From NCBI GenBank assembly GCA_024401335.1, contig JAKSLH010000003.1, positions 124,001 to 188,000 on the forward strand: a stretch of 64,000 nucleotides of DNA, written 5' to 3'. Positions 1 to 64,000 of the stretch are shown here, in pieces. The position numbers and the translations under genes were made by a program. Below the pieces are notes generated by a model that made no database searches, was not told the DNA's origin, and worked only from the letters and a program-made list of their open reading frames with translations. Source of the DNA: Bacteroidales bacterium. GTDB taxonomy: Bacteria; Bacteroidota; Bacteroidia; Bacteroidales; Marinilabiliaceae. Position 1 is the stretch's first letter. Each line of letters starts with the position of its first letter.

Positions 1-298
1 TGTATGGACTGAATCTAGTCTAAAGCTTAAATCCATACACTAATCGCACAAACAGGTCTTTTTCTATCCTTCATTATCCTTGATAGAGAAATTATAATTA
101 TTGAATTATGAATAGGTATATTATGTTAATGTCATTATTGAAGGGAAAAGCCAATTTTTTACTACAGGTTACCGTCACCAGGGATAGATGAAATCTCTTT
201 GTATATACATATGTAGTTCGCTCGAGCCTTGATAGCTATTTCTAAACCAATTAACTTGATTATAGTATTCATTCATTTACAGAAATTGACATAAAAAA
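1..298. other. Intergenic stretch, no gene recognised
   Basis: I see no convincing coding frame on either strand. The left edge has a short inverted repeat (TGTATGGA near position 1 pairing with TCCATACA near 32-39) that could be the end of a transcription unit lying outside the window. The rest is AT-rich and unremarkable. Confidence 0.4.
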
Positions 299-326
299 AA
301 ATGACGCCCTATACAAGGCGTCATTT
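299..326 (-). terminator. Terminator downstream of lgt
   Basis: The arms atgacgcc and ggcgtcat form a perfect hairpin with an 8-base loop. On the minus strand it is followed by a run of T (seen as the A run at about 291-300). It lies just past the lgt stop codon, so it is a rho-independent terminator for that gene. Confidence 0.85.
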
Positions 327-345
327 ATAATGAATTATCGTCTAA

Positions 346-1152
346 TTATTTATTTCGTATAAGCGAATTGTATATGCACCATATACCAACTAGAACAAAT
401 GGAATACTGAGAAGCTGTCCCATATTTAAAACCATATCTGCTTCAAAAGCTTCCTGGTCTGCTTTTATAGTTTCAATAAGCATACGGAATCCAAAAACCA
501 ATACTAGGAACAAGCCAAATAAGGCTCCTTCTTTTTCTATATAGTTCTTCTTCCAATATAAGAACGATAGCAGACAGAACACACCAAGATACCAAACAGC
601 TTCATATATCTGACTAGGATGCCTTGGAATCAGTGCATCATCAGGATGGAGTCGAAGGAATCGGAATGCCCATGGCAATTCCGGATCACATGGTGAACCA
701 CATATTTCAGAATTCATAAGGTTACCCGTACGAATAAAGAAACCTGAAAGAGCAACGACAACAACTATATGGTCAAGTACCCATAGATATGTCTTTTTAC
801 TGACTTTCTTATGATAGATATAAAGCGCTATCAGAATACCTATGGCTCCTCCATGGCTCGCTAGGCCACCTTCCCATATCTTAAATATCTCGATAGGATG
901 CTGTGAGTAATAATCCCAACCATAGAAGAAGACATGCCCCAGACGCGCGCCTAAAACAGTTCCCACAATGGTATAGATAAATATCTTATCTACCCATTCC
1001 TCAGGATGTCCTTCCTTGGTAAGCATTTTATTCATAATCAAGTAACCAAACCAGAACGCTAAAGCAAAAAGTATGCTATAGTAACGTATCTGGAGTGGCC
1101 CGAGATTAAACATCACGGGATCAATGTCCCAGTCGATATATCCTAATATCAT
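346..1152 (-). CDS. lgt: Prolipoprotein diacylglyceryl transferase
   Basis: Inner-membrane enzyme that transfers a diacylglyceryl group from phosphatidylglycerol to the lipobox cysteine of prolipoproteins, the first step of lipoprotein maturation. The 268-residue length and multiple hydrophobic segments fit Lgt. Family landmarks are visible: an HGGAIG stretch near residue 100, RTGNLMNSE near residue 141 (the Lgt signature region with the conserved Arg, Gly and Asn) and RHPSQIYEA near residue 176. It is transcribed in the same direction as secA, whose stop lies only 13 bases before the lgt start, so the two may be cotranscribed. Several lipoproteins in this window (the BtuG-like protein, GH43, META) would be its substrates. 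Confidence 0.97.
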   Translation of the reverse strand: MILGYIDWDIDPVMFNLGPLQIRYYSILFALAFWFGYLIMNKMLTKEGHPEEWVDKIFIYTIVGTVLGARLGHVFFYGWDYYSQHPIEIFKIWEGGLASHGGAIGILIALYIYHKKVSKKTYLWVLDHIVVVVALSGFFIRTGNLMNSEICGSPCDPELPWAFRFLRLHPDDALIPRHPSQIYEAVWYLGVFCLLSFLYWKKNYIEKEGALFGLFLVLVFGFRMLIETIKADQEAFEADMVLNMGQLLSIPFVLVGIWCIYNSLIRNK

Positions 1153-1165
1153 GATGCACTAGTTT

Positions 1166-4100
1166 TTATTCTGCTAATCCTTTGCCGCAACACTGCTTAT
1201 ACTTCTTGCCAGATCCACAAGGACAAGGATCGTTACGTCCTACACGCTTTTCAGCACGGATAGGCTCTGTTACACGATTCTGCTGACCTGCATTCTGCAT
1301 TGCCTGACGTTGAGCCTCCTGCATCTGCTCATGCATAGCCTGCAATTTTGCCATTTCTGCCTGACGACGAGCAGCTTCCATCTGAAGTCTCTGACGAGCC
1401 TGTTCCTGGGCAGCAGCAGCCTCTTCTGGGTTGCGAACTGCAATAGAAAGACGGGTAAGCGACGATACTACATCTGTATTGATGCTCTCTATCATGCTCT
1501 TGAACAAGTTGAATGACTCAAACTTATAGATCAAGAGAGGATCCTTCTGCTCATACGAAGCATTCTGTACAGATGTTCTAAGTTCATCAAGCTGTCGCAA
1601 ATGCTCTCTCCAAGCATCATCAATTGTAACTAGCATGATAACCTTTTCAAATGAACTGATAAGCTCCTTTCCTTCTGTCTGATATGCCTTCTCCAAATTG
1701 GTTGGTATTTGGAATACACGCTTGCCATCTGTAATAGGAACAACAATGTTCTTATATTTGCCAGCCTGCTGTTCATACACCTGCTTTACTACAGGGAATG
1801 CTTGCTCTGCAATCTTCTGACATCTCATAGAGAAGGCTTCCCATGCCTTTAAATAAAGCATATCAGCCAACTGGTTGTTGTTCTTCTTATAGAATTCCTC
1901 TTCAGTAAATGGCAATTCAATAGCAAAGACCTTAAGAACATCCAAACGGAATGACTCGAAATCATTAGCGTTCTTTCCATCTGCAACCAGACCATCTGCA
2001 GTATCCTGCATCATATTCATAATATCGAGTTCAAGACGCTCTCCAAACAATGCATGACGACGCTTTGTATAGATAACCTCACGCTGCGAATTCATGACAT
2101 CATCATATTCAAGAAGTCGCTTACGTATGCCAAAGTTGTTTTCCTCAACCTTACGCTGCGCTCTTTCTATCGCCTTAGTCATCATGCCATGCTGTATAGG
2201 TTCTCCCTCTTCAAATCCAGCACGGTCCATGATCTTCACCATACGTTCAGATCCAAACAGACGCATAAGGTTATCTTCAAGAGAAACGAAGAACTGTGAT
2301 GAACCTGGGTCACCCTGACGACCAGCACGACCTCTCAACTGACGGTCAACACGACGGCTTTCATGGCGCTCTGTACCAATAATAGCAAGACCACCTGCCT
2401 GCTTAACTTCGTCAGTAAGCTTAATATCGGTACCACGACCTGCCATGTTTGTTGCTATGGTTACTGCACCCTTCTGACCTGCAAGAGCTACAATTTCTGC
2501 CTCTCGCTGATGAAGCTTAGCATTAAGTACATTATGCTTTATACCACGCATCTTAAGCATACGGCTGAGAAGTTCGCTGACATCAACAGATGTTGTACCG
2601 ACCAAAACAGGACGACCAGCATCAACCATCTTCACAATCTCCTCAATAACAGCGTTATACTTCTCCTTGGTTGTCTTATAGATCAAGTCATCATTATCAT
2701 GACGTGCTATAGGACGGTTTGTAGGAATGATAACTACATCAAGCTTATAAATGTTCCAGAATTCACCTGCCTCTGTTTCAGCTGTACCGGTCATACCAGA
2801 CAACTTGTGATACATACGGAAATAATTCTGAAGCGTAATTGTCGCATATGTCTGAGTAGGAGCCTCAATCTTTACATTCTCCTTAGCTTCAAGAGCCTGG
2901 TGCAAACCATCAGAATAACGACGGCCATCCATGATACGACCAGTCTGCTCATCAACAATAAGCACCTTGTTGTCCATCACCACATACTCCTGATCTTTCT
3001 CGAAAAGTGTATATGCCTTAAGGAGCTGCTGAATTGTATGAACTCGCTCACTCTTGATTGCGTAGTTCTGCATGAGTTCATTCTTGGCGTTGATCTTCTC
3101 TTCGTCAGAAAGCTCACCCTTCTCTATATTAGCAATCTCTGTTCCAACATCTGGCAAAACAAAGAACTGTGGATCCTCAGATACTGAAGTAAGACTATCA
3201 ATACCCTTGTCGGTCAACTCTACCGAATTATGCTTTTCATCAATAACAAAGAAAAGAGGCTCAGTAGCAATAGGCATATTCTTGTTATTCTCCTGCATAT
3301 AGTAGTTTTCCGTCTTGAGGAGAATTGCCTTTACACCCTGTTCTGAGAGATATTTGATAAGAGGTCTATTCTTTGGCAGACCCTTATAAGCTCTGAAAAG
3401 TGCCAATGCACCTTCTTCCTGCTCTTTAGGATCAGAACTCTTCATCTTCACCTTTGCATCAGCAAGGAACTTCGTAACAAGTGATCGCTGCTCTTCTACA
3501 AGCTTCTCTACACGAGGCTTAAGCACATCAAATTGCTGATCCTGACGCTTGGTAACAGGACCACTAATGATAAGTGGAGTACGGGCATCATCAATGAGCA
3601 CCGAGTCAACCTCGTCGACAATTGCATAATTGTGCTTTCTCTGTACAAGATCATCAGGCTGAGTTGCACCATTATCACGCAAATAGTCGAAACCGAATTC
3701 GTTGTTCGTACCGAATGTGATATCAGATGCATACGCCTTTCTACGTTCTGCCGAGTTTGGCTTATGCTTGTCAATACAATCTACCGACAAACCATGAAAC
3801 TGATAGATAGGTCCCATCCACTCAGAGTCACGTTTTGAAAGGTAATCATTAACAGTAACGACATGCACACCACGTCCAGAAAGCGCATTCAAGAATACTG
3901 GCAAAGTGGCTACGAGAGTCTTTCCTTCACCTGTTGCCATCTCAGCGATCTTACCTTGGTGTAGCACAACACCACCTATGAGCTGAACGTCATAGTGAAT
4001 CATCTCCCATTTTACCTGTGTTCCACTTGCATTCCAGCTATTCTTGTATATCGCTTTATCACCTTCAATTGTCACGAAATCCTTCTCAACAGCAAGCTGA

Positions 4101-4516
4101 CGGTCAAAATCCGTAGCAGTAACCTCTACTGTTTCATTCTGAGCGAAACGACGAGCTGTATCCTTCATGATAGCAAATGCTTCCGGAAGAATCGCACTCA
4201 ACTGCTCCTCAACCTTCTCGTCAATCTTTTTCTCTAGCTCATCTACTTTCTTGTAGTTCGCTTCTTTCTTGTTGACATCACAGCCGATCTCCTCAGCTTC
4301 AGCCTTCAAAGCGTTAATCTCATTCTGTTCTGCAGATATTGCATCACGAATCTGCTTCTTAAGAGCTTCTGTACGAGCACGCAACTCATCGTTTGACAAG
4401 GCCTCAATTGTAGGATAAACAGCCTTGATCTTGGCTATGATAGGAGCTATCTCCTTCATATCCTTTTCGTATTTGCTGCCAAAGATCTTGGTCAGCACAG
4501 TGTTTAAAAATGACAT
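1166..4516 (-). CDS. secA: Preprotein translocase ATPase SecA
   Basis: Motor ATPase that drives unfolded preproteins through SecYEG. From the start I chose ([13 protein letters not shown], 24 residues inside the longest open frame) it has about 1,116 residues, the long form usual in Bacteroidota. The upstream extension lacks family character. Visible are the Walker A loop MATGEGKT, the DEAD-type box [14 protein letters not shown], the second helicase half with NMAGRGTDI and the motif [12 protein letters not shown], a Gln/Ala-rich linker, and a C-terminal SEC-C zinc motif ([13 protein letters not shown]) used for SecB or ribosome contacts. No defect is seen. Confidence 0.98.
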
Positions 4517-4630
4517 ATTATGTTGTTGTTTTTTTCTGATAAATAAAACGCCTGAATACTTTATGAGGAACAATACCCTCAAAAGCATATTTACTCATAT
4601 CACATATTATGAGTATCAATAAAATAGGGA

Positions 4631-5056
4631 TTAGGCAAGCGGACCAGCTCGTGGTGTAAGGCATGAAAGCAACGCATAAGAAACAGATTGTACACCAGAA
4701 CAATAACTCTGATGCTGTTTCTTAACTAACAAATGCGTATATGATATATCACTGACCGAAAGTGCATTAGTATTAGAATTGGTCAGTTTGTTGCTTGTCT
4801 TGGTATATGTATGGCGGAGCGATATTACACGCATTACAGTTGTCAACTGCGATGGTGTTAAAGTCTTCTGCTCGCTCTGCTGTTCTATGATAAACGATAA
4901 ACGCTTAAGATTATTCTGCTGAACATCGTCACATTCAGTTGACATAATAATATGCCTTACGATGTCAGAGAGATTTACCTCCGCCATCGCCGGCTCGATA
5001 TTGCACATCGTGAGAACAATCGAGACACTTATTAATCTAAAGCATATCTTGTCCAA
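4631..5056 (-). CDS. Small putative secreted protein upstream of secA
   Basis: A 141-residue frame not recognised as a known family. It begins with a plausible Sec signal peptide (about residues 1-25, cleavage near AMA-EV). The mature part is polar, rich in Ser, Thr, Asn and Gln, with no membrane helix and a few cysteines. It precedes secA on the same strand with a gap of about 115 bases. The signal peptide and the lack of a competing frame make it a plausible gene; the lack of any recognised domain keeps confidence moderate. Confidence 0.5.
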   Translation of the reverse strand: MDKICFRLISVSIVLTMCNIEPAMAEVNLSDIVRHIIMSTECDDVQQNNLKRLSFIIEQQSEQKTLTPSQLTTVMRVISLRHTYTKTSNKLTNSNTNALSVSDISYTHLLVKKQHQSYCSGVQSVSYALLSCLTPRAGPLA

Positions 5057-5144
5057 TGTCGTATATTTTGACGTACAAAATTAATACTATTTTACATATA
5101 TTTGATTGTATGTGGCGTGTTTTTTCGGTCGTACACAATAAAAA

Positions 5145-5181
5145 GGGAATCCCCCGCAGGAAAACACTACGGAGGACTCCC
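5145..5181 (-). terminator. Terminator of the B12 uptake operon
   Basis: The arms gggaatcccccg and cggaggactccc pair over 12 positions, two of them G-U wobbles. The hairpin sits 20 bases beyond the stop of the DUF4465 gene, with a T-rich tract following on the minus strand (the A-rich run at about 5137-5144). Confidence 0.75.
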
Positions 5182-5200
5182 ATCTACTAAATAAAAACCT

Positions 5201-6121
5201 CTATTTGCTTATTTGCTTGAATGTCTTTACAGACCCATCTGAAAGAATCTGCTTGACAATTGTTACGCCATTCTGAGGAGCCGATATTCTTTGACCCGCT
5301 ATAGTGTAGTATTCTGTATCAACTACAGAAGCCATGATGCCACTTATTGCTGTTGGATCTCCTGATGGTTCAACATACTCCTTGCGAACAGTTTCTGTAC
5401 CTGTTGCACCTAGATTATCAAAGCAAAAATAAGCAGGAGTATTCATGCCAGATTGAACATCATTATCTGTACTGCTAAGAGTGAACTTTATCTTACGCAC
5501 ATTACCAAGTGTAGAGAGATCGACATATTCCCAGCTATTAACGATATAACGGTCTTCTTCATCAGCATAACGCATATCGGCAAGATAGAAATCCTTAACA
5601 CCAGTGATTTCATCGTCGTCATCATAGCCAGTTGCAGTAAGCTTAAACCAGTCGCCAGCACCGAACTTCTTTGCAAATGAATCACCATTGCTCATTGAGT
5701 TCATAGCATATGCCGCATTTGTGACATAGATACCAGGAACAGTCTGCATAGCATTAGTGGTCAAAGTAACATATACAGGGCCCATATAGTCAGAAACATA
5801 AGCCAAGCCATAATTAGCCGAACCATCGACACCACTACCGACGCATGAGTTGAACTGATCATCGAGCGAACCAAAAGACATAGAAGTGTGATTAGCGATG
5901 CCATAACCCCACCAAGTTTGCCAATCACTATATGTATACATATCAAACCAGAAGTCACCACTCTGGAAACCATACTCATCATCGAAATCCTCTGTTAACT
6001 GAGGAATATGTGAGTCAGTAGCGATAGTGAAACCATCAACATTGTCAAGGGTAGCCACATTAAGCTGTGCCGCAGCACTTACTGCCACAAAGGCAGCCAA
6101 AAGAGAAGTAATTTTCTTCAT
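5201..6121 (-). CDS. DUF4465 domain secreted protein (B12 operon)
   Basis: About 306 residues when started at MKKITSLLAAF, which gives a clean signal peptide ending near AAAQ. The open frame extends 18 residues further upstream without family character. The body matches my recollection of the DUF4465 family: an FNSCVGSGVDGSANYGL stretch after the first third, aromatic-rich beta strands, and a C-terminal TISGI..YYTIAGQRI tail of the kind seen on exported Bacteroidales proteins. It is the last gene of a four-gene operon headed by a cobalamin riboswitch. By context it should be a cell-surface or periplasmic accessory of corrinoid capture; Bacteroidota are known to have extra surface B12-binding proteins (BtuG, BtuH), but I cannot tell from sequence whether this one binds B12. 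Confidence 0.8.
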   Translation of the reverse strand: MKKITSLLAAFVAVSAAAQLNVATLDNVDGFTIATDSHIPQLTEDFDDEYGFQSGDFWFDMYTYSDWQTWWGYGIANHTSMSFGSLDDQFNSCVGSGVDGSANYGLAYVSDYMGPVYVTLTTNAMQTVPGIYVTNAAYAMNSMSNGDSFAKKFGAGDWFKLTATGYDDDDEITGVKDFYLADMRYADEEDRYIVNSWEYVDLSTLGNVRKIKFTLSSTDNDVQSGMNTPAYFCFDNLGATGTETVRKEYVEPSGDPTAISGIMASVVDTEYYTIAGQRISAPQNGVTIVKQILSDGSVKTFKQISK

Positions 6122-6147
6122 GTAATAGTTTATTAGATTATTATTTA

Positions 6148-7263
6148 TTATTGAATATATTTCTTTCCATTGCATATCACAAGACCCTTATAAGACGAAT
6201 TAACTCGCTGGCCCATAATATTATATACAGGGTGCTCTACATCATCTGACACACGGTCTGCAATGGGAGTCGCACTACCCTTCTTAAAATATTCATCAAC
6301 ATCATCACCGCCAAGAAGATGAAGGTCACCTGCTCCTTGAATCTCAGTAGATGTTTCGCCTAAGGCACCAGCCTGCTGATTAAGAGCTGTATAGACCTTT
6401 ACGAAATGAATGCCATCGAGATGAACGTGCTTTCCACTGGCGTCAACAGCCCATTCAATATTGAATTTTGAACGGTTTTTCGGATCATCATTTGGATGAT
6501 TGTCGGCATAGCCATAACCATAACAATAGAGCACATAATAAGAGCCCTTACCACTTTCATCAACGGCATTAGGCGGCAGAATAGTTCCCGTAAAAGAGAG
6601 GTGACTGTCTGATACCCACTGTGGATAATAATCCTGCTTATGATAAGCGTTTTTATAGACATAGCCTTCTTCACCTATTCCCGACACCCAACGAATATAT
6701 GTATCATCTGTTATTGGAGACCCTTTAATTGGTGAAGCGACATGGTCAGACGGAGTTCTATAATACGTTAGTGTATAATCGTGTATTGTTGTTGAATTGT
6801 AATACTCTGAACCGGCCAACTCATACCATGTGTCATCTGGAATGTCATTACCATTGTCGTCACGACTTACCATAACAATACCCGGCTCTGCACTACCGCC
6901 TTCAACAGGGGCATCTGGATTAGGGTTGCCCGATGCATAATAGGCATTGCCAAGAATATTGAAGTCATAGTGCCCTTCCACATTGTTTATTTTATGGTCA
7001 AAACCGAATATTACATATCCGCCATAACCACCAAGCGTAATCATGACCTTGTTGTTATTGGCAATACACTCCTCTGCCTTTAGAGCCATAGACTCGGCAT
7101 CGTCCCCCTCCTCATATTCTGGCAACATATTGACAAACTGGCCCGGAGCTGGTAGATATTCATAGACACGGCTTATATATGGCGACTGAGCCAAAGAGCC
7201 GACAGCTATGGAAAAACAAGCGATTAAGGAATAATATCTAGTCATAATTATTATGTATTTCAT
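6148..7263 (-). CDS. Secreted cell-surface protein of the B12 operon
   Basis: A 371-residue protein with an N-terminal signal peptide (cleavage near SLAQ). An internal start at 7245 (MTRYYSLIACFS) gives an equally good signal peptide and only 8 bases of overlap with the upstream gene instead of 26. No catalytic motif was recognised. The sequence is rich in Tyr, Gly and Asp, with segments such as FDHKINNVEGHYDFNILGN and GIVMVSRDDNGNDIPDDTWYELAG, the latter resembling acidic calcium-binding loops of surface proteins. The C-terminus (YNIMGQRVNSSYKGLVICNGKKYI) is a short tail of the type common on exported Bacteroidales proteins. Gene overlap and riboswitch control imply a role in surface corrinoid acquisition. 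Confidence 0.8.
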   Translation of the reverse strand: MKYIIIMTRYYSLIACFSIAVGSLAQSPYISRVYEYLPAPGQFVNMLPEYEEGDDAESMALKAEECIANNNKVMITLGGYGGYVIFGFDHKINNVEGHYDFNILGNAYYASGNPNPDAPVEGGSAEPGIVMVSRDDNGNDIPDDTWYELAGSEYYNSTTIHDYTLTYYRTPSDHVASPIKGSPITDDTYIRWVSGIGEEGYVYKNAYHKQDYYPQWVSDSHLSFTGTILPPNAVDESGKGSYYVLYCYGYGYADNHPNDDPKNRSKFNIEWAVDASGKHVHLDGIHFVKVYTALNQQAGALGETSTEIQGAGDLHLLGGDDVDEYFKKGSATPIADRVSDDVEHPVYNIMGQRVNSSYKGLVICNGKKYIQ

Positions 7264-8398
7264 ATGTAAAGGCTATATGTGCTGGTATATCACCTGTAAC
7301 AACCGACCATTTCTGCGCTCCATCGCGACCAAAGCAATATAGCTTACCTGGAGACACATAGTTTTTGGCATCAGTTATAAAGACATCACCATTTTGCGGG
7401 TTGACACTAACTGCATACGGCACCTTTATCAAGGCATCTGTTCCATCTGTAATGAATTTTTCATTCACGACAGTATGACTATCTACATCTACTATTGTAT
7501 ATGAAACAGTGCTCTCGTATGTGACATAACTAAACTCTGAGCCAATGACATAAAGCGAATCACCACACATACATAAATCACTTACCGCTACAGGAACTGT
7601 ATCAGTAACCAATTCGGTTGCAAGGTCAAGGCAGAAAAGACGTGATGGTATGTCATAATAGTCTCCGCGACTACTCACCCAAAGATTGCCTTTTTTGTCT
7701 GCACGCAATCTATGCAGATTAGGCGCCACTTCTATTCGTTTAAGTTCTGTAAAAGAATCCATATCAATCACAGACACAGTAGTTTCATAATTCGGCGCCA
7801 TATAACCGCCGGAATTAGCCACATACATTCTATTGCCAACAATTTCAATCTCTTCTGGCTGAAAACCAACATTACACGTCGCAACAATCTGTAGCGATGC
7901 TGTATCAAACTTAGCTACATATCCTATCTGCTCATACGATGGATCCATCTTTACTGGCCCCGCATAGCTAGAGACGTAACCATACTGACCGGAAAACTTG
8001 ACATAGCGACAATTTGGCACATTGACTGTTCCTATATGACGTGTTGAATGTACATCCATCACCTCAATGAAATTAGAGCAGTTTATTACCCCATACATGC
8101 GAGATCCGTATATCTGAAGGTCATTGCCAACATCACCAAGCTCTTGAACCATCGACGGATTAGCACTTGCATATATATTGCGTGTATATACACCCGTCAC
8201 GTAGTCATAATGGTCCAACGTAGCCTTATTGCTACCCATATTCCCTTCATTCAGAAGATAAAAGCCTGTTATATCACGTTGATAAACCAATGCAGTATCT
8301 CCAACCACCTGTTCTTCTGGTGTGAGCACATACTTCTCCTCTCTACATCCAACCAATGCGCACAATATCAAAGTGATAATATATATCCTGTATCTCAT
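7238..8398 (-). CDS. BtuG-like beta-propeller lipoprotein (YncE-like)
   Basis: A 386-residue lipoprotein: a short hydrophobic leader ends in the lipobox LVGC near residue 18. The remainder is a repeating beta-strand pattern typical of seven-bladed YncE-type propellers, with recurring units such as VSVIDMDSFTELKRIEV, NRMYVANSG and GNLWVSSRGD. BtuG of Bacteroides is a surface beta-propeller lipoprotein that binds B12 very tightly and sits over BtuB. The fold, the lipobox, direct translational coupling to the receptor gene (4-base overlap) and the riboswitch upstream all fit that role. The assignment is by architecture and context, not residue-level matching of the B12 site. Confidence 0.8.
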   Translation of the reverse strand: MRYRIYIITLILCALVGCREEKYVLTPEEQVVGDTALVYQRDITGFYLLNEGNMGSNKATLDHYDYVTGVYTRNIYASANPSMVQELGDVGNDLQIYGSRMYGVINCSNFIEVMDVHSTRHIGTVNVPNCRYVKFSGQYGYVSSYAGPVKMDPSYEQIGYVAKFDTASLQIVATCNVGFQPEEIEIVGNRMYVANSGGYMAPNYETTVSVIDMDSFTELKRIEVAPNLHRLRADKKGNLWVSSRGDYYDIPSRLFCLDLATELVTDTVPVAVSDLCMCGDSLYVIGSEFSYVTYESTVSYTIVDVDSHTVVNEKFITDGTDALIKVPYAVSVNPQNGDVFITDAKNYVSPGKLYCFGRDGAQKWSVVTGDIPAHIAFTYEIHNNYD

Positions 8399-10455
8399 AT
8401 CTGTATCCTGATAATACCCTTATAATTGCGACCTGGCATTGGGTAGTTCAATACCACATCGTATTGTTGATCAAAAACATTATTCACCTCACCAGACAGA
8501 TTAATTGTCAACTTGTCTGACAATTTGAACTCACGACCAATATTCATATCATGCGTGTACCACGCTGGCTCATAGTTTTCTGGAATATTGGCTGACACAT
8601 GATAACGCTCGCCAACATATATAAAGCTATAATTCATATGCCACCCCTTGCACGATATAGCGGCAATCGCAGAACCGCTATGCTTGGGAATATAGCTTAT
8701 CTGACCACGATAGGTGCCATGAGGACCTCTATCTGACGGATCTGTCATATCTAGAGCCTCCTGCAAGGTGTAGCTGACCGATAATTGATAGTTGACAAAT
8801 GACGATTCGTTGTTCTCAAATGAAATCTTGACATCCATACCATTGACATCAACCTTGCCTATATTCATCATCATCCACCTGTATTGCGAATTTCCTTTTG
8901 GTACAGCCACAATCTTATCTGTCACCTCATTATGGTATATGTCTGCCGACAACTGACAAGTAACATTAGAAATCTGAGTGGCGAAGCCGATACCTAGATC
9001 TAATTGCGACGCATACTCTGGTCGTAAAGATACATTACCCATATCAGTATAATAGAGATCATTGAAGGTCGGCATACGGAACATACGCTTAAAAAATGCA
9101 TGTATGTTAATCTGCGACTCGCTACAAGGCATTTGATAGTTAAGGAAAGCTGATGGCGTAAGGCGCTTTCGCCATTGATTGAAGTTGCCTGCTTGACTGG
9201 TATAACGCGTGCTTCTATCGTTTATGAGATTCTCAAGAGCACTGATTTGCAAGCTGACTGGTCCTGTCTTGAGGGATGCCGCCATCGCAATAAGCACCAT
9301 ATTACGCTTAGGAAATGCGAAATTGGCCATGTCTGATGTCATCCAGTTGCGCTCATAGTCTGCGCTGACGTTGAAATCTAATATCGGAGTGACATGCCAC
9401 ACATTCGCTACTGAAAAATAAAATGCCTGCTGCGTAAAGGTGTTGTCAACATATAGCAATGTAGTGTCTGGATTAAAATATCTCATATAGTCATATGAAT
9501 ACTTTGCCGACACGAGCAAATCAGACAGCGAACAGAGTGTCTTGCGCATATTACCTTGAACAAATACATTCTTGTCCCATTGACTTTGACTTGATGTCCA
9601 CACATTGCGTATTATAGCACGTGGCAACCCTCGCTCTGAATCATAGAAATAAGCCTTTAAATGCCACTTTCCATCCATCATGGTACCATACACTCCTCCT
9701 TCTATTCGAAGACTGCGTATGTCACCATTCTGACGCGTCCCTGTGGTATCCCATGCGGTGATCTTATTACCATTCAAATCCTCAAGCATTTTGTGATAGC
9801 GGAAGGTATATTTGCCTGTAGCATGTGTCATTTCGGCATTCGCTACAAGTGCTATTTTGTCTGTAATCTTTTGCTCATAAAGAACACTACCGTTTACGAG
9901 TCCGAACGAGCCGCATTTTGTTGTTGCTGATATATTGAACCGATCGTTTTCTTTAAACGAAGGATGGCGCGTGGTAAGATATACACTACTAGACGTCCCG
10001 TAGTCCTTTGCCGGCTGAAGAAGTTCCGACTTCTGACCATTAAAGAGGGTCACTTCCTCCATATTTTCGATAGAGAATTTACCCAAATCAACAATGCCAT
10101 TCTGCGCATTGCCTATCTGAAGACCATCATAAAACACACCTAGATGATGAGAACCCATAGAGCGCACATCGATTGTCTTAAGTCCTCCTACTCCACCATA
10201 ATCCTTAATCTGGACACCAGCAAAATATCGCACAGCATCGGCCACAGAATAAGAACTGAGATGCTTCAGTCGCTCCCCCGAAAGTCGCTGAGGAGCTATT
10301 ATCTCACGACGACGTAGCGCAACAACCTCTACCTCACTTATATCTCTGCTGATAAGCGAATCTTGTTCAGCATGCGACATAGCAAATGCAGATGGCGTAA
10401 TGGCACATACAATCATGCCAAGCACCAATATGACCCTTATTGTTCTCTTAATCAT
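8395..10455 (-). CDS. btuB: TonB-dependent corrinoid receptor, BtuB-like
   Basis: An outer-membrane receptor of 686 residues that imports cobalamin using TonB energy. It has a signal peptide (about residues 1-25), an N-terminal TonB-box-like stretch (ISEVEVVALR), a plug domain (SVADAVRYFAGVQIKDYGG followed by IDVRSMGSHHLGVFYDGLQIG and VTLFNGQ) and a barrel ending in an aromatic beta strand (RNYKGIIRIQI). A cobalamin riboswitch lies in its 5' leader and it overlaps the BtuG-like gene by 4 bases, so B12 is the likely substrate. The subfamily is inferred from context; plug and barrel are certain. Confidence 0.88.
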   Translation of the reverse strand: MIKRTIRVILVLGMIVCAITPSAFAMSHAEQDSLISRDISEVEVVALRRREIIAPQRLSGERLKHLSSYSVADAVRYFAGVQIKDYGGVGGLKTIDVRSMGSHHLGVFYDGLQIGNAQNGIVDLGKFSIENMEEVTLFNGQKSELLQPAKDYGTSSSVYLTTRHPSFKENDRFNISATTKCGSFGLVNGSVLYEQKITDKIALVANAEMTHATGKYTFRYHKMLEDLNGNKITAWDTTGTRQNGDIRSLRIEGGVYGTMMDGKWHLKAYFYDSERGLPRAIIRNVWTSSQSQWDKNVFVQGNMRKTLCSLSDLLVSAKYSYDYMRYFNPDTTLLYVDNTFTQQAFYFSVANVWHVTPILDFNVSADYERNWMTSDMANFAFPKRNMVLIAMAASLKTGPVSLQISALENLINDRSTRYTSQAGNFNQWRKRLTPSAFLNYQMPCSESQINIHAFFKRMFRMPTFNDLYYTDMGNVSLRPEYASQLDLGIGFATQISNVTCQLSADIYHNEVTDKIVAVPKGNSQYRWMMMNIGKVDVNGMDVKISFENNESSFVNYQLSVSYTLQEALDMTDPSDRGPHGTYRGQISYIPKHSGSAIAAISCKGWHMNYSFIYVGERYHVSANIPENYEPAWYTHDMNIGREFKLSDKLTINLSGEVNNVFDQQYDVVLNYPMPGRNYKGIIRIQI

Positions 10456-10520
10456 TATTCGTTCCTTTACTCCAATCCACGAGAGCTTACCTCACCTAAA
10501 GTGAAGGAGAAACATTGTTA

Positions 10521-10717
10521 AGGCAGGTCTTCTGACTCGTCATACCTGTTCGTCTTCCCATAACATGCCTTAATAAGGAGGCATTTTACAGTGACTTTTT
10601 GTGAACAGACATCGGTCCTTAACCGAAATAGACTCACAGCAGCGGGACTGTCCGGGACTCGCACCCGATTCCCTTTTAATCTGATTATTCAGGACTACTC
10701 CTGATGCATCAGAACCA
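10521..10717 (-). promoter_or_regulatory. Cobalamin (B12) riboswitch
   Basis: Read on the minus strand, the leader starts with GGTTCTGATGCATCAGGA, carries the conserved core GGGAATCGGGTGCGAGTCCC, then ACAGTCCCGCTGCTGTGA, and ends with the B12-box sequence AGTCAGAAGACCTGCC. This is the order seen in adenosylcobalamin riboswitches. It ends about 65 bases before the btuB-like start codon and would shut the uptake operon down when B12 is plentiful. It accounts for most of the long untranslated stretch between the receptor gene and the permease gene. Confidence 0.93.
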
Positions 10718-10783
10718 AAACATGTTACAAAATTAAGAATATAGATCGAAGAAATACTCTTTATAGCATGTCAAAAAAACTAA

Positions 10784-10814
10784 AAATGCCGACTCTATAA
10801 TAGAACCGGCATTT
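10784..10814 (-). terminator. Terminator after the purine permease gene
   Basis: The hairpin arms aaatgccg and cggcattt are followed on the minus strand by a T-rich tract (TTTAGTTTTTTT, seen as the A run at about 10773-10783). It lies 26 bases past the permease stop. Confidence 0.85.
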
Positions 10815-10839
10815 GACACTATATTGACGTCACAAAACA

Positions 10840-12138
10840 TCAATTGATAAAGGCATATTTGGCAATAAAAAGCACCGCCAACAACGCCATGCTCCAATGC
10901 ACTTCTTCCCATCGGAACGATAAGAATCGTATCAAGACATAAGCTATGACACCCATCAATATGCCATCTGCTATGCTGTATGTCATAGGCATCATCACCA
11001 TGCATATAAAGGCGGGTATTGCATCGGCATAATCCTTGAAGTCAAACTCTACTATACTTGTCACCATCATCATTCCTACTATTATCAGCACAGGACCAGT
11101 AGCCTGGGATGGTATGGCTAAGAATAATGGCGCGAAAAATAGTGCTAGAACAAAACAAATAGCCGTAACAAAGGCTGTCAGTCCACTACGTCCACCAGCA
11201 TTAACCCCCGACGCACTCTCTACAAATGTTGTCGTTGTACTTGTTCCCAACATGGCTCCAACCGTTGTGCCTATTGCATCTGCCATAAAAGCCTCTTTCA
11301 ATCTTGGGATACTTCCGTCCTTGTTTACTATTCCTGCCTGCTGACTTACACCAACTATTGTTCCTATTGTGTCAAACATATCCATAAACAACAGTGTCAT
11401 AACACAAATAAGCATGTCAACACAAGCAATATTATGCCAATCAAACTGCAGGAACACGGGTGTGATATCTGGCGGATTACCGACAATACCTCCCCATTGG
11501 GTTATTCCCATTGGTATGCCAATCAGAGTTATAACGACTATCCCAACAAGCATGGCTCCAGTAACTTTGCATGTGATAAGGACAGAAAGTAATATCACAC
11601 CTATCATAGCCAACACAACACCAGGCGAATGTATGTCGCCCAATGTAACCAAAGTAGCTTCACTGTTGACAACTATGCCACAGTTTTCAAGCCCTACAAG
11701 GGTAATAAACAATCCAATACCAACAGAGATGGCTAGTCGCATCATTTTGGGCAAGGCATTGACTATCGCCTCACGTATTCCCGTAAGTGTCAATAATATA
11801 AACAACAATCCTTCAATTAACACTGCAGTCAGAGCAAATTGCCACGTATATCCCATCGCAAGTACTATGGTATATGCAAAGAAGGCATTAACACCCATTC
11901 CTGGAGCAAGGGCAAAAGGTAGCTTTGCATATATGGCCATCACAAGCGTAGCCACTACAGCCGCCAACGCACTCGCAGTGAAGACTGCTCCCTGATCCAT
12001 TCCTGTAGCAGCAAGTATCGACGGATTAACCGCCAATATATACGCCATAGTCAAAAAGGTTGTTATACCGCCAACAATCTCACTTTTGAGATTCATTGTT
12101 GTCTTATCAAAACCAAATAGTTTCTCGAGAATATCCAT
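10840..12138 (-). CDS. NCS2-family purine permease (AzgA/PbuG type)
   Basis: A 432-residue inner-membrane transporter with about 12-14 hydrophobic segments. It shows AzgA/PbuG-branch landmarks: an N-terminal ETTMNLKSEIVGGITTF-like start, GMGVNAFFAYTIV in the third segment, and GTSTTTTFVESASGVNAGGRSGLTA, the signature loop of hypoxanthine/guanine/adenine permeases. It probably imports hypoxanthine or guanine by proton symport; the exact base cannot be read from sequence. It is followed by its own terminator and lies 8 bases from the FKBP gene upstream, so the two are probably cotranscribed. Confidence 0.9.
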   Translation of the reverse strand: MDILEKLFGFDKTTMNLKSEIVGGITTFLTMAYILAVNPSILAATGMDQGAVFTASALAAVVATLVMAIYAKLPFALAPGMGVNAFFAYTIVLAMGYTWQFALTAVLIEGLLFILLTLTGIREAIVNALPKMMRLAISVGIGLFITLVGLENCGIVVNSEATLVTLGDIHSPGVVLAMIGVILLSVLITCKVTGAMLVGIVVITLIGIPMGITQWGGIVGNPPDITPVFLQFDWHNIACVDMLICVMTLLFMDMFDTIGTIVGVSQQAGIVNKDGSIPRLKEAFMADAIGTTVGAMLGTSTTTTFVESASGVNAGGRSGLTAFVTAICFVLALFFAPLFLAIPSQATGPVLIIVGMMMVTSIVEFDFKDYADAIPAFICMVMMPMTYSIADGILMGVIAYVLIRFLSFRWEEVHWSMALLAVLFIAKYAFIN

Positions 12139-12146
12139 TGTAATAT

Positions 12147-12551
12147 TTATACTATTGCTACTACTTCTATTTCAAAAATGAGCGTTGAATTTCCTGGTAT
12201 ATCGCCCATCTTCTTTTCTCCATAACCCACTGTAGAAGGTATATATACCTCCCATCTATCTCCTATATGCATACCTAGCAATGCTATCTGGAATCCGTCA
12301 ATAAGATCTCTGACACGCAAAGCTTCTGCATATCCTTGATCAAAAGTATTGTCAAACACCTTACCATTTATCAACGAACCCTTGTAATAACAGCTAACTA
12401 CGCTGCCTGGAGTGGTCATACCCTTCCCCTCTCCTTGCTTCAAGACCTTATAGAGCACGCCTTTCGACAAATGCTCTACCCCATTCTCTTGACGTTTGGC
12501 TTTAAGAAACTCGATATTCGCCTTTTTGTATTCCTGCTTATCCTGTGCCAT
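12147..12551 (-). CDS. FKBP-type peptidyl-prolyl cis-trans isomerase
   Basis: About 134 residues from the start MAQDKQEYKKANIEF; the frame is open for 10 more residues upstream. A charged N-terminal helix precedes a single FKBP domain with the family pattern VSCYYKGSLINGKVFDNTF, GFQIALLGMHIGDRWEVYIPSTVGYGE and a final beta strand STLIFEIEVVAI. No signal peptide is present, so it should be cytoplasmic, acting in proline isomerisation and folding. It lies 8 bases upstream of the permease gene on the same strand. Confidence 0.9.
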   Translation of the reverse strand: MAQDKQEYKKANIEFLKAKRQENGVEHLSKGVLYKVLKQGEGKGMTTPGSVVSCYYKGSLINGKVFDNTFDQGYAEALRVRDLIDGFQIALLGMHIGDRWEVYIPSTVGYGEKKMGDIPGNSTLIFEIEVVAIV

Positions 12552-12610
12552 ATACTTATCGTTTTCTGCAAAGTTAAGCAATTATTGTCGTCATTACAAG
12601 AAAACAAAAA

Positions 12611-12636
12611 TAGCCGCCTCGTTTCCGAAGCGGCTA
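12611..12636 (-). terminator. Terminator after the TPR protein gene
   Basis: The hairpin tagccgc / gcggcta is followed on the minus strand by TTTTTGTTTT (the A-rich run just to its left). It lies 28 bases beyond the stop of the TPR protein gene. Confidence 0.85.
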
Positions 12637-12664
12637 TCCTAATATGATTTATTTAATCTGTCGA

Positions 12665-13825
12665 TTAAAGAGCGTTGATACGGTCAACAGCCTCCTGTGA
12701 CTTGTCATACTTGCCAAGACGGTAGTAGATGCTCTTGATTGTCTCAAGACACTGCTTCTTGTTCTCAACTGTATCAGCGTTATCTGCTGCACTTTCCATA
12801 TATGGAAGTGACTTCTCGAAGATAGCATTTGCTTCCTTCATGATAGCCTCATACTTCTTCTGGTCACGCTCGTTGTTAGCGTCAGCTACACGCTCAACAC
12901 CCTTGTTGTAGTGTACTACAGCGAGGTTGTAGTATGCATTGAAGAGCTTGTCATCCTTAGCGATAGCAGTCTCATAGTCCTTGATAGCATCTTCCATGTT
13001 GATCTTCTCGTTGAGACAGCCACGAGCAAAATAGTAGCGAGCATTTGTTGGATCCTTTGCGATAGCCTCGTTAAGATAAGCTAAAGCCTCTTCGTTACGC
13101 TGCTCTGTGAGATAGTACTGAATAAGTGTTGTAAGAACGTCCTTGTTGTCTGGATACTTAACAAAACCCTTCTTCAAGTTTGCCTCTATACGATCTGCTG
13201 GAGCCTTGAGCTGCTGATAGCAGTAGTTAGCACGAAGAATTGACATAGGACCGTCGTAATCAACTTCAGCCGACTTCTCGAAGCATGTAGCTGCAGTCTC
13301 ATAGTCCTCTGCCTGCATAGCTGCGATAGCAGCGTTGTAAATAAGAACCGAGTCGTTTACCTCTTTGTAGTTTTCAGCATGGCTATTAGCCCAAACTGCA
13401 TTAAGGAACGCTGTCTTTGCACCACTGAAATTCTGGTCGTTAAAGCACTTAACACCATAATTTACAGAGTTATTAGAGAACTGAGTGTACTCCTTAGCGA
13501 TAGCCTTAGCTTCCTTGCCAGTCTTACCCTTCTTGTCTGGAATCTGGTCAAGTTCTACAGCCTTCTCAAGATACTGACGACCCTTTACTACACCCTCGTC
13601 ATCCTTGCCTTCAGCAGCAAGCTTGCTATATACACGTGATGCAACAAGGTATGTCTTAACAAGACCCTCTGTCTTAGGATTTACAAGAGCCTCATCAATA
13701 TCCTGCTTAGCGCGATCCATCTGACCAAGAATGCAAGCATTCTCAGCTGAATTCACCTTCGCCTTCTGAGCGAATGTTGCTGTTGCAAAAGACAATGCAG
13801 CAACACATAAAATTACTTTATTCAT
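12665..13825 (-). CDS. Exported tetratricopeptide-repeat protein
   Basis: A 386-residue protein with a signal peptide (about residues 1-19, ending FAQ) followed by successive TPR-like helical pairs, for example AALAYLNEAIAKDPTNARYYFARG, DAIKDYETAIAKDDKLFNAYYN and ESADNADTVENKKQCLETIKS. TPR proteins act as protein-binding scaffolds; no enzymatic motif is visible. It lies 22 bases downstream of gyrA on the same strand and has its own terminator. The periplasmic location is inferred from the signal peptide. The precise function is unknown. Confidence 0.85.
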   Translation of the reverse strand: MNKVILCVAALSFATATFAQKAKVNSAENACILGQMDRAKQDIDEALVNPKTEGLVKTYLVASRVYSKLAAEGKDDEGVVKGRQYLEKAVELDQIPDKKGKTGKEAKAIAKEYTQFSNNSVNYGVKCFNDQNFSGAKTAFLNAVWANSHAENYKEVNDSVLIYNAAIAAMQAEDYETAATCFEKSAEVDYDGPMSILRANYCYQQLKAPADRIEANLKKGFVKYPDNKDVLTTLIQYYLTEQRNEEALAYLNEAIAKDPTNARYYFARGCLNEKINMEDAIKDYETAIAKDDKLFNAYYNLAVVHYNKGVERVADANNERDQKKYEAIMKEANAIFEKSLPYMESAADNADTVENKKQCLETIKSIYYRLGKYDKSQEAVDRINAL

Positions 13826-13847
13826 AGTTAATTAATTACTGTTATTT

Positions 13848-16382
13848 TTATTCTTTTGATGTGTTCATTTCGTTATTTTCAGCATTATCATCCAATGGCT
13901 GATCCTCAGTCATCTCGCCATCAACTGCCTCATGTTCCTCTTCATCATCATGAGGTACAATAGTGCCCGATGCCAAAGCATCGTTGCGCTTAGTAAGGTT
14001 GATAAGCTTAACGCCCTGTGTAGCACGTCCAGTAACACGGATTTCGCTTGCTGCCAAACGGATTGTGATACCTGAACGAGTAATCAGCATGAGGTCGTCA
14101 TCGTCTGTCATCTTGTCTATAGCAATAACCGAGCCAGTTTTTTCAGTTATGCGGAAATTAAGCACACCCTTACCGCCTCTGTTTGTTATTCTATAGTCAT
14201 CAACAACAGATCTCTTGCCGAAGCCCTTCTCAGAAAGCACAAAGATATTCGACTCTTCTCCTTCCTCAAGACCGATAAAGCCAACTACTCTATCTTCTTC
14301 ACTATCAAGAGTTACGCCTCTTACACCTGCACCAGTTCTACCGATGCAACGTATGTTCGATTCATGGAATCTGTTTGCGCGACCATTGAGAGTTGCAAGC
14401 ATGAGATAATTATTTCCGTCTGTCAAGATAGCCTTGAGCAACTCATCACCATCCTTAACTGTGATTGCAATGATACCGTTCTGACGTGGACGAGAATAAT
14501 CTGTTAAGAGCGACTTCTTTATAACACCATTCTTTGTTGCCATTATGATGTAATGGCTGTTTGTATATTCTGGGTTATTAAGACCTCTTACTGTTATGAA
14601 TGCCTTAACCTGGTCTTCCTTCTCAATATTGAGCAGGTTCTGAATTGCACGACCCTTCGACTGCTTATTGCCCTCTGGAATGTCATATACCTTGTACCAG
14701 AAGCAACGGCCAAACTTAGTGAAGAACATCATTGTATCATGCATCTTAGCAAAATACATATGTTCTACAAAGTCCTGATCTCGTGTACCAGTACCCTTTG
14801 AACCCATGCCACCACGGCTCTGAGCCTTAAACTCGCTGAGAAGTGTACGCTTGATATATCCTACGTGACTTACTGTGATAACAACTTCATCATCAGCATA
14901 GAAGTCCTCTGGGTTGAATTCACCTGCCGAGTATTCAATCTGTGTACGACGCTCATCGCCATACTTCTCCTTGATCTCAAGAAGCTCCTCCTTGATCTTA
15001 TCCATCTGCATCTCTTCACTTGCGAGGAAACGCTCGAGGTAATCAATGAGTTCCTTCAACTTCTGATATTCATCACGCAACTTATTCTGCTCCAATCCTG
15101 TGAGCTGACGCAAACGCATCTCAACGATAGCATTGGCCTGCAGATCATCAAGATTGAAACGTGCCATGAGCTTCTGCTTTGCATCTTCTGTGCTTGAAGC
15201 GCTCTTTATTATCTGAACTACTTCATCAATGTTATCAGAAGCAATGATAAGACCTTCGAGGATATGAGCACGCTCCTCAGCCTTCTTCTTGTCATATTTT
15301 GCTCGGCGAACAACAACTTCATGACGGTGGTCAACGAAGCATGTGATGATATCCTTGAGGTTAAGGAGTTTTGGACGTCCATGAACCAAAGCGATATTAT
15401 TCACACAGAAGCTCGACTGGAGCGATGTGTTCTTATAAAGATGGTTGAGAACAACCTGAGGCATTGCATCATGACGGAGCTCAATAACGATACGTGTATT
15501 CATATCACTCTCGTCCTGTATGTTGCTTATACCCTCTATCTTCTTATCATTCACCATCTGAGCTATACGGCTCACCATCTCTGCACGGTTCACAAGATAT
15601 GGTATCTCTGTCACGATAATGCAATCGTGTCCATCTATCACCTCAAACTCACATTTCGCTCTGATTATAATACGACCCTTACCGGTAAGATAAGCATCCT
15701 TGACACCCTGATAACCGAAGATAGTACCACCAGTAGGAAAATCTGGAGCCTTGATATATGGGATAAGATCCTCAACCTCAATATCTTTGTTGTCAATATA
15801 CGCAACGATTGCATCAATTGAGTCAGAAAGGTTGTGAGGAGCCATGTTGGTAGCCATACCAACGGCAATACCCGATGAGCCATTTACCAAAAGGTTAGGT
15901 ATTCGTGTAGGAAGAACTGTTGGTTCATCTAGCGACTCATCAAAGTTCTTTGTCATGTCAACTGTATCCTTCTCGATATCAACCAACATGTCATCAGCCA
16001 TTCTTGTCATACGCGCCTCAGTATAACGCATAGCTGCAGGGCCATCACCATCTACCGAACCGAAGTTACCCTGTCCGTCAACAAGGCAATATCTGAGCGC
16101 CCATGGCTGAGCCATATGAACGAGCGCACCATAAACTGAAGAGTCTCCATGTGGATGGTACTTACCAAGCACCTCACCTACAATACGAGCCGACTTCTTG
16201 TGAGTCTGGTTGTAGTTGATGCCGAGCTTATCCATTCCAAAGAGGATTCGGCGATGTACAGGCTTGAATCCGTCACGAGCATCAGGAAGTGCACGACTTA
16301 CAATAACCGACATCGAGTAGTCGATATATGCAGTCTGCATCTGCTCCTCTATTCGGACGGGGATAATTCTTTCGTCTGCCAT
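13848..16382 (-). CDS. gyrA: DNA gyrase subunit A
   Basis: An 844-residue subunit that breaks and rejoins DNA in the gyrase A2B2 complex. The N-terminus [33 protein letters not shown] is canonical; the catalytic tyrosine lies in [10 protein letters not shown] near residue 120. A GyrA-box-like motif ([12 protein letters not shown]) and the six-bladed C-terminal wrapping domain with repeated VI.. and GVRGV..L units follow. The C-terminus ends in a long acidic tail, as is common in Bacteroidota. The quinolone-pocket segment reads [17 protein letters not shown]. The gene is intact. Confidence 0.98.
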
Positions 16383-16601
16383 TTATATATAGTTTATTCC
16401 ATTTAATGCGTTTTTTTGCCTTGAGGTATATTTTCCGAGGGAATGTCGATTTTTAACCTCAAACTCAAATTAGCGCGTAAAAATAGGCAAATTTATCGAT
16501 ATGGGCAAATTTTCACCCCCAATATGAGCGCCAACAAGAACTAAAAACACAAATTTATTATGATAAAAACATTAGCGTTAAGCAATAACGCGAACAAGGT
16601 C

Positions 16602-17309
16602 TTATTTTGAACCTCTGGTATGCACAGAAATCACACCATTCGCACCACGAACACCATATATATTCGCATCCTTGATGACCTCTACATATTCAACGTCACT
16701 TATCGAAACATGATCCAAATCACTGACAGGAACACCGTCTATCAAAAGCAATGGCTCTGTGCTGCAATTCAAAGAAGAAACGCCTCTTATATTAACCTTC
16801 GCCTTCTCGCCAGGAATTGTTGTGCTACCTATCGATAATCCAGGAACTTTCATCTTCAAGGCATCCATCAGATTAGTACGGCCTGTCTGCATAAGCTGAT
16901 ACCTCGTTATCCCCGAACTCGAAGATGTCTTCTCTCTATTCCTTACAAAACCATAACCGACATCAACAAGATGCTCGTCTTTTTCAGCCAAAGCATTAAG
17001 CTGGTCACCAAGCTTGATACGCATACCCTGGCGACCTTCTACCGGTATCATATACAACTGTTTCTTATATATAACATGCAATGTATCATCGTCCTTTATC
17101 TCACTGAGACCGACTCTACCCTTCTTGTCACTGATCGCATAAATCTTTGGATTGTTCAGATATACCTTCGCCTTTCGTATAGGATTACCTAGAAGATCGG
17201 TTATGACACCATTAAACGGATGCCCCTGCATCTCCTCCTGAGCCATAACACACACTGTCATGCTTAGCATAATTGCTATAACCAATACTTTTGTCAAGAT
17301 TCTTTTCAT
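16602..17309 (-). CDS. TonB-receptor plug-like protein without a barrel
   Basis: About 235 residues from MKRILTKVLVIAIML, with a signal peptide ending at VMAQ. It has a carboxypeptidase-regulatory-like beta sandwich (FNGVITDLLGNPIRKAKVYL) and then a SusC-type plug domain (RTNLMDALKMKVPGLSIGS, VNIRGVSSLN, LLLIDGVPVSDL, VEYVEVIKDANIYGVRGANGVISVHTRG). It stops cleanly after the plug, exactly where a roughly 600-residue barrel would begin in SusC. The terminal sequence is well formed, and I see no barrel-like remnant in the 219 bases before gyrA. Similar short proteins occur in Bacteroidota; the function is not established. It could be periplasmic or could pair with another outer-membrane protein. 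Confidence 0.8.
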   Translation of the reverse strand: MKRILTKVLVIAIMLSMTVCVMAQEEMQGHPFNGVITDLLGNPIRKAKVYLNNPKIYAISDKKGRVGLSEIKDDDTLHVIYKKQLYMIPVEGRQGMRIKLGDQLNALAEKDEHLVDVGYGFVRNREKTSSSSGITRYQLMQTGRTNLMDALKMKVPGLSIGSTTIPGEKAKVNIRGVSSLNCSTEPLLLIDGVPVSDLDHVSISDVEYVEVIKDANIYGVRGANGVISVHTRGSK

Positions 17310-17427
17310 AACTACTATCATTTTAAATCATACAAATATAATACTATTCTCAATCCATTATCCATGCCATTCTGACATTTGTTGTATATTTGTGGACATA
17401 AAAAACATCCTACCAAAATCGTATATC

Positions 17428-18447
17428 ATGAAAGCTCTATTCATCGGTGGCACGGGCACAATAAGCTCTGCCATCACAAATCTTATAAGCCAGAAACCTG
17501 AATGGGAACTATTCCTGCTCAACCGTGGCAACCGCAGCAACGAAGTGCCTGGCAATGTCCATTTTATTAAGGCTGACATCAATGATGAGAATAATGTCTC
17601 TGAAGCTATAAAAGACATGTATTTCGATGTGGTATGCGACTTCATTGGCTTTGTGACCGAACAGCTCGAACGCGACTACCGTCTGTTCAAGGGCCGATGC
17701 AAACAATATATGTTCATCAGCTCTGCCTCTGCTTATCAGAAACCTCTCAGTTCTCCTTATATCACTGAGGGTACTCCTCTCGCCAACCCTTATTGGGAAT
17801 ACTCTCGCAACAAGATTGCTTGCGAAGATCTTCTAATGAAACTATACCGCCAAGAGGGCTTTCCTATAACTATCATTCGCCCTAGCCACACTTATATGGA
17901 ACGCTCTGTTCCCGTTGCTGTTCACGGCGCTAATGGTAGCTGGCAGGTCGTTAAGAGAATGATGCAGGGGAAACCTGTCATAATACCTGGCGACGGCACT
18001 ACCCTATGGACTGTCACTCACAACACTGACTTTGCTAAGGCTTTTGTTGGACTGATGGCTAACAAGCACGCCATAGGTGAGACGTTCCAGATAACTGGCG
18101 ACGAGAATCTTACCTGGAATCAGATTTATGAGGCTATCGCAACGGCTTTGGGTGTCGAGCTTAAGCCGTATCATGTTCCTTCTGATTTCCTTGCTGCCGT
18201 AGGCAAACAATACGACCTCGAAGGTGGCCTCATTGGCGACAAGGCTAATACTGTTATTTTCGACAATACTAAGCTTAAACGTGCCGTTCCTGGCTTTACG
18301 GCGACTGTTCGCTTCGACCAAGGCGCCCGCATGGCTATCGACTATATACTCAAGCATCCTGAATACCAGAAAGATGATCCTGAATTCGACACTTGGTGCG
18401 ACAAGGTGATTGCAGCCATGGAAACGGCGAAGAGTTCTTTGCTCTGA
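17428..18447 (+). CDS. NAD-dependent epimerase/dehydratase (extended SDR)
   Basis: 340 residues when started at MKALFIGGTGTISSAI; the longer open frame runs through the promoter region and is not used. The N-terminal Rossmann motif GGTGTI binds NAD(P). The pattern MFISSASAYQ followed by YWEYSRNKIACEDLL supplies the catalytic Ser/Tyr-x3-Lys-like residues of nucleotide-sugar epimerases, though the Tyr-x3-Lys appears as YSRNK. The mid region IIRPSHTY and the C-terminal substrate domain are typical of the family. A -7 box TATATTTG lies about 43 bases before the start. It precedes GH43 by 24 bases, so the two probably form an operon acting on plant or host sugars. The substrate is unknown. Confidence 0.85.
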   Translation: MKALFIGGTGTISSAITNLISQKPEWELFLLNRGNRSNEVPGNVHFIKADINDENNVSEAIKDMYFDVVCDFIGFVTEQLERDYRLFKGRCKQYMFISSASAYQKPLSSPYITEGTPLANPYWEYSRNKIACEDLLMKLYRQEGFPITIIRPSHTYMERSVPVAVHGANGSWQVVKRMMQGKPVIIPGDGTTLWTVTHNTDFAKAFVGLMANKHAIGETFQITGDENLTWNQIYEAIATALGVELKPYHVPSDFLAAVGKQYDLEGGLIGDKANTVIFDNTKLKRAVPGFTATVRFDQGARMAIDYILKHPEYQKDDPEFDTWCDKVIAAMETAKSSLL

Positions 18448-18471
18448 ACTATTAATTTTTAATTATATAAC

Positions 18472-19503
18472 ATGAAAACAAAAAACGGATTTACATTGCT
18501 TCTCACGGGCACTATGGCGCTGACAGCTTGTCAGCAACAGACCCAGAAGGTGTCTGAAGAACTGCCTACGTTCACCAACACTGGCAACCCGCTTATCAAG
18601 AACGCTTATTCTGCCGACCCCGCAACTCTTATCGTTGGCGATCGTCTCTACCTTTTTACTGGTCACGACGAATGCTTCGAAGACAGCGTGGGATATGAGG
18701 GCCAATACGGCTTCAACATCACCAACTGGCTCCTCTACTCTACTGAGGACATGCAGACTTGGACCGACCACGGCATAATCTTCAAACCTACCGACTTCTC
18801 ATGGGGCGTTGGTGAAGCATGGGCTGCTCAATGCGTTGAGAAGGACGGCAAATACTACTATTACCTCACAGCTCAGGCTGGCGAACCATACACTGGCAAG
18901 GCCATAGGTGTCGCTGTAGCCGACGAACCTACTGGTCCTTATAAGGATGCTATCGGACGTCCTCTCATCGACGACAAGATGACCGACAATGGCGAACGTG
19001 GCTGGTGGAACGACATCGACCCTACAGTTCTCATCGACAACGATGGAACTCCTTGGCTCTGCTGGGGCAACGGCACTTGTTTCATGGCTAAGCTTAAGGA
19101 CAACATGATCGAGCTCGACAGTGAGATAAAGGTCATCGACTTGCCTAAGTATGTCGAAGGTCCATGGCTCTCTGAACGCAACGGAATCTACTACCTCGTC
19201 TATGTATCTATGGGTGAAGGTCGCGAGACTATATCTTACGCTATGGCTAGCAGCATGGAAGGTCCATGGGAGCCTAAGGGCGAGATTGCTGGAATGGCTG
19301 ACAATAGCTTCACTATTCACCCTGCTATATGCCAGTTCAAGGGCAAATGGTATTTCTTCTATCACAACGGCAATCTTGAACTCAATGGCTACAAGGGTGC
19401 TGGCGGTCGCCGAAGCGTATGCGTAGAAGAGATGTTCTTCAACGAAGACGGCACAATCAAGTTTGTTGAGCAGACTGAAAAGGGAATAAGTCTTAGCAAA
19501 TAA
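18472..19503 (+). CDS. Glycoside hydrolase family 43 lipoprotein
   Basis: A 343-residue enzyme with a lipobox (LTAC near residue 20), so it is probably attached to a membrane. The five-bladed propeller of GH43 shows its three acidic residues in order: the catalytic base in NAYSADPATL, the pKa-modulating Asp in WWNDIDPTVL, and the general acid Glu in YVEGPWLS. GH43 members release arabinose or xylose from arabinan and arabinoxylan; the exact linkage cannot be read here. It lies downstream of an SDR-family gene and is closed by a strong terminator. Confidence 0.92.
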   Translation: MKTKNGFTLLLTGTMALTACQQQTQKVSEELPTFTNTGNPLIKNAYSADPATLIVGDRLYLFTGHDECFEDSVGYEGQYGFNITNWLLYSTEDMQTWTDHGIIFKPTDFSWGVGEAWAAQCVEKDGKYYYYLTAQAGEPYTGKAIGVAVADEPTGPYKDAIGRPLIDDKMTDNGERGWWNDIDPTVLIDNDGTPWLCWGNGTCFMAKLKDNMIELDSEIKVIDLPKYVEGPWLSERNGIYYLVYVSMGEGRETISYAMASSMEGPWEPKGEIAGMADNSFTIHPAICQFKGKWYFFYHNGNLELNGYKGAGGRRSVCVEEMFFNEDGTIKFVEQTEKGISLSK

Positions 19504-19526
19504 AAGGTCATACCCAAAAACGAAAA

Positions 19527-19557
19527 AAGCCCGCATACCTTTTTGGTATGCGGGCTT
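19527..19557. terminator. Strong bidirectional terminator between convergent genes
   Basis: The arms aagcccgcatacc and ggtatgcgggctt form a perfect 13-base stem with a 5-base loop. It is flanked by A-rich sequence on the left and T-rich sequence on the right, so it can stop transcription from both the GH43 gene (plus) and the DUF4293 gene (minus). Confidence 0.92.
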
Positions 19558-19579
19558 ATATTTTTTGTTGTAATATAGC

Positions 19580-20044
19580 TTATCTCAATCTGTTAAGGCT
19601 CTGAATAAGGGCCTCGTCATCGCTGATAAAGCGATAAGCGAAATAATCGAGAACAGCGGCAATCACCGGTAGTAACATCGCATAGCAGAATGTCCACTCT
19701 ACCTCTATGTCAGAAGCGATTGTCTTCTGGAGATAAAGTATGATAAGGGCCAATCCCAACTGGATACCCACATTGATGCCGCATACACGCATCTGAAGTG
19801 GACGATTCTTGAACAGCACGATCGACAAGAGATTGAGAACTGTCGTCATGACTACCAATGTCGCAAGCGGAATAAGATAATATACAACTACAGGCTGCTC
19901 TGGATTTGTGGTTTCTACCAACGAATAGAAATTCATCTCGAAGATACCTTTAGGACCAACGAACTGTCCTAGACTGATAAAGCACAACGCCAAAGTCAGC
20001 AAGAAAGCTACTAGCAGAAATAATGTTTGTTTTCTCTGTATCAT
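19580..20044 (-). CDS. DUF4293 membrane protein
   Basis: A 154-residue protein with four hydrophobic segments and the starting pattern MIQRKQTLFLLVAF that marks the DUF4293 family of Bacteroidota. A short extracytoplasmic loop follows the first segment (FVGPKGIFEMNFYSLVETT). Family function is unknown. It lies 12 bases downstream of the META lipoprotein gene on the same strand and is probably cotranscribed with it. Confidence 0.85.
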   Translation of the reverse strand: MIQRKQTLFLLVAFLLTLALCFISLGQFVGPKGIFEMNFYSLVETTNPEQPVVVYYLIPLATLVVMTTVLNLLSIVLFKNRPLQMRVCGINVGIQLGLALIILYLQKTIASDIEVEWTFCYAMLLPVIAAVLDYFAYRFISDDEALIQSLNRLR

Positions 20045-20056
20045 AATAGTTATTGA

Positions 20057-20836
20057 TTATTCTCTTATAAGCTCAACGAGAACATTGCCTTCTTCGTCAA
20101 GGAGGTGCAACTCGGCATTCTCTACCGACCACATGGCAACCTTTGTCAATACTCCTGCAATCTTGTTCTCTATATCCATCGAGTGTTCATCACAAAGCAT
20201 CTCTGTTACATAAGGATTAGTGAACTTCATCGTAGCATCCGACAGTTCAATCGAACCGCCCATACTGTTACAGCCTGTATTGCCACCGAAGAGGTTATTC
20301 TCAAGGTCAAAGAAGAACTCTGGTGTTGTCTCTGTCTTGTCTACAGCCTCACCATTCACGCTCTTCACCTTCCAGGTGCCCTTGATGCTCCACTCGTCAA
20401 CACCGTTCTTGCGGAGATACTGAAGCTTCAAAAGCACATTGCCATCCTTGTCAACAAGTGTAGCAAGTGGAAGAACACCTGTAGTATCTACACTGAACGA
20501 AGCGACTTTGTTTATCGCATCCTGGAATATTGCGTCATTATCCATCTCTGGACACATCATACGTGTCGATGCCTTGACTTCAAACGACAATTCATTGTTT
20601 GCTTGATCACCGGCGGTCATATCACCATTCATGCTATTGCATCCTGCATTGCCGGCAAATCTCATCTCGCCAACCTCTATCTGCAACTGAGCAACTGTCT
20701 CATCACTAAACTTTGCACCAGCAAGTTCTGTAATAGTCCATGTACCATCAAGTAGTTGCAACTGATTGCCGTTGTCAACCTTTGTACAAGCAGCCATCAT
20801 TGCTGCACATGCACCTAACAAAAATAATCTTTTCAT
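20057..20836 (-). CDS. Lipoprotein with two META (HslJ-like) domains
   Basis: About 259 residues from MKRLFLLGACAAMMAAC, with a lipobox at AAC. Two tandem META domains are visible by their repeated landmarks: LLDGTWTITELAG with FAGNAGCNSMNGDM, RMMCPEMD and a C-terminal beta strand; then IKGTWKVKSVNGEA with FGGNTGCNSMGGSIE and EMLCDEHSMDIE. HslJ-like proteins of enterobacteria are heat-inducible and linked to novobiocin resistance; in Bacteroidota the role is unknown. It lies 21 bases after the amylomaltase gene, same strand. Confidence 0.88.
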   Translation of the reverse strand: MKRLFLLGACAAMMAACTKVDNGNQLQLLDGTWTITELAGAKFSDETVAQLQIEVGEMRFAGNAGCNSMNGDMTAGDQANNELSFEVKASTRMMCPEMDNDAIFQDAINKVASFSVDTTGVLPLATLVDKDGNVLLKLQYLRKNGVDEWSIKGTWKVKSVNGEAVDKTETTPEFFFDLENNLFGGNTGCNSMGGSIELSDATMKFTNPYVTEMLCDEHSMDIENKIAGVLTKVAMWSVENAELHLLDEEGNVLVELIRE

Positions 20837-20857
20837 TATCAATAGTTTTTGTGATTT

Positions 20858-23500
20858 TCAATTCAAACGGCCACTCTTCTCTACCATGTTGCGCACATTG
20901 GTATGCAACTGTGGATAACGAGCTACTGCCTCATCTATGCAGAATGGCATTCTATATCGCCAATAGTGGTTAGGATCTGCTGGCTGATTGATACGCTCCT
21001 CATGCGGTAGCAAATGTGGCATGTTATCTACTGTTCCTGCATAGTCCTGTATAGGGTTTATGCAGAGCATAGATGGCGACATGAGATGCATCTCTACTAT
21101 CTCTTTCACAATGTCGCCATTGGCTGCCACTGGCGCAGCTCCTGTATGACGCATCACGTTGTTATAATACCACTGCGTCTCCTGTGGATTTTCTTCCCAC
21201 CATCCGCGGATACTTGAGATATCATGCGAAGATGTCGCACAAACCGACAGATAGTCATACATAGAGCAGTTTCCATATCGCTCCCAGTTGAGCTTTGGCA
21301 TACGCTGAAGCTCAAGAGCCAATATCTGCATACGCTTCATCACCATTGGCACCGAAGCTGGTATCATACCCAAGTCCTCACCACACACAAGCATCTTGCA
21401 CTTACGGAGCATTCCGTTAAGGTTGCGTGTAGCACATTCCTTCCAGAACTCATTATGACGGTTATAGAAGAAATCGTCATGTATACCTCTCAAGATGTTC
21501 TTTTCATGGTCATTGAGCATCTGGAAACGCGCTGTCTCTGTGAGCATGATTCGTGGATGATACTCTCCCTCCTTGATGCAAACAAAGAGCACTTCATGCA
21601 TTATGTTTGCCATGCCTTGACGTATTCTCTCACGCGACATGGTCTTCATTACATTCTCCTCTACCCACTTGTCAATAACAGCAGGATCAGCATACTCTTT
21701 CTTGAGCATCCTGAGCTCACCACAGGAGTCAAACATCTGAGCGTTTATCGCATCTGCATATTCACCAAGCTGACTGTAGATATAGTCGTTGCTGACAACA
21801 GGATTGATAAAATACTTCAGGTCATGCCCAAAGCCCTTGTTCTTCAGCTCTTGTGCCGAATATGGCATCGCTGGCGAGAAGACACCCATGAGGCCACTCT
21901 TATATGGACGTGGGATAGACCATATACGGAAGAAACCTAGAATATGGTCGATACGGAACACGTCAAAGAACTGCTGCATACGGCCAAGTCGGCGTTCCCA
22001 CCATTCGTACCCGTTTTCTGACATCTTATCCCAGTTATAGATAGGGAATCCCCAGTTCTGTCCATCACGACTGAAGAAGTCTGGTGGAGCACCTGCCTGA
22101 AGACCAAAATTGAACAGTTCTGGCTCAACCCACGCTTCTACAGAATTTGGATTAATGCCTATCGGAAGGTCTCCTTTTATCGCAACGCCCTTCGAATGAC
22201 TATACTCTATCGCTTCGCTAAGTTGCTTCTCAAGGTGATACTGGATAAAAACCCTAAACATGACGCCATCATACTCTGCCGAGTTCTTCGCAAACATCGA
22301 GTCAACAAGTTTCTTGGTATGCTTGCTGCCTGTCGCCCAAAGTCGGTAGTTTGGCGTATGGTTCTCGTCTCTCAGATATGCAAAAGCAGCATAGTCCTTT
22401 ATCCACCACGAGTTCTCCTTGAAGTATTTCGCAAAGGCTTTTTCTTCTATTATCTCATCACGTTTCTGGTCATAGAGCTTCTTCAGTGTGCTCTTTTTCC
22501 ATTCTCGTGTACGGTCATAATCTACCATATTGAGATCGTTGAGATAAAGGGCTGTCTCACGGTCTATGCTCGAAATGCGCAAGCCGTAATAGTCATATGC
22601 AGTCTCGACAGATATATAGTTAGGATGCAATGCCATTACCGAAATGGCATTGTATGGATAACTGTCCTTGAAGCTGAATGTAGCTGTCGTGTCATTAATA
22701 GGAAGGAGCTGTATCACCTTCAGTCCCGATGCCTCACACCAGTCGGCCATGGCCTTGATATCACAGAACTCACCACATCCTCGGCTCTTTGTTGTTCTGA
22801 GCGAGAAAACAGGCACCGCAACACCAGCAGCTTTCCATTGGTTGGTATAGTTGAACGCATCATAGTTCACCACTATCGACTGGCTCATCGGTCCAACCTC
22901 AATATATCTGTTCTGGCCGTCCTCATAACGCTTGAACTTCTTGTTCTTTGTATCCCAGATACCAAACTTGAATTCTATTTCGCGTAAAAGAAGGTCGTTC
23001 TTTATCTCATATTGCCATGTAAAATCTGCATATCGCTTCATGACAAGGGCCTTCTCTGTATCCCAGTTAATAAACTGCTTCGAAACAATGCAGAAGGCTT
23101 CGTCCTTGCCTAGACGTGGATCACGCAAACATATCGTAATACAGTTCTCTTTTGCCGCACCTGCCGCCTTGACATTCTTGCCCGAAGCAAAAACTGCATC
23201 AGCAAAAGCCTTGCTTTTCAGTGGATCGTTCGGCATCTCTGGCGAACGCCATGTGTCAAGCACCAGCGTGTCGGTATCAGTCACTAGATGACGGAAATGA
23301 CGCTCTTCTATTATGCCGTCGTTGCGATCTACAGCATACCTGTACCACAGTTCGCCGTCATTCTCATCAGTATATGAGTGCATTCCACCGACATTGTTCA
23401 TGTCGTACTTCTCTACAGGACCGTCTTCGCTTGTCTTTGTTTCAAACACAAGCTTTTCACCATAAACGGTATTATAGTGTATTCTAAATCGTCGTGCCAT
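20858..23500 (-). CDS. malQ: 4-alpha-glucanotransferase with N-terminal starch-binding domains
   Basis: An 880-residue GH77 amylomaltase that moves alpha-1,4-glucan segments between maltodextrins and releases glucose. The first roughly 260 residues look like two CBM20-type starch-binding modules (the repeated DTWRSPEMPND and WDTEKALVMKRYADFTWQYEI patterns). The GH77 barrel follows with SLRTTKSRGCGEFCDI, the nucleophile Asp in FDVFRIDHILGFFRIW, GEDLG and ATSSHD. This layout resembles the plant DPE2 and Bacteroidota long form. No signal peptide, so cytoplasmic. It probably works with the synthetase, META and DUF4293 genes only by proximity. Confidence 0.95.
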   Translation of the reverse strand: MARRFRIHYNTVYGEKLVFETKTSEDGPVEKYDMNNVGGMHSYTDENDGELWYRYAVDRNDGIIEERHFRHLVTDTDTLVLDTWRSPEMPNDPLKSKAFADAVFASGKNVKAAGAAKENCITICLRDPRLGKDEAFCIVSKQFINWDTEKALVMKRYADFTWQYEIKNDLLLREIEFKFGIWDTKNKKFKRYEDGQNRYIEVGPMSQSIVVNYDAFNYTNQWKAAGVAVPVFSLRTTKSRGCGEFCDIKAMADWCEASGLKVIQLLPINDTTATFSFKDSYPYNAISVMALHPNYISVETAYDYYGLRISSIDRETALYLNDLNMVDYDRTREWKKSTLKKLYDQKRDEIIEEKAFAKYFKENSWWIKDYAAFAYLRDENHTPNYRLWATGSKHTKKLVDSMFAKNSAEYDGVMFRVFIQYHLEKQLSEAIEYSHSKGVAIKGDLPIGINPNSVEAWVEPELFNFGLQAGAPPDFFSRDGQNWGFPIYNWDKMSENGYEWWERRLGRMQQFFDVFRIDHILGFFRIWSIPRPYKSGLMGVFSPAMPYSAQELKNKGFGHDLKYFINPVVSNDYIYSQLGEYADAINAQMFDSCGELRMLKKEYADPAVIDKWVEENVMKTMSRERIRQGMANIMHEVLFVCIKEGEYHPRIMLTETARFQMLNDHEKNILRGIHDDFFYNRHNEFWKECATRNLNGMLRKCKMLVCGEDLGMIPASVPMVMKRMQILALELQRMPKLNWERYGNCSMYDYLSVCATSSHDISSIRGWWEENPQETQWYYNNVMRHTGAAPVAANGDIVKEIVEMHLMSPSMLCINPIQDYAGTVDNMPHLLPHEERINQPADPNHYWRYRMPFCIDEAVARYPQLHTNVRNMVEKSGRLN

Positions 23501-23545
23501 GGTTCTATTCGTTGTGTCTTTGTCTATCGCAGGATCAGTTCGTCT

Positions 23546-25480
23546 CTATTTCCACTGGGCAAAAGCTTTGCGATTAGTGTCGTTCTTTATCTCTTTTGCT
23601 TCTGGTGTATAGACAAAATCCAGCTCTTTCTTGAAATATTCTGTCACCTTGCCTCTCACCATCTTCATCGTTGAGTTGAGCAGGTGGTTGTTTTCTGTAA
23701 ATCCTTCTGGCAATATCGCCACGGCTGCAGGAAGCCATCTCTCTGGGAACATACCTGCCATCTTTCCTCCCCTCCTATATTCGCCAAGCGCCTGGTCTAT
23801 AAGCGCAAGCGCCGCATCTTGTCCCTCTTTTGTCTCTAATGTCAGTCCCTTGTCTGCCAAAGCATGCTTTATCGCCTGCGCATTTGGCACAATGAGTCCA
23901 CTGGTATATGCCGACTGGTTGTTATAGAGCATACACTGGTCTATGTATGGCGATCCGTCTACTATCGACTCCTCTATTCCTTCTGGACTATATTTCTCGC
24001 CATCATTGCCTATAAGAAGACTCTTGAATCGACCTAGTACCACAAGGAAACCGTCCTTGTCTATAAGGCCCATGTCACCCGTATGCAGCCATCCGTCAAT
24101 TATCGTCTCTGCTGTGGCCTCCGGATTGTTCCAGTAGCCAGCCATTACGTTGTCACCCTTAATGACTATCTCTCCCTTCTCGCCGTCAGGCAATTTGTTG
24201 CCGTCTGCATCACAGATCTTGAGATCCATGAAATCAACAATCTTTCCCGACGAACCGAATTTGCACGCATTGAGCGCATTGGTAGATATCACTGGCGACG
24301 CTTCAGACAAACCATAACCCTGCATGATAGGAATACCTATCGCTGCAAAGAATCGCTGAAGCTCTATATCAAGAAGCGCTCCACCTCCAATGAAATACTG
24401 AAGGTTGCCTCCGAAGTTCTGCCTAACCTTGCTGTAGAGGATACGGTCACCTAGATTATGAAGTGGCTTGAGCAGTCGTCTCAATCCTTTGCCTTTGTTA
24501 AAGCCGTTGCCATTGTAGGCATACGACACCTTAAGGAAGAAGTTAAATAGGCGCTCTGCCGTCTTGCCCTGTGCCCTTATGCCGCTCTCGATATTCTTTC
24601 TGAATGTCTTCGAGATGGCTGGCACACTCATCATGATGTCTGGCTGTATCTCCTTGATGTTCTTTGGTATGTTCTTAAGTGTCTCAATAGGTGTCTTGCC
24701 TATCTCCTGAACTGCCACACTTGCTCCGTAGTAGATGAAGCAATAGAGGTTGGCTGTGTGGGCAAACGAGTGATCCCAAGGCAATATAGTGAGCGAACGT
24801 GCCGATGGCAATATCTTCACTCTCGAACAGCTCTGTATGGCATTCGCCGCATAGTTGCGCTGAGTAAGCATGATGCCCTTAGGAGCTGCTGTAGTACCCG
24901 AGGTGTACGAGATATTTGCCAGGTCGTCTGGCAGAACCTTGCCGCACGCACCAATAAAGATGTCACGCGTCTCCTCATCTTCTCTGAACACCTTACCCTC
25001 TTTGAGCATCGTCTGGAACGATAGTGCCCACTTCGAATCCGACTTCTCATCGAAGTATATGATACCTACAAGACTCGGCAATTTGTCTATTATCTGCTCT
25101 GCCTTTGATGCCTGTGTGCGCGATACGATAATCATTTTCGCACCAGAATGTTCCAGTCTGAAGGCTACCTCATTCTCCGCATCAAGCTTTACCGACAATG
25201 GCACATTGACTATGCCAACATAAAACATACCAAGCTCGGCAACAAGCCAGTCCAGTCGGCCTTCCGCCAAGAGAGCTACCCTGTCGCCTCTCTTCAAACC
25301 ATGCTTCAGAAGTGACGCGCCAAAGTTCTTGGCCATAGCCATCACATCCTCATACGCCGTAGGACAATAAACACCGTCTTTCTTCTCGTAAATGAGAGGA
25401 TTGCCTTTATACATCCTTACACTACGTTCAAAAAGCTTGATTACTGTATCAACTTGTTTAATTTCCCTTGAGCGATCCAT
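23546..25480 (-). CDS. Long-chain fatty acyl-CoA synthetase (AMP-binding)
   Basis: A 644-residue adenylate-forming enzyme. It activates a fatty acid to acyl-AMP and then acyl-CoA. Core motifs: ISYTSGTTAAPKGIMLTQRN (P-loop-like A3), QGYGLSEASPVIS (A5), and WLHTGDMGLIDKDGFLVVLGR (A7/A8). The Lys of the C-terminal lid is in the last 80 residues. It is similar in size and order to FadD15-type bacterial synthetases. It stands 45 bases upstream of malQ on the same strand; the chain length preferred cannot be read. Confidence 0.93.
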   Translation of the reverse strand: MDRSREIKQVDTVIKLFERSVRMYKGNPLIYEKKDGVYCPTAYEDVMAMAKNFGASLLKHGLKRGDRVALLAEGRLDWLVAELGMFYVGIVNVPLSVKLDAENEVAFRLEHSGAKMIIVSRTQASKAEQIIDKLPSLVGIIYFDEKSDSKWALSFQTMLKEGKVFREDEETRDIFIGACGKVLPDDLANISYTSGTTAAPKGIMLTQRNYAANAIQSCSRVKILPSARSLTILPWDHSFAHTANLYCFIYYGASVAVQEIGKTPIETLKNIPKNIKEIQPDIMMSVPAISKTFRKNIESGIRAQGKTAERLFNFFLKVSYAYNGNGFNKGKGLRRLLKPLHNLGDRILYSKVRQNFGGNLQYFIGGGALLDIELQRFFAAIGIPIMQGYGLSEASPVISTNALNACKFGSSGKIVDFMDLKICDADGNKLPDGEKGEIVIKGDNVMAGYWNNPEATAETIIDGWLHTGDMGLIDKDGFLVVLGRFKSLLIGNDGEKYSPEGIEESIVDGSPYIDQCMLYNNQSAYTSGLIVPNAQAIKHALADKGLTLETKEGQDAALALIDQALGEYRRGGKMAGMFPERWLPAAVAILPEGFTENNHLLNSTMKMVRGKVTEYFKKELDFVYTPEAKEIKNDTNRKAFAQWK

Positions 25481-25523
25481 GGTTTTTATTTAGAGTTTTT
25501 TTATTTGGTTAAAGCTTAAAATA

Positions 25524-25697
25524 CTAATCTGGCATTACAAGCCATGCTATCAGATAAAGAAGAAGTCCCGTACCGGCAAAAAGCACAGCACACAACCAGA
25601 TTATTCTCATGATTGTAGGATCAATACCAAGATAATTAGCGACTCCGCCACATACTCCTGCGACCTTCTTGTCGCGTGATTTCTTCAATGTTGCCAT
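25524..25697 (-). CDS. Small PspC-domain membrane protein
   Basis: 57 residues from MATLKKSRDKKVAGVCGGVA. The PspC signature K.v.GVCGG.A.YLGID.T..RI.W is complete, followed by a single transmembrane helix (VLFAGTGLLLYLIAWLVM) ending in PD. Such one-domain proteins are related to PspC of the phage-shock response, which senses membrane stress; no PspA or PspB is nearby. It precedes the acyl-CoA synthetase on the same strand by 43 bases. A longer open frame upstream (18 residues) is unlikely to be used. Confidence 0.9.
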   Translation of the reverse strand: MATLKKSRDKKVAGVCGGVANYLGIDPTIMRIIWLCAVLFAGTGLLLYLIAWLVMPD

Positions 25698-25960
25698 AAT
25701 GAATGTATTTTTTTGCAAAATAAAATATAATATTTCGAAAAAGCGAAACAAAACACAAGATTTTTACGGCTCTCTGATGGCATTTTTCAGCCTCAATTAC
25801 TCCGTCAATCCTAGCATTAAGCCCACTGTTTATAATTTTACGTCCAACACATCAAAAAGGTTTATATAACATACAAAAAGAACAATCTATTCTAAGACAA
25901 AACTCCCGTTTGGGACAAGAATCTAATACTATATTATAACTACTTGACATACAACAAAAA

Positions 25961-25992
25961 AGAGTCGATATCACAAGCGTGACATCAACTCT
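25961..25992 (-). terminator. Terminator after the double-esterase gene
   Basis: The hairpin AGAGTCGATATCA / TGACATCAACTCT has 11 of 13 positions paired. On the minus strand it is followed by a T-rich tract (the A run at about 25955-25960). It lies 24 bases beyond the stop of the esterase gene. The remaining roughly 265 bases up to the PspC gene hold nothing else I can support. Confidence 0.8.
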
Positions 25993-26015
25993 CTAATTCT
26001 TATCCGAATCTGTTT

Positions 26016-28727
<2,712 letters not shown>

Positions 28728-28745
28728 TTAGCTCAACAAGAACAC

Positions 28746-29366
28746 CTATATCGACGATATATATTCCACCTCAACAGACTCTATCGACTGCAGTCTCTCA
28801 ACCACACTTTCCGACATGCCCTGACGCATAGCAACGCGGAACGAACAGCTAAGATCAAACTGCTGGTTTTGCATGGTCAAGTTGGCGTCTTTCATCACTT
28901 TCATCACGTCGTTCATAGCTGCGTATGAGAATCTCACATCGTATGTGTCCATCACTTTGCGCATGACGATGCTGGCATTGGCAAAGGCATCGGCTGTGGC
29001 TGTCTTGTAGGCTACAATAAGGCCGCCAGTGCCTAGCTTTATGCCTCCGAAGTATCTGACTACCACCACAAGCACATTGGTGAGGTTATTCGACAATATC
29101 TGCCCATAAATAGGCCTTCCTGCTGTACCCGATGGCTCGCCGTCGTCGTTTGCTCGGAAGTTGTCCTCTGTCATGCCGAGCTTCCACGCATAGCACCTGT
29201 GGCGCGCATCGTGGTATTTCTTCTCTATCTGCCCCAGTATATCCTTTATCTCGTCCTGCGAAAAAACCGGATAGGCAAAGGACAGAAACCTGCTGCCCTT
29301 CTCCTTGTATATGCCCTCGGCCGGCTCTTCTATGGTGTAGTATTCGTCTTCATTCATAGTCTGCAT
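28746..29366 (-). CDS. YigZ/IMPACT-family protein
   Basis: 206 residues. The IMPACT (UPF0029) domain is clear: GSRFLSFAYPV, KYHDARHRCYAWKLG, NDDGEPSGTAGRPIYGQI and VVVVRYFGGIKLGTGGLIVAY, followed by the small C-terminal ferredoxin-like DUF1949 domain. The eukaryotic relative IMPACT acts on GCN1/GCN2 translation control; the bacterial role is unclear, though ribosome- or RNA-related functions are suspected. It is at the downstream end of a cluster with the patatin and sulfatase genes, 3 bases after the patatin stop. Confidence 0.92.
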   Translation of the reverse strand: MQTMNEDEYYTIEEPAEGIYKEKGSRFLSFAYPVFSQDEIKDILGQIEKKYHDARHRCYAWKLGMTEDNFRANDDGEPSGTAGRPIYGQILSNNLTNVLVVVVRYFGGIKLGTGGLIVAYKTATADAFANASIVMRKVMDTYDVRFSYAAMNDVMKVMKDANLTMQNQQFDLSCSFRVAMRQGMSESVVERLQSIESVEVEYISSI

Positions 29367-29369
29367 GTT

Positions 29370-31604
29370 TTAGAAATAGAAACCTACATTTACCAAGACT
29401 TCAAACTTGTACTCTGGCGAATACTGCAGGGTGACGTCAAATGGCAAGTACGAGAAGTCATAGGCTACTGTGGCTGCTACACCATGCACCCATTGCTCTA
29501 CATTGAACTTCTGCCCCTCTATCTTGTCCTTACCGAAATATTTGTCTAGCGACAGGAATTTGACAGCTGAATTCGCCTGAAGTCGGGCATATAGCTTGTC
29601 TATCACGTTATACTGGAAGCCTAGCTTGACCATCGCCAGTGTCGGCGCCTGTATCGATGCGGTGTTGATGCCGGCAAACTCAAAGTGACTTGGCAGGAAC
29701 GAATGGAAGCCGCCGAGGTATGTGTCGTGCACAAAGACTTTGCTTCCGTATGCCGCCGCCACTCCCATACCCTCGTATATGGTTGCTCTGTCATTCAATG
29801 CCTGGTAGAGCGTCGAACGGAATGTGGCTCTATATACATTGTCATGTTCTCCATGCAGATATTTCATGCCGTCCAGCCTATATAGCGGATGAATGCCTAT
29901 ATAGAGGTTAAACTCGGTATCTCTGCCTTTCTGAGGCAGAAAACGACGGTTGAGGGTGTAATGACGACCTCTTATGTTGAGATACGGGTTCTTCACACGT
30001 CCGTCGTAGGGCACAGAGTCGTTGACTACGTCCGGACTGAGCATGAAGCTCTCATAGCCTGCCCTCACAAGCCAGTCGGAGTTCTTGGTCGTCACATGAC
30101 ATAACGAGGCTGAAATGTCACTATGCTTGTAGCCATACTGGGCTTCTTTCTTGCGCTTGCCGTATATCGAGATGTCATACATCGAGATGTCATATTGCAA
30201 CTTGGCATAGCGGTTGAAGTCATCACCGAAATACATCTTGTGATATGCCTGCGCTCTTAGCGCCCCAGATATGGCGAGCTTCACCTCGGTCAAGGCGCGA
30301 CGGGTAAACAGGTTCTTACGCTTATAGCCAAACATGAGCGAGGCACCCGTAAAGGTGTTATACGACAGTCCTACATTGACAAACGACATTGGCAACTCTT
30401 CTACGATGAGCTTCAAGCAAACTCCATTATCTTCATCTACTGGATTAAGTTCATAACGTATATAGTTATAATACTGCGATATATGCGCTCTCCTAACTGC
30501 CTCATTGAGTTGCTGTACCGTATACTCGCCTCCCCTGTGGAGTCCCATATTGTCTATGAGCAGTTTGTCGTCCGTATGCTTCAAGCCTTCAATGCTAAAC
30601 GACTCTATCTTGACCTTCTTGGCATACTCTCCTATGCCCTCTGCCTTGTTATACTCTACTCCATACCCTCTGTAGAGTGAATCGGCCAGATGCTTGAAGA
30701 ACGGATAGAAATCCCTTCCTATGCTGTCACCTATGGCTAGCAACGTGGCGCTTGATCCAAAACTGGCGGCTGAGAAGCCTGTCACATCGGGCTCTAACAC
30801 CATGTCACAGATGCTCTTCTCTTCTACAAGGTCGTTGGCATCACGGAAATTTATCACCTGCATCATGACGTCTAGGGCATTGGTGAGGTCATTAGGGTCT
30901 GTCAGTCCCTCAAACAGGTTGACACCTATCACATAGTCGGCTCCCATGCTACGCACGTCCTGCACGGGGAAGTTACGCACAACACCACCATCTACGAGTC
31001 GCGTGTTTCTATATTTGGTCGCCGAGAAGACTCCCGGAATGGCCATGCTGCTTCGTGTGGCAAAGGCTATGTCGCCCTTGTCAAGCACTACAGCACCTCC
31101 ATCACGCAGGTCGGTGGCGATACACTTGAACGGTATCTTGAGCTTGCTGAAGTCTTTTGTCTTATACACAGGGAAGAATATCTCTTCTAGCTTCAAGATA
31201 ACTTCCTGAGGCTCAAACACGCCTGTTGGCATCTTCAGCTTCAAACCATCGTCAACAGGCAACTCTATTATGCTGTTGCCATACGTGTCCTTGGCATCTA
31301 TGTTGAGGTCTTCATACCTGGTTGTACCGCTCATGATCGCTGCCATCCAGTCCATGGTCTCCCCCATCTTTCGTATCTCCTTGCCATTATAGCCCGATGC
31401 ATACATGCCCGCTATGATGGCTCCCATACTCGTTCCGGTGATATAGTCTATGTTAAGACCTGCACTGTCTATGGCTTCCAACACTCCAATGTGCGCCAGT
31501 CCCTTGGCACCACCACCACTCAAGACAAGTCCTATCTTTGGCCTTTCCTGACCTCCGGCAACTAGGCAAACAAATGCCAATGCTATGGTAAATATTCTCT
31601 TCAT
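29370..31604 (-). CDS. Patatin-like phospholipase with a C-terminal beta-barrel
   Basis: A 744-residue protein with a signal peptide (ending VAGG or nearby). The patatin domain shows the oxyanion loop GLVLSGGGAKGLAH, the nucleophile GTSMG (Ser near residue 60) and the catalytic Asp in LVDGGVVRNFPV. A POTRA-like segment (KVKIESFSIEGLKHTDDKLL) and a long C-terminal region of alternating aromatic beta strands ending in VNVGFYF indicate a BamA/TpsB-type outer-membrane barrel. This matches the class V autotransporter (PlpD-like) layout. The lipid substrate is unknown. Confidence 0.93.
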   Translation of the reverse strand: MKRIFTIALAFVCLVAGGQERPKIGLVLSGGGAKGLAHIGVLEAIDSAGLNIDYITGTSMGAIIAGMYASGYNGKEIRKMGETMDWMAAIMSGTTRYEDLNIDAKDTYGNSIIELPVDDGLKLKMPTGVFEPQEVILKLEEIFFPVYKTKDFSKLKIPFKCIATDLRDGGAVVLDKGDIAFATRSSMAIPGVFSATKYRNTRLVDGGVVRNFPVQDVRSMGADYVIGVNLFEGLTDPNDLTNALDVMMQVINFRDANDLVEEKSICDMVLEPDVTGFSAASFGSSATLLAIGDSIGRDFYPFFKHLADSLYRGYGVEYNKAEGIGEYAKKVKIESFSIEGLKHTDDKLLIDNMGLHRGGEYTVQQLNEAVRRAHISQYYNYIRYELNPVDEDNGVCLKLIVEELPMSFVNVGLSYNTFTGASLMFGYKRKNLFTRRALTEVKLAISGALRAQAYHKMYFGDDFNRYAKLQYDISMYDISIYGKRKKEAQYGYKHSDISASLCHVTTKNSDWLVRAGYESFMLSPDVVNDSVPYDGRVKNPYLNIRGRHYTLNRRFLPQKGRDTEFNLYIGIHPLYRLDGMKYLHGEHDNVYRATFRSTLYQALNDRATIYEGMGVAAAYGSKVFVHDTYLGGFHSFLPSHFEFAGINTASIQAPTLAMVKLGFQYNVIDKLYARLQANSAVKFLSLDKYFGKDKIEGQKFNVEQWVHGVAATVAYDFSYLPFDVTLQYSPEYKFEVLVNVGFYF

Positions 31605-31606
31605 AT

Positions 31607-33562
31607 CTATTCCTTGCTAGCAGTCAAACGATTGTCTATCATCCTGCTGTCATATTGTTGTATGTATGCTTTTATCTTATTCTCTATATGACCATAATCG
31701 CCCGCATCTTTGATGTCGTTGAGCAGCATGGGGTCTCTCTTCCTGTCAAACACTCCTGTCAATCTCTCACCATCAAAATAGGCCATGACATCACCTACCA
31801 TGATCTGATATACGCCATTGAGATAGTTGACAACAAAACGTTCCTCCTTTTCATCAAACAGATCGACACCAAAGGCTACGTATGGTTTCTCATACCCTAA
31901 ATACGACAACACACTCGGCATTATATCTGCCTGCTGAGCTAGCCGTACATCCTCTCCCACCAATGTGCTGTCACTATGACAATAAAACATTATAGGCACC
32001 GCAAACGCCATGGCGTTGTTCTTATACTCATCATGCTCTGGCGTTATGCTGTGGTCGGCTGTAATGACAAACAGTGTATTGTCAAACCATTCCTCTCTCT
32101 TTGCCTTCTCGAAAAACAGTCTCAGCGAATGATCGGTATACCCAATGCACTCCTCTAGCGGCAAGACGCCTTTTCTGAACTTTCCTTCATAGCGCTCGGG
32201 CACCTTGTACGGATGATGCGACGACAATGAGAATAAGGCTGTGCAGAAAGGCTCCTTCATCTTCGATAGCTCATCTGCATAAAAGCTCATGAACTTGTCA
32301 TCCCAGATGCCCCACATGCCGTCGAAATCTTCATCATTGCCATATTCATCCCTACCGACATACGACCCAAACGACGCTATCCTTGCGAATGCGTCAAAGC
32401 CCATCGATCCGTTGGGCGCTCCGTGGAAGAACGCTGTCTGATAACCCTCTTCACCTAGCAAGCTGGCTATGCTATTGATTCTGTTGTTCGAATATTCACT
32501 CACCACATACGGCATCGTGAGTGATGGTATCGATGCCAATACCGAAGGCATTGCATCTATCGACTTGCGTCCATTGGCGTATGCGTTTGTGTATATCATG
32601 CTGTGCTCTGCCAACGAATCAAGAAAGGGCGTATATCCTCTATATCCACCACCCTCCAGGTCTTTATTGAAGCGACCAAGAAACTCTCTGCTGAAGCTCT
32701 CGAGTATGAATATCACTACATTCTTCCTCTCATCACTTGCCGCACGACTATCACCACTTGTCTGCCAGCGCCCTTCTCGACATGGCGTAAATACCTGCTC
32801 TAGCTCTTCCTGCTCAAAAAACTCATATCTCACAAAGCTCTTCTTACCTATCGTGCGTATCACGCAAAATGGCGTATTGAGCACTATCCAGCTCTCTTCG
32901 GGCGAACTGACGTACGCCGCAGCATTGCTGAGCGTTATGGGCCTCGTACTATGACGGAACCCTCCTCTTATGCCGGCCACCGACAACGTGGCTATCAACG
33001 CGACAACCACCACTCCGATAGCCGCATACGCCACATTGTTCTTTATCGGCGTCAACACTGGCTCCACTCTCCTTGTACCCACTATGAATAACGCCATGGC
33101 CACGGCAAAGACAACAACGACATACCAGTAGTCCACCGCCATCTGAGCTATCAGACTGCACCAGTTACTCTCGTTGCCCAATATGTCAATAACATTGAAT
33201 GTGGTGCGTTTCAAGATAAAACGGTAATACACTAAGTCAATGCAGTTCAATAATATACCAAATCCATTTAAAGAAAAGAATACTGCATCAACAATCTTCC
33301 TATATACCCTATTCTGCTTTGCCCGAAAACTCAGAAGATACATCACAAAAAAGAGGATGTTCAAATAAATGAGGGCACTCACGTCAAACCTCATGCCTCC
33401 CACCATAATCATCTGCATATCTCCCCATGTCACATCGGGGAAAAGGTCGGCGTTCATCAACCAGAAACAAACACGCAACAAGGAATAGATAAGCATGAGC
33501 AATGCAAATCTATAGACCACAACAACATATTCGTTGACCTTAAATCGTGACAAGACACTCAT
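31607..33562 (-). CDS. LTA-synthase-like sulfatase-family membrane enzyme
   Basis: About 651 residues from MSVLSRFKVNEYV. Five hydrophobic segments fill the first roughly 230 residues, then an extracytoplasmic alkaline-phosphatase-superfamily domain. Visible are VIFILESFSREF (metal-binding Glu), the nucleophile region NGRKSIDAMPSVLASIP, and VITADHSITPEHD with the metal-binding Asp/His. Gram-negative relatives transfer phosphoglycerol or phosphoethanolamine to envelope glycans; this species has no lipoteichoic acid, so the acceptor is unknown. It lies two bases upstream of the patatin gene, so the pair is likely cotranscribed. Confidence 0.92.
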   Translation of the reverse strand: MSVLSRFKVNEYVVVVYRFALLMLIYSLLRVCFWLMNADLFPDVTWGDMQMIMVGGMRFDVSALIYLNILFFVMYLLSFRAKQNRVYRKIVDAVFFSLNGFGILLNCIDLVYYRFILKRTTFNVIDILGNESNWCSLIAQMAVDYWYVVVVFAVAMALFIVGTRRVEPVLTPIKNNVAYAAIGVVVVALIATLSVAGIRGGFRHSTRPITLSNAAAYVSSPEESWIVLNTPFCVIRTIGKKSFVRYEFFEQEELEQVFTPCREGRWQTSGDSRAASDERKNVVIFILESFSREFLGRFNKDLEGGGYRGYTPFLDSLAEHSMIYTNAYANGRKSIDAMPSVLASIPSLTMPYVVSEYSNNRINSIASLLGEEGYQTAFFHGAPNGSMGFDAFARIASFGSYVGRDEYGNDEDFDGMWGIWDDKFMSFYADELSKMKEPFCTALFSLSSHHPYKVPERYEGKFRKGVLPLEECIGYTDHSLRLFFEKAKREEWFDNTLFVITADHSITPEHDEYKNNAMAFAVPIMFYCHSDSTLVGEDVRLAQQADIMPSVLSYLGYEKPYVAFGVDLFDEKEERFVVNYLNGVYQIMVGDVMAYFDGERLTGVFDRKRDPMLLNDIKDAGDYGHIENKIKAYIQQYDSRMIDNRLTASKE

Positions 33563-33657
33563 AGTAGAAAGACAACACAAAGTTATCGCATTTTTTTGAA
33601 ATACATACACCTAGTCTCATTTGCGACCCAAGATTGCAGAATCAGGATGAAGACACA

Positions 33658-34080
33658 CTAGTCTGCACGGGCTGTAGACAACATCAAGAACAGGGCTTTA
33701 TAATATTTCATTAAATCTTTAACTTTCTTATCCCTAGCCACACCAGCATATCCGCGACCAATATTTTCGGAACCAGTTATATACGAACCAGCACCGAATA
33801 TCATTGCTCCCTCACCTTCAAGCTGATGCCCTATCCAGTCAAACTTGTCAAAAGGCTTTGTGCCATGTCTTAACGCTGTACCATGGAATGCAGCTATAGA
33901 GAGTTCAGTCTTATTCGTAGGAACAACTCTTAATTCTTTTCTGCCTTTTACCTGTTCAACAGTAACATCAATAGGAATAATTCCATTCTCTGTCTCTATA
34001 AAATTATCATACTTGGCATCAGTGAATGTTATTGCGCCATTAGTATATGTGTTGTCGTCGATTCTCTGAATATTTGACCT
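33658..34080 (-). pseudogene. Fragment of a mobile-element polyvalent protein (ART-like region)
   Basis: An open frame of about 140 codons with no usable start codon: it enters from the direct repeat at 34,074-34,128 and hits a stop at about 34,093 just inside the repeat. The text includes SIAAFHGTALRHGTKPFDKF, then LEGEGAMIFGAGSYITGS and GRGYAGVARD. This pattern (HGT...FDKF...GEG...GAGSYIT...Y) is what I recognise from the ADP-ribosyltransferase-like modules at the ends of giant polyvalent proteins of Bacteroidales conjugative elements and phages, where GEGAQ.YGWG.Y is usual. It is cut at both ends, so it is a relic. The stretch from 33,563 to 33,657 holds nothing else. Confidence 0.5.
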
Positions 34081-34128
34081 ATAGAGAGATACCTATATCA
34101 GAATACCACGTAAATTGACCTATACGCC
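34074..34128 (+). repeat. Left copy of the 55-base direct repeat flanking the defence island
   Basis: It starts ttgacctatagagagatacc and ends aaattgacctatacgcc. It matches the copy at 48,357-48,411 in the same orientation with two substitutions in 55 bases. The copy truncates the mobile-element relic on its left and is 15 bases before the amidase start on its right. This could be an attachment-site or insertion duplication; no recombinase gene is visible between the copies. Confidence 0.85.
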
Positions 34129-34143
34129 TAAAAACTTAACGAT

Positions 34144-34551
34144 ATGAGAGAAATAAACGAGATAATAATACACTGCACTGCAACGCCTGAAGGGCGTGAA
34201 GTGAGTGCAGACGAGATTCGCAGATGGCACAAGGCGAGAGGCGTCAACGTCATAGGCTATCACTACGTGATACACCTCGATGGACGTGTAGAGAATGGCC
34301 GGAACATTGAAGCCGTAGGTGCACACTGTGAAGGTCATAATGCCAACTCGATAGGAGTTGTGTATGTCGGTGGTCTGGCAAAAGATGGCAAGACACCCAA
34401 GGACACCAGGACAGCGAAACAGAAAGCTGCGTTGAAATGGTTGGTCGGTGGCTTAGTGGTTCACTTCGGTGCTTCGGTGCATGGGCATAATGAGTATAGT
34501 GACAAGGCTTGTCCGTGCTTCGATGTCGGGAGTGAGACTTGGGGTAAGTAG
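34144..34551 (+). CDS. Phage-type N-acetylmuramoyl-L-alanine amidase
   Basis: A 135-residue single-domain amidase_2/PGRP-fold enzyme that cuts the amide between MurNAc and L-Ala in peptidoglycan. Zinc ligands appear as the His of EIIIHCTATPEG, a His near HCEGHN and the Cys/His of the C-terminal HNEYSDKACPCFDVG; YHYVIHLDGRVENGR is typical of the family. No signal peptide, so release would need a holin, as in a phage lysis cassette. It is the only plus-strand gene in the island and has its own terminator. It is likely a prophage or conjugative-element remnant (endolysin). Confidence 0.9.
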   Translation: MREINEIIIHCTATPEGREVSADEIRRWHKARGVNVIGYHYVIHLDGRVENGRNIEAVGAHCEGHNANSIGVVYVGGLAKDGKTPKDTRTAKQKAALKWLVGGLVVHFGASVHGHNEYSDKACPCFDVGSETWGK

Positions 34552-34557
34552 AAAAGA

Positions 34558-34593
34558 AAACTCGGATCTGCGGTTTATGGCAGTTCCGAGTTT
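34558..34593 (+). terminator. Terminator after the amidase gene
   Basis: The outer arms aaactcgga / tccgagttt and an inner ctgc / gcag pair form one long hairpin followed by a T run on the plus strand. It begins 7 bases after the amidase stop and separates it from the convergent membrane-protein gene. Confidence 0.88.
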
Positions 34594-34617
34594 TTTTATT
34601 AGTGGGTTGAGGAAGTG

Positions 34618-35364
34618 TCATTTTAGTTTCTGTGGAATGCTACTGAAGTCTAACTTGGACAAAAAATGCAATACCACAATTATTAATCCTGCAATAAAAA
34701 AGGTATTAGCTATTTTGAGATAATCTTCTATTGTCATTGGCTTGGGGTCAAAAGCGATTATTCCCCAATATGTAAGATAATAATACAAAGCGCAACCAAA
34801 GTATATTGTCAAAATCAATACTTTTAAATAGTTAGAAAGACGCCTTAATCTTCTAATCTTTCTTTTGTGTTTATTATGCCAATCACTATTGTTGTCAATC
34901 AAAAATTTCCCATCAAGAACTTTACCTTCAATACTAATATTGGTCCCTGTATGATATATCAAAAAAACAGCGCCATCTTTGGGCTCTAAATGATCCAAAG
35001 TTATATTGCGATTAGGACTTAGCTTAATCTTATTGCTCTCATCAGTTATCTTGTCTATTCCAGCATCCAAAATAGAACCATTATCTATATTTTTAACAGA
35101 TAGGTGCTTCTCGACAAGATCACTATATCTAATTGTGTGTTTTCCATCGTTCCAAATAGTAACCTTTGAACAAAAAAGATTTTTTATTTCCTTGTCTTTA
35201 AAAGAAAGTTTCATTTGTTCATGAATAGGCACCCCACTCTTCAACAAAGGGTAAGTGCGAACAATGCATCTAAGCTTCTTTTTTCTTGCAAATTTATCGT
35301 ATAAGTACAAAAACAAAGCAACAATGGATGCTATAGAAGCTATTATTGACAAAATATTATTCAT
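34618..35364 (-). CDS. Small three-helix membrane protein, unknown
   Basis: 248 residues, no family recognised. An N-terminal transmembrane helix (about residues 3-24), a roughly 145-residue soluble middle with beta-rich text (LFCSKVTIWNDGKHTIRYSD, GAVFLIYHTGTNIS), then a basic stretch KHKRKIRRLRRL and two C-terminal helices (about 178-200 and 215-236). The sequence is clearly more AT-rich than the flanking core genes. It lies 93 bases downstream of brxL on the same strand, so it may be the last gene of the BREX transcript or an independent island passenger. A membrane effector is possible but not shown. Confidence 0.6.
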   Translation of the reverse strand: MNNILSIIASIASIVALFLYLYDKFARKKKLRCIVRTYPLLKSGVPIHEQMKLSFKDKEIKNLFCSKVTIWNDGKHTIRYSDLVEKHLSVKNIDNGSILDAGIDKITDESNKIKLSPNRNITLDHLEPKDGAVFLIYHTGTNISIEGKVLDGKFLIDNNSDWHNKHKRKIRRLRRLSNYLKVLILTIYFGCALYYYLTYWGIIAFDPKPMTIEDYLKIANTFFIAGLIIVVLHFLSKLDFSSIPQKLK

Positions 35365-35457
35365 GTTATTATTTTAAACCGTTATAAAACCTTGATTATT
35401 AAGGCTTGATTTATTCACGCAATGACAAGTTGTCTTTGTTATGACAATTCCATAATT

Positions 35458-36873
35458 TTACTTCATATATACCACAGGCATATCAGTTTTGTATTCAGGA
35501 TCTAGCAAATGAAGTTGTTCGCGGATTATCCCACGGCGGCGAATTGCGGGTTGCAAACAGAATGTGTCGAAGTCACTCTTGCTTACATCTTCTACCTTAG
35601 TCCAATGTGGAAACAAAAGCTTCATGTAGGCCGTCGCAATACGCTTGATAGCTGTAGAGTCTCGCATATCTGCCTTGCCTTCATAACATATAAGTTTATC
35701 GAAGAGTTCACCGTAAACATTCTGAACACGGAGATTATGCATAACTTCAGAGAAGTATTCCATGTTCATTGTCCAACCTTTGTAAATCATGTCCTTGTGG
35801 ATGCGAGGTAAATACCATCCCTCTATGAAACAATGGAATCTATCAAGCAGTGCTGATTCATTAAACGATGTTGGTAATTCCTTGAAATAGCATTTGTTAC
35901 GTGGTCTTCCATCTGTAATCTCAATGTTGCCCATTAATATTAGGCCACACTCCGATGTGAATTCCTTGTCTCCGATGGTTGCTTTTGCCTGTTCTAGGTA
36001 TGATTTCAAGGCGCCTTGTAACTCGTCTGGCTCTTGGAAAACAATTGTTTGTATTTCATCGAATCCACAAAAGTCATGAGTTTTCAATATGCCAGCTTGG
36101 TCCTTTGCACGGTCATAAAAAAGTTTTGCACGTGTCACCTTACCGCCACTTACAAGCCAACCATACTTACTGATGTTGTTGAAAACGTATGATTTGCCAG
36201 TCCCTTTGGGTGCAAGCTCAATAACATTGAGACGAGGTTCAACAAATATCAGCAAACGAGTTATGAATTCAAGTTTCTGATGCATACTATCAAATGAGTC
36301 CGGTTCATACTCCATAGAGGAGATAATGAGATCGAGCCATTCTTCAGTCGAAAAATTCTTTCTAACTTCCTGAATGAAACTTACATCGATTGTCGTATAT
36401 GGTTTAAATGGTTTGAAGTCGACCATTTCAACGTGACTCTTCTTCCCCTCATCATCAGGAAGAAGACACATCTTAATGATACCCCACATCTCACCATCAA
36501 CAAGTTCTGGATGCTTAGCTGCTACATAGTCAGGAATCTGTCCTTCACGTTCCTTTATTCCTAAATCTGGAATTCCAAATCTTCGTACATTATGTACTAG
36601 ATCGATGTTAACAGAAAAGCGAGTTAGCAAGGTGACTTCCTGTCCTGATATAAGTGAACTTCGAATGTCACCAGTAGGCATGACCGTATTGAGGAAACTT
36701 GTTAGAGCTGCACGGTCTATTTCCTCGCCTCTCGCAAATCGTTTCAATAAGTAATCCTTTACAAACGAAGGTAGATTCCGACCAGCAAAGAGGTTATTAG
36801 TTGTAGCGCTGTCCTTATAAAGAGACTGAGCTCCTAGATATGTTTTAACTTTGTTTACTATACTTTCATTCAT
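35458..36873 (-). CDS. brxL: BREX AAA+ protein BrxL, short form
   Basis: A 471-residue AAA+ ATPase matching the BrxL family. Walker A is APKGTGKSY (Lys about 227) in the context NVIELAPKGTGKSYVFNNIS; Walker B is the acidic pair in DFCGFDEIQTI (about 268-276). The next block (ECGLILMGNIEI, FNESALLDRFHCFIEGW) also follows the family. BrxL of type 1 BREX is about 680 residues with a Lon-like C-terminal domain; here the protein ends at 471 with VVYMK and I see no Lon protease region. It is last in the operon, 2 bases after pglZ. Known BrxL proteins bind DNA as hexamers and are needed for phage resistance. Confidence 0.88.
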   Translation of the reverse strand: MNESIVNKVKTYLGAQSLYKDSATTNNLFAGRNLPSFVKDYLLKRFARGEEIDRAALTSFLNTVMPTGDIRSSLISGQEVTLLTRFSVNIDLVHNVRRFGIPDLGIKEREGQIPDYVAAKHPELVDGEMWGIIKMCLLPDDEGKKSHVEMVDFKPFKPYTTIDVSFIQEVRKNFSTEEWLDLIISSMEYEPDSFDSMHQKLEFITRLLIFVEPRLNVIELAPKGTGKSYVFNNISKYGWLVSGGKVTRAKLFYDRAKDQAGILKTHDFCGFDEIQTIVFQEPDELQGALKSYLEQAKATIGDKEFTSECGLILMGNIEITDGRPRNKCYFKELPTSFNESALLDRFHCFIEGWYLPRIHKDMIYKGWTMNMEYFSEVMHNLRVQNVYGELFDKLICYEGKADMRDSTAIKRIATAYMKLLFPHWTKVEDVSKSDFDTFCLQPAIRRRGIIREQLHLLDPEYKTDMPVVYMK

Positions 36874-36875
36874 GA

Positions 36876-39284
36876 TTAAAATGCGAATAGGTCGTCTTCT
36901 TGAGCGGCCATTTTAATGTTTATAGTAAATGATTTTGTCTGAGTTCCGACATGTAGTGTCACAGTGGTCACATCCTTGTTGAGATTAAGACGATCGCTTG
37001 AATACGTCACTCCATGTTTTGCAAGACCATACATGTGGCCATCATATTCGAGCATAGGGAACGCTGAAACATTGCCATTTATGTTAATCTCTACAATTGG
37101 ATTGGCTTCGGCCACATCAAATGTCTTTAATGTAGCTTGCCATGAAGTAACCATCTTGTCTGGTGAGATAATAAGCACAGGAACAAGTTGTTCTTCTGGA
37201 GTACAACCACCATGACAACCCATACCATCAGGAACTTTCTTAAGCAATGATTCATGCTTTAAAGCACATAGTATTTTTTTTCTATCACTGTCTATGACAA
37301 TGTATTTGTCATCGTTGACAACTAATGTCTTTAAAGAAGTTTCAGCTATACGCCCCCAATGGTCAGAAGAATATCCACTTAGATTATGACCTTGACACAG
37401 TTGAGAGAGATATGAAATGCCATGATCTGAGATGATGGCAATCTTTTCACCAGGATGGTCAATAAGAATCTTGGTAATAACCTTTCTGACCTCTACCATA
37501 TCCTCGATTACATACTGAGGATATGGTCGAATTTTGTGGGCAGCTTCGTCAAGATCTCCAACTTTGTATAGGTTTTCGCCACCTAAATTCTGAATATTGA
37601 CTTTGTTTATGTCAGTACGAGAAGGCAGTTTGGCTGTAGCAATAAAGGCTTCGTTAAGATAGTAGCCATCTTGCTCGTGTTCCTTGACAATCTGTTGGAT
37701 GAATGGAATCCAGTCAACACCAAGTCCATCAATCCAATAATAACTACTTATGTCTGGGCGATTGTACAAAAGGGTGCGGGTATCGGAAAATTTCGAAGCC
37801 CACCCATGATGAGATAATTCGTTTTTATTTTTGTCTTCAATATACTGAGATATAGCATCCGTATATTTGTTGGATATTTTAGCTTCTTTGTAGCAGTCGA
37901 AATAGTCAAGAACCCAGGCTTCCTCTGATGATGCCATAGTTCTGCCGAGATAGTAATATAAATCTGGATATAGATTCAACAAGTCACTCTTTTGAATCTT
38001 ACCCTCACTATACCACTTTAATATAAGTTTTTTCTCTTCAAGAGTAAGCGATGATAGATATCTTATTGCTGATAGAATACCACTGTTACTCTCCTCTTCC
38101 TTAATTTTGTCTATTATGTATTGTTGAACTTCTGTTGGCAGTTCAAGCCCATTTTGGGCTGCCATTTGCATACCTATTCGTCGTTCGGCAATGTGCTCTT
38201 CTGGGTTGTCTAACTTGAATATGGTAATTGCAAGTTCCTTAACGAAAGCGACATCAGAATAACTATTGAGATTTTCTAGTACACGACAAATATACCCCTG
38301 ATTGCAAAACTTACTAGTATAATATTTGGCGAGAAGCCATCGCATGTATGGATTCTTATTCTTGAACCATGTCTCGAAGAATATATTATAGTCAGCAAGA
38401 TTAAATATACCAAACTGAGCATTAAAGAAAGAATCAAACTTAAAGTCTGTAATATCAATTCGTTGAGCAAGTTGTTCCCAATAGTTGCTTTCTTCTTCTC
38501 GATATTCTATGCTGGATAGATCAAGCTGTAATCCTTTAGTCAAAAACTCATAGGCGTTATTACACACACAATAACTAAAAGCGTTATCTGGTTGTGCATA
38601 CTTGGCATGAGCAAAAATTGCAGGGGAAGTCGAAATGATGTTGGATTGCAACTGAGGGAACTGCCAAAAGCTAAGCCACTGAGAAACATTTTCGGCAACA
38701 TTGTATTTCGAATCGAGCCCGCGAACTCCAAATGTTGACTTGTTTGTCAAAATAAGGCGATAGTCAAGTTGACGGTCATCATTATGGAAATACCAAATAA
38801 ACGATTGAGAATCGTCTTTGAAATGTTCCATTTTGCCTTGAAGTCCGACAATTGGAATATATACACGTTGTTGTTTCTCAAATCCAGTTCTTGATGTGTC
38901 AAAACTCTTAATGGTATTAATAAGCGAATTGAACTCTGCTTTTTCAGGAGAGTTGTTGTAGAAACGAGCAAGTTCTGAGAATGGCATAATTACCCGATAT
39001 TCAGATGGAGTCTTTGTAATAACTTCCCGAATATCATCTGCCAAACGCTTATGGGTAAGCATTGTGTCTGGGTAATCGACGTCCATCCAATTCTCTAAAC
39101 GTTCGATGTCCATGTGCGGAATGTGCATTAAATCTTCGACAAATCTACAGCAATCACGGAAATTGTCGAATAGCACAAACCTCACTGGGAATCTATTGGC
39201 CGTACTTGCACCTGCGCCAACAATGTGACGGTCGGAGTCAAGCCTGTCTTTTAATTCTTCGTATGTATTAAACTGCTCGTACAT
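36876..39284 (-). CDS. pglZ: BREX alkaline-phosphatase-fold protein PglZ
   Basis: 802 residues. The PglZ core is of the alkaline-phosphatase superfamily. The nucleophile-region motif WIDGLG is around residue 518 and the metal-binding motif IISDHGISYL around 617-626; a further conserved His appears in GCHGGCTPEEQLVP near residue 700. The first roughly 500 residues are helical and variable, as usual. PglZ is the family-defining gene of BREX; purified homologues act as metal-dependent phosphodiesterases or nucleases. It is separated from brxC by only 3 bases. The C-terminal beta region (INGNVSAFPML) may bind a partner. Confidence 0.88.
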   Translation of the reverse strand: MYEQFNTYEELKDRLDSDRHIVGAGASTANRFPVRFVLFDNFRDCCRFVEDLMHIPHMDIERLENWMDVDYPDTMLTHKRLADDIREVITKTPSEYRVIMPFSELARFYNNSPEKAEFNSLINTIKSFDTSRTGFEKQQRVYIPIVGLQGKMEHFKDDSQSFIWYFHNDDRQLDYRLILTNKSTFGVRGLDSKYNVAENVSQWLSFWQFPQLQSNIISTSPAIFAHAKYAQPDNAFSYCVCNNAYEFLTKGLQLDLSSIEYREEESNYWEQLAQRIDITDFKFDSFFNAQFGIFNLADYNIFFETWFKNKNPYMRWLLAKYYTSKFCNQGYICRVLENLNSYSDVAFVKELAITIFKLDNPEEHIAERRIGMQMAAQNGLELPTEVQQYIIDKIKEEESNSGILSAIRYLSSLTLEEKKLILKWYSEGKIQKSDLLNLYPDLYYYLGRTMASSEEAWVLDYFDCYKEAKISNKYTDAISQYIEDKNKNELSHHGWASKFSDTRTLLYNRPDISSYYWIDGLGVDWIPFIQQIVKEHEQDGYYLNEAFIATAKLPSRTDINKVNIQNLGGENLYKVGDLDEAAHKIRPYPQYVIEDMVEVRKVITKILIDHPGEKIAIISDHGISYLSQLCQGHNLSGYSSDHWGRIAETSLKTLVVNDDKYIVIDSDRKKILCALKHESLLKKVPDGMGCHGGCTPEEQLVPVLIISPDKMVTSWQATLKTFDVAEANPIVEININGNVSAFPMLEYDGHMYGLAKHGVTYSSDRLNLNKDVTTVTLHVGTQTKSFTINIKMAAQEDDLFAF

Positions 39285-39287
39285 AGA

Positions 39288-42200
39288 CTACTTTTTTAGT
39301 ATTGCATCGAGAATTGTGATATTATCAAGATCACACAGTGTCTCTAACAACCTTTTTGCTTCTTGAATTGTACCTATCTTTTTGATTCGTTCACGAGCAC
39401 TATCTTTCTTTTGTGCTATTATGTTGTTTTCTGTCTCAACCGTCTCTATTTTTTCATTGTTATCATGATTGTCATCATTCCTATTTTCATTCTCAGGTTC
39501 AGGGACAGGCTTCGAAGTGGCAATCCTCCAATTTTTTAACTGCTCGATGACAGCCGCTTCTTTCCATAATCCAGCTTCTAACTCCATGTGTCGCCTGATG
39601 TACTCAACAGCATCGTTGTAATCATTATCTGAGAGATTGACTATTTCGTCAGCCAAAAGGAAGTTGTGAAAACCGTTCTCAAAATAATTCTCTGTTTTAT
39701 CAAGAAGAGTCGCATATTCATACTTCACTTCTGTAAGTAGACTATCAGTTTCTGATAGAAGGGCTGGATTTTTCGTACCGATCTCTTCACAAATTGCTAT
39801 GATATTGTCAGTCAACTTGCAAATTTTATCCTTGCATTTAATACTTTGGAGTTTATCAGAATGTTTAAGTGTCCATAAAGGATATCCTACTTCTTTACAA
39901 TATGCTCTGCGTAAAGCCCAACGAGTGTCTGTTAGACTTGAAACATCCTTGTAATCCTTAAGTTCATTAAGTTTGAAAAGAGAAATTAGTCCCTTCGCAA
40001 TAGAGCCTTCTTCCTTGGTTTCGAACTTAACATCAACCTTATGGTTGTTACCGCTACCTCCATTTTCCCATATCTTGAAAGTATCGGCAACAAGTTCTAG
40101 CATTCGCTGAGCATTGATAGGCTTTCCGTTGGTGTCGAATACCTTATCAACATAAGGTTTCAGAGCGAAAGACACCAAGCCATAACCCGAATGCGAAGGG
40201 AAAAGGCCGTAAGGTGCTTTCGTTAGATCTCGAAGTTTATCAGCAAGGTTGAAGTTTGTTGTCTTATCGGAGTGCTCAATTTTTGATTTAACAAATTGGA
40301 ATACAACATAAAGAGGGTGTGTTTTGTCTATGTCTGATTTAAAATTGAGATTGTCATCAACACTGTCTTGAAGAAGAAGTGACATGTGCTTGGCTGGACC
40401 AGTACAGCGTGATGAAATTTCATCCTTGGTATTAAACGAAAGGACATTATCTGCAGTACCTCTAGAGTGTTGCTTAACCCAATATGTCTGAGTATTACCA
40501 AGCCTAATTATATCACACGACTCAGGGCCTTTGCTGAAAATGCGAGGTGCTATAGTCGTATTTATTGTAACAGGTAATTGTCTTACAGATAGTGTAGAAC
40601 AATCATTTTGGATGTATAAAGTACATGTGTTTGCCTTCATGTTCTTCACCCAGTCAGAAATGATGGCTTTAGCATTGTCTGTATGAGATTTTGTTTGGTC
40701 AGCGAATCCATGTTGGTTGGCGCACAAGGCATTTGCTTGATATTCTATAAATCTGTCGAAATCTTGACTGCCTAGTTGCGCATCAAAAACTAGGAAAGCA
40801 ACATTCTTGAACCGATCATCAGCGGACGCTTTTGTCGCGATAGCCTTCAATGATGCAAGTTCGTTATTAGTTCTAGCCATCATCAAAGCCATAAAGACCT
40901 CGTAATCCGCTGCTTGAGACAATCCATTCTCTACCTTATTCAACAAGGTGTGTTCATTTGTGTCTTCGGAATAAAAATCGAATTTATATGGTCTGTTAAC
41001 ACCCTTGAAGAGTTTGTCAAATTCTTTTTGAGCGGAATCTCCATAATGAAGAATTTGAGATGTATATTTAAAATCGTTACTCAACAGTTTTGCCTTGAGA
41101 GTTTCAATCTCCTTTGTGTCGAGGGCTGAAAAACGAATTTCATAAATACCTTGAGGTGAACGTTGAACGACACTCTCATCGTTTATCCATGATAGGATAT
41201 CATCCATCTCTGCATCTATAGGAGTGCCTACGTACATATTCCGTATGTTCTCTTCACTAGGAGTAACGGTTTCGTGGTTTGCTATATTGTTGAGGGCATT
41301 TAGCAACAAGATAGATTTAAACACAGCTAAATGTTTTTCGCTCTTGTTCGCCACATGCAGTCTATATGAGTTGAATCGTTCTGTGACTATGCCATATTTT
41401 GTGACTTTGCTATTAAACTCATCAAGAACAAAATCCCACAGATAATCACTAGTAATCATATCTGCGTTAGCAAATTTTTGTTCGTTGTCAAGGAATTCTC
41501 TAATAGCAGGGTTACTACCTAAGAATTCAAATACACTTCGAGACGACGAACCAGCTTCACGTGCATAGTATGTCGCCAAATTAGCTGTTGATGGATGTAC
41601 CGGGAATAATTGCTTAAGGTCGTTGACTGTTTCTGATGGATTGTTAGAAGTGGATGCATACTTCTCATAGACCTCACGCATCTGAGCAAAGTATTTATCG
41701 GTCATCCCATGATAAGCCTTAAAAGCTTCTGTGCTCTCATCCTGTTCGTGAATGAACTTACGAGACATGATTTTAAATGCACTGACAGGCTCCATGTTAT
41801 ATTTCATGAAGCGATATCGACCCATTGTTTTTGTTCTGTCTTCTGCCTTAAGATTATCGAGGGCAGACGGATGGGCAATATGGAAGAAATATGAATTATT
41901 CTTCATATCCATCGTTCCTTCTGCAAGCTTCTGTAAGTCGACAAGAAGAGATAGTACGATATCAGATGTCATCACGTCGGTAAACTCATCCCAAATCAGT
42001 AATATACCACTGTACTCTGTAGTTCTTGCGAGTTCGTCTTGGACTTCAAAAAACCATTTACAAAGATTCTCTTGCTCAAGACGGACATGAAGACCAGAGT
42101 TTCGAAGAGCATTCTTCATAAGGGTGAGAACTGATGAATCGTATACCTTTAGATCCTTAATGAGTTTATTTCTATCTGGGGCATAAGACTGAAGCTCTGC

Positions 42201-42737
42201 ATCGTTTAAGATGATATTATCCCAAATTGCAGGTTGACTCTCTATGTGAGATACAAAATTGTCAAAATCAGTTTTGACAGTTACATTTATATTGGCTTTT
42301 TCAAGAGCCGAATGAACATGACTTTGGATCTGAAGCGAAAGATCGTCACTGTGAGCCATAGAACATTGTCCATACATAGTAACTGGCAAAAGACGAACAT
42401 TACTTCTTAGAGACAAAAGCGACTGTCTAAGTATATCATATTTGCTTGCTCCATATTCATCCTTTAGATAATCGGTTATGTCTTCAACTGGGTCGCAAAG
42501 CAAATGTTTGATTACTGCTGCAGCATGGCTCTTGCCTGTACCATATGTGCCTTCAATCCAAAACGACCGATGTTCGTCAACAGATTTTTTGCTAACAGAA
42601 CTAACTACGGTTTGAAGTATGGAATTAAACTGCTCATTTGGAATAAAGTTTTTCCATTCTCCATCACTTTCAGTCTCTATGTTGTATGCCGATTTCGTTT
42701 CGCGAATCTTTATTGCATCAGAATATTTTGTAGCCAT
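39288..42737 (-). CDS. brxC: BREX large P-loop ATPase BrxC
   Basis: A 1,149-residue ATPase of the BrxC/PglY type. Walker A is GTYGTGKS at residues 63-70, immediately after SFWIE, the position usual for this family. A Walker-B-like LLIWDEFTDVM occurs near residue 245. The text then runs through a helical region with no other known domain and ends in a charged, coiled-coil-like tail (PEPENENRNDDNHDNNEKIE then RERIKKIGTIQEAKRLLETL). BrxC is thought to be the motor or switch of BREX. It follows the small gene by 11 bases and precedes pglZ by 3. Confidence 0.88.
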   Translation of the reverse strand: MATKYSDAIKIRETKSAYNIETESDGEWKNFIPNEQFNSILQTVVSSVSKKSVDEHRSFWIEGTYGTGKSHAAAVIKHLLCDPVEDITDYLKDEYGASKYDILRQSLLSLRSNVRLLPVTMYGQCSMAHSDDLSLQIQSHVHSALEKANINVTVKTDFDNFVSHIESQPAIWDNIILNDAELQSYAPDRNKLIKDLKVYDSSVLTLMKNALRNSGLHVRLEQENLCKWFFEVQDELARTTEYSGILLIWDEFTDVMTSDIVLSLLVDLQKLAEGTMDMKNNSYFFHIAHPSALDNLKAEDRTKTMGRYRFMKYNMEPVSAFKIMSRKFIHEQDESTEAFKAYHGMTDKYFAQMREVYEKYASTSNNPSETVNDLKQLFPVHPSTANLATYYAREAGSSSRSVFEFLGSNPAIREFLDNEQKFANADMITSDYLWDFVLDEFNSKVTKYGIVTERFNSYRLHVANKSEKHLAVFKSILLLNALNNIANHETVTPSEENIRNMYVGTPIDAEMDDILSWINDESVVQRSPQGIYEIRFSALDTKEIETLKAKLLSNDFKYTSQILHYGDSAQKEFDKLFKGVNRPYKFDFYSEDTNEHTLLNKVENGLSQAADYEVFMALMMARTNNELASLKAIATKASADDRFKNVAFLVFDAQLGSQDFDRFIEYQANALCANQHGFADQTKSHTDNAKAIISDWVKNMKANTCTLYIQNDCSTLSVRQLPVTINTTIAPRIFSKGPESCDIIRLGNTQTYWVKQHSRGTADNVLSFNTKDEISSRCTGPAKHMSLLLQDSVDDNLNFKSDIDKTHPLYVVFQFVKSKIEHSDKTTNFNLADKLRDLTKAPYGLFPSHSGYGLVSFALKPYVDKVFDTNGKPINAQRMLELVADTFKIWENGGSGNNHKVDVKFETKEEGSIAKGLISLFKLNELKDYKDVSSLTDTRWALRRAYCKEVGYPLWTLKHSDKLQSIKCKDKICKLTDNIIAICEEIGTKNPALLSETDSLLTEVKYEYATLLDKTENYFENGFHNFLLADEIVNLSDNDYNDAVEYIRRHMELEAGLWKEAAVIEQLKNWRIATSKPVPEPENENRNDDNHDNNEKIETVETENNIIAQKKDSARERIKKIGTIQEAKRLLETLCDLDNITILDAILKK

Positions 42738-42748
42738 AATTCAAGATT

Positions 42749-43174
42749 TTATAACATATAGAATTTAGTAATAGATTCAGTATAATCATTTCTCAATGAC
42801 TCGTCCTGTAACAGATCCCAAAGAGCATTGTCTAAAGAAATACTCTTTATATTCTCACGCACAAACTTGTCATTAGAGACCTTTATAAAAGCATGGCCAT
42901 TAACCCAATTGATATGATAAAAACTTTCACTTCCCATATGGTATATAGGGTAACAAAATGGTGTGCTAACTGAATATTTCTCCTTTAGCTCATCGTACGT
43001 GATGCGTAAATCTTCTAGTTTGAAAATGTTATTAGATACCTTGCCATTATCCACCATCTTTATAATTGACAACAGGAGTGTAGGCTTGGCCAAATTAACC
43101 ATGCCTTTACTCTTTTGACATTTCATAGAGCGTAGAACATCTCTATACATAGAAATTAGCAAAGCATTCTCCAT
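42749..43174 (-). CDS. Small SBD-like (phosphorothioate-binding-domain-like) protein of the BREX operon
   Basis: 141 residues, no signal peptide or membrane helix. The order of conserved text resembles the N-terminal sulfur-binding domain (SBD) of restriction enzymes that recognise phosphorothioate DNA: AKPTLLLSIIKMVDNGKV (residues 29-46; family pattern KP.LLLa.i..i..G), then LRITYDELKEKY, then FCYPIYHMGSESFYHINW (73-90; family PF..L...gfW.l), and NALWDLLQDESLRNDYTESI at the end (family LfelLqD...R..L...li..yf). No HNH nuclease half is present. It lies between brxP and brxC with gaps of 1 and 11 bases. The match is from memory of the family, not a search. Confidence 0.55.
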   Translation of the reverse strand: MENALLISMYRDVLRSMKCQKSKGMVNLAKPTLLLSIIKMVDNGKVSNNIFKLEDLRITYDELKEKYSVSTPFCYPIYHMGSESFYHINWVNGHAFIKVSNDKFVRENIKSISLDNALWDLLQDESLRNDYTESITKFYML

Positions 43175-43175
43175 T

Positions 43176-45743
43176 TTAAAATAGTTTATTTAAAACTTGT
43201 ATAGGCGTTAATCCTTCTTGCAGTGTAATATGATTAAGACCCATATTTAATTCAGCAATAAGAATTCTATCTTTATCTGAATTTAATTGACGTAACGATT
43301 TTTCGAATTTTTCTTTTGAAAGGCAGAACTCTCTTGCGACGCCATTCTGACAGTCTTCTTCGTAAAAATCCTTAACGCGTAGTTGCGTGGTCTCATTTTT
43401 TTCTGCGAATTTGTATAACGAATAGGCAACAGCGATATCCGATATGTCATCATACTCGTTACGGACAAGACTCTTCTTGTCAAACGATTCTCCTTGCCTC
43501 AACGTTTCTCCTATTGGCGAATATGTAAAGCACTGCAAAAGTGCACCGAAAGCATATTCTATAGTCGATCTGCTAAATTGTAAGGAAAAATAATCGAAAG
43601 ATGATTCTATGAGAAAACGTTTATCAAACGGTGTTTTCTCCTTTACATTGTTAATAAACCATTTTGCCAGTTCTGAATTGTATCCTACATTAATCCAAAT
43701 CAAAGACCAAATTAAATCTGGATCGTTTACTAAGTTGTTTACGCAGAACTCACCAAATTCAGTTAATACATTTTTTGAATCTATAATTTCCGCATCCTTA
43801 AGCCATGCCTTAAAGCTTGGCACCTGCTTGTTTCCAAGAGAACTTTGGCCATCTAGCCAAAAAGAAACCTGCGGATCTCCAAAGAATTCAGAAACCCATT
43901 CCTCATGTATTCCAAATGTTCCATATTTGGAAATATTGCCGACATTTTTCTTGTTTTCCATACTTGTAACTAATGAATCTGCCACAATGCATCCGTGGTC
44001 ATGAAACTCTAGGCATTTATGGCAATGTATGCATTTCGATTTATCTATTTGAACCTTTGGAAGCACTGATAATGCTCCAGTCGGACACTCTACCTCACAT
44101 ACTTCGCAGCTTACACAATAAACCGCCTTATACAATACTCTCTTTATTTGCTTGACTAGCATAATGTCAGAAACTGCATTGTACAGAGTAAACGTGTAGT
44201 TATTAGTATCCTTATAGTTTATCTCGAAGGTAAATATCTTATTGTTGAATTTTAGCTCACCTTTTTTTATTTTATCATCGCCCGAAACCTCGTAGTCACA
44301 AACTGCAGTCAACCAAATGTTTATATCAACCTTAGAATTGGAAACCAACGCAACTAGATTAGGGTTGGTCTTTACAAAATCAACGGAAGACTTTTGTGAT
44401 ACAAGATTGCCACTGGCTCTAAGTTTCCATTTCCTTTCTTTTATGTACTCTTCAAAATTAGGTATCTTGCGTTCTCTTGCTTGATTTTCGACTTTTGTCA
44501 GGAAGGGAGACAATTCGTTTTTGTAGCAATTATTGACAACCATGTCATCCCAAGGAGATGAGAATGGACAAAATATGCAACCTACACGAGGTTTGCCCAC
44601 TCGATATGCCTCATTGATAGGAAGATTATATTTAAGCAAATACAAGAATATCTCAGTCGTATTCCACCTTAGGATAGGCCTAGCATTGGTGACAAAAGAG
44701 TGTTTTACTCCCTTGCCTATTCGTTCATAAACAGAACGCTTTGCACTTTCTTCTGATCGTACACCCTCAAACGCTAAAACTTTTGCTTGCTTGTTCGTCT
44801 CAGGTTCCTTTAGCATTCTGTACAATGGTGCTGTTTTCATTACCGAACAACACCAACGATGTTTATCACTAGGCGAACCTATTTTATCCCAATAATTCAA
44901 AACAGTCTCGTGATTTTTAGCGAGGCTAAATTTGAGTGTAGGGAACAAATTGTGATAGTATTTCTGAACATCTTTGTATAGATTGAGTGACGATGGAAGT
45001 TCATAACCTGTATCAGAATATATAACTTGAAACGCATCTGGGGGCAGCGCACGAGTACATAGGTCAAGGACAACCTGACTGTCTTTGCCTCCTGAAAATG
45101 ATGCTAAGAAATAATCAACTTTAGTGGTTTGAAGCACTTTCTTGCCTTGCTTCTCGGCTTCTATAAGAGGCATAATGTCGAAGCTGTCGCAGTCTTCTTT
45201 TACTATAGCCATCTTCTGCTTGGCTTTCTTCTCCTGTTTGGCTACAAGAGAATCAAAATCAACAGCATTCGCTGCATGTTTTTTGCTCATCTTGTTGGCC
45301 TTGCTATATGTATCGAAAGTATCGCGAATGAACTCAATTGCCTCACTTTCGCAAAGGAACATAAACTCCTTTGTTTTCTCCAACATGGCATGAACATCAA
45401 TAGGGGTTAGCGTCAGTTTCTCTTTGCCTGGCTGAAACACAATAGTTGCCTTATCGTAAATGTTTGCACCTTTGGCTTCAAATGCAAAATCACCACGATA
45501 GTAGTATTCTTTATTGATGGCCCACATCAGTGGTTCTTGGCATTCAGGGTATTGCCAACCGAGAGTATTAAGTCCTAAAAGATTTAGTTCTTCAGAAAAT
45601 ACAGGACGAGGAGAGATACTAAGTGTATCTTTCGTAACCAGTGAAGATAATAAAACTCCTCCTGTCTCCTTATCCCATGATATCTTGTGCATTAGTAGTC
45701 TATGCGAGTCTTTTTTGTTTCGGCGCCAGACTTCCAATGGCAT
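43176..45743 (-). CDS. brxP: BREX type-4 PAPS-reductase-like protein BrxP (PP-loop, Fe-S, DUF4007-like)
   Basis: 855 residues. An N-terminal region of about 200 residues is followed by a PAPS-reductase/PP-loop domain: SFSGGKDS at 215-222, YSDTGYELP, and a Cys-Cys pair (298-299, WCCSVMK) with CIFCPF (389-394), the CC...CxxC pattern that ligates a 4Fe-4S cluster in APS reductase and resembles DndC. A ferredoxin-like stretch follows with CVSCEVCEVECP (543-554) and CIHCHKC (571-577). The C-terminal third (from about 608) contains FWLDGQSSLGNKQVPSFKAWLKDA and a second WSLIWINVGYNSELAKWF block that fit DUF4007. DndC-type enzymes move sulfur to DNA; whether this one does is inference. Confidence 0.88.
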   Translation of the reverse strand: MPLEVWRRNKKDSHRLLMHKISWDKETGGVLLSSLVTKDTLSISPRPVFSEELNLLGLNTLGWQYPECQEPLMWAINKEYYYRGDFAFEAKGANIYDKATIVFQPGKEKLTLTPIDVHAMLEKTKEFMFLCESEAIEFIRDTFDTYSKANKMSKKHAANAVDFDSLVAKQEKKAKQKMAIVKEDCDSFDIMPLIEAEKQGKKVLQTTKVDYFLASFSGGKDSQVVLDLCTRALPPDAFQVIYSDTGYELPSSLNLYKDVQKYYHNLFPTLKFSLAKNHETVLNYWDKIGSPSDKHRWCCSVMKTAPLYRMLKEPETNKQAKVLAFEGVRSEESAKRSVYERIGKGVKHSFVTNARPILRWNTTEIFLYLLKYNLPINEAYRVGKPRVGCIFCPFSSPWDDMVVNNCYKNELSPFLTKVENQARERKIPNFEEYIKERKWKLRASGNLVSQKSSVDFVKTNPNLVALVSNSKVDINIWLTAVCDYEVSGDDKIKKGELKFNNKIFTFEINYKDTNNYTFTLYNAVSDIMLVKQIKRVLYKAVYCVSCEVCEVECPTGALSVLPKVQIDKSKCIHCHKCLEFHDHGCIVADSLVTSMENKKNVGNISKYGTFGIHEEWVSEFFGDPQVSFWLDGQSSLGNKQVPSFKAWLKDAEIIDSKNVLTEFGEFCVNNLVNDPDLIWSLIWINVGYNSELAKWFINNVKEKTPFDKRFLIESSFDYFSLQFSRSTIEYAFGALLQCFTYSPIGETLRQGESFDKKSLVRNEYDDISDIAVAYSLYKFAEKNETTQLRVKDFYEEDCQNGVAREFCLSKEKFEKSLRQLNSDKDRILIAELNMGLNHITLQEGLTPIQVLNKLF

Positions 45744-45885
45744 ATTCAGTTATATACAGGACGCATAAAAACGACAAACGTGGAAGTCCTACAAAACTCA
45801 TTGTTATTGGAGGCCTACCACAGCCCACGGAACCTAATGAGATAATCGGACAACCACGCTTTGAGAATATGCAATACTTCAAAAA

Positions 45886-45915
45886 GTGTGCTACAGGAAT
45901 AATCCTATGGCACAC
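45886..45915. promoter_or_regulatory. 30-base imperfect palindrome in the brxP leader
   Basis: The outer arms GTGTGC and GCACAC and the inner words AGGA / TCCT are symmetric about the centre; 24 of 30 positions are self-complementary (three mismatched pairs). It sits about 145 bases upstream of the brxP start on the untranslated leader side. It could be the operator of a regulator or a stem in the leader RNA. Confidence 0.5.
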
Positions 45916-46064
45916 CCCGAAGTGTGTACATAAACACCTCGTGGCGCCTACTTTCTGCATTGTTTCGGTTCCGTTCTGAAAAGTGGTAGTTTCCAACAAA
46001 CCAAACAAGCGAATGTAAACGCTTATGTTATTTATACGTACGTGCACAAAAAGAGCACATAAGG

Positions 46065-46097
46065 CAAAGATATGCCAAAAAGAGCAGAAAAGGGCAA
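46065..46097 (-). promoter_or_regulatory. Probable promoter of the BREX operon
   Basis: On the minus strand a TATCTTTG -7 box (forward caaagata at 46,065-46,072) follows a TTG -33 word (forward caa at 46,095-46,097) by 22 bases, close to the Bacteroidota consensus spacing of about 19-21. It would start transcription near 46,057, giving brxP a leader of about 310 bases that contains the palindrome. Confidence 0.4.
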
Positions 46098-46203
46098 GGA
46101 AATGTGTTAAATGTGAGGAGGAGGTGGGTAGAAGACTGGAAGAGAAGGTGATGCTGGAGGTGATATGGATGTTCGGAATATGTTTCGCATCATTTTAAGC
46201 AGG

Positions 46204-46251
46204 GTAAAAAAAGAATGGTTGGTCAATCATGCTACTTATGACTGCCAACCA
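46204..46251 (-). terminator. Terminator after the rloB-like gene
   Basis: The arms tggttgg / ccaacca with further internal pairing form a hairpin; on the minus strand a run of T follows (the A run at 46,206-46,212). It begins 8 bases past the stop of the RloB-like gene and separates it from the BREX promoter. Confidence 0.75.
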
Positions 46252-46258
46252 AGCATTA

Positions 46259-46855
46259 TTATTTACTCTTCAGTTCTTCTATTGCTTTATACACATTGGT
46301 GTATGACTGATTTTCTTGCATGCCTATCTCCTTGGCACGAGTGATGGCATCATTTTGTTTCTCATCACCGGTCATCTGTATGACCCAATCTGGCTTGGAA
46401 AGAAAACGTTCATGTTTTTCATAGTTACGAATATAGCTAGACAACTCCCTTTCTGCCTCTTTGCTTGTCGTGAAAAATTTAGCAGTCTTTCTGAAATGCA
46501 AAAGGAACCAATATTCTATCGAAGGCAAACTGTCACATATAAGGACATCAGGCTTGTTGCCATATTTACGCTTGAGTTCTTCAAGTTTTTTCTTCTCAGC
46601 AGCATCCCAATTCGTGACATCAGCATCAAATATGCAGATGGCACGTCCACCTTCGTCGAGCACTTGCCTAATACGCTGTTCGATATAGTATATGTTTTCA
46701 TTGCCGAAAAAACGTGGACGTATTTTCAGGCGATATCCAAACAAATTCTTGAGATGCTCGAAATAGTACTGTTCGGTTATTCCCGCTCCAATGATAGTCG
46801 GGATTGCCTCAAGGGTGTTTTTCGTGTTGGTATTACGTACATTCTTCCTTGCCAT
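46259..46855 (-). CDS. RloB-like Toprim protein (AbiLii/RloB)
   Basis: 198 residues, no signal peptide. It follows the RloB pattern, a compact Toprim-like fold: GAGITEQYYFEHL near residue 22 (the acidic residue after TE), CIFDADVTNW near residue 97 (the Asp-x-Asp pair), and the RloB hallmark SLPSIEYWFLLHF near residue 128. Toprim-type RloB/AbiLii proteins are nuclease-like effectors in abortive-infection pairs with an ATPase. It lies 8 bases after the ATPase gene, the usual order. The catalytic acidic residues appear intact; nuclease activity is inferred from the fold family. Confidence 0.85.
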   Translation of the reverse strand: MARKNVRNTNTKNTLEAIPTIIGAGITEQYYFEHLKNLFGYRLKIRPRFFGNENIYYIEQRIRQVLDEGGRAICIFDADVTNWDAAEKKKLEELKRKYGNKPDVLICDSLPSIEYWFLLHFRKTAKFFTTSKEAERELSSYIRNYEKHERFLSKPDWVIQMTGDEKQNDAITRAKEIGMQENQSYTNVYKAIEELKSK

Positions 46856-46863
46856 AACTCTTG

Positions 46864-48081
46864 CTATTTGATATTAGGCAATGCTCCGAAACGTCCATTG
46901 CGATATGCCTTTTGAATAGACGCCAACTTGTTGAGACCACGGAACTCAACCAGAGAGAAAAGAGAAGAATGGCCCGTCTCGTCTTTCTCTGTAAACCAGA
47001 CACTATCCTTACGGATGAGATCATCGGTTGTGTTAAGCAATGGATCGTAATGAGATGTGATGAGCATCTGCGAATGATTGTCAGTCTCACGAAGAAACTT
47101 TTCGATTATGAACTCAACCAACGACGGGTGTAGCGACGCCTCTATCTCATCAATCATAAGGAATGCCTGCTGCTTAATGGCAGTATAAACCGCGGCCTCT
47201 ATGCCAAATGTCCTCTTAGTACCATCTGATTGATCACTCTCCTGCATCGTGTACTTTTCCTCACCACGCGCATTACGCACAGTATGCTCAAAGAGTGTTT
47301 CCCAAGTGTCAATGGACTTTGTACTGGCATACTCTGACACCTTATTGCTTCGCAATCCTGTTATATTAAAGTCTGCGCGATGGATAAAATCCAAAAGATA
47401 TGTCTTGGCTGCATCATCCTTGCGCATCATATTGTTTGCATAGTCAAACATGTGAGTAGCAGGCGATATGACTGGAAGGTATGAATTGCGCATCCATTCG
47501 CGAGCCTCATCAATTTGAGGTATTGAAATATTGACCTGATTGCGAGCTGCAAAAAAAGACATATTTGACAAGCACTTGAGGGAAATTTCCTCTTGTGCTG
47601 CTGCGCTTATCTTGACAACCTTAGTGTTGAATGACAGAACAGACTGGCTATTTTCTAGTTTGCGCTCAAACAACAAAGTAGGTTGAACGCTATTATATAT
47701 GAACAGTCTTTCTTTAAGAACTGTCTTGGAAGTCAACTTGAGCTGGTACCAATATCTGACTTCACCAACAAAAAACTTTAGACTAAAATCTGTTGGTTCG
47801 TTAGGAGTGTTAGCATCAAGGCGGAAAGGAATCGCACCTGTTGGCTCATCTATGTCATCGGCCTTGTTGAACCAAAAGCTGTTGAGGAATTCAAACGCAC
47901 GTAACAAGTTGGACTTGCCAGAAGCATTAGCGCCATATACCATTGCGAAACGCAAAAGGCGAGTCTTGCCAATTGTTACGACTTGATAAGCTTCGTTTAT
48001 AGTGTCCTTGGTGGCTTCAAAACTGAATGTTATTTCATCACGGAAGGAAAGATAATTCCTTACCTTCAATTCCTGTATCAT
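46864..48081 (-). CDS. AAA/ABC-type ATPase (AbiLi/RloA-like)
   Basis: 405 residues of the AAA_15/AAA_21 class, relatives of SMC/OLD-type ATPases. Walker A is VYGANASGKSNLL near residue 49; the N-terminus (RNYLSFRDEITFSFEA) is the usual recF-like opening. The signature and Walker B regions are SDGTKRTFGIEAAVYTAI and QQAFLMIDEIEASLHPSLVEFII, followed by the D-loop/H-loop text QMLITSHYDPLL. Such ATPases act as sensors for the RloB effector. The pair is coded on one transcript with a TATATTTG box about 23 bases before the start. Confidence 0.88.
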   Translation of the reverse strand: MIQELKVRNYLSFRDEITFSFEATKDTINEAYQVVTIGKTRLLRFAMVYGANASGKSNLLRAFEFLNSFWFNKADDIDEPTGAIPFRLDANTPNEPTDFSLKFFVGEVRYWYQLKLTSKTVLKERLFIYNSVQPTLLFERKLENSQSVLSFNTKVVKISAAAQEEISLKCLSNMSFFAARNQVNISIPQIDEAREWMRNSYLPVISPATHMFDYANNMMRKDDAAKTYLLDFIHRADFNITGLRSNKVSEYASTKSIDTWETLFEHTVRNARGEEKYTMQESDQSDGTKRTFGIEAAVYTAIKQQAFLMIDEIEASLHPSLVEFIIEKFLRETDNHSQMLITSHYDPLLNTTDDLIRKDSVWFTEKDETGHSSLFSLVEFRGLNKLASIQKAYRNGRFGALPNIK

Positions 48082-48103
48082 GCTATTCTATTTTTAATTG
48101 TTG

Positions 48104-48111
48104 CAAATATA
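48104..48111 (-). promoter_or_regulatory. -7 box of the RloA/RloB-like operon
   Basis: Forward caaatata reads TATATTTG on the minus strand, an exact TAnnTTTG match, 23 bases from the ATPase start. A weak -33-like TTG word (forward caa at about 48,124) lies too close to be convincing. The box is a good match; spacing is the weak point. Confidence 0.45.
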
Positions 48112-48356
48112 GTGATTGTTACGCAATGAAAGAATAAAAGGTTTATAATTTCTGCTTCTATTTGCCAAATTGGCAGAATATATAACAATTCTGAAAATAA
48201 AAGTATGCAATATTGTGCCATTATGACCGATTTTATAGTATGTCTTCACATACGATAAAATATGGCAATCGAAATGGCGTTCAAACATACAAGTGTAATA
48301 TATTACTGAATCCGTATCCAACTACAAAAAATAACGAGAAAATTTCACCACGCAAT
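48112..48356. other. Intergenic stretch left of the right repeat
   Basis: Very AT-rich, with many stops in all frames. I see no gene. It carries the upstream region of the ATPase gene and, from 48,348, the half-copy of the repeat unit described separately. Confidence 0.5.
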
Positions 48357-48411
48357 TTGACCTATAGAGAGATACCTATATCAAAATACCACGCAAATTG
48401 ACCTATACGCC
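48357..48411 (+). repeat. Right copy of the 55-base direct repeat
   Basis: Same sequence and orientation as 34,074-34,128, with two differences (a for g and c for t). The word ccacgcaaattgacctata within it recurs 41 bases upstream at 48,348 as ccacgcaatttgacctata, so this end carries an extra partial unit. It marks the right edge of the roughly 14.3-kb segment. Confidence 0.85.
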
Positions 48412-48465
48412 CAATCTTATATGAAAAATCAATAACAATATATTATGCTATTCCTTGATTTGCTA

Positions 48466-49233
48466 TCAATGATTTAAATCTATGTATTTACCATGGTCGA
48501 AGCTGGTGTGCTCGTTATGTAATACATACCCCAACTGATTGGACACGCATAAGGTCTTACCAATGACTTTGTCCACGTTGTAATGAGAGTGGCCGAAGAT
48601 CCAGAAGTCGATATCTGACTCCTTGATATAATCTTTCAATTCTATCGTAAAAGCACCATTGGCAAGACTTCCCTCAAACTTCGGACATTGCATCAGGAAA
48701 GAGGGTACATGATGTGTGACGACAATCTTGTTCTCGGCAGTAGTCTCTTGAACAGACTTCTTGATGAACTCCAGACATCGTCTATGTTCACGATTGAAAT
48801 CGGCGAAGGTGAGTAGTTCGCCATTGCACAGAATCCTGCGGAAGTCGCTTATAACTTGTTCTGTGTAGTAGGCTTCACGAAGAGGTATCTCTGACCACAG
48901 AGTAGAAATAATGAAGTCTGTGTCCTCAATTCGTACTACTGCATTATAGTAGCTATGCACATTGTGACGTATCTCAAGACAGTAGCCATCCTTGAGTGTT
49001 GCAATGTCGAAATATTTGTAGAACTCATGGTTGCCCATGCAGCAGATGACTTGCTTGTAATTATCAGATGCCCAATCCCAGAAAGGGTGCTTGGTGTAAT
49101 TCTCATCGCCTAAGTAACCGATGTCACCAGCCAAAACCAGCACATCGCCTGTTACCTTGAGAGGATTTCCCTTGAGGTACCTCCAGTTGTCGTCAAACTC
49201 AAGATGGAGGTCGGATGCGTACTGGATTTTCAT
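48466..49233 (-). CDS. Calcineurin-like metallophosphoesterase
   Basis: 255 residues. The five metallophosphoesterase motifs are in order: SDLHLE (D-x-H, residues 7-12), VLAGDIGYLGD (near 34), CCMGNHEF (near 66), VTHHVPSF (near 172) and FGHSHYNVD (near 214). No signal peptide, so cytoplasmic. The family cleaves phosphodiesters or phosphomonoesters of nucleotides, RNA or proteins; the substrate is unknown. Its start overlaps the nucleotidyltransferase stop by 4 bases, so it is translated from the same message. Being coupled to an AbiEii-like gene, it might undo or use the transferred nucleotide. Confidence 0.9.
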   Translation of the reverse strand: MKIQYASDLHLEFDDNWRYLKGNPLKVTGDVLVLAGDIGYLGDENYTKHPFWDWASDNYKQVICCMGNHEFYKYFDIATLKDGYCLEIRHNVHSYYNAVVRIEDTDFIISTLWSEIPLREAYYTEQVISDFRRILCNGELLTFADFNREHRRCLEFIKKSVQETTAENKIVVTHHVPSFLMQCPKFEGSLANGAFTIELKDYIKESDIDFWIFGHSHYNVDKVIGKTLCVSNQLGYVLHNEHTSFDHGKYIDLNH

Positions 49234-50012
49234 GAGCGTGGAATAAACAGGTCGTTGAGTTGATCTAACAATGCCTCAATAAAGTCTTCGCTTTGTTCGA
49301 GTGATTTTGCTAAAGGAGAAGCAAGTTCATCCCAGTCATTTCTAACTGCTGTAACGAAATCTTTAATGCATCCAACAATGGATGTAGGTGCTGATATGAT
49401 TTCATCTGGAGATAACAGGACTACATTCTTCAGTACGTCTGATCGGTGCTTCTTGATATCCTTTGTGTTGACATGTTTGCCATTATCCTTGTCTTGCAAC
49501 AAGTTAAGGTATGCACGTGCTTTCAAAGCGATAAGTGCAACTGAGTCAGCGTGACGAATGCCATCCGTCAGTCGACTATGCTCAATGGTGAAATGATAAT
49601 AGTCATCGTCCAAAATGATTGCACTTAGACTTGAAACGTCTTCTCCCACAGGTAGGGGCTCAATGACTAATCCCTTTGGTACGCCTAACACATTAGGGTG
49701 TCGTGATAGCAATTCTATCATTTCCGGATAGCCAGGTTTGCCATCCACAAATCGGTAGAGTTCGTATTTGGCTGTTCCTTCTTTTGAATGGCACTTCTCT
49801 GGACGATAACCGGCTTCTCGAATGAACTGCCAGAATCGTTCACCATATTCAGGACTCATCTTTTCGACGATGACAATCATGTCTATGTCATGTGTTGCAC
49901 GTGGCTTTACCGCTGTACCAGTCATTGTAATATCACAAGCTGTTCCACCAATGATTACATAGTTATCCGAGTATGCCTCGAATGCTTCCTTGAATTTATC
50001 TAATCCTTCCAT
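49230..50012 (-). CDS. AbiEii-like nucleotidyltransferase
   Basis: 260 residues of the nucleotidyltransferase fold used by AbiEii/AbiGii-type toxins. The core is YVIIGGTACDITMTG near residue 16, then PRATHDIDMIVIVE (Asp-x-Asp at about 40-42). The second half has the conserved LIALKARAYLNLL and DIKKHRSDVLKN text near residue 165. AbiEii toxins add nucleotides to targets such as tRNA acceptor ends. It overlaps the regulator by 13 bases and the phosphoesterase by 4. All motifs seem intact; the target is unknown. Confidence 0.85.
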   Translation of the reverse strand: MEGLDKFKEAFEAYSDNYVIIGGTACDITMTGTAVKPRATHDIDMIVIVEKMSPEYGERFWQFIREAGYRPEKCHSKEGTAKYELYRFVDGKPGYPEMIELLSRHPNVLGVPKGLVIEPLPVGEDVSSLSAIILDDDYYHFTIEHSRLTDGIRHADSVALIALKARAYLNLLQDKDNGKHVNTKDIKKHRSDVLKNVVLLSPDEIISAPTSIVGCIKDFVTAVRNDWDELASPLAKSLEQSEDFIEALLDQLNDLFIPRS

Positions 50013-50962
50013 TCTATTTCATTTATTACTCTTAATACTTCACCCTCCACTCTGGCATCAGTGTCTTCTCGTAAGCTGATTACGAGAGATAATTTATCAA
50101 CCCATTCTGAGGCTGTTTGAGGAGAAGACACCACAGGGTATTTCCATACCTCAATCATAACTCTTCCGTCAAACTCGTTCATGTTGAGTAGAGCCTTATT
50201 ATCAATCAGCCTTTGTAACTCTTTCTTGTTCATCATAATCATCCTGTTGTTGTCAGGGTTGAGCCAACTATAATGGGCTAGGGCATTGATACTGCAGTTG
50301 GTATAATCTACATCCGAGTTTAACGCATCGCAGTAGAGTCGTTTCTCGACTGGATCGACCAGATATTCCTGAGCTTTGTCCCATAGTTCACGTCCTTTGG
50401 CAAGGAAATGAATAACCTTACTTTTGGCTCCATTGGAAATCTTCTCGCATAAGTTTAGGTCTTCCAGACATGTGAGTCCTAATGTTATGCTTTCGTACGA
50501 ATATGGCAGTTTGTCGGTCATCTCTCTTGCGGATAACCCTTCAAGACTTTCAACCTGAAGATGATATAATAATGTGTATTGGGCCACGAGTGATAATCGC
50601 TTAGCAGGACGAGTCTTTCGCATTCTCTCGTTGGCTACTAATGTGGGTAAGAATACGAATTTGTCACCCATAACAAAATAAACCCCTTTGTCTATGAGTC
50701 TTTGCCGTTCGTAGGAAGGACCTGATGAAAGTATAAAAACTACTGGCAATCCGAATATCGTCTGCATTCGTTCCGCTGTGATAGCACATTCGCGAGGTGT
50801 TGGGTTATTCTTCTTCGGCTCTAAGAAAAGCAGAGGCATTCCATGGAATTCACCATCATAAAAAGAGAACGTCAGCGATTCTCCAATATTAATGCCCTTC
50901 AACTGCGATTTTGTACGCTGTTGAAGAGATATGCTTCTTCCTAATATGTTCAGTTCTTTCAT
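50000..50962 (-). CDS. Winged-helix regulator, putative antitoxin of an AbiE-like module
   Basis: 320 residues with no signal peptide. The N-terminal roughly 115 residues contain a nuclease-fold-like alpha/beta text (FSFYDGEFHGMPLLFLEPKKN, VVFILSSGPSYERQRLIDKGVYFV). From about 125 to 185 lies a winged-helix region (LSLVAQYTLLYHLQ, LSAREMTDKLPYSYESITLGLTCLEDLNLCEKI), and the C-terminal third is uncharacterised. AbiEi-type antitoxins are wHTH repressors that regulate their own operons and precede the toxin; order and overlap fit that scheme. The match to AbiEi itself is not certain. Confidence 0.7.
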   Translation of the reverse strand: MKELNILGRSISLQQRTKSQLKGINIGESLTFSFYDGEFHGMPLLFLEPKKNNPTPRECAITAERMQTIFGLPVVFILSSGPSYERQRLIDKGVYFVMGDKFVFLPTLVANERMRKTRPAKRLSLVAQYTLLYHLQVESLEGLSAREMTDKLPYSYESITLGLTCLEDLNLCEKISNGAKSKVIHFLAKGRELWDKAQEYLVDPVEKRLYCDALNSDVDYTNCSINALAHYSWLNPDNNRMIMMNKKELQRLIDNKALLNMNEFDGRVMIEVWKYPVVSSPQTASEWVDKLSLVISLREDTDARVEGEVLRVINEIEWKD

Positions 50963-51605
50963 CTGAATAAAACTTGCTATATTTTAATTATGTATTAAAA
51001 CGATGCAAATATGGTATAAATAATTCAATAATCAGCGAGTTGTACTATTTTTTTAAAGATAGTGCTGCGACAAATCCAAGGAGCCGACAGCACCATGTTG
51101 TCATCTTGCTGTTGCTTTTTACACTGCCTTTTGATGTTTCCAACAAAAACAGCAAACTTTTTCCCATAATCGAACTGCTCTTTATCTCATTAAATCTCCA
51201 CAATGTTATCCCAATATTTCATCTCACAAAATGAAGATTCAAGATAGAAGTGCAATTTTCCGCAGCGAGATTTCATGATAAATCCCTGCGGTGGTGTTGC
51301 CTAGCGGCAGGAGGTGCAAAACCTCCTGAGAGCGATGTGGAGTGAGTAAACAAACAATGCAAAAATAACAAAGGGAGGCCGTTGCCTCCCAAAGATTAAT
51401 TATTTTTGTTTTGTGATGTACAAACAATTAACCTCTCAGCAAAGATATACCATTTTTGCTTGTTTGCAAAAGGGTATGAAGAAGAAGGATATCGCGTCAC
51501 CAGGATGATGCAGCCCGCCGAATAACTATATCTTTTTTCTTATAATCAACTCTATCCGCCTCTTCCCATCTCCACTGTTCCACAAAAATATCTTTGCTGT
51601 CAATA
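50963..51605. other. Long intergenic region with hairpins and a decayed small frame
   Basis: About 640 bases without a convincing gene. On the minus strand, from about 51,275 towards 51,008, an open text interrupted by two stops reads KSRCGKLHFYL and YWDNIVEI, then stop-stop, then DKEQFDYGKKFAVFVGNIKR, which looks like a degraded or repeat-derived frame. Between 51,260 and 51,388 there are four hairpins (see separate entry). The rest is AT-rich and unremarkable. Confidence 0.45.
51260..51388. ncRNA. Hairpin-rich intergenic element (possible structured RNA or repeat)
   Basis: Four stems follow each other: ccgcag...ctgcgg with an inner gattt/aaatc, tgcc-tagc-ggca, aggaggt-gcaaa-acctcct, and gggaggc-cgtt-gcctccc. 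The last has A/T-rich tracts on both sides and may terminate transcription in either direction. The strand of the element is unclear. It could also be a member of an intergenic repeat family, as the translated text on the minus strand looks like a repeated pseudo-frame. No known RNA family was recognised. Confidence 0.35.
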
Positions 51606-51637
51606 TTTGAAAATGTCGAACATTCGCACTATCTTTG
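51606..51637 (+). promoter_or_regulatory. Bacteroidota-type promoter
   Basis: TTTG at 51,606-51,609 and TATCTTTG at 51,630-51,637 are separated by 20 bases, a near-perfect match to the -33/-7 pattern. It would start transcription around 51,645, just before the small basic protein gene at 51,664. Confidence 0.75.
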
Positions 51638-51663
51638 CCCTATGATAAAGCATACCTAAGGCA

Positions 51664-52200
51664 ATGAAACTGACTCTTATCGACAACAATCCGCTTACCA
51701 TCAAACGCGCCCGTAGCCTCTACCGACGCCGCTCGTCTCGTCATTGCCTTACGCTTCGCAATGGTAATCTATATACCATGCGCTACAACCCTGGCATTCA
51801 GCCTCGCACCGAAAGCCAGGAGAAGAGCTGGTCTCTCTTCAAGGAGGCTAACGCTCGTGTGGCGGCCGACTTTGCCAATCCCGACAAGAGGGCTCACTGG
51901 CAACGTCTTCAGCGACAGCAGTCTCGCTACAAGACGGCTCGCGGCCTGGCACGTGCCTACTACATGTCCCAGCTCAAGTCTCAGCTCAACAACAAGCCAC
52001 AAGACATTCCGTCTTCTAGCCTTTCTGCCGCATCTTCCCTACGCCTACACCCTTCATTGACCAACACTAAGGCTCCTGCTACCCGTCTTGTGCCCGACTC
52101 TCATGTCCCTCTCTTACCGTCCCGCCTCCCATCTATCTCGTGGACTCACCATCGCAATGTCCACTGGTGGCGATTGTCCCTCAAGCACCTTCACTGCTGA
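51664..52200 (+). CDS. Small basic protein of unknown function
   Basis: 178 residues, strongly basic, no signal peptide or membrane helix. The first roughly 105 residues look genuinely coding (LTLRNGNLYTMRYNPGIQ, SWSLFKEANARVAADFANP, YKTARGLARAYYMSQLKSQL), with a Lys/Arg/Tyr-rich helical character that suggests nucleic-acid contact; I recall similar conserved unknown proteins in Bacteroidales. The last 70 residues are rich in Ser, Pro, Leu and His and may be disordered or poorly conserved. A strong promoter precedes it. Function is unknown. Confidence 0.6.
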   Translation: MKLTLIDNNPLTIKRARSLYRRRSSRHCLTLRNGNLYTMRYNPGIQPRTESQEKSWSLFKEANARVAADFANPDKRAHWQRLQRQQSRYKTARGLARAYYMSQLKSQLNNKPQDIPSSSLSAASSLRLHPSLTNTKAPATRLVPDSHVPLLPSRLPSISWTHHRNVHWWRLSLKHLHC

Positions 52201-52356
52201 CTTACAGCACTATCCGCCAACAACACCCCTATCCCACCCATAAAAAATGGGTATTTCTACCTATAAGACGTTTTTCCAAATGTGCTAAATTTGCAACGAC
52301 TTTTTGTTTAGAGAGAAAGTATTTAGAAATAAAAAACCTCTATATCATTCTGATTC
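52201..52356. other. Leader of the GH3-family gene
   Basis: A -7-like TAAATTTG at 52,286-52,293 precedes the start codon by about 64 bases. The corresponding -33 position is T-rich without a clear TTTG. No other element is apparent. Confidence 0.4.
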
Positions 52357-54057
52357 ATGAAAGGAAAATCGTTACCAGGTTGGCGAAAGATTAATTTCGC
52401 AATGCATTTTGTAGGTTTCTTGCAGCGCAGAGCACTCTACAAATCAGGTAAGAATGTCAAGAAGACACAGGCAAACTTGCTTCGTGAAATTCTCGCTTAC
52501 GCTAAGGATACTGTTTACGGCAAGGAACACAACTTCAGCGCCATCCTCGCAGCTAAGTCAGACGACGAGCTTTTCAAGCTCTACAAGCAGAATGTTAAGG
52601 ATAACGACTACGAAGATCTCCGCCCATATATCAACCGCCACACTCATGGCGAAGAGGACATCCTCTTCCCTGGCAAGCCTAAGATGTATGCAACTACTTC
52701 GGGCACTACAGCTGAACCTAAATGGATTCCTATCACATATAAGTACTTCAGTGATGTATATGGTAAGATGAACAAGCTATGGCTTGACAACTTCATTTGC
52801 CAGAATCCTGACGCTTTCAAGGGTGGTGTGGTAACTATCGTTGGTAAGGCTATCGAAGGCAACGCTCCAGACGGCACTGTTTACGGCTCTGTTTCAGGCG
52901 TGTCATTCACCAACTGCCCTCCTTTCGTACAGAAGGTCTACTCTGCACCTCCAGTGACATTCGAGATTAGCGACTATAAGGTTCGTAACTACGTATTGTT
53001 CCGCCTCGGCATAGAGTTCAACACAACTCTCCTTCTGACTGCCAACCCATCAACATTCGTTGAGATGCAGAACAATATCAACGCTAACTACGATGACTTT
53101 GTAAAGGATATAGAAAACGGTACTATCAAGAAGGATCTTGAAATGCCTGCTCATGTACGTACAGCTCTCGAGGCTCGTCTTAAGCCAAATCCTGAGCGTG
53201 CTGCAGAACTCCGTAAGCTCAAGGAGGAACATGGCTTCGTACTTCCTAAGCACTACTGGCCTGACCTCGCTATCGCTGCTACATGGCACTGCGGTAACAC
53301 TAAGCGCTACCTCGACAAGCTCACCGACTCATTCCCTGAGACTTGCGGTCAGCCTGAGTTCGGCTACTTCGCTTCTGAATGTCGTGCCGGCCTCGTGATG
53401 AACGGCAAAGACGATACTACCCTCTTCGCCCACATGCATTTCTTCGAGTTCATCCATGCTGAAGACCTCGAGAACGAAAACCCTGAGTTCCTTACTCTCG
53501 ATCAGCTCGAGAAGGGCAAGCGTTACTGCATGTACGTGACAACATGGAGCGGTCTCTATCGCTACAACATGAACGACCTTGTAGAGGTTACTGGTTTCGA
53601 CCACGGAATCCCTACAATCCAGTTCATCCAGAAGGTCAACGGTATCGTTACTCTTACAGGCGAAAAGCTCCACGAACGTCAGTTCATGATGGCTGTCAAG
53701 GACGCTGAAGAGCAGACTGGTCTCAAGATTCGTTTCCATATCGGTTTCGCCGATGCTGAACGTTCTGGCTACGACTTCTACTATGAGTTCGAAGATCGCA
53801 GCGTGACTCAGGAACAGTGCGAGGCTTTCAACAACATCGTCGACGAACGACTCAAGAAGATCAACATCGAATACGAGGCTAAGCGCAACTCTTTCCGCGT
53901 AAAGGATCCTCAGGCTTTCCGACTTATCGAGAACTCTTTCGAGACTTTCAAGGCGCAATGTATCGCCGAAGGTGCTCGCGACGGTCAGTTCAAGCTTATG
54001 CTCCTCCTCAACGACGAGAAGCGTCACGCTAAGTTCAAGAACCTGGTTGTTAAATAA
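52357..54057 (+). CDS. GH3-family acyl-adenylate-forming protein
   Basis: 566 residues of the GH3 (auxin-responsive promoter) family. In plants these join amino acids to acyl acids such as indole-acetate or jasmonate by adenylation; bacterial substrates are unknown. The ATP-binding segments are visible: YATTSGTTAEPKWIPIT near residue 110, YFASECRAGLV near 337 (GH3 YxxSE-like motif), YRYNMNDLVEVTGF near 405 and LTGEKLHERQF near 435. No signal peptide. A start at MHFVGFLQRRALYKSGKN, 14 residues inside, is an alternative. Preferred codons suggest good expression. It stands alone between its promoter and a terminator. Confidence 0.93.
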   Translation: MKGKSLPGWRKINFAMHFVGFLQRRALYKSGKNVKKTQANLLREILAYAKDTVYGKEHNFSAILAAKSDDELFKLYKQNVKDNDYEDLRPYINRHTHGEEDILFPGKPKMYATTSGTTAEPKWIPITYKYFSDVYGKMNKLWLDNFICQNPDAFKGGVVTIVGKAIEGNAPDGTVYGSVSGVSFTNCPPFVQKVYSAPPVTFEISDYKVRNYVLFRLGIEFNTTLLLTANPSTFVEMQNNINANYDDFVKDIENGTIKKDLEMPAHVRTALEARLKPNPERAAELRKLKEEHGFVLPKHYWPDLAIAATWHCGNTKRYLDKLTDSFPETCGQPEFGYFASECRAGLVMNGKDDTTLFAHMHFFEFIHAEDLENENPEFLTLDQLEKGKRYCMYVTTWSGLYRYNMNDLVEVTGFDHGIPTIQFIQKVNGIVTLTGEKLHERQFMMAVKDAEEQTGLKIRFHIGFADAERSGYDFYYEFEDRSVTQEQCEAFNNIVDERLKKINIEYEAKRNSFRVKDPQAFRLIENSFETFKAQCIAEGARDGQFKLMLLLNDEKRHAKFKNLVVK

Positions 54058-54081
54058 CCATAATACAACATAATTTAAAAC

Positions 54082-54110
54082 AAGAGGCGCCCATTCTTTG
54101 GACGCCTCTT
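54082..54110 (+). terminator. Terminator after the GH3-family gene
   Basis: The arms aagaggcg / cgcctctt are followed by a T run on the plus strand. It lies 24 bases past the stop and just before a TATATTTG box (54,113-54,120) that may serve the HAD gene. Confidence 0.85.
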
Positions 54111-54143
54111 TTTATATTTGCATATCAACTATCCTGAACAGCT

Positions 54144-54797
54144 ATGGCACTGAATTTCAGCAAATACAAAGCTATACTATTTGACTTCGACGGCACACTT
54201 TACGAACCGAATCACTTTGGTCGTCGTCTCGTCTTCGGCAATTTGCTTTACGCTTTCCGCGACAAGAGAGAACGTCTTGTCAGAAAATCAATGCAAGGCT
54301 GTGACTACGGCAGCTCTGAAGAGTTCTACAATGTTTTCTTCAAGAAGTTTGGCGAAGGCAAACGTGAATGGTATTTCAAGAAATACCTGCCTCTCATGGT
54401 CGAAGTCCTCGGTCGCCACTTCCCTGCCCGACCAAACGCTCAGGCTCTCATCGACCGTCTTCAGGAAAAAGGCAAAATTGTTGGCGTACTCTCCGATTAC
54501 CCTATGATAGCTGAACGCTCAGAGGCTATCGGACTCCGATTCAACAACAACTACTTCTGGAGCACCGAATTCTTTGGCGCACTCAAGCCTTGCAAACGTC
54601 CTTTCATCGCTATAGCCGAACAGCTGGGCATCAAGCCTAAGGAGATACTGGTCATTGGCGACCGTCCCGATACCGACGCTAAAGGCGCCGAAGCTGCCGG
54701 ATGCGACTACATCCTTGTCGAGACAAAGAAAAACAAGGATCTCGACGGATACAACATCATGCCTTGGAGCGACATAACCAACGGACTCTGCGAATAA
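54144..54797 (+). CDS. HAD-superfamily hydrolase
   Basis: 217 residues. HAD motif I is ILFDFDGTLYEP (nucleophile Asp, near residue 13-18), motif II is in VGVLSDYP (near 118), the Lys of motif III in FFGALKPCKRPF and motif IV in ILVIGDRPDTDAKGAEAAG (near 172). The helical cap between motifs I and II marks subclass I. The family includes small phosphatases of sugar phosphates and nucleotides; the substrate is unknown. A TATATTTG box precedes the start by 24 bases. Confidence 0.92.
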   Translation: MALNFSKYKAILFDFDGTLYEPNHFGRRLVFGNLLYAFRDKRERLVRKSMQGCDYGSSEEFYNVFFKKFGEGKREWYFKKYLPLMVEVLGRHFPARPNAQALIDRLQEKGKIVGVLSDYPMIAERSEAIGLRFNNNYFWSTEFFGALKPCKRPFIAIAEQLGIKPKEILVIGDRPDTDAKGAEAAGCDYILVETKKNKDLDGYNIMPWSDITNGLCE

Positions 54798-54824
54798 CAA
54801 TAACACGCATATATAACAACAAAA

Positions 54825-54848
54825 ATGCACCACATCACTGCGGTGCAT
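54825..54848. terminator. Bidirectional terminator between the HAD and metallo-hydrolase genes
   Basis: The hairpin atgcacc / ggtgcat is flanked by an A run on the left and a T run on the right, so it can work for both converging genes. Confidence 0.8.
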
Positions 54849-54880
54849 CTTTTATTTATATAGCTATATACATCCTATCC

Positions 54881-55543
54881 TTACTTCTCTTCTCTTACAC
54901 TTCCAGCAGCCTCAAAACTATTGTGCTGCTTCTCCTCTCCTATCGTTGTCGTCTCTCCATGCCCCGGATAAACCAACGTATCCTCTGGCAATGTAAACAA
55001 CTTCTCATTTATCGAGCGCTGCAAGGCCTTCTGACGACCACCCGGAAGGTTCGACGCACCTACGGTATGCTTCATGAGCGTATCACCCGAGACGAGGAAC
55101 TTGTCCTTCTCTGAATAGAAACACACACTGCCCTGAGTATGTCCTGGCGTATGGATAACCCTCAACACAGAATCACCAAATGGTATCAATGCATTGTCGT
55201 CAAGCGTATATACAGGCTCATATTCATCAACACTCTCGTTCACACCAAGCGCTATGGCCTGGTAATTTGTCATCTCAGCCAATCGTCTGTCGGCTTCGTT
55301 AGCTTCCGGATGCAGGTTATATCGGTAGCTGAAGAATGCATTCGATATCGTGTGATCCAGATGACAATGTGTACACAATATTCTCTTTATCTTGAGATTA
55401 TGTGTCTCTATGAAGTTTGTTATCAACAAACGTTCAGTAAATGTCTGACATCCACAGTCAATCAATACGCACGACTGGGTTTCATCATATATGAGATACA
55501 TATTCTCCTTATATGTACTCATTGTAAAACACTTTACCTCCAT
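54881..55543 (-). CDS. Metallo-beta-lactamase-fold hydrolase (glyoxalase-II-like)
   Basis: 220 residues. Zinc ligands: CTHCHLDHTISN (HxHxDH, near 58-63), HTPGHTQGSV (near 132), VSGDTLM (near 151) and YPGHGETTTIG (near 194). The opening MEVKCFTMSTYKENMYLIYDE is the usual start of this family. Members hydrolyse thioesters such as S-lactoylglutathione or related compounds; Bacteroidales generally lack glutathione, so the substrate is probably another thioester. It lies 18 bases downstream of the acyltransferase gene, same strand. Confidence 0.92.
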   Translation of the reverse strand: MEVKCFTMSTYKENMYLIYDETQSCVLIDCGCQTFTERLLITNFIETHNLKIKRILCTHCHLDHTISNAFFSYRYNLHPEANEADRRLAEMTNYQAIALGVNESVDEYEPVYTLDDNALIPFGDSVLRVIHTPGHTQGSVCFYSEKDKFLVSGDTLMKHTVGASNLPGGRQKALQRSINEKLFTLPEDTLVYPGHGETTTIGEEKQHNSFEAAGSVREEK

Positions 55544-55561
55544 TGGCTTATATTCTTTGTT

Positions 55562-56413
55562 CTACTTCTCTGTCTGGTTATACTGCCATGGATTGTTGGT
55601 AATACCAGCAAGCTTCACCATAGCCTCATGCGTCCTGCGACGCATGTCATCTATCTGTTCCGCCTTATCGGTGATGTTAGGATCCGGCAATATAGGCTCA
55701 CCTACATTGAGAGTCACACACGCCTCCTTACCAAACCATTTCATGATTCCCTTTCTCTCCCTGTACGAATATGCCATAGGGATGATAGGTATGTTCAGTC
55801 GCTTTGCAAATACAAACGCGCCCTTCTTGAACGGACGAATCGGTGTATAAAACTCCCAACGACTCTCCTCCGCAAAGAAATGAAGCCAATAGCCCTCCTT
55901 GTGGTAATGGTCTAGAGCACTATAGAACTTACGCATGTCTGCCACACTCTCTGGAACTGGTATGCCTCCCATGGTATGCATACGTCGCGCATCCTTGCCT
56001 GCAAGCTGATCTCGCCAAATAGGGAAACGCAACTGACGCCAGCCTATCGCTGTAAAGATACCGCTCATATCCCATCTGAATGTATGGTTACACACGGTCA
56101 TCGCACCATTCTTAAACAGATCCTTATTCTTCTTGATGTTCTCCTTGCCTCTCAAGCGGAAGCCATAACGGAAATACTGCAAGAAGTTGATCAATGTTCT
56201 AGACTGTAGATAATATAGGAAGTTCCACAGCTTGTAGTGGAACGAATTGTCGATATAAGGATAGTCATGGCCTACATTGGCCTCATATATCTGATCAACA
56301 GGTAGAAGATGCGCATGTGGATCATCTGCTCCGTATGATATGTGTTCTAGTGGGATATATCTGTCTGGTTCAACAGTCAGCTGATCATACAAAGGGGGTA
56401 ATGAATTTGCCAT
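55562..56413 (-). CDS. PlsC-type 1-acylglycerol-3-phosphate acyltransferase
   Basis: 283 residues. The acyltransferase motif I is CNHTFRWDM (H-x4-D, near residue 111) and motif III is FAEESRW with FKKGAFVFAKRLNIPIIP following (near 175-205), a variant of the usual EGTR. The fourth motif VGEPILP is present. It lacks clear long membrane helices but has hydrophobic stretches near the N-terminus. The likely role is making phosphatidic acid or a related lipid. A TATATTTG box upstream shares the intergenic region with the promoter of the LRR gene. Confidence 0.85.
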   Translation of the reverse strand: MANSLPPLYDQLTVEPDRYIPLEHISYGADDPHAHLLPVDQIYEANVGHDYPYIDNSFHYKLWNFLYYLQSRTLINFLQYFRYGFRLRGKENIKKNKDLFKNGAMTVCNHTFRWDMSGIFTAIGWRQLRFPIWRDQLAGKDARRMHTMGGIPVPESVADMRKFYSALDHYHKEGYWLHFFAEESRWEFYTPIRPFKKGAFVFAKRLNIPIIPMAYSYRERKGIMKWFGKEACVTLNVGEPILPDPNITDKAEQIDDMRRRTHEAMVKLAGITNNPWQYNQTEK

Positions 56414-56434
56414 GTTGATTGCTTATTATGTTCT

Positions 56435-56471
56435 TTTGCAAATATAAAGAAAATTTTAATATCTTTGTCAA
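56435..56471. promoter_or_regulatory. Overlapping divergent promoters
   Basis: Plus strand: TTTG at 56,435-56,438 and TATCTTTG at 56,460-56,467, spacing 21, serving the LRR gene. Minus strand: TTG word at about 56,469-56,471 (forward caa) and TATATTTG (forward caaatata, 56,439-56,446), spacing 22, serving the acyltransferase. The boxes interleave, so the two promoters cannot both be occupied at once. Confidence 0.65.
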
Positions 56472-56508
56472 GATAAGTTGCTATAAAGCAATAAAAATCA
56501 CGCACTTT

Positions 56509-57945
56509 ATGGAAGTGGACGAATCAACAAACGACATAGAAGGAATTGCTGATGAATATGGAGTATATTATTCTTCAGACGGCACAACATTGCTCAGAGT
56601 CCCTATCCAATATCAGGGATCTCTCTCTGTCCCTGAAGGCATATCTTCTATAGCAGAAGGTGCTCTTTACGGATGTAAGGGCATCACCGAAGTCACCTTG
56701 CCTTCCTCGCTACTCAACATTGGCGACTCGGCTTTCTGGGGCTGCAAGTCTCTCTCTTCTCTTCAATTGCCGTCTTCGCTACGCTTTATTGGCGAATCGG
56801 CCTTCGCCGTATGCCGTTCGTTGACAGAGATATCTCTCCCCGAATCCGTCGAAGATATAGGCCCCACGCCTTTTCGCGGCTGCAACAGTCTCCATACCGT
56901 CAACCTGCCGTCTTCTCTTCTCTTTTTCGATGCCTCTATGTTCTTCGACTGCCCTCTCTTGCGACATGTCAACATCGACGCTGGCAACAGGCCTTTCATG
57001 TCTCGCGACGGTATTGTGTTCTCTTCCGATGGGTCTTCTCTCGTGTTCTGCCCTCCTCAGGCGGCCATTGGCTCTTTCGAGATACCTGAAGGTGTTTCAT
57101 ATATCAGCGACAGGGCTTTCTTCGACGCAAAACTCCTCAACACAATAACTCTTCCTCCGTTTATCGACATGATTGGCGACGATGTCTTTGAAGGATGCGA
57201 CAATCTCGCCTCTTTCAACGTGACGGAAAGTAATAAGTTCATTTGCAATCATGGCATTCTTTATTCAACCGACGGGCGACTGATCCGATGCCCTGCATCA
57301 TACGAATTATCCAATGTCATAATACAAGAAGGCACTACCTCCATCGCTCCTGGAGCCTTCGAGGGATGCAACAACATCACCCATATAACTATCCCTTCTA
57401 CCGTCGAGAACCTACCCGACAGATGCTTCTACCGATGCAGGTCACTGGAGCATATCGACTTACCGTTAACTCTCTGCAACATAGGCAAATCGGCATTCTC
57501 ACTTTGCTCAGCACTTAAAGAGATAAATCTTCCCGATGACATAGAATCTATCGGCGCTTGCTGCTTCTTGGGATGCTCCTCTCTCCTGTCATTGACTATA
57601 CCTTCATCGGTTTGCCTCATTGCCGAATCTACATTCGACGAGTGCACCGCTCTGACCGATATCGACCTGCCCGACAACGTGACGACAATAGGTGAATTTG
57701 TCTTTGCCGACTGCCCTTCTCTCTCTGCCATAGAGTTGCCTTCCGAACTGCAGCACATAGCTGGTGGCGCCTTCACCATGTCTGGCCTCACCGCCATACA
57801 TATCCCCGACAACACTCGTCAGATCGGCTCCTACGCCTTTGCGCAATGCCCTAACCTCGAGATGGTATCCATACCCTCTCACCTCAAACTCTCCGACGAC
57901 GTCTTCGACCAATCCGATAAGATCTCTATCACTCAAAGGTCATAA
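56509..57945 (+). CDS. BspA-type leucine-rich-repeat protein without a signal peptide
   Basis: About 478 residues from MEVDESTNDIEG. The longer frame starts upstream of the promoter and is ruled out by it. At least a dozen LRR_5 units of about 23 residues repeat the pattern I..SAF.GC.SL..I.LP.S...IG, for example IGDSAFWGCKSLSSLQLPSSLRFIG. BspA-type repeats mediate surface binding in relatives, but no signal peptide or C-terminal sorting tail is visible here, so it may be cytoplasmic or exported another way. An interrupted segment (NRPFMSRDGIVFSSDGSSLVFCP) looks like the island region common in these proteins. Confidence 0.85.
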   Translation: MEVDESTNDIEGIADEYGVYYSSDGTTLLRVPIQYQGSLSVPEGISSIAEGALYGCKGITEVTLPSSLLNIGDSAFWGCKSLSSLQLPSSLRFIGESAFAVCRSLTEISLPESVEDIGPTPFRGCNSLHTVNLPSSLLFFDASMFFDCPLLRHVNIDAGNRPFMSRDGIVFSSDGSSLVFCPPQAAIGSFEIPEGVSYISDRAFFDAKLLNTITLPPFIDMIGDDVFEGCDNLASFNVTESNKFICNHGILYSTDGRLIRCPASYELSNVIIQEGTTSIAPGAFEGCNNITHITIPSTVENLPDRCFYRCRSLEHIDLPLTLCNIGKSAFSLCSALKEINLPDDIESIGACCFLGCSSLLSLTIPSSVCLIAESTFDECTALTDIDLPDNVTTIGEFVFADCPSLSAIELPSELQHIAGGAFTMSGLTAIHIPDNTRQIGSYAFAQCPNLEMVSIPSHLKLSDDVFDQSDKISITQRS

Positions 57946-57973
57946 GCATATAACGTTTAGCGAGTACAAACGA

Positions 57974-58002
57974 TTGAAACACATCGATATTTATTATCTT
58001 TG
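57974..58002 (+). promoter_or_regulatory. Promoter of the membrane-anchored regulator
   Basis: TTG at 57,974-57,976 and TATCTTTG at 57,995-58,002 are 18 bases apart. The -7 box ends 24 bases before the start I chose at 58,027, and excludes the longer frame that begins inside it. Confidence 0.6.
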
Positions 58003-58026
58003 CATCATACCAAACAACCAACAAAC

Positions 58027-58725
58027 ATGAAGAGCTTGTCTTATCTCACAGGCATAATACTAATGCTTTCTGCTTTATGTTCTGGCATACACAGCTATAG
58101 AAGCACAGCGGCAAACATCAACGACGACATAAACAATGCCTTGGAATTGACACTTGCTGAAATGCCTAGCGACGTGTTAAGTGCAGACACTATCAGATGC
58201 TATCGCAATTATCTGGCTTTGTCAGAACTTAAAGATATCGCATGCATTGCTATGCGCACCGTATGTAGAGATGGTAAGCAGGAAACTATAATGGTTGCCG
58301 AAGCGAACTGTGACTTTATGACGATATTTACACTATCCGACCAGAGGGCATCTAGCTTTTTACTGTTTATAGGACTCTTGTGGATAATCGGAAGTTGGAT
58401 CTACATGAGAAGATTCCGACCTGAACTTTTGATGCAAGGAATAAGATATGGCAACATCATCTATGCCAACGGCGAGTTCTCGACCAAGTATGGTCAGTCT
58501 ATTTATCTAACACCTATGCAGCATTCGCTTCTCGAAATGTTCATGCGCTCTGACAATCACACTTTGACCAAACAAGAGATTTGTGACCACCTATGGCCTA
58601 ACAAACCCGATGCTAGCGACACTCTCTACACTTTGATAAAACGCATCAAACCTATCATAGAAAGCAATAGCAACCTTAAAATAGAATCAGACAGAGGACG
58701 TAGTTACAAGTTGGAGATCAAATAG
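58027..58725 (+). CDS. Membrane-anchored winged-helix transcription regulator
   Basis: 232 residues from MKSLSYLTGIILMLSAL. Two transmembrane helices (about 5-22 and 109-127) enclose a roughly 85-residue extracytoplasmic segment with three cysteines. The cytoplasmic C-terminus is an OmpR/PhoB-type winged helix (about 145-232: YLTPMQHSLLEMFMRSDNHTLTKQEICDHLWP with the wing GRSYKLEI). The arrangement is a one-component sensor-regulator reminiscent of ToxR/CadC but with the DNA-binding domain at the C-terminus. It is likely to control the adjacent barrel gene; a near-perfect palindrome lies between them. Confidence 0.85.
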   Translation: MKSLSYLTGIILMLSALCSGIHSYRSTAANINDDINNALELTLAEMPSDVLSADTIRCYRNYLALSELKDIACIAMRTVCRDGKQETIMVAEANCDFMTIFTLSDQRASSFLLFIGLLWIIGSWIYMRRFRPELLMQGIRYGNIIYANGEFSTKYGQSIYLTPMQHSLLEMFMRSDNHTLTKQEICDHLWPNKPDASDTLYTLIKRIKPIIESNSNLKIESDRGRSYKLEIK

Positions 58726-58748
58726 TTAGGCTTATATAAGCAAAATGT

Positions 58749-58802
58749 CAGGGAAATGTCAGATAATATAATTGACGTTTCCCTGATTCGTTAATAGCTT
58801 CG
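58749..58802 (+). promoter_or_regulatory. Palindromic operator overlapping the barrel-gene promoter
   Basis: The arms cagggaaatgtca and tgacgtttccctg (58,749-58,761 and 58,773-58,785) are complementary at 12 of 13 positions, the other being a G-T pair. The -33 word TTG (58,772-58,774) lies within the palindrome and a TAGCTTCG -7 box (58,795-58,802) follows 20 bases later. A factor bound here would affect polymerase directly. A terminator for the regulator gene is an alternative, though no T tract follows. Confidence 0.55.
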
Positions 58803-58826
58803 CATCAAAAACAAAAATTGATGCAA

Positions 58827-60872
58827 ATGAAACGTCTGGTAATTATTCCATTTATTGCACTCTCATCCTACTCCTCATTCGCCCAAAGCGAAGAACCGAC
58901 TATAACTCTCGATGAAGTTATCGTAGAAAGCGCCAAAGTTGTTAATAAGGTCGATGGACTTATTATCTACCCTACCGCCGCTCAAAAAGAGGCATCCCCC
59001 AACGGATACAGTGTCCTCAAGAAAATGACATTGCCCAATCTTCGTATCGATGAAATATCTCATACAATAACGGTTATCGACAACAGAGGTGACGTTCAAT
59101 TAAGAATAAACGGCATCATCGCAGGAAAACAGGAGATGCTGGCGCTTGATCCTACGACAATAAGCAAGATTGACTACATCGACAATCCGAGTGTCAGATA
59201 TGGCGATAATATTGAGTATGTTATAAACATTATCACTCGAAGGTCTGATATGGGATATACATTGGGGGGCGACATCACTCCCTATCTCACATCATCACAA
59301 GGCAATGGAACGGCTTATGCAAAACGCAATATCGGCAAGAATGAGATCGCTGTCTCATACGACTATAGCGGACATAAACTCAAGAGGGAGAAGACCTTAG
59401 GATCGACTGAATACAGGCTTGATGATGGCAGTGTATATACCATAGAACGCAACGACATCGAATGCATTTGGAAGGACTATCAGCATGGTCTGAAGCTAAC
59501 CTATAATTTTGCAGACTCATCTGCCTACGTATTCCAGGCATCTATCAGTGAAACATTTAGCAAAACACCAGAATCATATTCGATAAGAGATATCTATGAT
59601 GGCCAAGACAGTATCGTAGGCATTAACAAATATAACGACAGAGGTCATTCACCCGTAGCCGACTTGTACTTTTTTCGCCAGATAACGCCTCAACAATCAA
59701 TCACCGCCAACGCAGTAGGTACATTCATATCTTCAAAGAACTACAATTATTTCGACGAGATAACTTCATATCAATACGACGTCCAAGGGGAAACGACATC
59801 GTTACTATCAGAAATAATCTACGACAATCGACTTAAACCGTTTACGTTGTCAACTGGCATTAATTACCGATACAAAAGTACGAAGAACGACTATGTTGGT
59901 GATGCTCAGGCCACAACAGAAATGAACCAATGCAATGTCTATGCCTTCGGACAGATAAATGGCGCACTGAAGAGTTTACGCTATTCTATGGGAATCGGTG
60001 TGAGCTATGTCAATTATAAGCAAAATAGTCACCAGTATGACTTATGGACTTTTCGTCCGAAACTATCCGTCATATATAACATCACCGAGAGCCTTCAAGC
60101 TAAGTACTCCTTCCAGATTAAGGACCGAGCTTCTCGCATAGCTATGATAAGCGATGCTATCATAAAAACTAATAGCATGGAACACACCAAGGGTAATCCC
60201 GATCTCAAACCTACCAAAGACATAGAAAACACATTGCAGATGTCATACAACAAATCTCGTTGGCAATCATCTGTTGAGCTATATTATAAGAAATGCAGCA
60301 AACCTAACATGGCTCTATATGAACGAACAAACGACAATATGTTTGTCTGTACGCAAACTAACCAGAAGGAGATCGATCTGCTACATTTATCTGCTCATGC
60401 TAGCTATTGGCTATTGCCAGAAAAACTGCAAGCCGCCGCTTATGGAGGAATGCAACGATGTTTCAATTACGGAAACAACTACACACACTGCTACACATCA
60501 TGGTTTTATATGGCCTCTATTACAGCTTACCTTGGAAAGTTCACTCTGACTGCCTACACAGACAATGGCAGTCGATGGCTTGAGGGGGAAACAAGAGGAT
60601 ATAGCGGCGCACAAACAACATTACAAGCCTCTTATAGCTACAAAGACTGGAACTTTACGCTCAATTGGTCTAACCCTCTCAACAATAACTACAAGGCTTT
60701 TGAAGGAGAAATACTCAATTGTAACATTCACAAACTCACTCGTGAATATAGCGGAGAACTGGGCAATCAAATCGCACTCAATGTATCATGGCGTCTTACT
60801 CGAGGCAAAGCATACAACACTGCAAACAAGAGAATCAACCTCAAGGATACTGAAACCGGCATTATCCGCTAA
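58827..60872 (+). CDS. Outer-membrane beta-barrel receptor-like protein
   Basis: About 682 residues from MKRLVIIPFIALSSYSSFAQ, with a signal peptide ending SFAQ. A plug-like domain (about 25-150: ITLDEVIVESAKVVNKVDG, GYSVLKKMTLPNLRID, LDPTTISKIDYIDNPSVRYGDNIEYVINIIT) is followed by a barrel of alternating aromatic strands. This is the family of outer-membrane barrel proteins related to TonB-dependent receptors (OMP_b-brl_3). No carboxypeptidase-like N-domain is present. The substrate is unknown; the neighbouring membrane regulator probably controls it. Confidence 0.87.
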   Translation: MKRLVIIPFIALSSYSSFAQSEEPTITLDEVIVESAKVVNKVDGLIIYPTAAQKEASPNGYSVLKKMTLPNLRIDEISHTITVIDNRGDVQLRINGIIAGKQEMLALDPTTISKIDYIDNPSVRYGDNIEYVINIITRRSDMGYTLGGDITPYLTSSQGNGTAYAKRNIGKNEIAVSYDYSGHKLKREKTLGSTEYRLDDGSVYTIERNDIECIWKDYQHGLKLTYNFADSSAYVFQASISETFSKTPESYSIRDIYDGQDSIVGINKYNDRGHSPVADLYFFRQITPQQSITANAVGTFISSKNYNYFDEITSYQYDVQGETTSLLSEIIYDNRLKPFTLSTGINYRYKSTKNDYVGDAQATTEMNQCNVYAFGQINGALKSLRYSMGIGVSYVNYKQNSHQYDLWTFRPKLSVIYNITESLQAKYSFQIKDRASRIAMISDAIIKTNSMEHTKGNPDLKPTKDIENTLQMSYNKSRWQSSVELYYKKCSKPNMALYERTNDNMFVCTQTNQKEIDLLHLSAHASYWLLPEKLQAAAYGGMQRCFNYGNNYTHCYTSWFYMASITAYLGKFTLTAYTDNGSRWLEGETRGYSGAQTTLQASYSYKDWNFTLNWSNPLNNNYKAFEGEILNCNIHKLTREYSGELGNQIALNVSWRLTRGKAYNTANKRINLKDTETGIIR

Positions 60873-60879
60873 AACAAAC

Positions 60880-60915
60880 CAAGCCCTCCAATACGACTTT
60901 GTATCAGAGGGCTTG
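60880..60915. terminator. Terminator between the barrel gene and the activase gene
   Basis: The arms caagccctc / gagggcttg and an inner atac / gtat pair form one extended hairpin. A weak A/T tract lies on each side, so it can serve both convergent genes. Confidence 0.8.
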
Positions 60916-60940
60916 TTATTAAATAGCCTACAACCCTTTC

Positions 60941-63900
60941 CTAAGCCAACGCTCCCCTCTCTTTCTCTTCCTGCTCCATCTGATCAACAAGGAAGTGAAG
61001 ACGGTTCTCAAGATTGACTTTTGCTACGCTCGAATCTATATCGAGGAATAGCATTCCTGTCTGCGGACAGGCTTTGCGCAATCTGTTCTCTATGCCTCGT
61101 GCAACAATATGGTTGGCTATACATCCGAATGGCTGAAGACAGACAACTTTATTGATATTCATGCGGCTGAGCTCCATGACTTCTCCTGCTATGAGCCATC
61201 CTTCACCAAACTGGTTGACTAGGTTGATGACTGTCGAGGCGTCCTTGGCCTGCTCAAAGATATTGCTCTCTGGACGATAGTATTTGAACTTCTTGTTGAC
61301 TCTCTCCCACTTCCTGTCGCGGTTCGACACATATAGCCTCAACAGGTCTTGTGAGCGACGGCTGATGAACGAGGTGCGTTCTATGCCGTTTTTATGGTTC
61401 ACCTTGTCGTTGACGAAGAACTGGAGCAAGAAACTGAATATCGACGGAACAACAACCTCTATGCCTCGTTCCTGGAGCCACTCTCCGATATGTAGCTGGC
61501 CAAACGAATTATACTTGATATAGATCTCGCCTATCAGGCCCACAACGCGTGGTTCTACCCCATTGGTTGGCATGTTATTGTACTCCTCTACTGCCTCTTC
61601 GAGCAACTTGATGAGCTTGTCCTCTTTCTTGGCTTCTACATACTCTATGGCTTTATCGAGATACTTGTCCATCAGGAACTTCGATGTCCCCTTCACTTTC
61701 TCTCTCACTACCATGGCTCTATGCATGGCTGCTATCGACTCTGTAAAATGCAATATCTTGAATGCTAGCGAGAAGGCTAGTTTGGCATCCGCCGTAAACG
61801 CTGGCTGCTCATTGCCGTATGCCGTACCTGTGTTGAGCGAAACGACCGACATGTCCGAGAATCCTGCAGTGACAAGGGCATTCTTGATGAGCGCAAGATA
61901 ATTGGTCGCTCTACACTGCCCTCCTGTCTGCGTGATGCCTACCACATACTTGTCTCGCTCTTCCTTATGCTTGAAGAGGAACTTCATGATGTCACCAAGA
62001 ACAAGGGTCGCTGGATAACATACTTCGTTATGGCCGTATTTCAAGCCATACTGTATCGACTCTTCGTCTGGCTTTGGCATGTTCATCATGTTGAAGCCTA
62101 ATCTCTTGAAGAACGCAGGGAACAATGGCGACAGTGAATCCGAAAACCATGGTATCAAGATGGTCTTCTCTCTCTTCTCTTTCTCTGTAAATGAATTATG
62201 AAGTGCCTTATATCCTTCCGCCTCTTTTGCCTTGCCTAATGCATTGCTCTGCTTGAGACTCTCTATGAGCGAACGCAAGCGTAGGCGCACTGAGCCTGGC
62301 GAACTTATCTCGTCAACTCTGATGACTGTGTGGTTCTTGCCTGCTGCATTGAGTATGTTCGAGGCTTCATCCATAAGGAATGAGTCGGGACCGCAACCGA
62401 ATGAGTTGATCTGTATGAGCTGCACGTTCTGTGGCAGTCTTGCAACACCATGAGCTGCATGCACTACCCTGTTTGGATATGTCCACTGCGAGATGTAGTT
62501 CATCTCAAGACATCTGTCCTCGTCCTCTCTGAATACATCATCTGATATGATGTCGGCCCCTAAATCGGTCACTATCTGCGCTACTCGCTGGTTGATGAGC
62601 GGATCGACGTGATATGGACGACCTGTCATCACGAAGAGCATTGTTCCGTTCTCTACGGCTTTGTTGAGTATCGCTTTCTCTGTGCTTATAAGCTGGTCTC
62701 TGACGGCAAACTTGGCCTCTATTGCTTTCTTTACGGCTCTCTTTATCGCGCTTCGCTTAACTCCTAGCGAATGAAGATATCTGTAACAGCTGTCATAGAG
62801 CGACTCTTCGTCTTTGAACGAGACTACTGGTGTGTCGAATTTTACGCCATATCGTTGCTCTGGATTGACTGCCGAACGGATAACATCGGGATAACCACTG
62901 ACCACTGGGCAGTTGAAGCAATTCGCGTCTCGCTCGTGCTCCTTCTGCTCCATGATGACTAGCGGATAGAATATCCTGTTGACTTTCTTCTCGATAAGGT
63001 TCATTATATGGCCGTTTGTTAGCTTGGCTGGGAAACAGATATTGTCCGACATGATCGAGAATATACCGCCTCTGTATAGCTGCGTATTCGACTCGTCAGA
63101 CAACACTGGTATGAAGCCGGCCTCTTTGAACAGGGCGTTCCAGAATGGATAGTTCTCAAACATATTGAGCACTCTAGGGATGCCGATGACTAGCTTGTCG
63201 TTGTTTGGCACTTCTGTCGTCGCACACGAGAACACTGTCTTATATTTGGCTTCTATCTGGTTCTCTCCTTGCTTGTCGCTCTTGGCTTTTGAATGGAATA
63301 TGCGTTCGCACTTGTTGCCGGCAAAACTCATATTGCCGTTAGGGAACTTGAATCGCACTACCTGGCAGTTGTTCGTACACCCTTTGCATTGCACCATATC
63401 TGTGACGATATTGGCCAATGTCTCGAGTGTCTTCTCGCCGTTGAAGGTCGACTCTTTCTGGTCTATCTTATGCTGGTCTATCGCATACAATGCCGAGCCA
63501 TAGGCGCCCATGAGCTCAGGAGCGTCGGTTGTATATACCTGCTTGCCCGAGAGTATCTCCAGCGCACGCAATACGGCTTTGTTCTTGAACGTACCGCCCT
63601 GCACTACTATGGTGTCTCCTAGCTTGTTGAGATTCTGCAGTTTCAACACTTTATAGAGGCAGTTCTTCACTACAGATATCGCTAGACCTGCCGCTATGTC
63701 TCCCGGATCGGTGTCCTGACGCAACGCTTCTTTCACTTTCGAGTTCATGAATACTGTGCATCGCGTTCCTAGGTCACACGGATGATTGGCTACACACGCC
63801 TTCTCTGCAAATTCCGAGAGCTCTATGTTCATCATCCCCGCAAATCCTTGCAGGAACGAGCCACAGCCCGAAGAACATGACTCATTGAGCTCTATGTTGG

Positions 63901-64000
63901 CTACCGCTCCGTTGCGTATGAAGATCGACTTGATGTCCTGACCTCCGATGTCTAGGATAAACGACACGTCCTCTGCTACATAATGCGCGGCCTTGAAGTG
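60941..64000 (-). CDS. Acyl-CoA dehydratase activase, large fused form (5' end outside window)
   Basis: At least 1,019 residues; the frame runs off the right edge without a start (the apparent GTG start at 63,967 is internal). It begins in the second half of an ASKHA-type ATPase (FILDIGGQDIKSIFI, SSGCGSFLQGFAGMMN, VVQGGTFKNKAVL), the activator of 2-hydroxyacyl-CoA dehydratases. DUF2229-like and dehydratase D-subunit-like segments follow, with multiple Cys (CKGCTNNC, CFNCPV, FGCGPDSF, GGQCRATN, CLQPFGCIANH) fit for iron-sulfur clusters. Full-length relatives are about 1,400 residues. The substrate is not known for this fused form. Confidence 0.9.
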   Translation of the reverse strand, partial: HFKAAHYVAEDVSFILDIGGQDIKSIFIRNGAVANIELNESCSSGCGSFLQGFAGMMNIELSEFAEKACVANHPCDLGTRCTVFMNSKVKEALRQDTDPGDIAAGLAISVVKNCLYKVLKLQNLNKLGDTIVVQGGTFKNKAVLRALEILSGKQVYTTDAPELMGAYGSALYAIDQHKIDQKESTFNGEKTLETLANIVTDMVQCKGCTNNCQVVRFKFPNGNMSFAGNKCERIFHSKAKSDKQGENQIEAKYKTVFSCATTEVPNNDKLVIGIPRVLNMFENYPFWNALFKEAGFIPVLSDESNTQLYRGGIFSIMSDNICFPAKLTNGHIMNLIEKKVNRIFYPLVIMEQKEHERDANCFNCPVVSGYPDVIRSAVNPEQRYGVKFDTPVVSFKDEESLYDSCYRYLHSLGVKRSAIKRAVKKAIEAKFAVRDQLISTEKAILNKAVENGTMLFVMTGRPYHVDPLINQRVAQIVTDLGADIISDDVFREDEDRCLEMNYISQWTYPNRVVHAAHGVARLPQNVQLIQINSFGCGPDSFLMDEASNILNAAGKNHTVIRVDEISSPGSVRLRLRSLIESLKQSNALGKAKEAEGYKALHNSFTEKEKREKTILIPWFSDSLSPLFPAFFKRLGFNMMNMPKPDEESIQYGLKYGHNEVCYPATLVLGDIMKFLFKHKEERDKYVVGITQTGGQCRATNYLALIKNALVTAGFSDMSVVSLNTGTAYGNEQPAFTADAKLAFSLAFKILHFTESIAAMHRAMVVREKVKGTSKFLMDKYLDKAIEYVEAKKEDKLIKLLEEAVEEYNNMPTNGVEPRVVGLIGEIYIKYNSFGQLHIGEWLQERGIEVVVPSIFSFLLQFFVNDKVNHKNGIERTSFISRRSQDLLRLYVSNRDRKWERVNKKFKYYRPESNIFEQAKDASTVINLVNQFGEGWLIAGEVMELSRMNINKVVCLQPFGCIANHIVARGIENRLRKACPQTGMLFLDIDSSVAKVNLENRLHFLVDQMEQEEKERGALA

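Follow-up and report, generated by a model that had tools for sequence, protein, structure and literature searches.

A stand-alone sulfur-binding domain (SBD) is encoded between brxP and brxC of a BREX type 4 operon, and on balance we favour the view that this gene supplies an optional, nuclease-free subunit with which the system reads phosphorothioate (PT) marks. The operon lies in a stretch of 64,000 nucleotides from a Bacteroidales bacterium, hereafter the window. BREX type 4 marks DNA with sulfur, not methyl groups, and no PT reader is named in those portions of the literature that were covered. A recurrent reader-like subunit, together with natural pairs of operons with and without it, makes the question of how BREX discriminates self from non-self directly testable.

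The operon and its additional gene

An earlier note on this DNA had described a lone SBD-like gene at 42749-43174. The region is, on the minus strand, an open reading frame of 141 aa with an ATG start, in which the motifs KPTLLL, GKV, CYPIYHM, YHINW and LWDLLQD are all found, and the coordinates and motifs quoted in that note were thus confirmed. The gene lies 1 bp past brxP and 11 bp ahead of brxC, in the order brxP-SBD-brxC-pglZ-brxL:

43176..45743, minus strand: brxP, 855 aa as listed; PADLOC BrxP, E 5.6e-276
42749..43174, minus strand: lone SBD-like gene, 141 aa; pocket-equivalent residues Ala29, Lys30, Tyr75, Pro76 and His79
39288..42737, minus strand: brxC, 1149 aa, BrxC/PglY ATPase; PADLOC BrxC, E 0; SspC models match too
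36876..39284, minus strand: pglZ, BREX type 4 form, 802 aa; NF033445, E 1.5e-197
35458..36873, minus strand: brxL, 471 aa; family match

The presence together of brxP, brxC, a type 4 pglZ and brxL identifies the operon as BREX type 4. BrxP is made up of a PAPS reductase, a 4Fe-4S ferredoxin-like region and a DUF4007-like C-terminus (E 8e-5, below the Pfam cut-off). Since the alignment of its relatives begins at Met18 of the listed frame, the true start of brxP is probably at 45692.

Upstream of brxP, at 46259-48081 on the minus strand, an RloB-like gene and an AAA_21 ATPase gene were found (best PADLOC matches AbiLii and AbiLi), a pair that is likely to be a second defence module. After brxL, at 34250-35364 on the same strand, there are two open reading frames, 248 and 123 aa long, that no family model matched above threshold, and the 248-aa frame has no relative among the genes that follow brxL at other loci.

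Homology of the 141-aa protein to the SBD

When the single window sequence was compared with the PDB by phmmer, one credible match was obtained, to SBDHga1 (8h0l, E 8e-4, residues 21-137). A 43-row family profile matched 8h0l at E 1.8e-26, and when 42 lone rows were compared by hhalign with 11 SBD-HNH proteins the probability was 99.9 (E 6.9e-31). These E-values rule out a chance resemblance. Judged from profiles, the protein is clearly an SBD homologue, as the earlier note had supposed, and an SBD fold is predicted for it on the same evidence; no solved SBD besides 8h0l was matched in these searches. The nuclease half, which the note had taken to be missing, is indeed absent: the SBD alignment spans nearly all of the 141 aa, no HNH or other nuclease domain is present, and no Pfam, PADLOC or NCBIfam model matched the window protein at the limits used. 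With a limit of E 1, 25 of the 43 family members matched the model NF045808 (PT-DNA_restrict, PT-DNA-binding restriction endonuclease), the best at 1.9e-9, but the window protein was not one of them; three members scanned one by one reached 17-26 bits, where the curated cut-off is 180. When the lone relatives were scanned, no Pfam family recurred consistently (none in more than 3 of 43 members; best E 1e-3), PADLOC gave none, and the best PHROGs match (E 0.0025) was to a family that 6 of 42 members matched.

A search of 395 genomes of the phylum with the window protein gave matches in 11, its own included, the other ten at 25-31% identity. Eight of those ten (L002-L005, L007-L009 and L011, whose reading frames were read) are N-terminal parts of HNH endonuclease-like proteins, three of which match NF045808 over nearly the whole model. 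Plasmid matches to the window protein were four records, all annotated as HNH endonuclease, and those to a relative (L067) nine, seven annotated as HNH endonuclease and two as hypothetical protein.

Recurrence of the gene in brxP loci

Loci were collected by a scan with a BrxP alignment, one genome per species, in which the best 80 of 148 relatives were used; with five IMG/VR contigs and one contig from a phage collection this gave 86 loci, the window locus being extra. The SBD gene lies between brxP and brxC, on the same strand, in 47 of the 86, is lacking in 36 and could not be decided in three; because the loci kept were those nearest the query, mostly with Bacteroidales titles, this carrier fraction is valid for such BREX-4 operons only. 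The association with a DndC/SspD-like PAPS reductase (BrxP) in a BREX operon, on which the earlier note had relied, therefore holds well outside the window, and an oddity of one genome is ruled out. Among the carriers 44 genes are complete, one is cut at a contig end (L060) and two are broken, by an in-frame stop (L084) or a frameshift (L091); at L060 and L125, both counted as carriers, the contig stops before brxC. The median spacing is 1 bp from brxP to the SBD gene and 12 bp from there to brxC. In 34 of the 36 non-carrier loci the gap between brxP and brxC is -4 to 133 bp, and in the other two a Schlafen/AlbA_2 gene (L095:12518-13915) or a Fic gene (L109:6577-7308) occupies the interval; at L120 an ATPase-like gene (13032-14258) follows the SBD gene. 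The brxP-brxC interval thus seems to be an insertion point.

The single window sequence matched nothing at E 0.001 in 60 other genomes, of which 14 belong to the same genus. When 393 genomes of the order were sampled evenly, six had BrxP at E 1e-60 or better: two carry the SBD gene (the window and G533), three are without it at that place (G538, G526 and G052) and one is a fragment. The lengths of BrxC, compared by eye, gave no pattern by which a longer BrxC would compensate for a missing SBD. Two loci are unusual in other respects. At L093:10004-12942 (a Leyella lascolaii record) brxP is interrupted, with a break in the frame followed by several hundred extra bases. L042 (MT835963.1), filed as 'Bacteriophage sp.', holds a BREX-4 operon with brxC in two frames and, by eye, a mobilisation-like open reading frame, and is probably of bacterial or mobile-element origin. 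A viral scan with the SBD alignment found one relative, on the contig of L125.

SBDs elsewhere in the genomes

If the SBD were supplied in trans, genomes with BREX-4 lacking the gene should encode it elsewhere. In 31 of 32 such genomes (the 36 non-carrier loci less four IMG/VR records) no SBD match was found at E 0.001, which speaks against this possibility, although many of them are metagenome bins and maybe incomplete. All 34 carrier genomes searched, representing 34 of the 47 loci, gave a match, and in 32 of them the lone SBD was the only one. Systems at 36 of 83 decidable loci thus do without the gene, and 31 of the 32 such genomes searched show no SBD elsewhere, so that these systems cannot depend on it. 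The lone SBD is an optional component of BREX-4 operons.

The exception, G827 (the genome of L081), encodes a 273-aa protein with a C-terminal SBD of the His-Lys type directly after brxL on another contig (L187:5520-6341). The brxC piece of that contig is 23% identical to brxC of the window and that of the first contig 46%, over regions that overlap, so that the second contig apparently holds a second, diverged BREX operon. The 273-aa protein offers a second way of adding an SBD to BREX.

Across the 393-genome sample 16 genomes matched the SBD search. Two matches are the lone SBDs in BREX-4 (the window and G533), two are lone Ala-type SBDs without adjoining BREX (G529 and G709), one is a lone His-type SBD (G603), two are helicase fusions, four are of HNH type, and five are fragments or broken copies, including those of G039 and of G052, which has its BREX-4 without an SBD gene on another contig. 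DndC gave no match in G529, G709, G603 or G039, and BrxP gave short weak matches in two of these four (E 5e-5 and 5e-4) and no full BrxP. The occurrence of lone SBDs outside BREX-4 (G529, G709 and G603) counts against their being readers for BREX-4. The orphan Ala-type genes are at L147:2662-3186, which adjoins Fic and integrase genes, and L148:9487-9975. The helicase fusions (L151:5687-7972 and L152:1927-3954) join an SBD with a His-Lys pocket to an SF2 helicase of ResIII type, the family scan having been made on L151. At L186:4524-6781 a 560-aa AbiH-like protein has an SBD at its C-terminus, and next comes a lone SBD of the His-Lys type, 146 aa long.

Among genes that follow brxL, a 176-aa family was found with the SBD at 7 of 7 loci, a 488-aa family at 9 of 9 and an AlbA_2/Schlafen family at 1 of 5. 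The link of these families with the SBD was not significant, there being too few independent pairs on the tree. The first family (176-179 aa; L044:10713-11243, L053:20279-20812 and five more loci) was scanned in three members, one of which resembled GIY-YIG weakly (E 0.006, below the cut-off).

Co-evolution with the operon

On a BrxP tree of 48 rows with the SBD and 35 without, the window included, 17 changes of presence were counted, at least 11 of them forced by well-supported branches; shuffled labels required 27 on average. The tree is of a quick kind without bootstrap, joins one pair of long branches (L114 and L121), leaves out L113 (short BrxP) and has no state for L107, L115 and L116. 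For 35 loci, which remained after near-copies were removed from the 39 with full SBD, BrxP and BrxC, the Pearson correlations of distances were 0.65 (SBD-BrxP), 0.68 (SBD-BrxC) and 0.65 (BrxP-BrxC), against maxima of 0.20-0.31 after shuffling; the Spearman values were 0.39, 0.43 and 0.50 respectively. Alignments A4 and A5 omit the near-copies L048, L069 and L074 and the incomplete L060, L084 and L091, and A5 also omits L042. Because SBD distances follow those of BrxP and BrxC, vertical descent together with the operon, with several losses, would be favoured over repeated capture from outside. In alignments of seven carrier/non-carrier pairs, some of them poor, the SBD formed one block between the end of brxP and the start of brxC wherever both flanks could be placed.

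The SBD gene is under purifying selection in the relatives. Of 14 pairs tried, five were saturated, the window's own two among them; in eight of the nine with measurable dS, dN/dS was 0.07-0.17, with five near saturation (dS 1.8-2.3), and in the ninth it was 0.50 at a dS of only 0.02.

Position and co-evolution also bear on a different role, in which the SBD would be a specificity or maintenance factor on the side of the writer: it would bind a DNA motif or post-replication hemi-PT sites, bring BrxP-BrxC there and tune the place or density of PT, with no part in restriction. The gene separates the two writer genes, is not next to pglZ or brxL, and co-evolves about equally with BrxP and BrxC, as such a factor might. 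However, we know of no SBD shown to choose its targets without PT, and 34 of the 36 loci lacking the gene keep brxP and brxC within the short distances given above; because they are so close together without it, PT writing should not need the lone SBD. Binding of hemi-PT DNA by ScoMcrA and by its SBD, described in the part of PMC6224610 consulted, would suit such a factor. Altogether we regard a writer-side role as unlikely, and the reading of the lone SBD as a PT reader is preferred.

The putative sulfur-binding pocket

In PMC6224610, the sulfur contacts of ScoMcrA are H116, R117, Y164, P165 and A168; the changes R117K and A168H still bind, and H116I loses 94%. The SBDSpr pocket consists of Y31, Q32, Y78, P79 and A82, and two Y-to-A changes almost abolish binding (PMC7470945, likewise in part). 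The equivalents in the window protein, from alignment and spacing, are A29, K30, Y75, P76 and H79, the correspondence with ScoMcrA and SBDSpr numbering being drawn from motif and spacing in these two papers, not from sequence alignment. The residues of the two tolerated changes, R117K and A168H, are those of the window pocket.

Conservation was examined in 47 lone rows, which include the window copy, G533 and a second, opposite-strand SBD of L084. Lys30 (the R117 position) and Pro76 (the P165 position) are kept in all 47 and in all 11 HNH-fused rows, and Trp119 and Arg128 are likewise invariant in the lone rows. At the position of His116 (ScoMcrA) or Tyr31 (SBDSpr), 46 of the 47 lone rows have Ala, Ala29 of the window included, whereas the HNH-fused rows have His (nine) or Tyr (two). 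The position of Tyr75 is variable (Lys in 24 and Tyr in 11 of the 47). The pocket to which the earlier note appealed is therefore there in part, with its Lys and Pro kept and its His replaced. With Lys and Pro invariant and Ala for His/Tyr, part of the pocket would be under strict selection and the family would have its own signature elsewhere; judging by these alignments, the lone SBDs with the Ala-Lys-Pro pocket form a distinct subfamily.

Ala29 is the strongest point against PT binding and the main doubt. Because Ala sits where the Y-to-A and H116I changes cost binding (PMC7470945, PMC6224610), the affinity for PT may be weak or gone. The protein could then be a sulfur-blind winged-helix protein derived from an SBD, with a dead pocket, that serves the BREX complex as a plain DNA-binding or scaffolding subunit; the near-abolition of SBDSpr binding by Y-to-A changes, set against Ala in 46 of 47 rows, would agree with this, as would the argument in PMC10853773, seen in part, that the SBD is a wHTH domain. 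But a dead pocket does not require the invariance of Lys30 and Pro76, and the gene is associated with an operon that writes PT, whereas below 3.6% of SBD-HNH nucleases are linked with dnd writers (PMC7461809, part of the text). Loss of sulfur recognition therefore appears improbable to us, and PT binding by the lone SBD likely.

The window copy itself departs from three of 19 near-invariant family columns, and in the four nearest relatives the SBD is 37-39% identical to it although BrxP reaches 75-76%. Given this low SBD identity despite similar BrxP and the three changed columns, the copy may have diverged or been weakened.

A proposed reader of the operon's own mark

BREX type 4 writes PT, according to PMC11931770 and PMC12839542. 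BrxP and BrxC, as homologues of Ssp writer proteins, would write the marks, and the lone SBD would contact the PT linkage, with Pro76 as the floor of the cavity and Lys30 supplying positive charge. Having no catalytic half, it would have to act through partners, of which the BrxC-centred complex, whose genes adjoin the SBD gene, is the most plausible; this partnership is a conjecture. The protein may report whether DNA bears host marks, so keeping PglZ and BrxL off self DNA or gating them, and may also guide the re-marking of hemi-modified sites. A PT reader reporting to the BrxC complex is proposed because a nuclease-free SBD is tied to a PT writer, because in SspABCD-SspE a PT reader encoded with the writer gates immunity (PMC9646914), and because PMC12839542 pictures BrxC as a scaffold that evaluates modification status, both sources being covered in part. 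That the protein could instead be a shield or decoy, acting outside BREX restriction to cover the host's PT marks against PT-dependent nucleases of the SBD-HNH type IV kind, whether invading or co-resident, would fit its homology to the reading domain of the attackers, its lack of a nuclease and, as a response to local threat, its patchy presence, but is very improbable in view of its co-evolution with BrxC and BrxP, its tight packing in the operon and the absence of a second SBD match from 32 of 34 carrier genomes searched.

Reading of the operon's own mark is thus the best inference, and self-recognition is quite possibly its purpose. More tentatively still, the Ala-Lys-Pro proteins may be an unnamed stand-alone SBD subfamily that serves BREX type 4 as a self-recognition PT reader encoded with the writer, whose weak binding would be tuned for release and which the ancestor of these mostly Bacteroidales operons would already have had, with several losses since, so that BREX-4 would exist in reader-assisted and reader-free forms.

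Comparison with known systems

The four core genes of BREX type 4 (brxPCZL) are all in the window operon, in the order known for that type, with a further gene between brxP and brxC. The main text of the BREX survey PMC12839542 contains neither 'SBD' nor 'sulfur-binding', and no such part is listed in the sections covered. The survey does report, near BREX, HNH nucleases whose N-terminus is a wHTH, and for type 4 it mentions a small zinc-finger protein; in the naming of an earlier paper by one of its authors, also covered in part, the wHTH of those nucleases is the SBD. Among the papers listed on BREX with PT or SBD no SBD subunit of BREX was recognised, an earlier mention in Yuan et al. (BREX-4 PT) being possible. 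The terms SBD and BREX occur together in PMC9646914 and in two versions of one other paper, where, in the part of PMC11090510 covered, 'SBD' stands for the substrate-binding domain of Hsp70.

With the SBD of PT-dependent type IV restriction enzymes (ScoMcrA, SprMcrA, SBDHga1 of 8h0l, EcoWI; NF045808) the window protein is homologous over nearly the whole domain and has the pocket Lys and Pro in common. It differs in having no HNH or SRA half and in having Ala, not His or Tyr, in the pocket. The lone SBD is encoded within an operon that writes PT, whereas linkage of SBD-HNH genes with dnd writers is rare (PMC7461809, as far as covered), which is as expected because such nucleases would attack the host. 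The IscS-DndBCDE-DndI system, with a Dnd-type writer, is likewise titled a phosphorothioation-sensing defence system, the likeness being one of title. With SspE, the PT reader and nickase of SspABCD-SspE, the proposed logic is shared, in that a PT-sensing protein is encoded with the PT writer; SspE senses PT through a hydrophobic patch on the NTPase domain at its N-terminus and has a nuclease, in which the lone SBD of about 145 aa differs from it (PMC9646914, in the part consulted).
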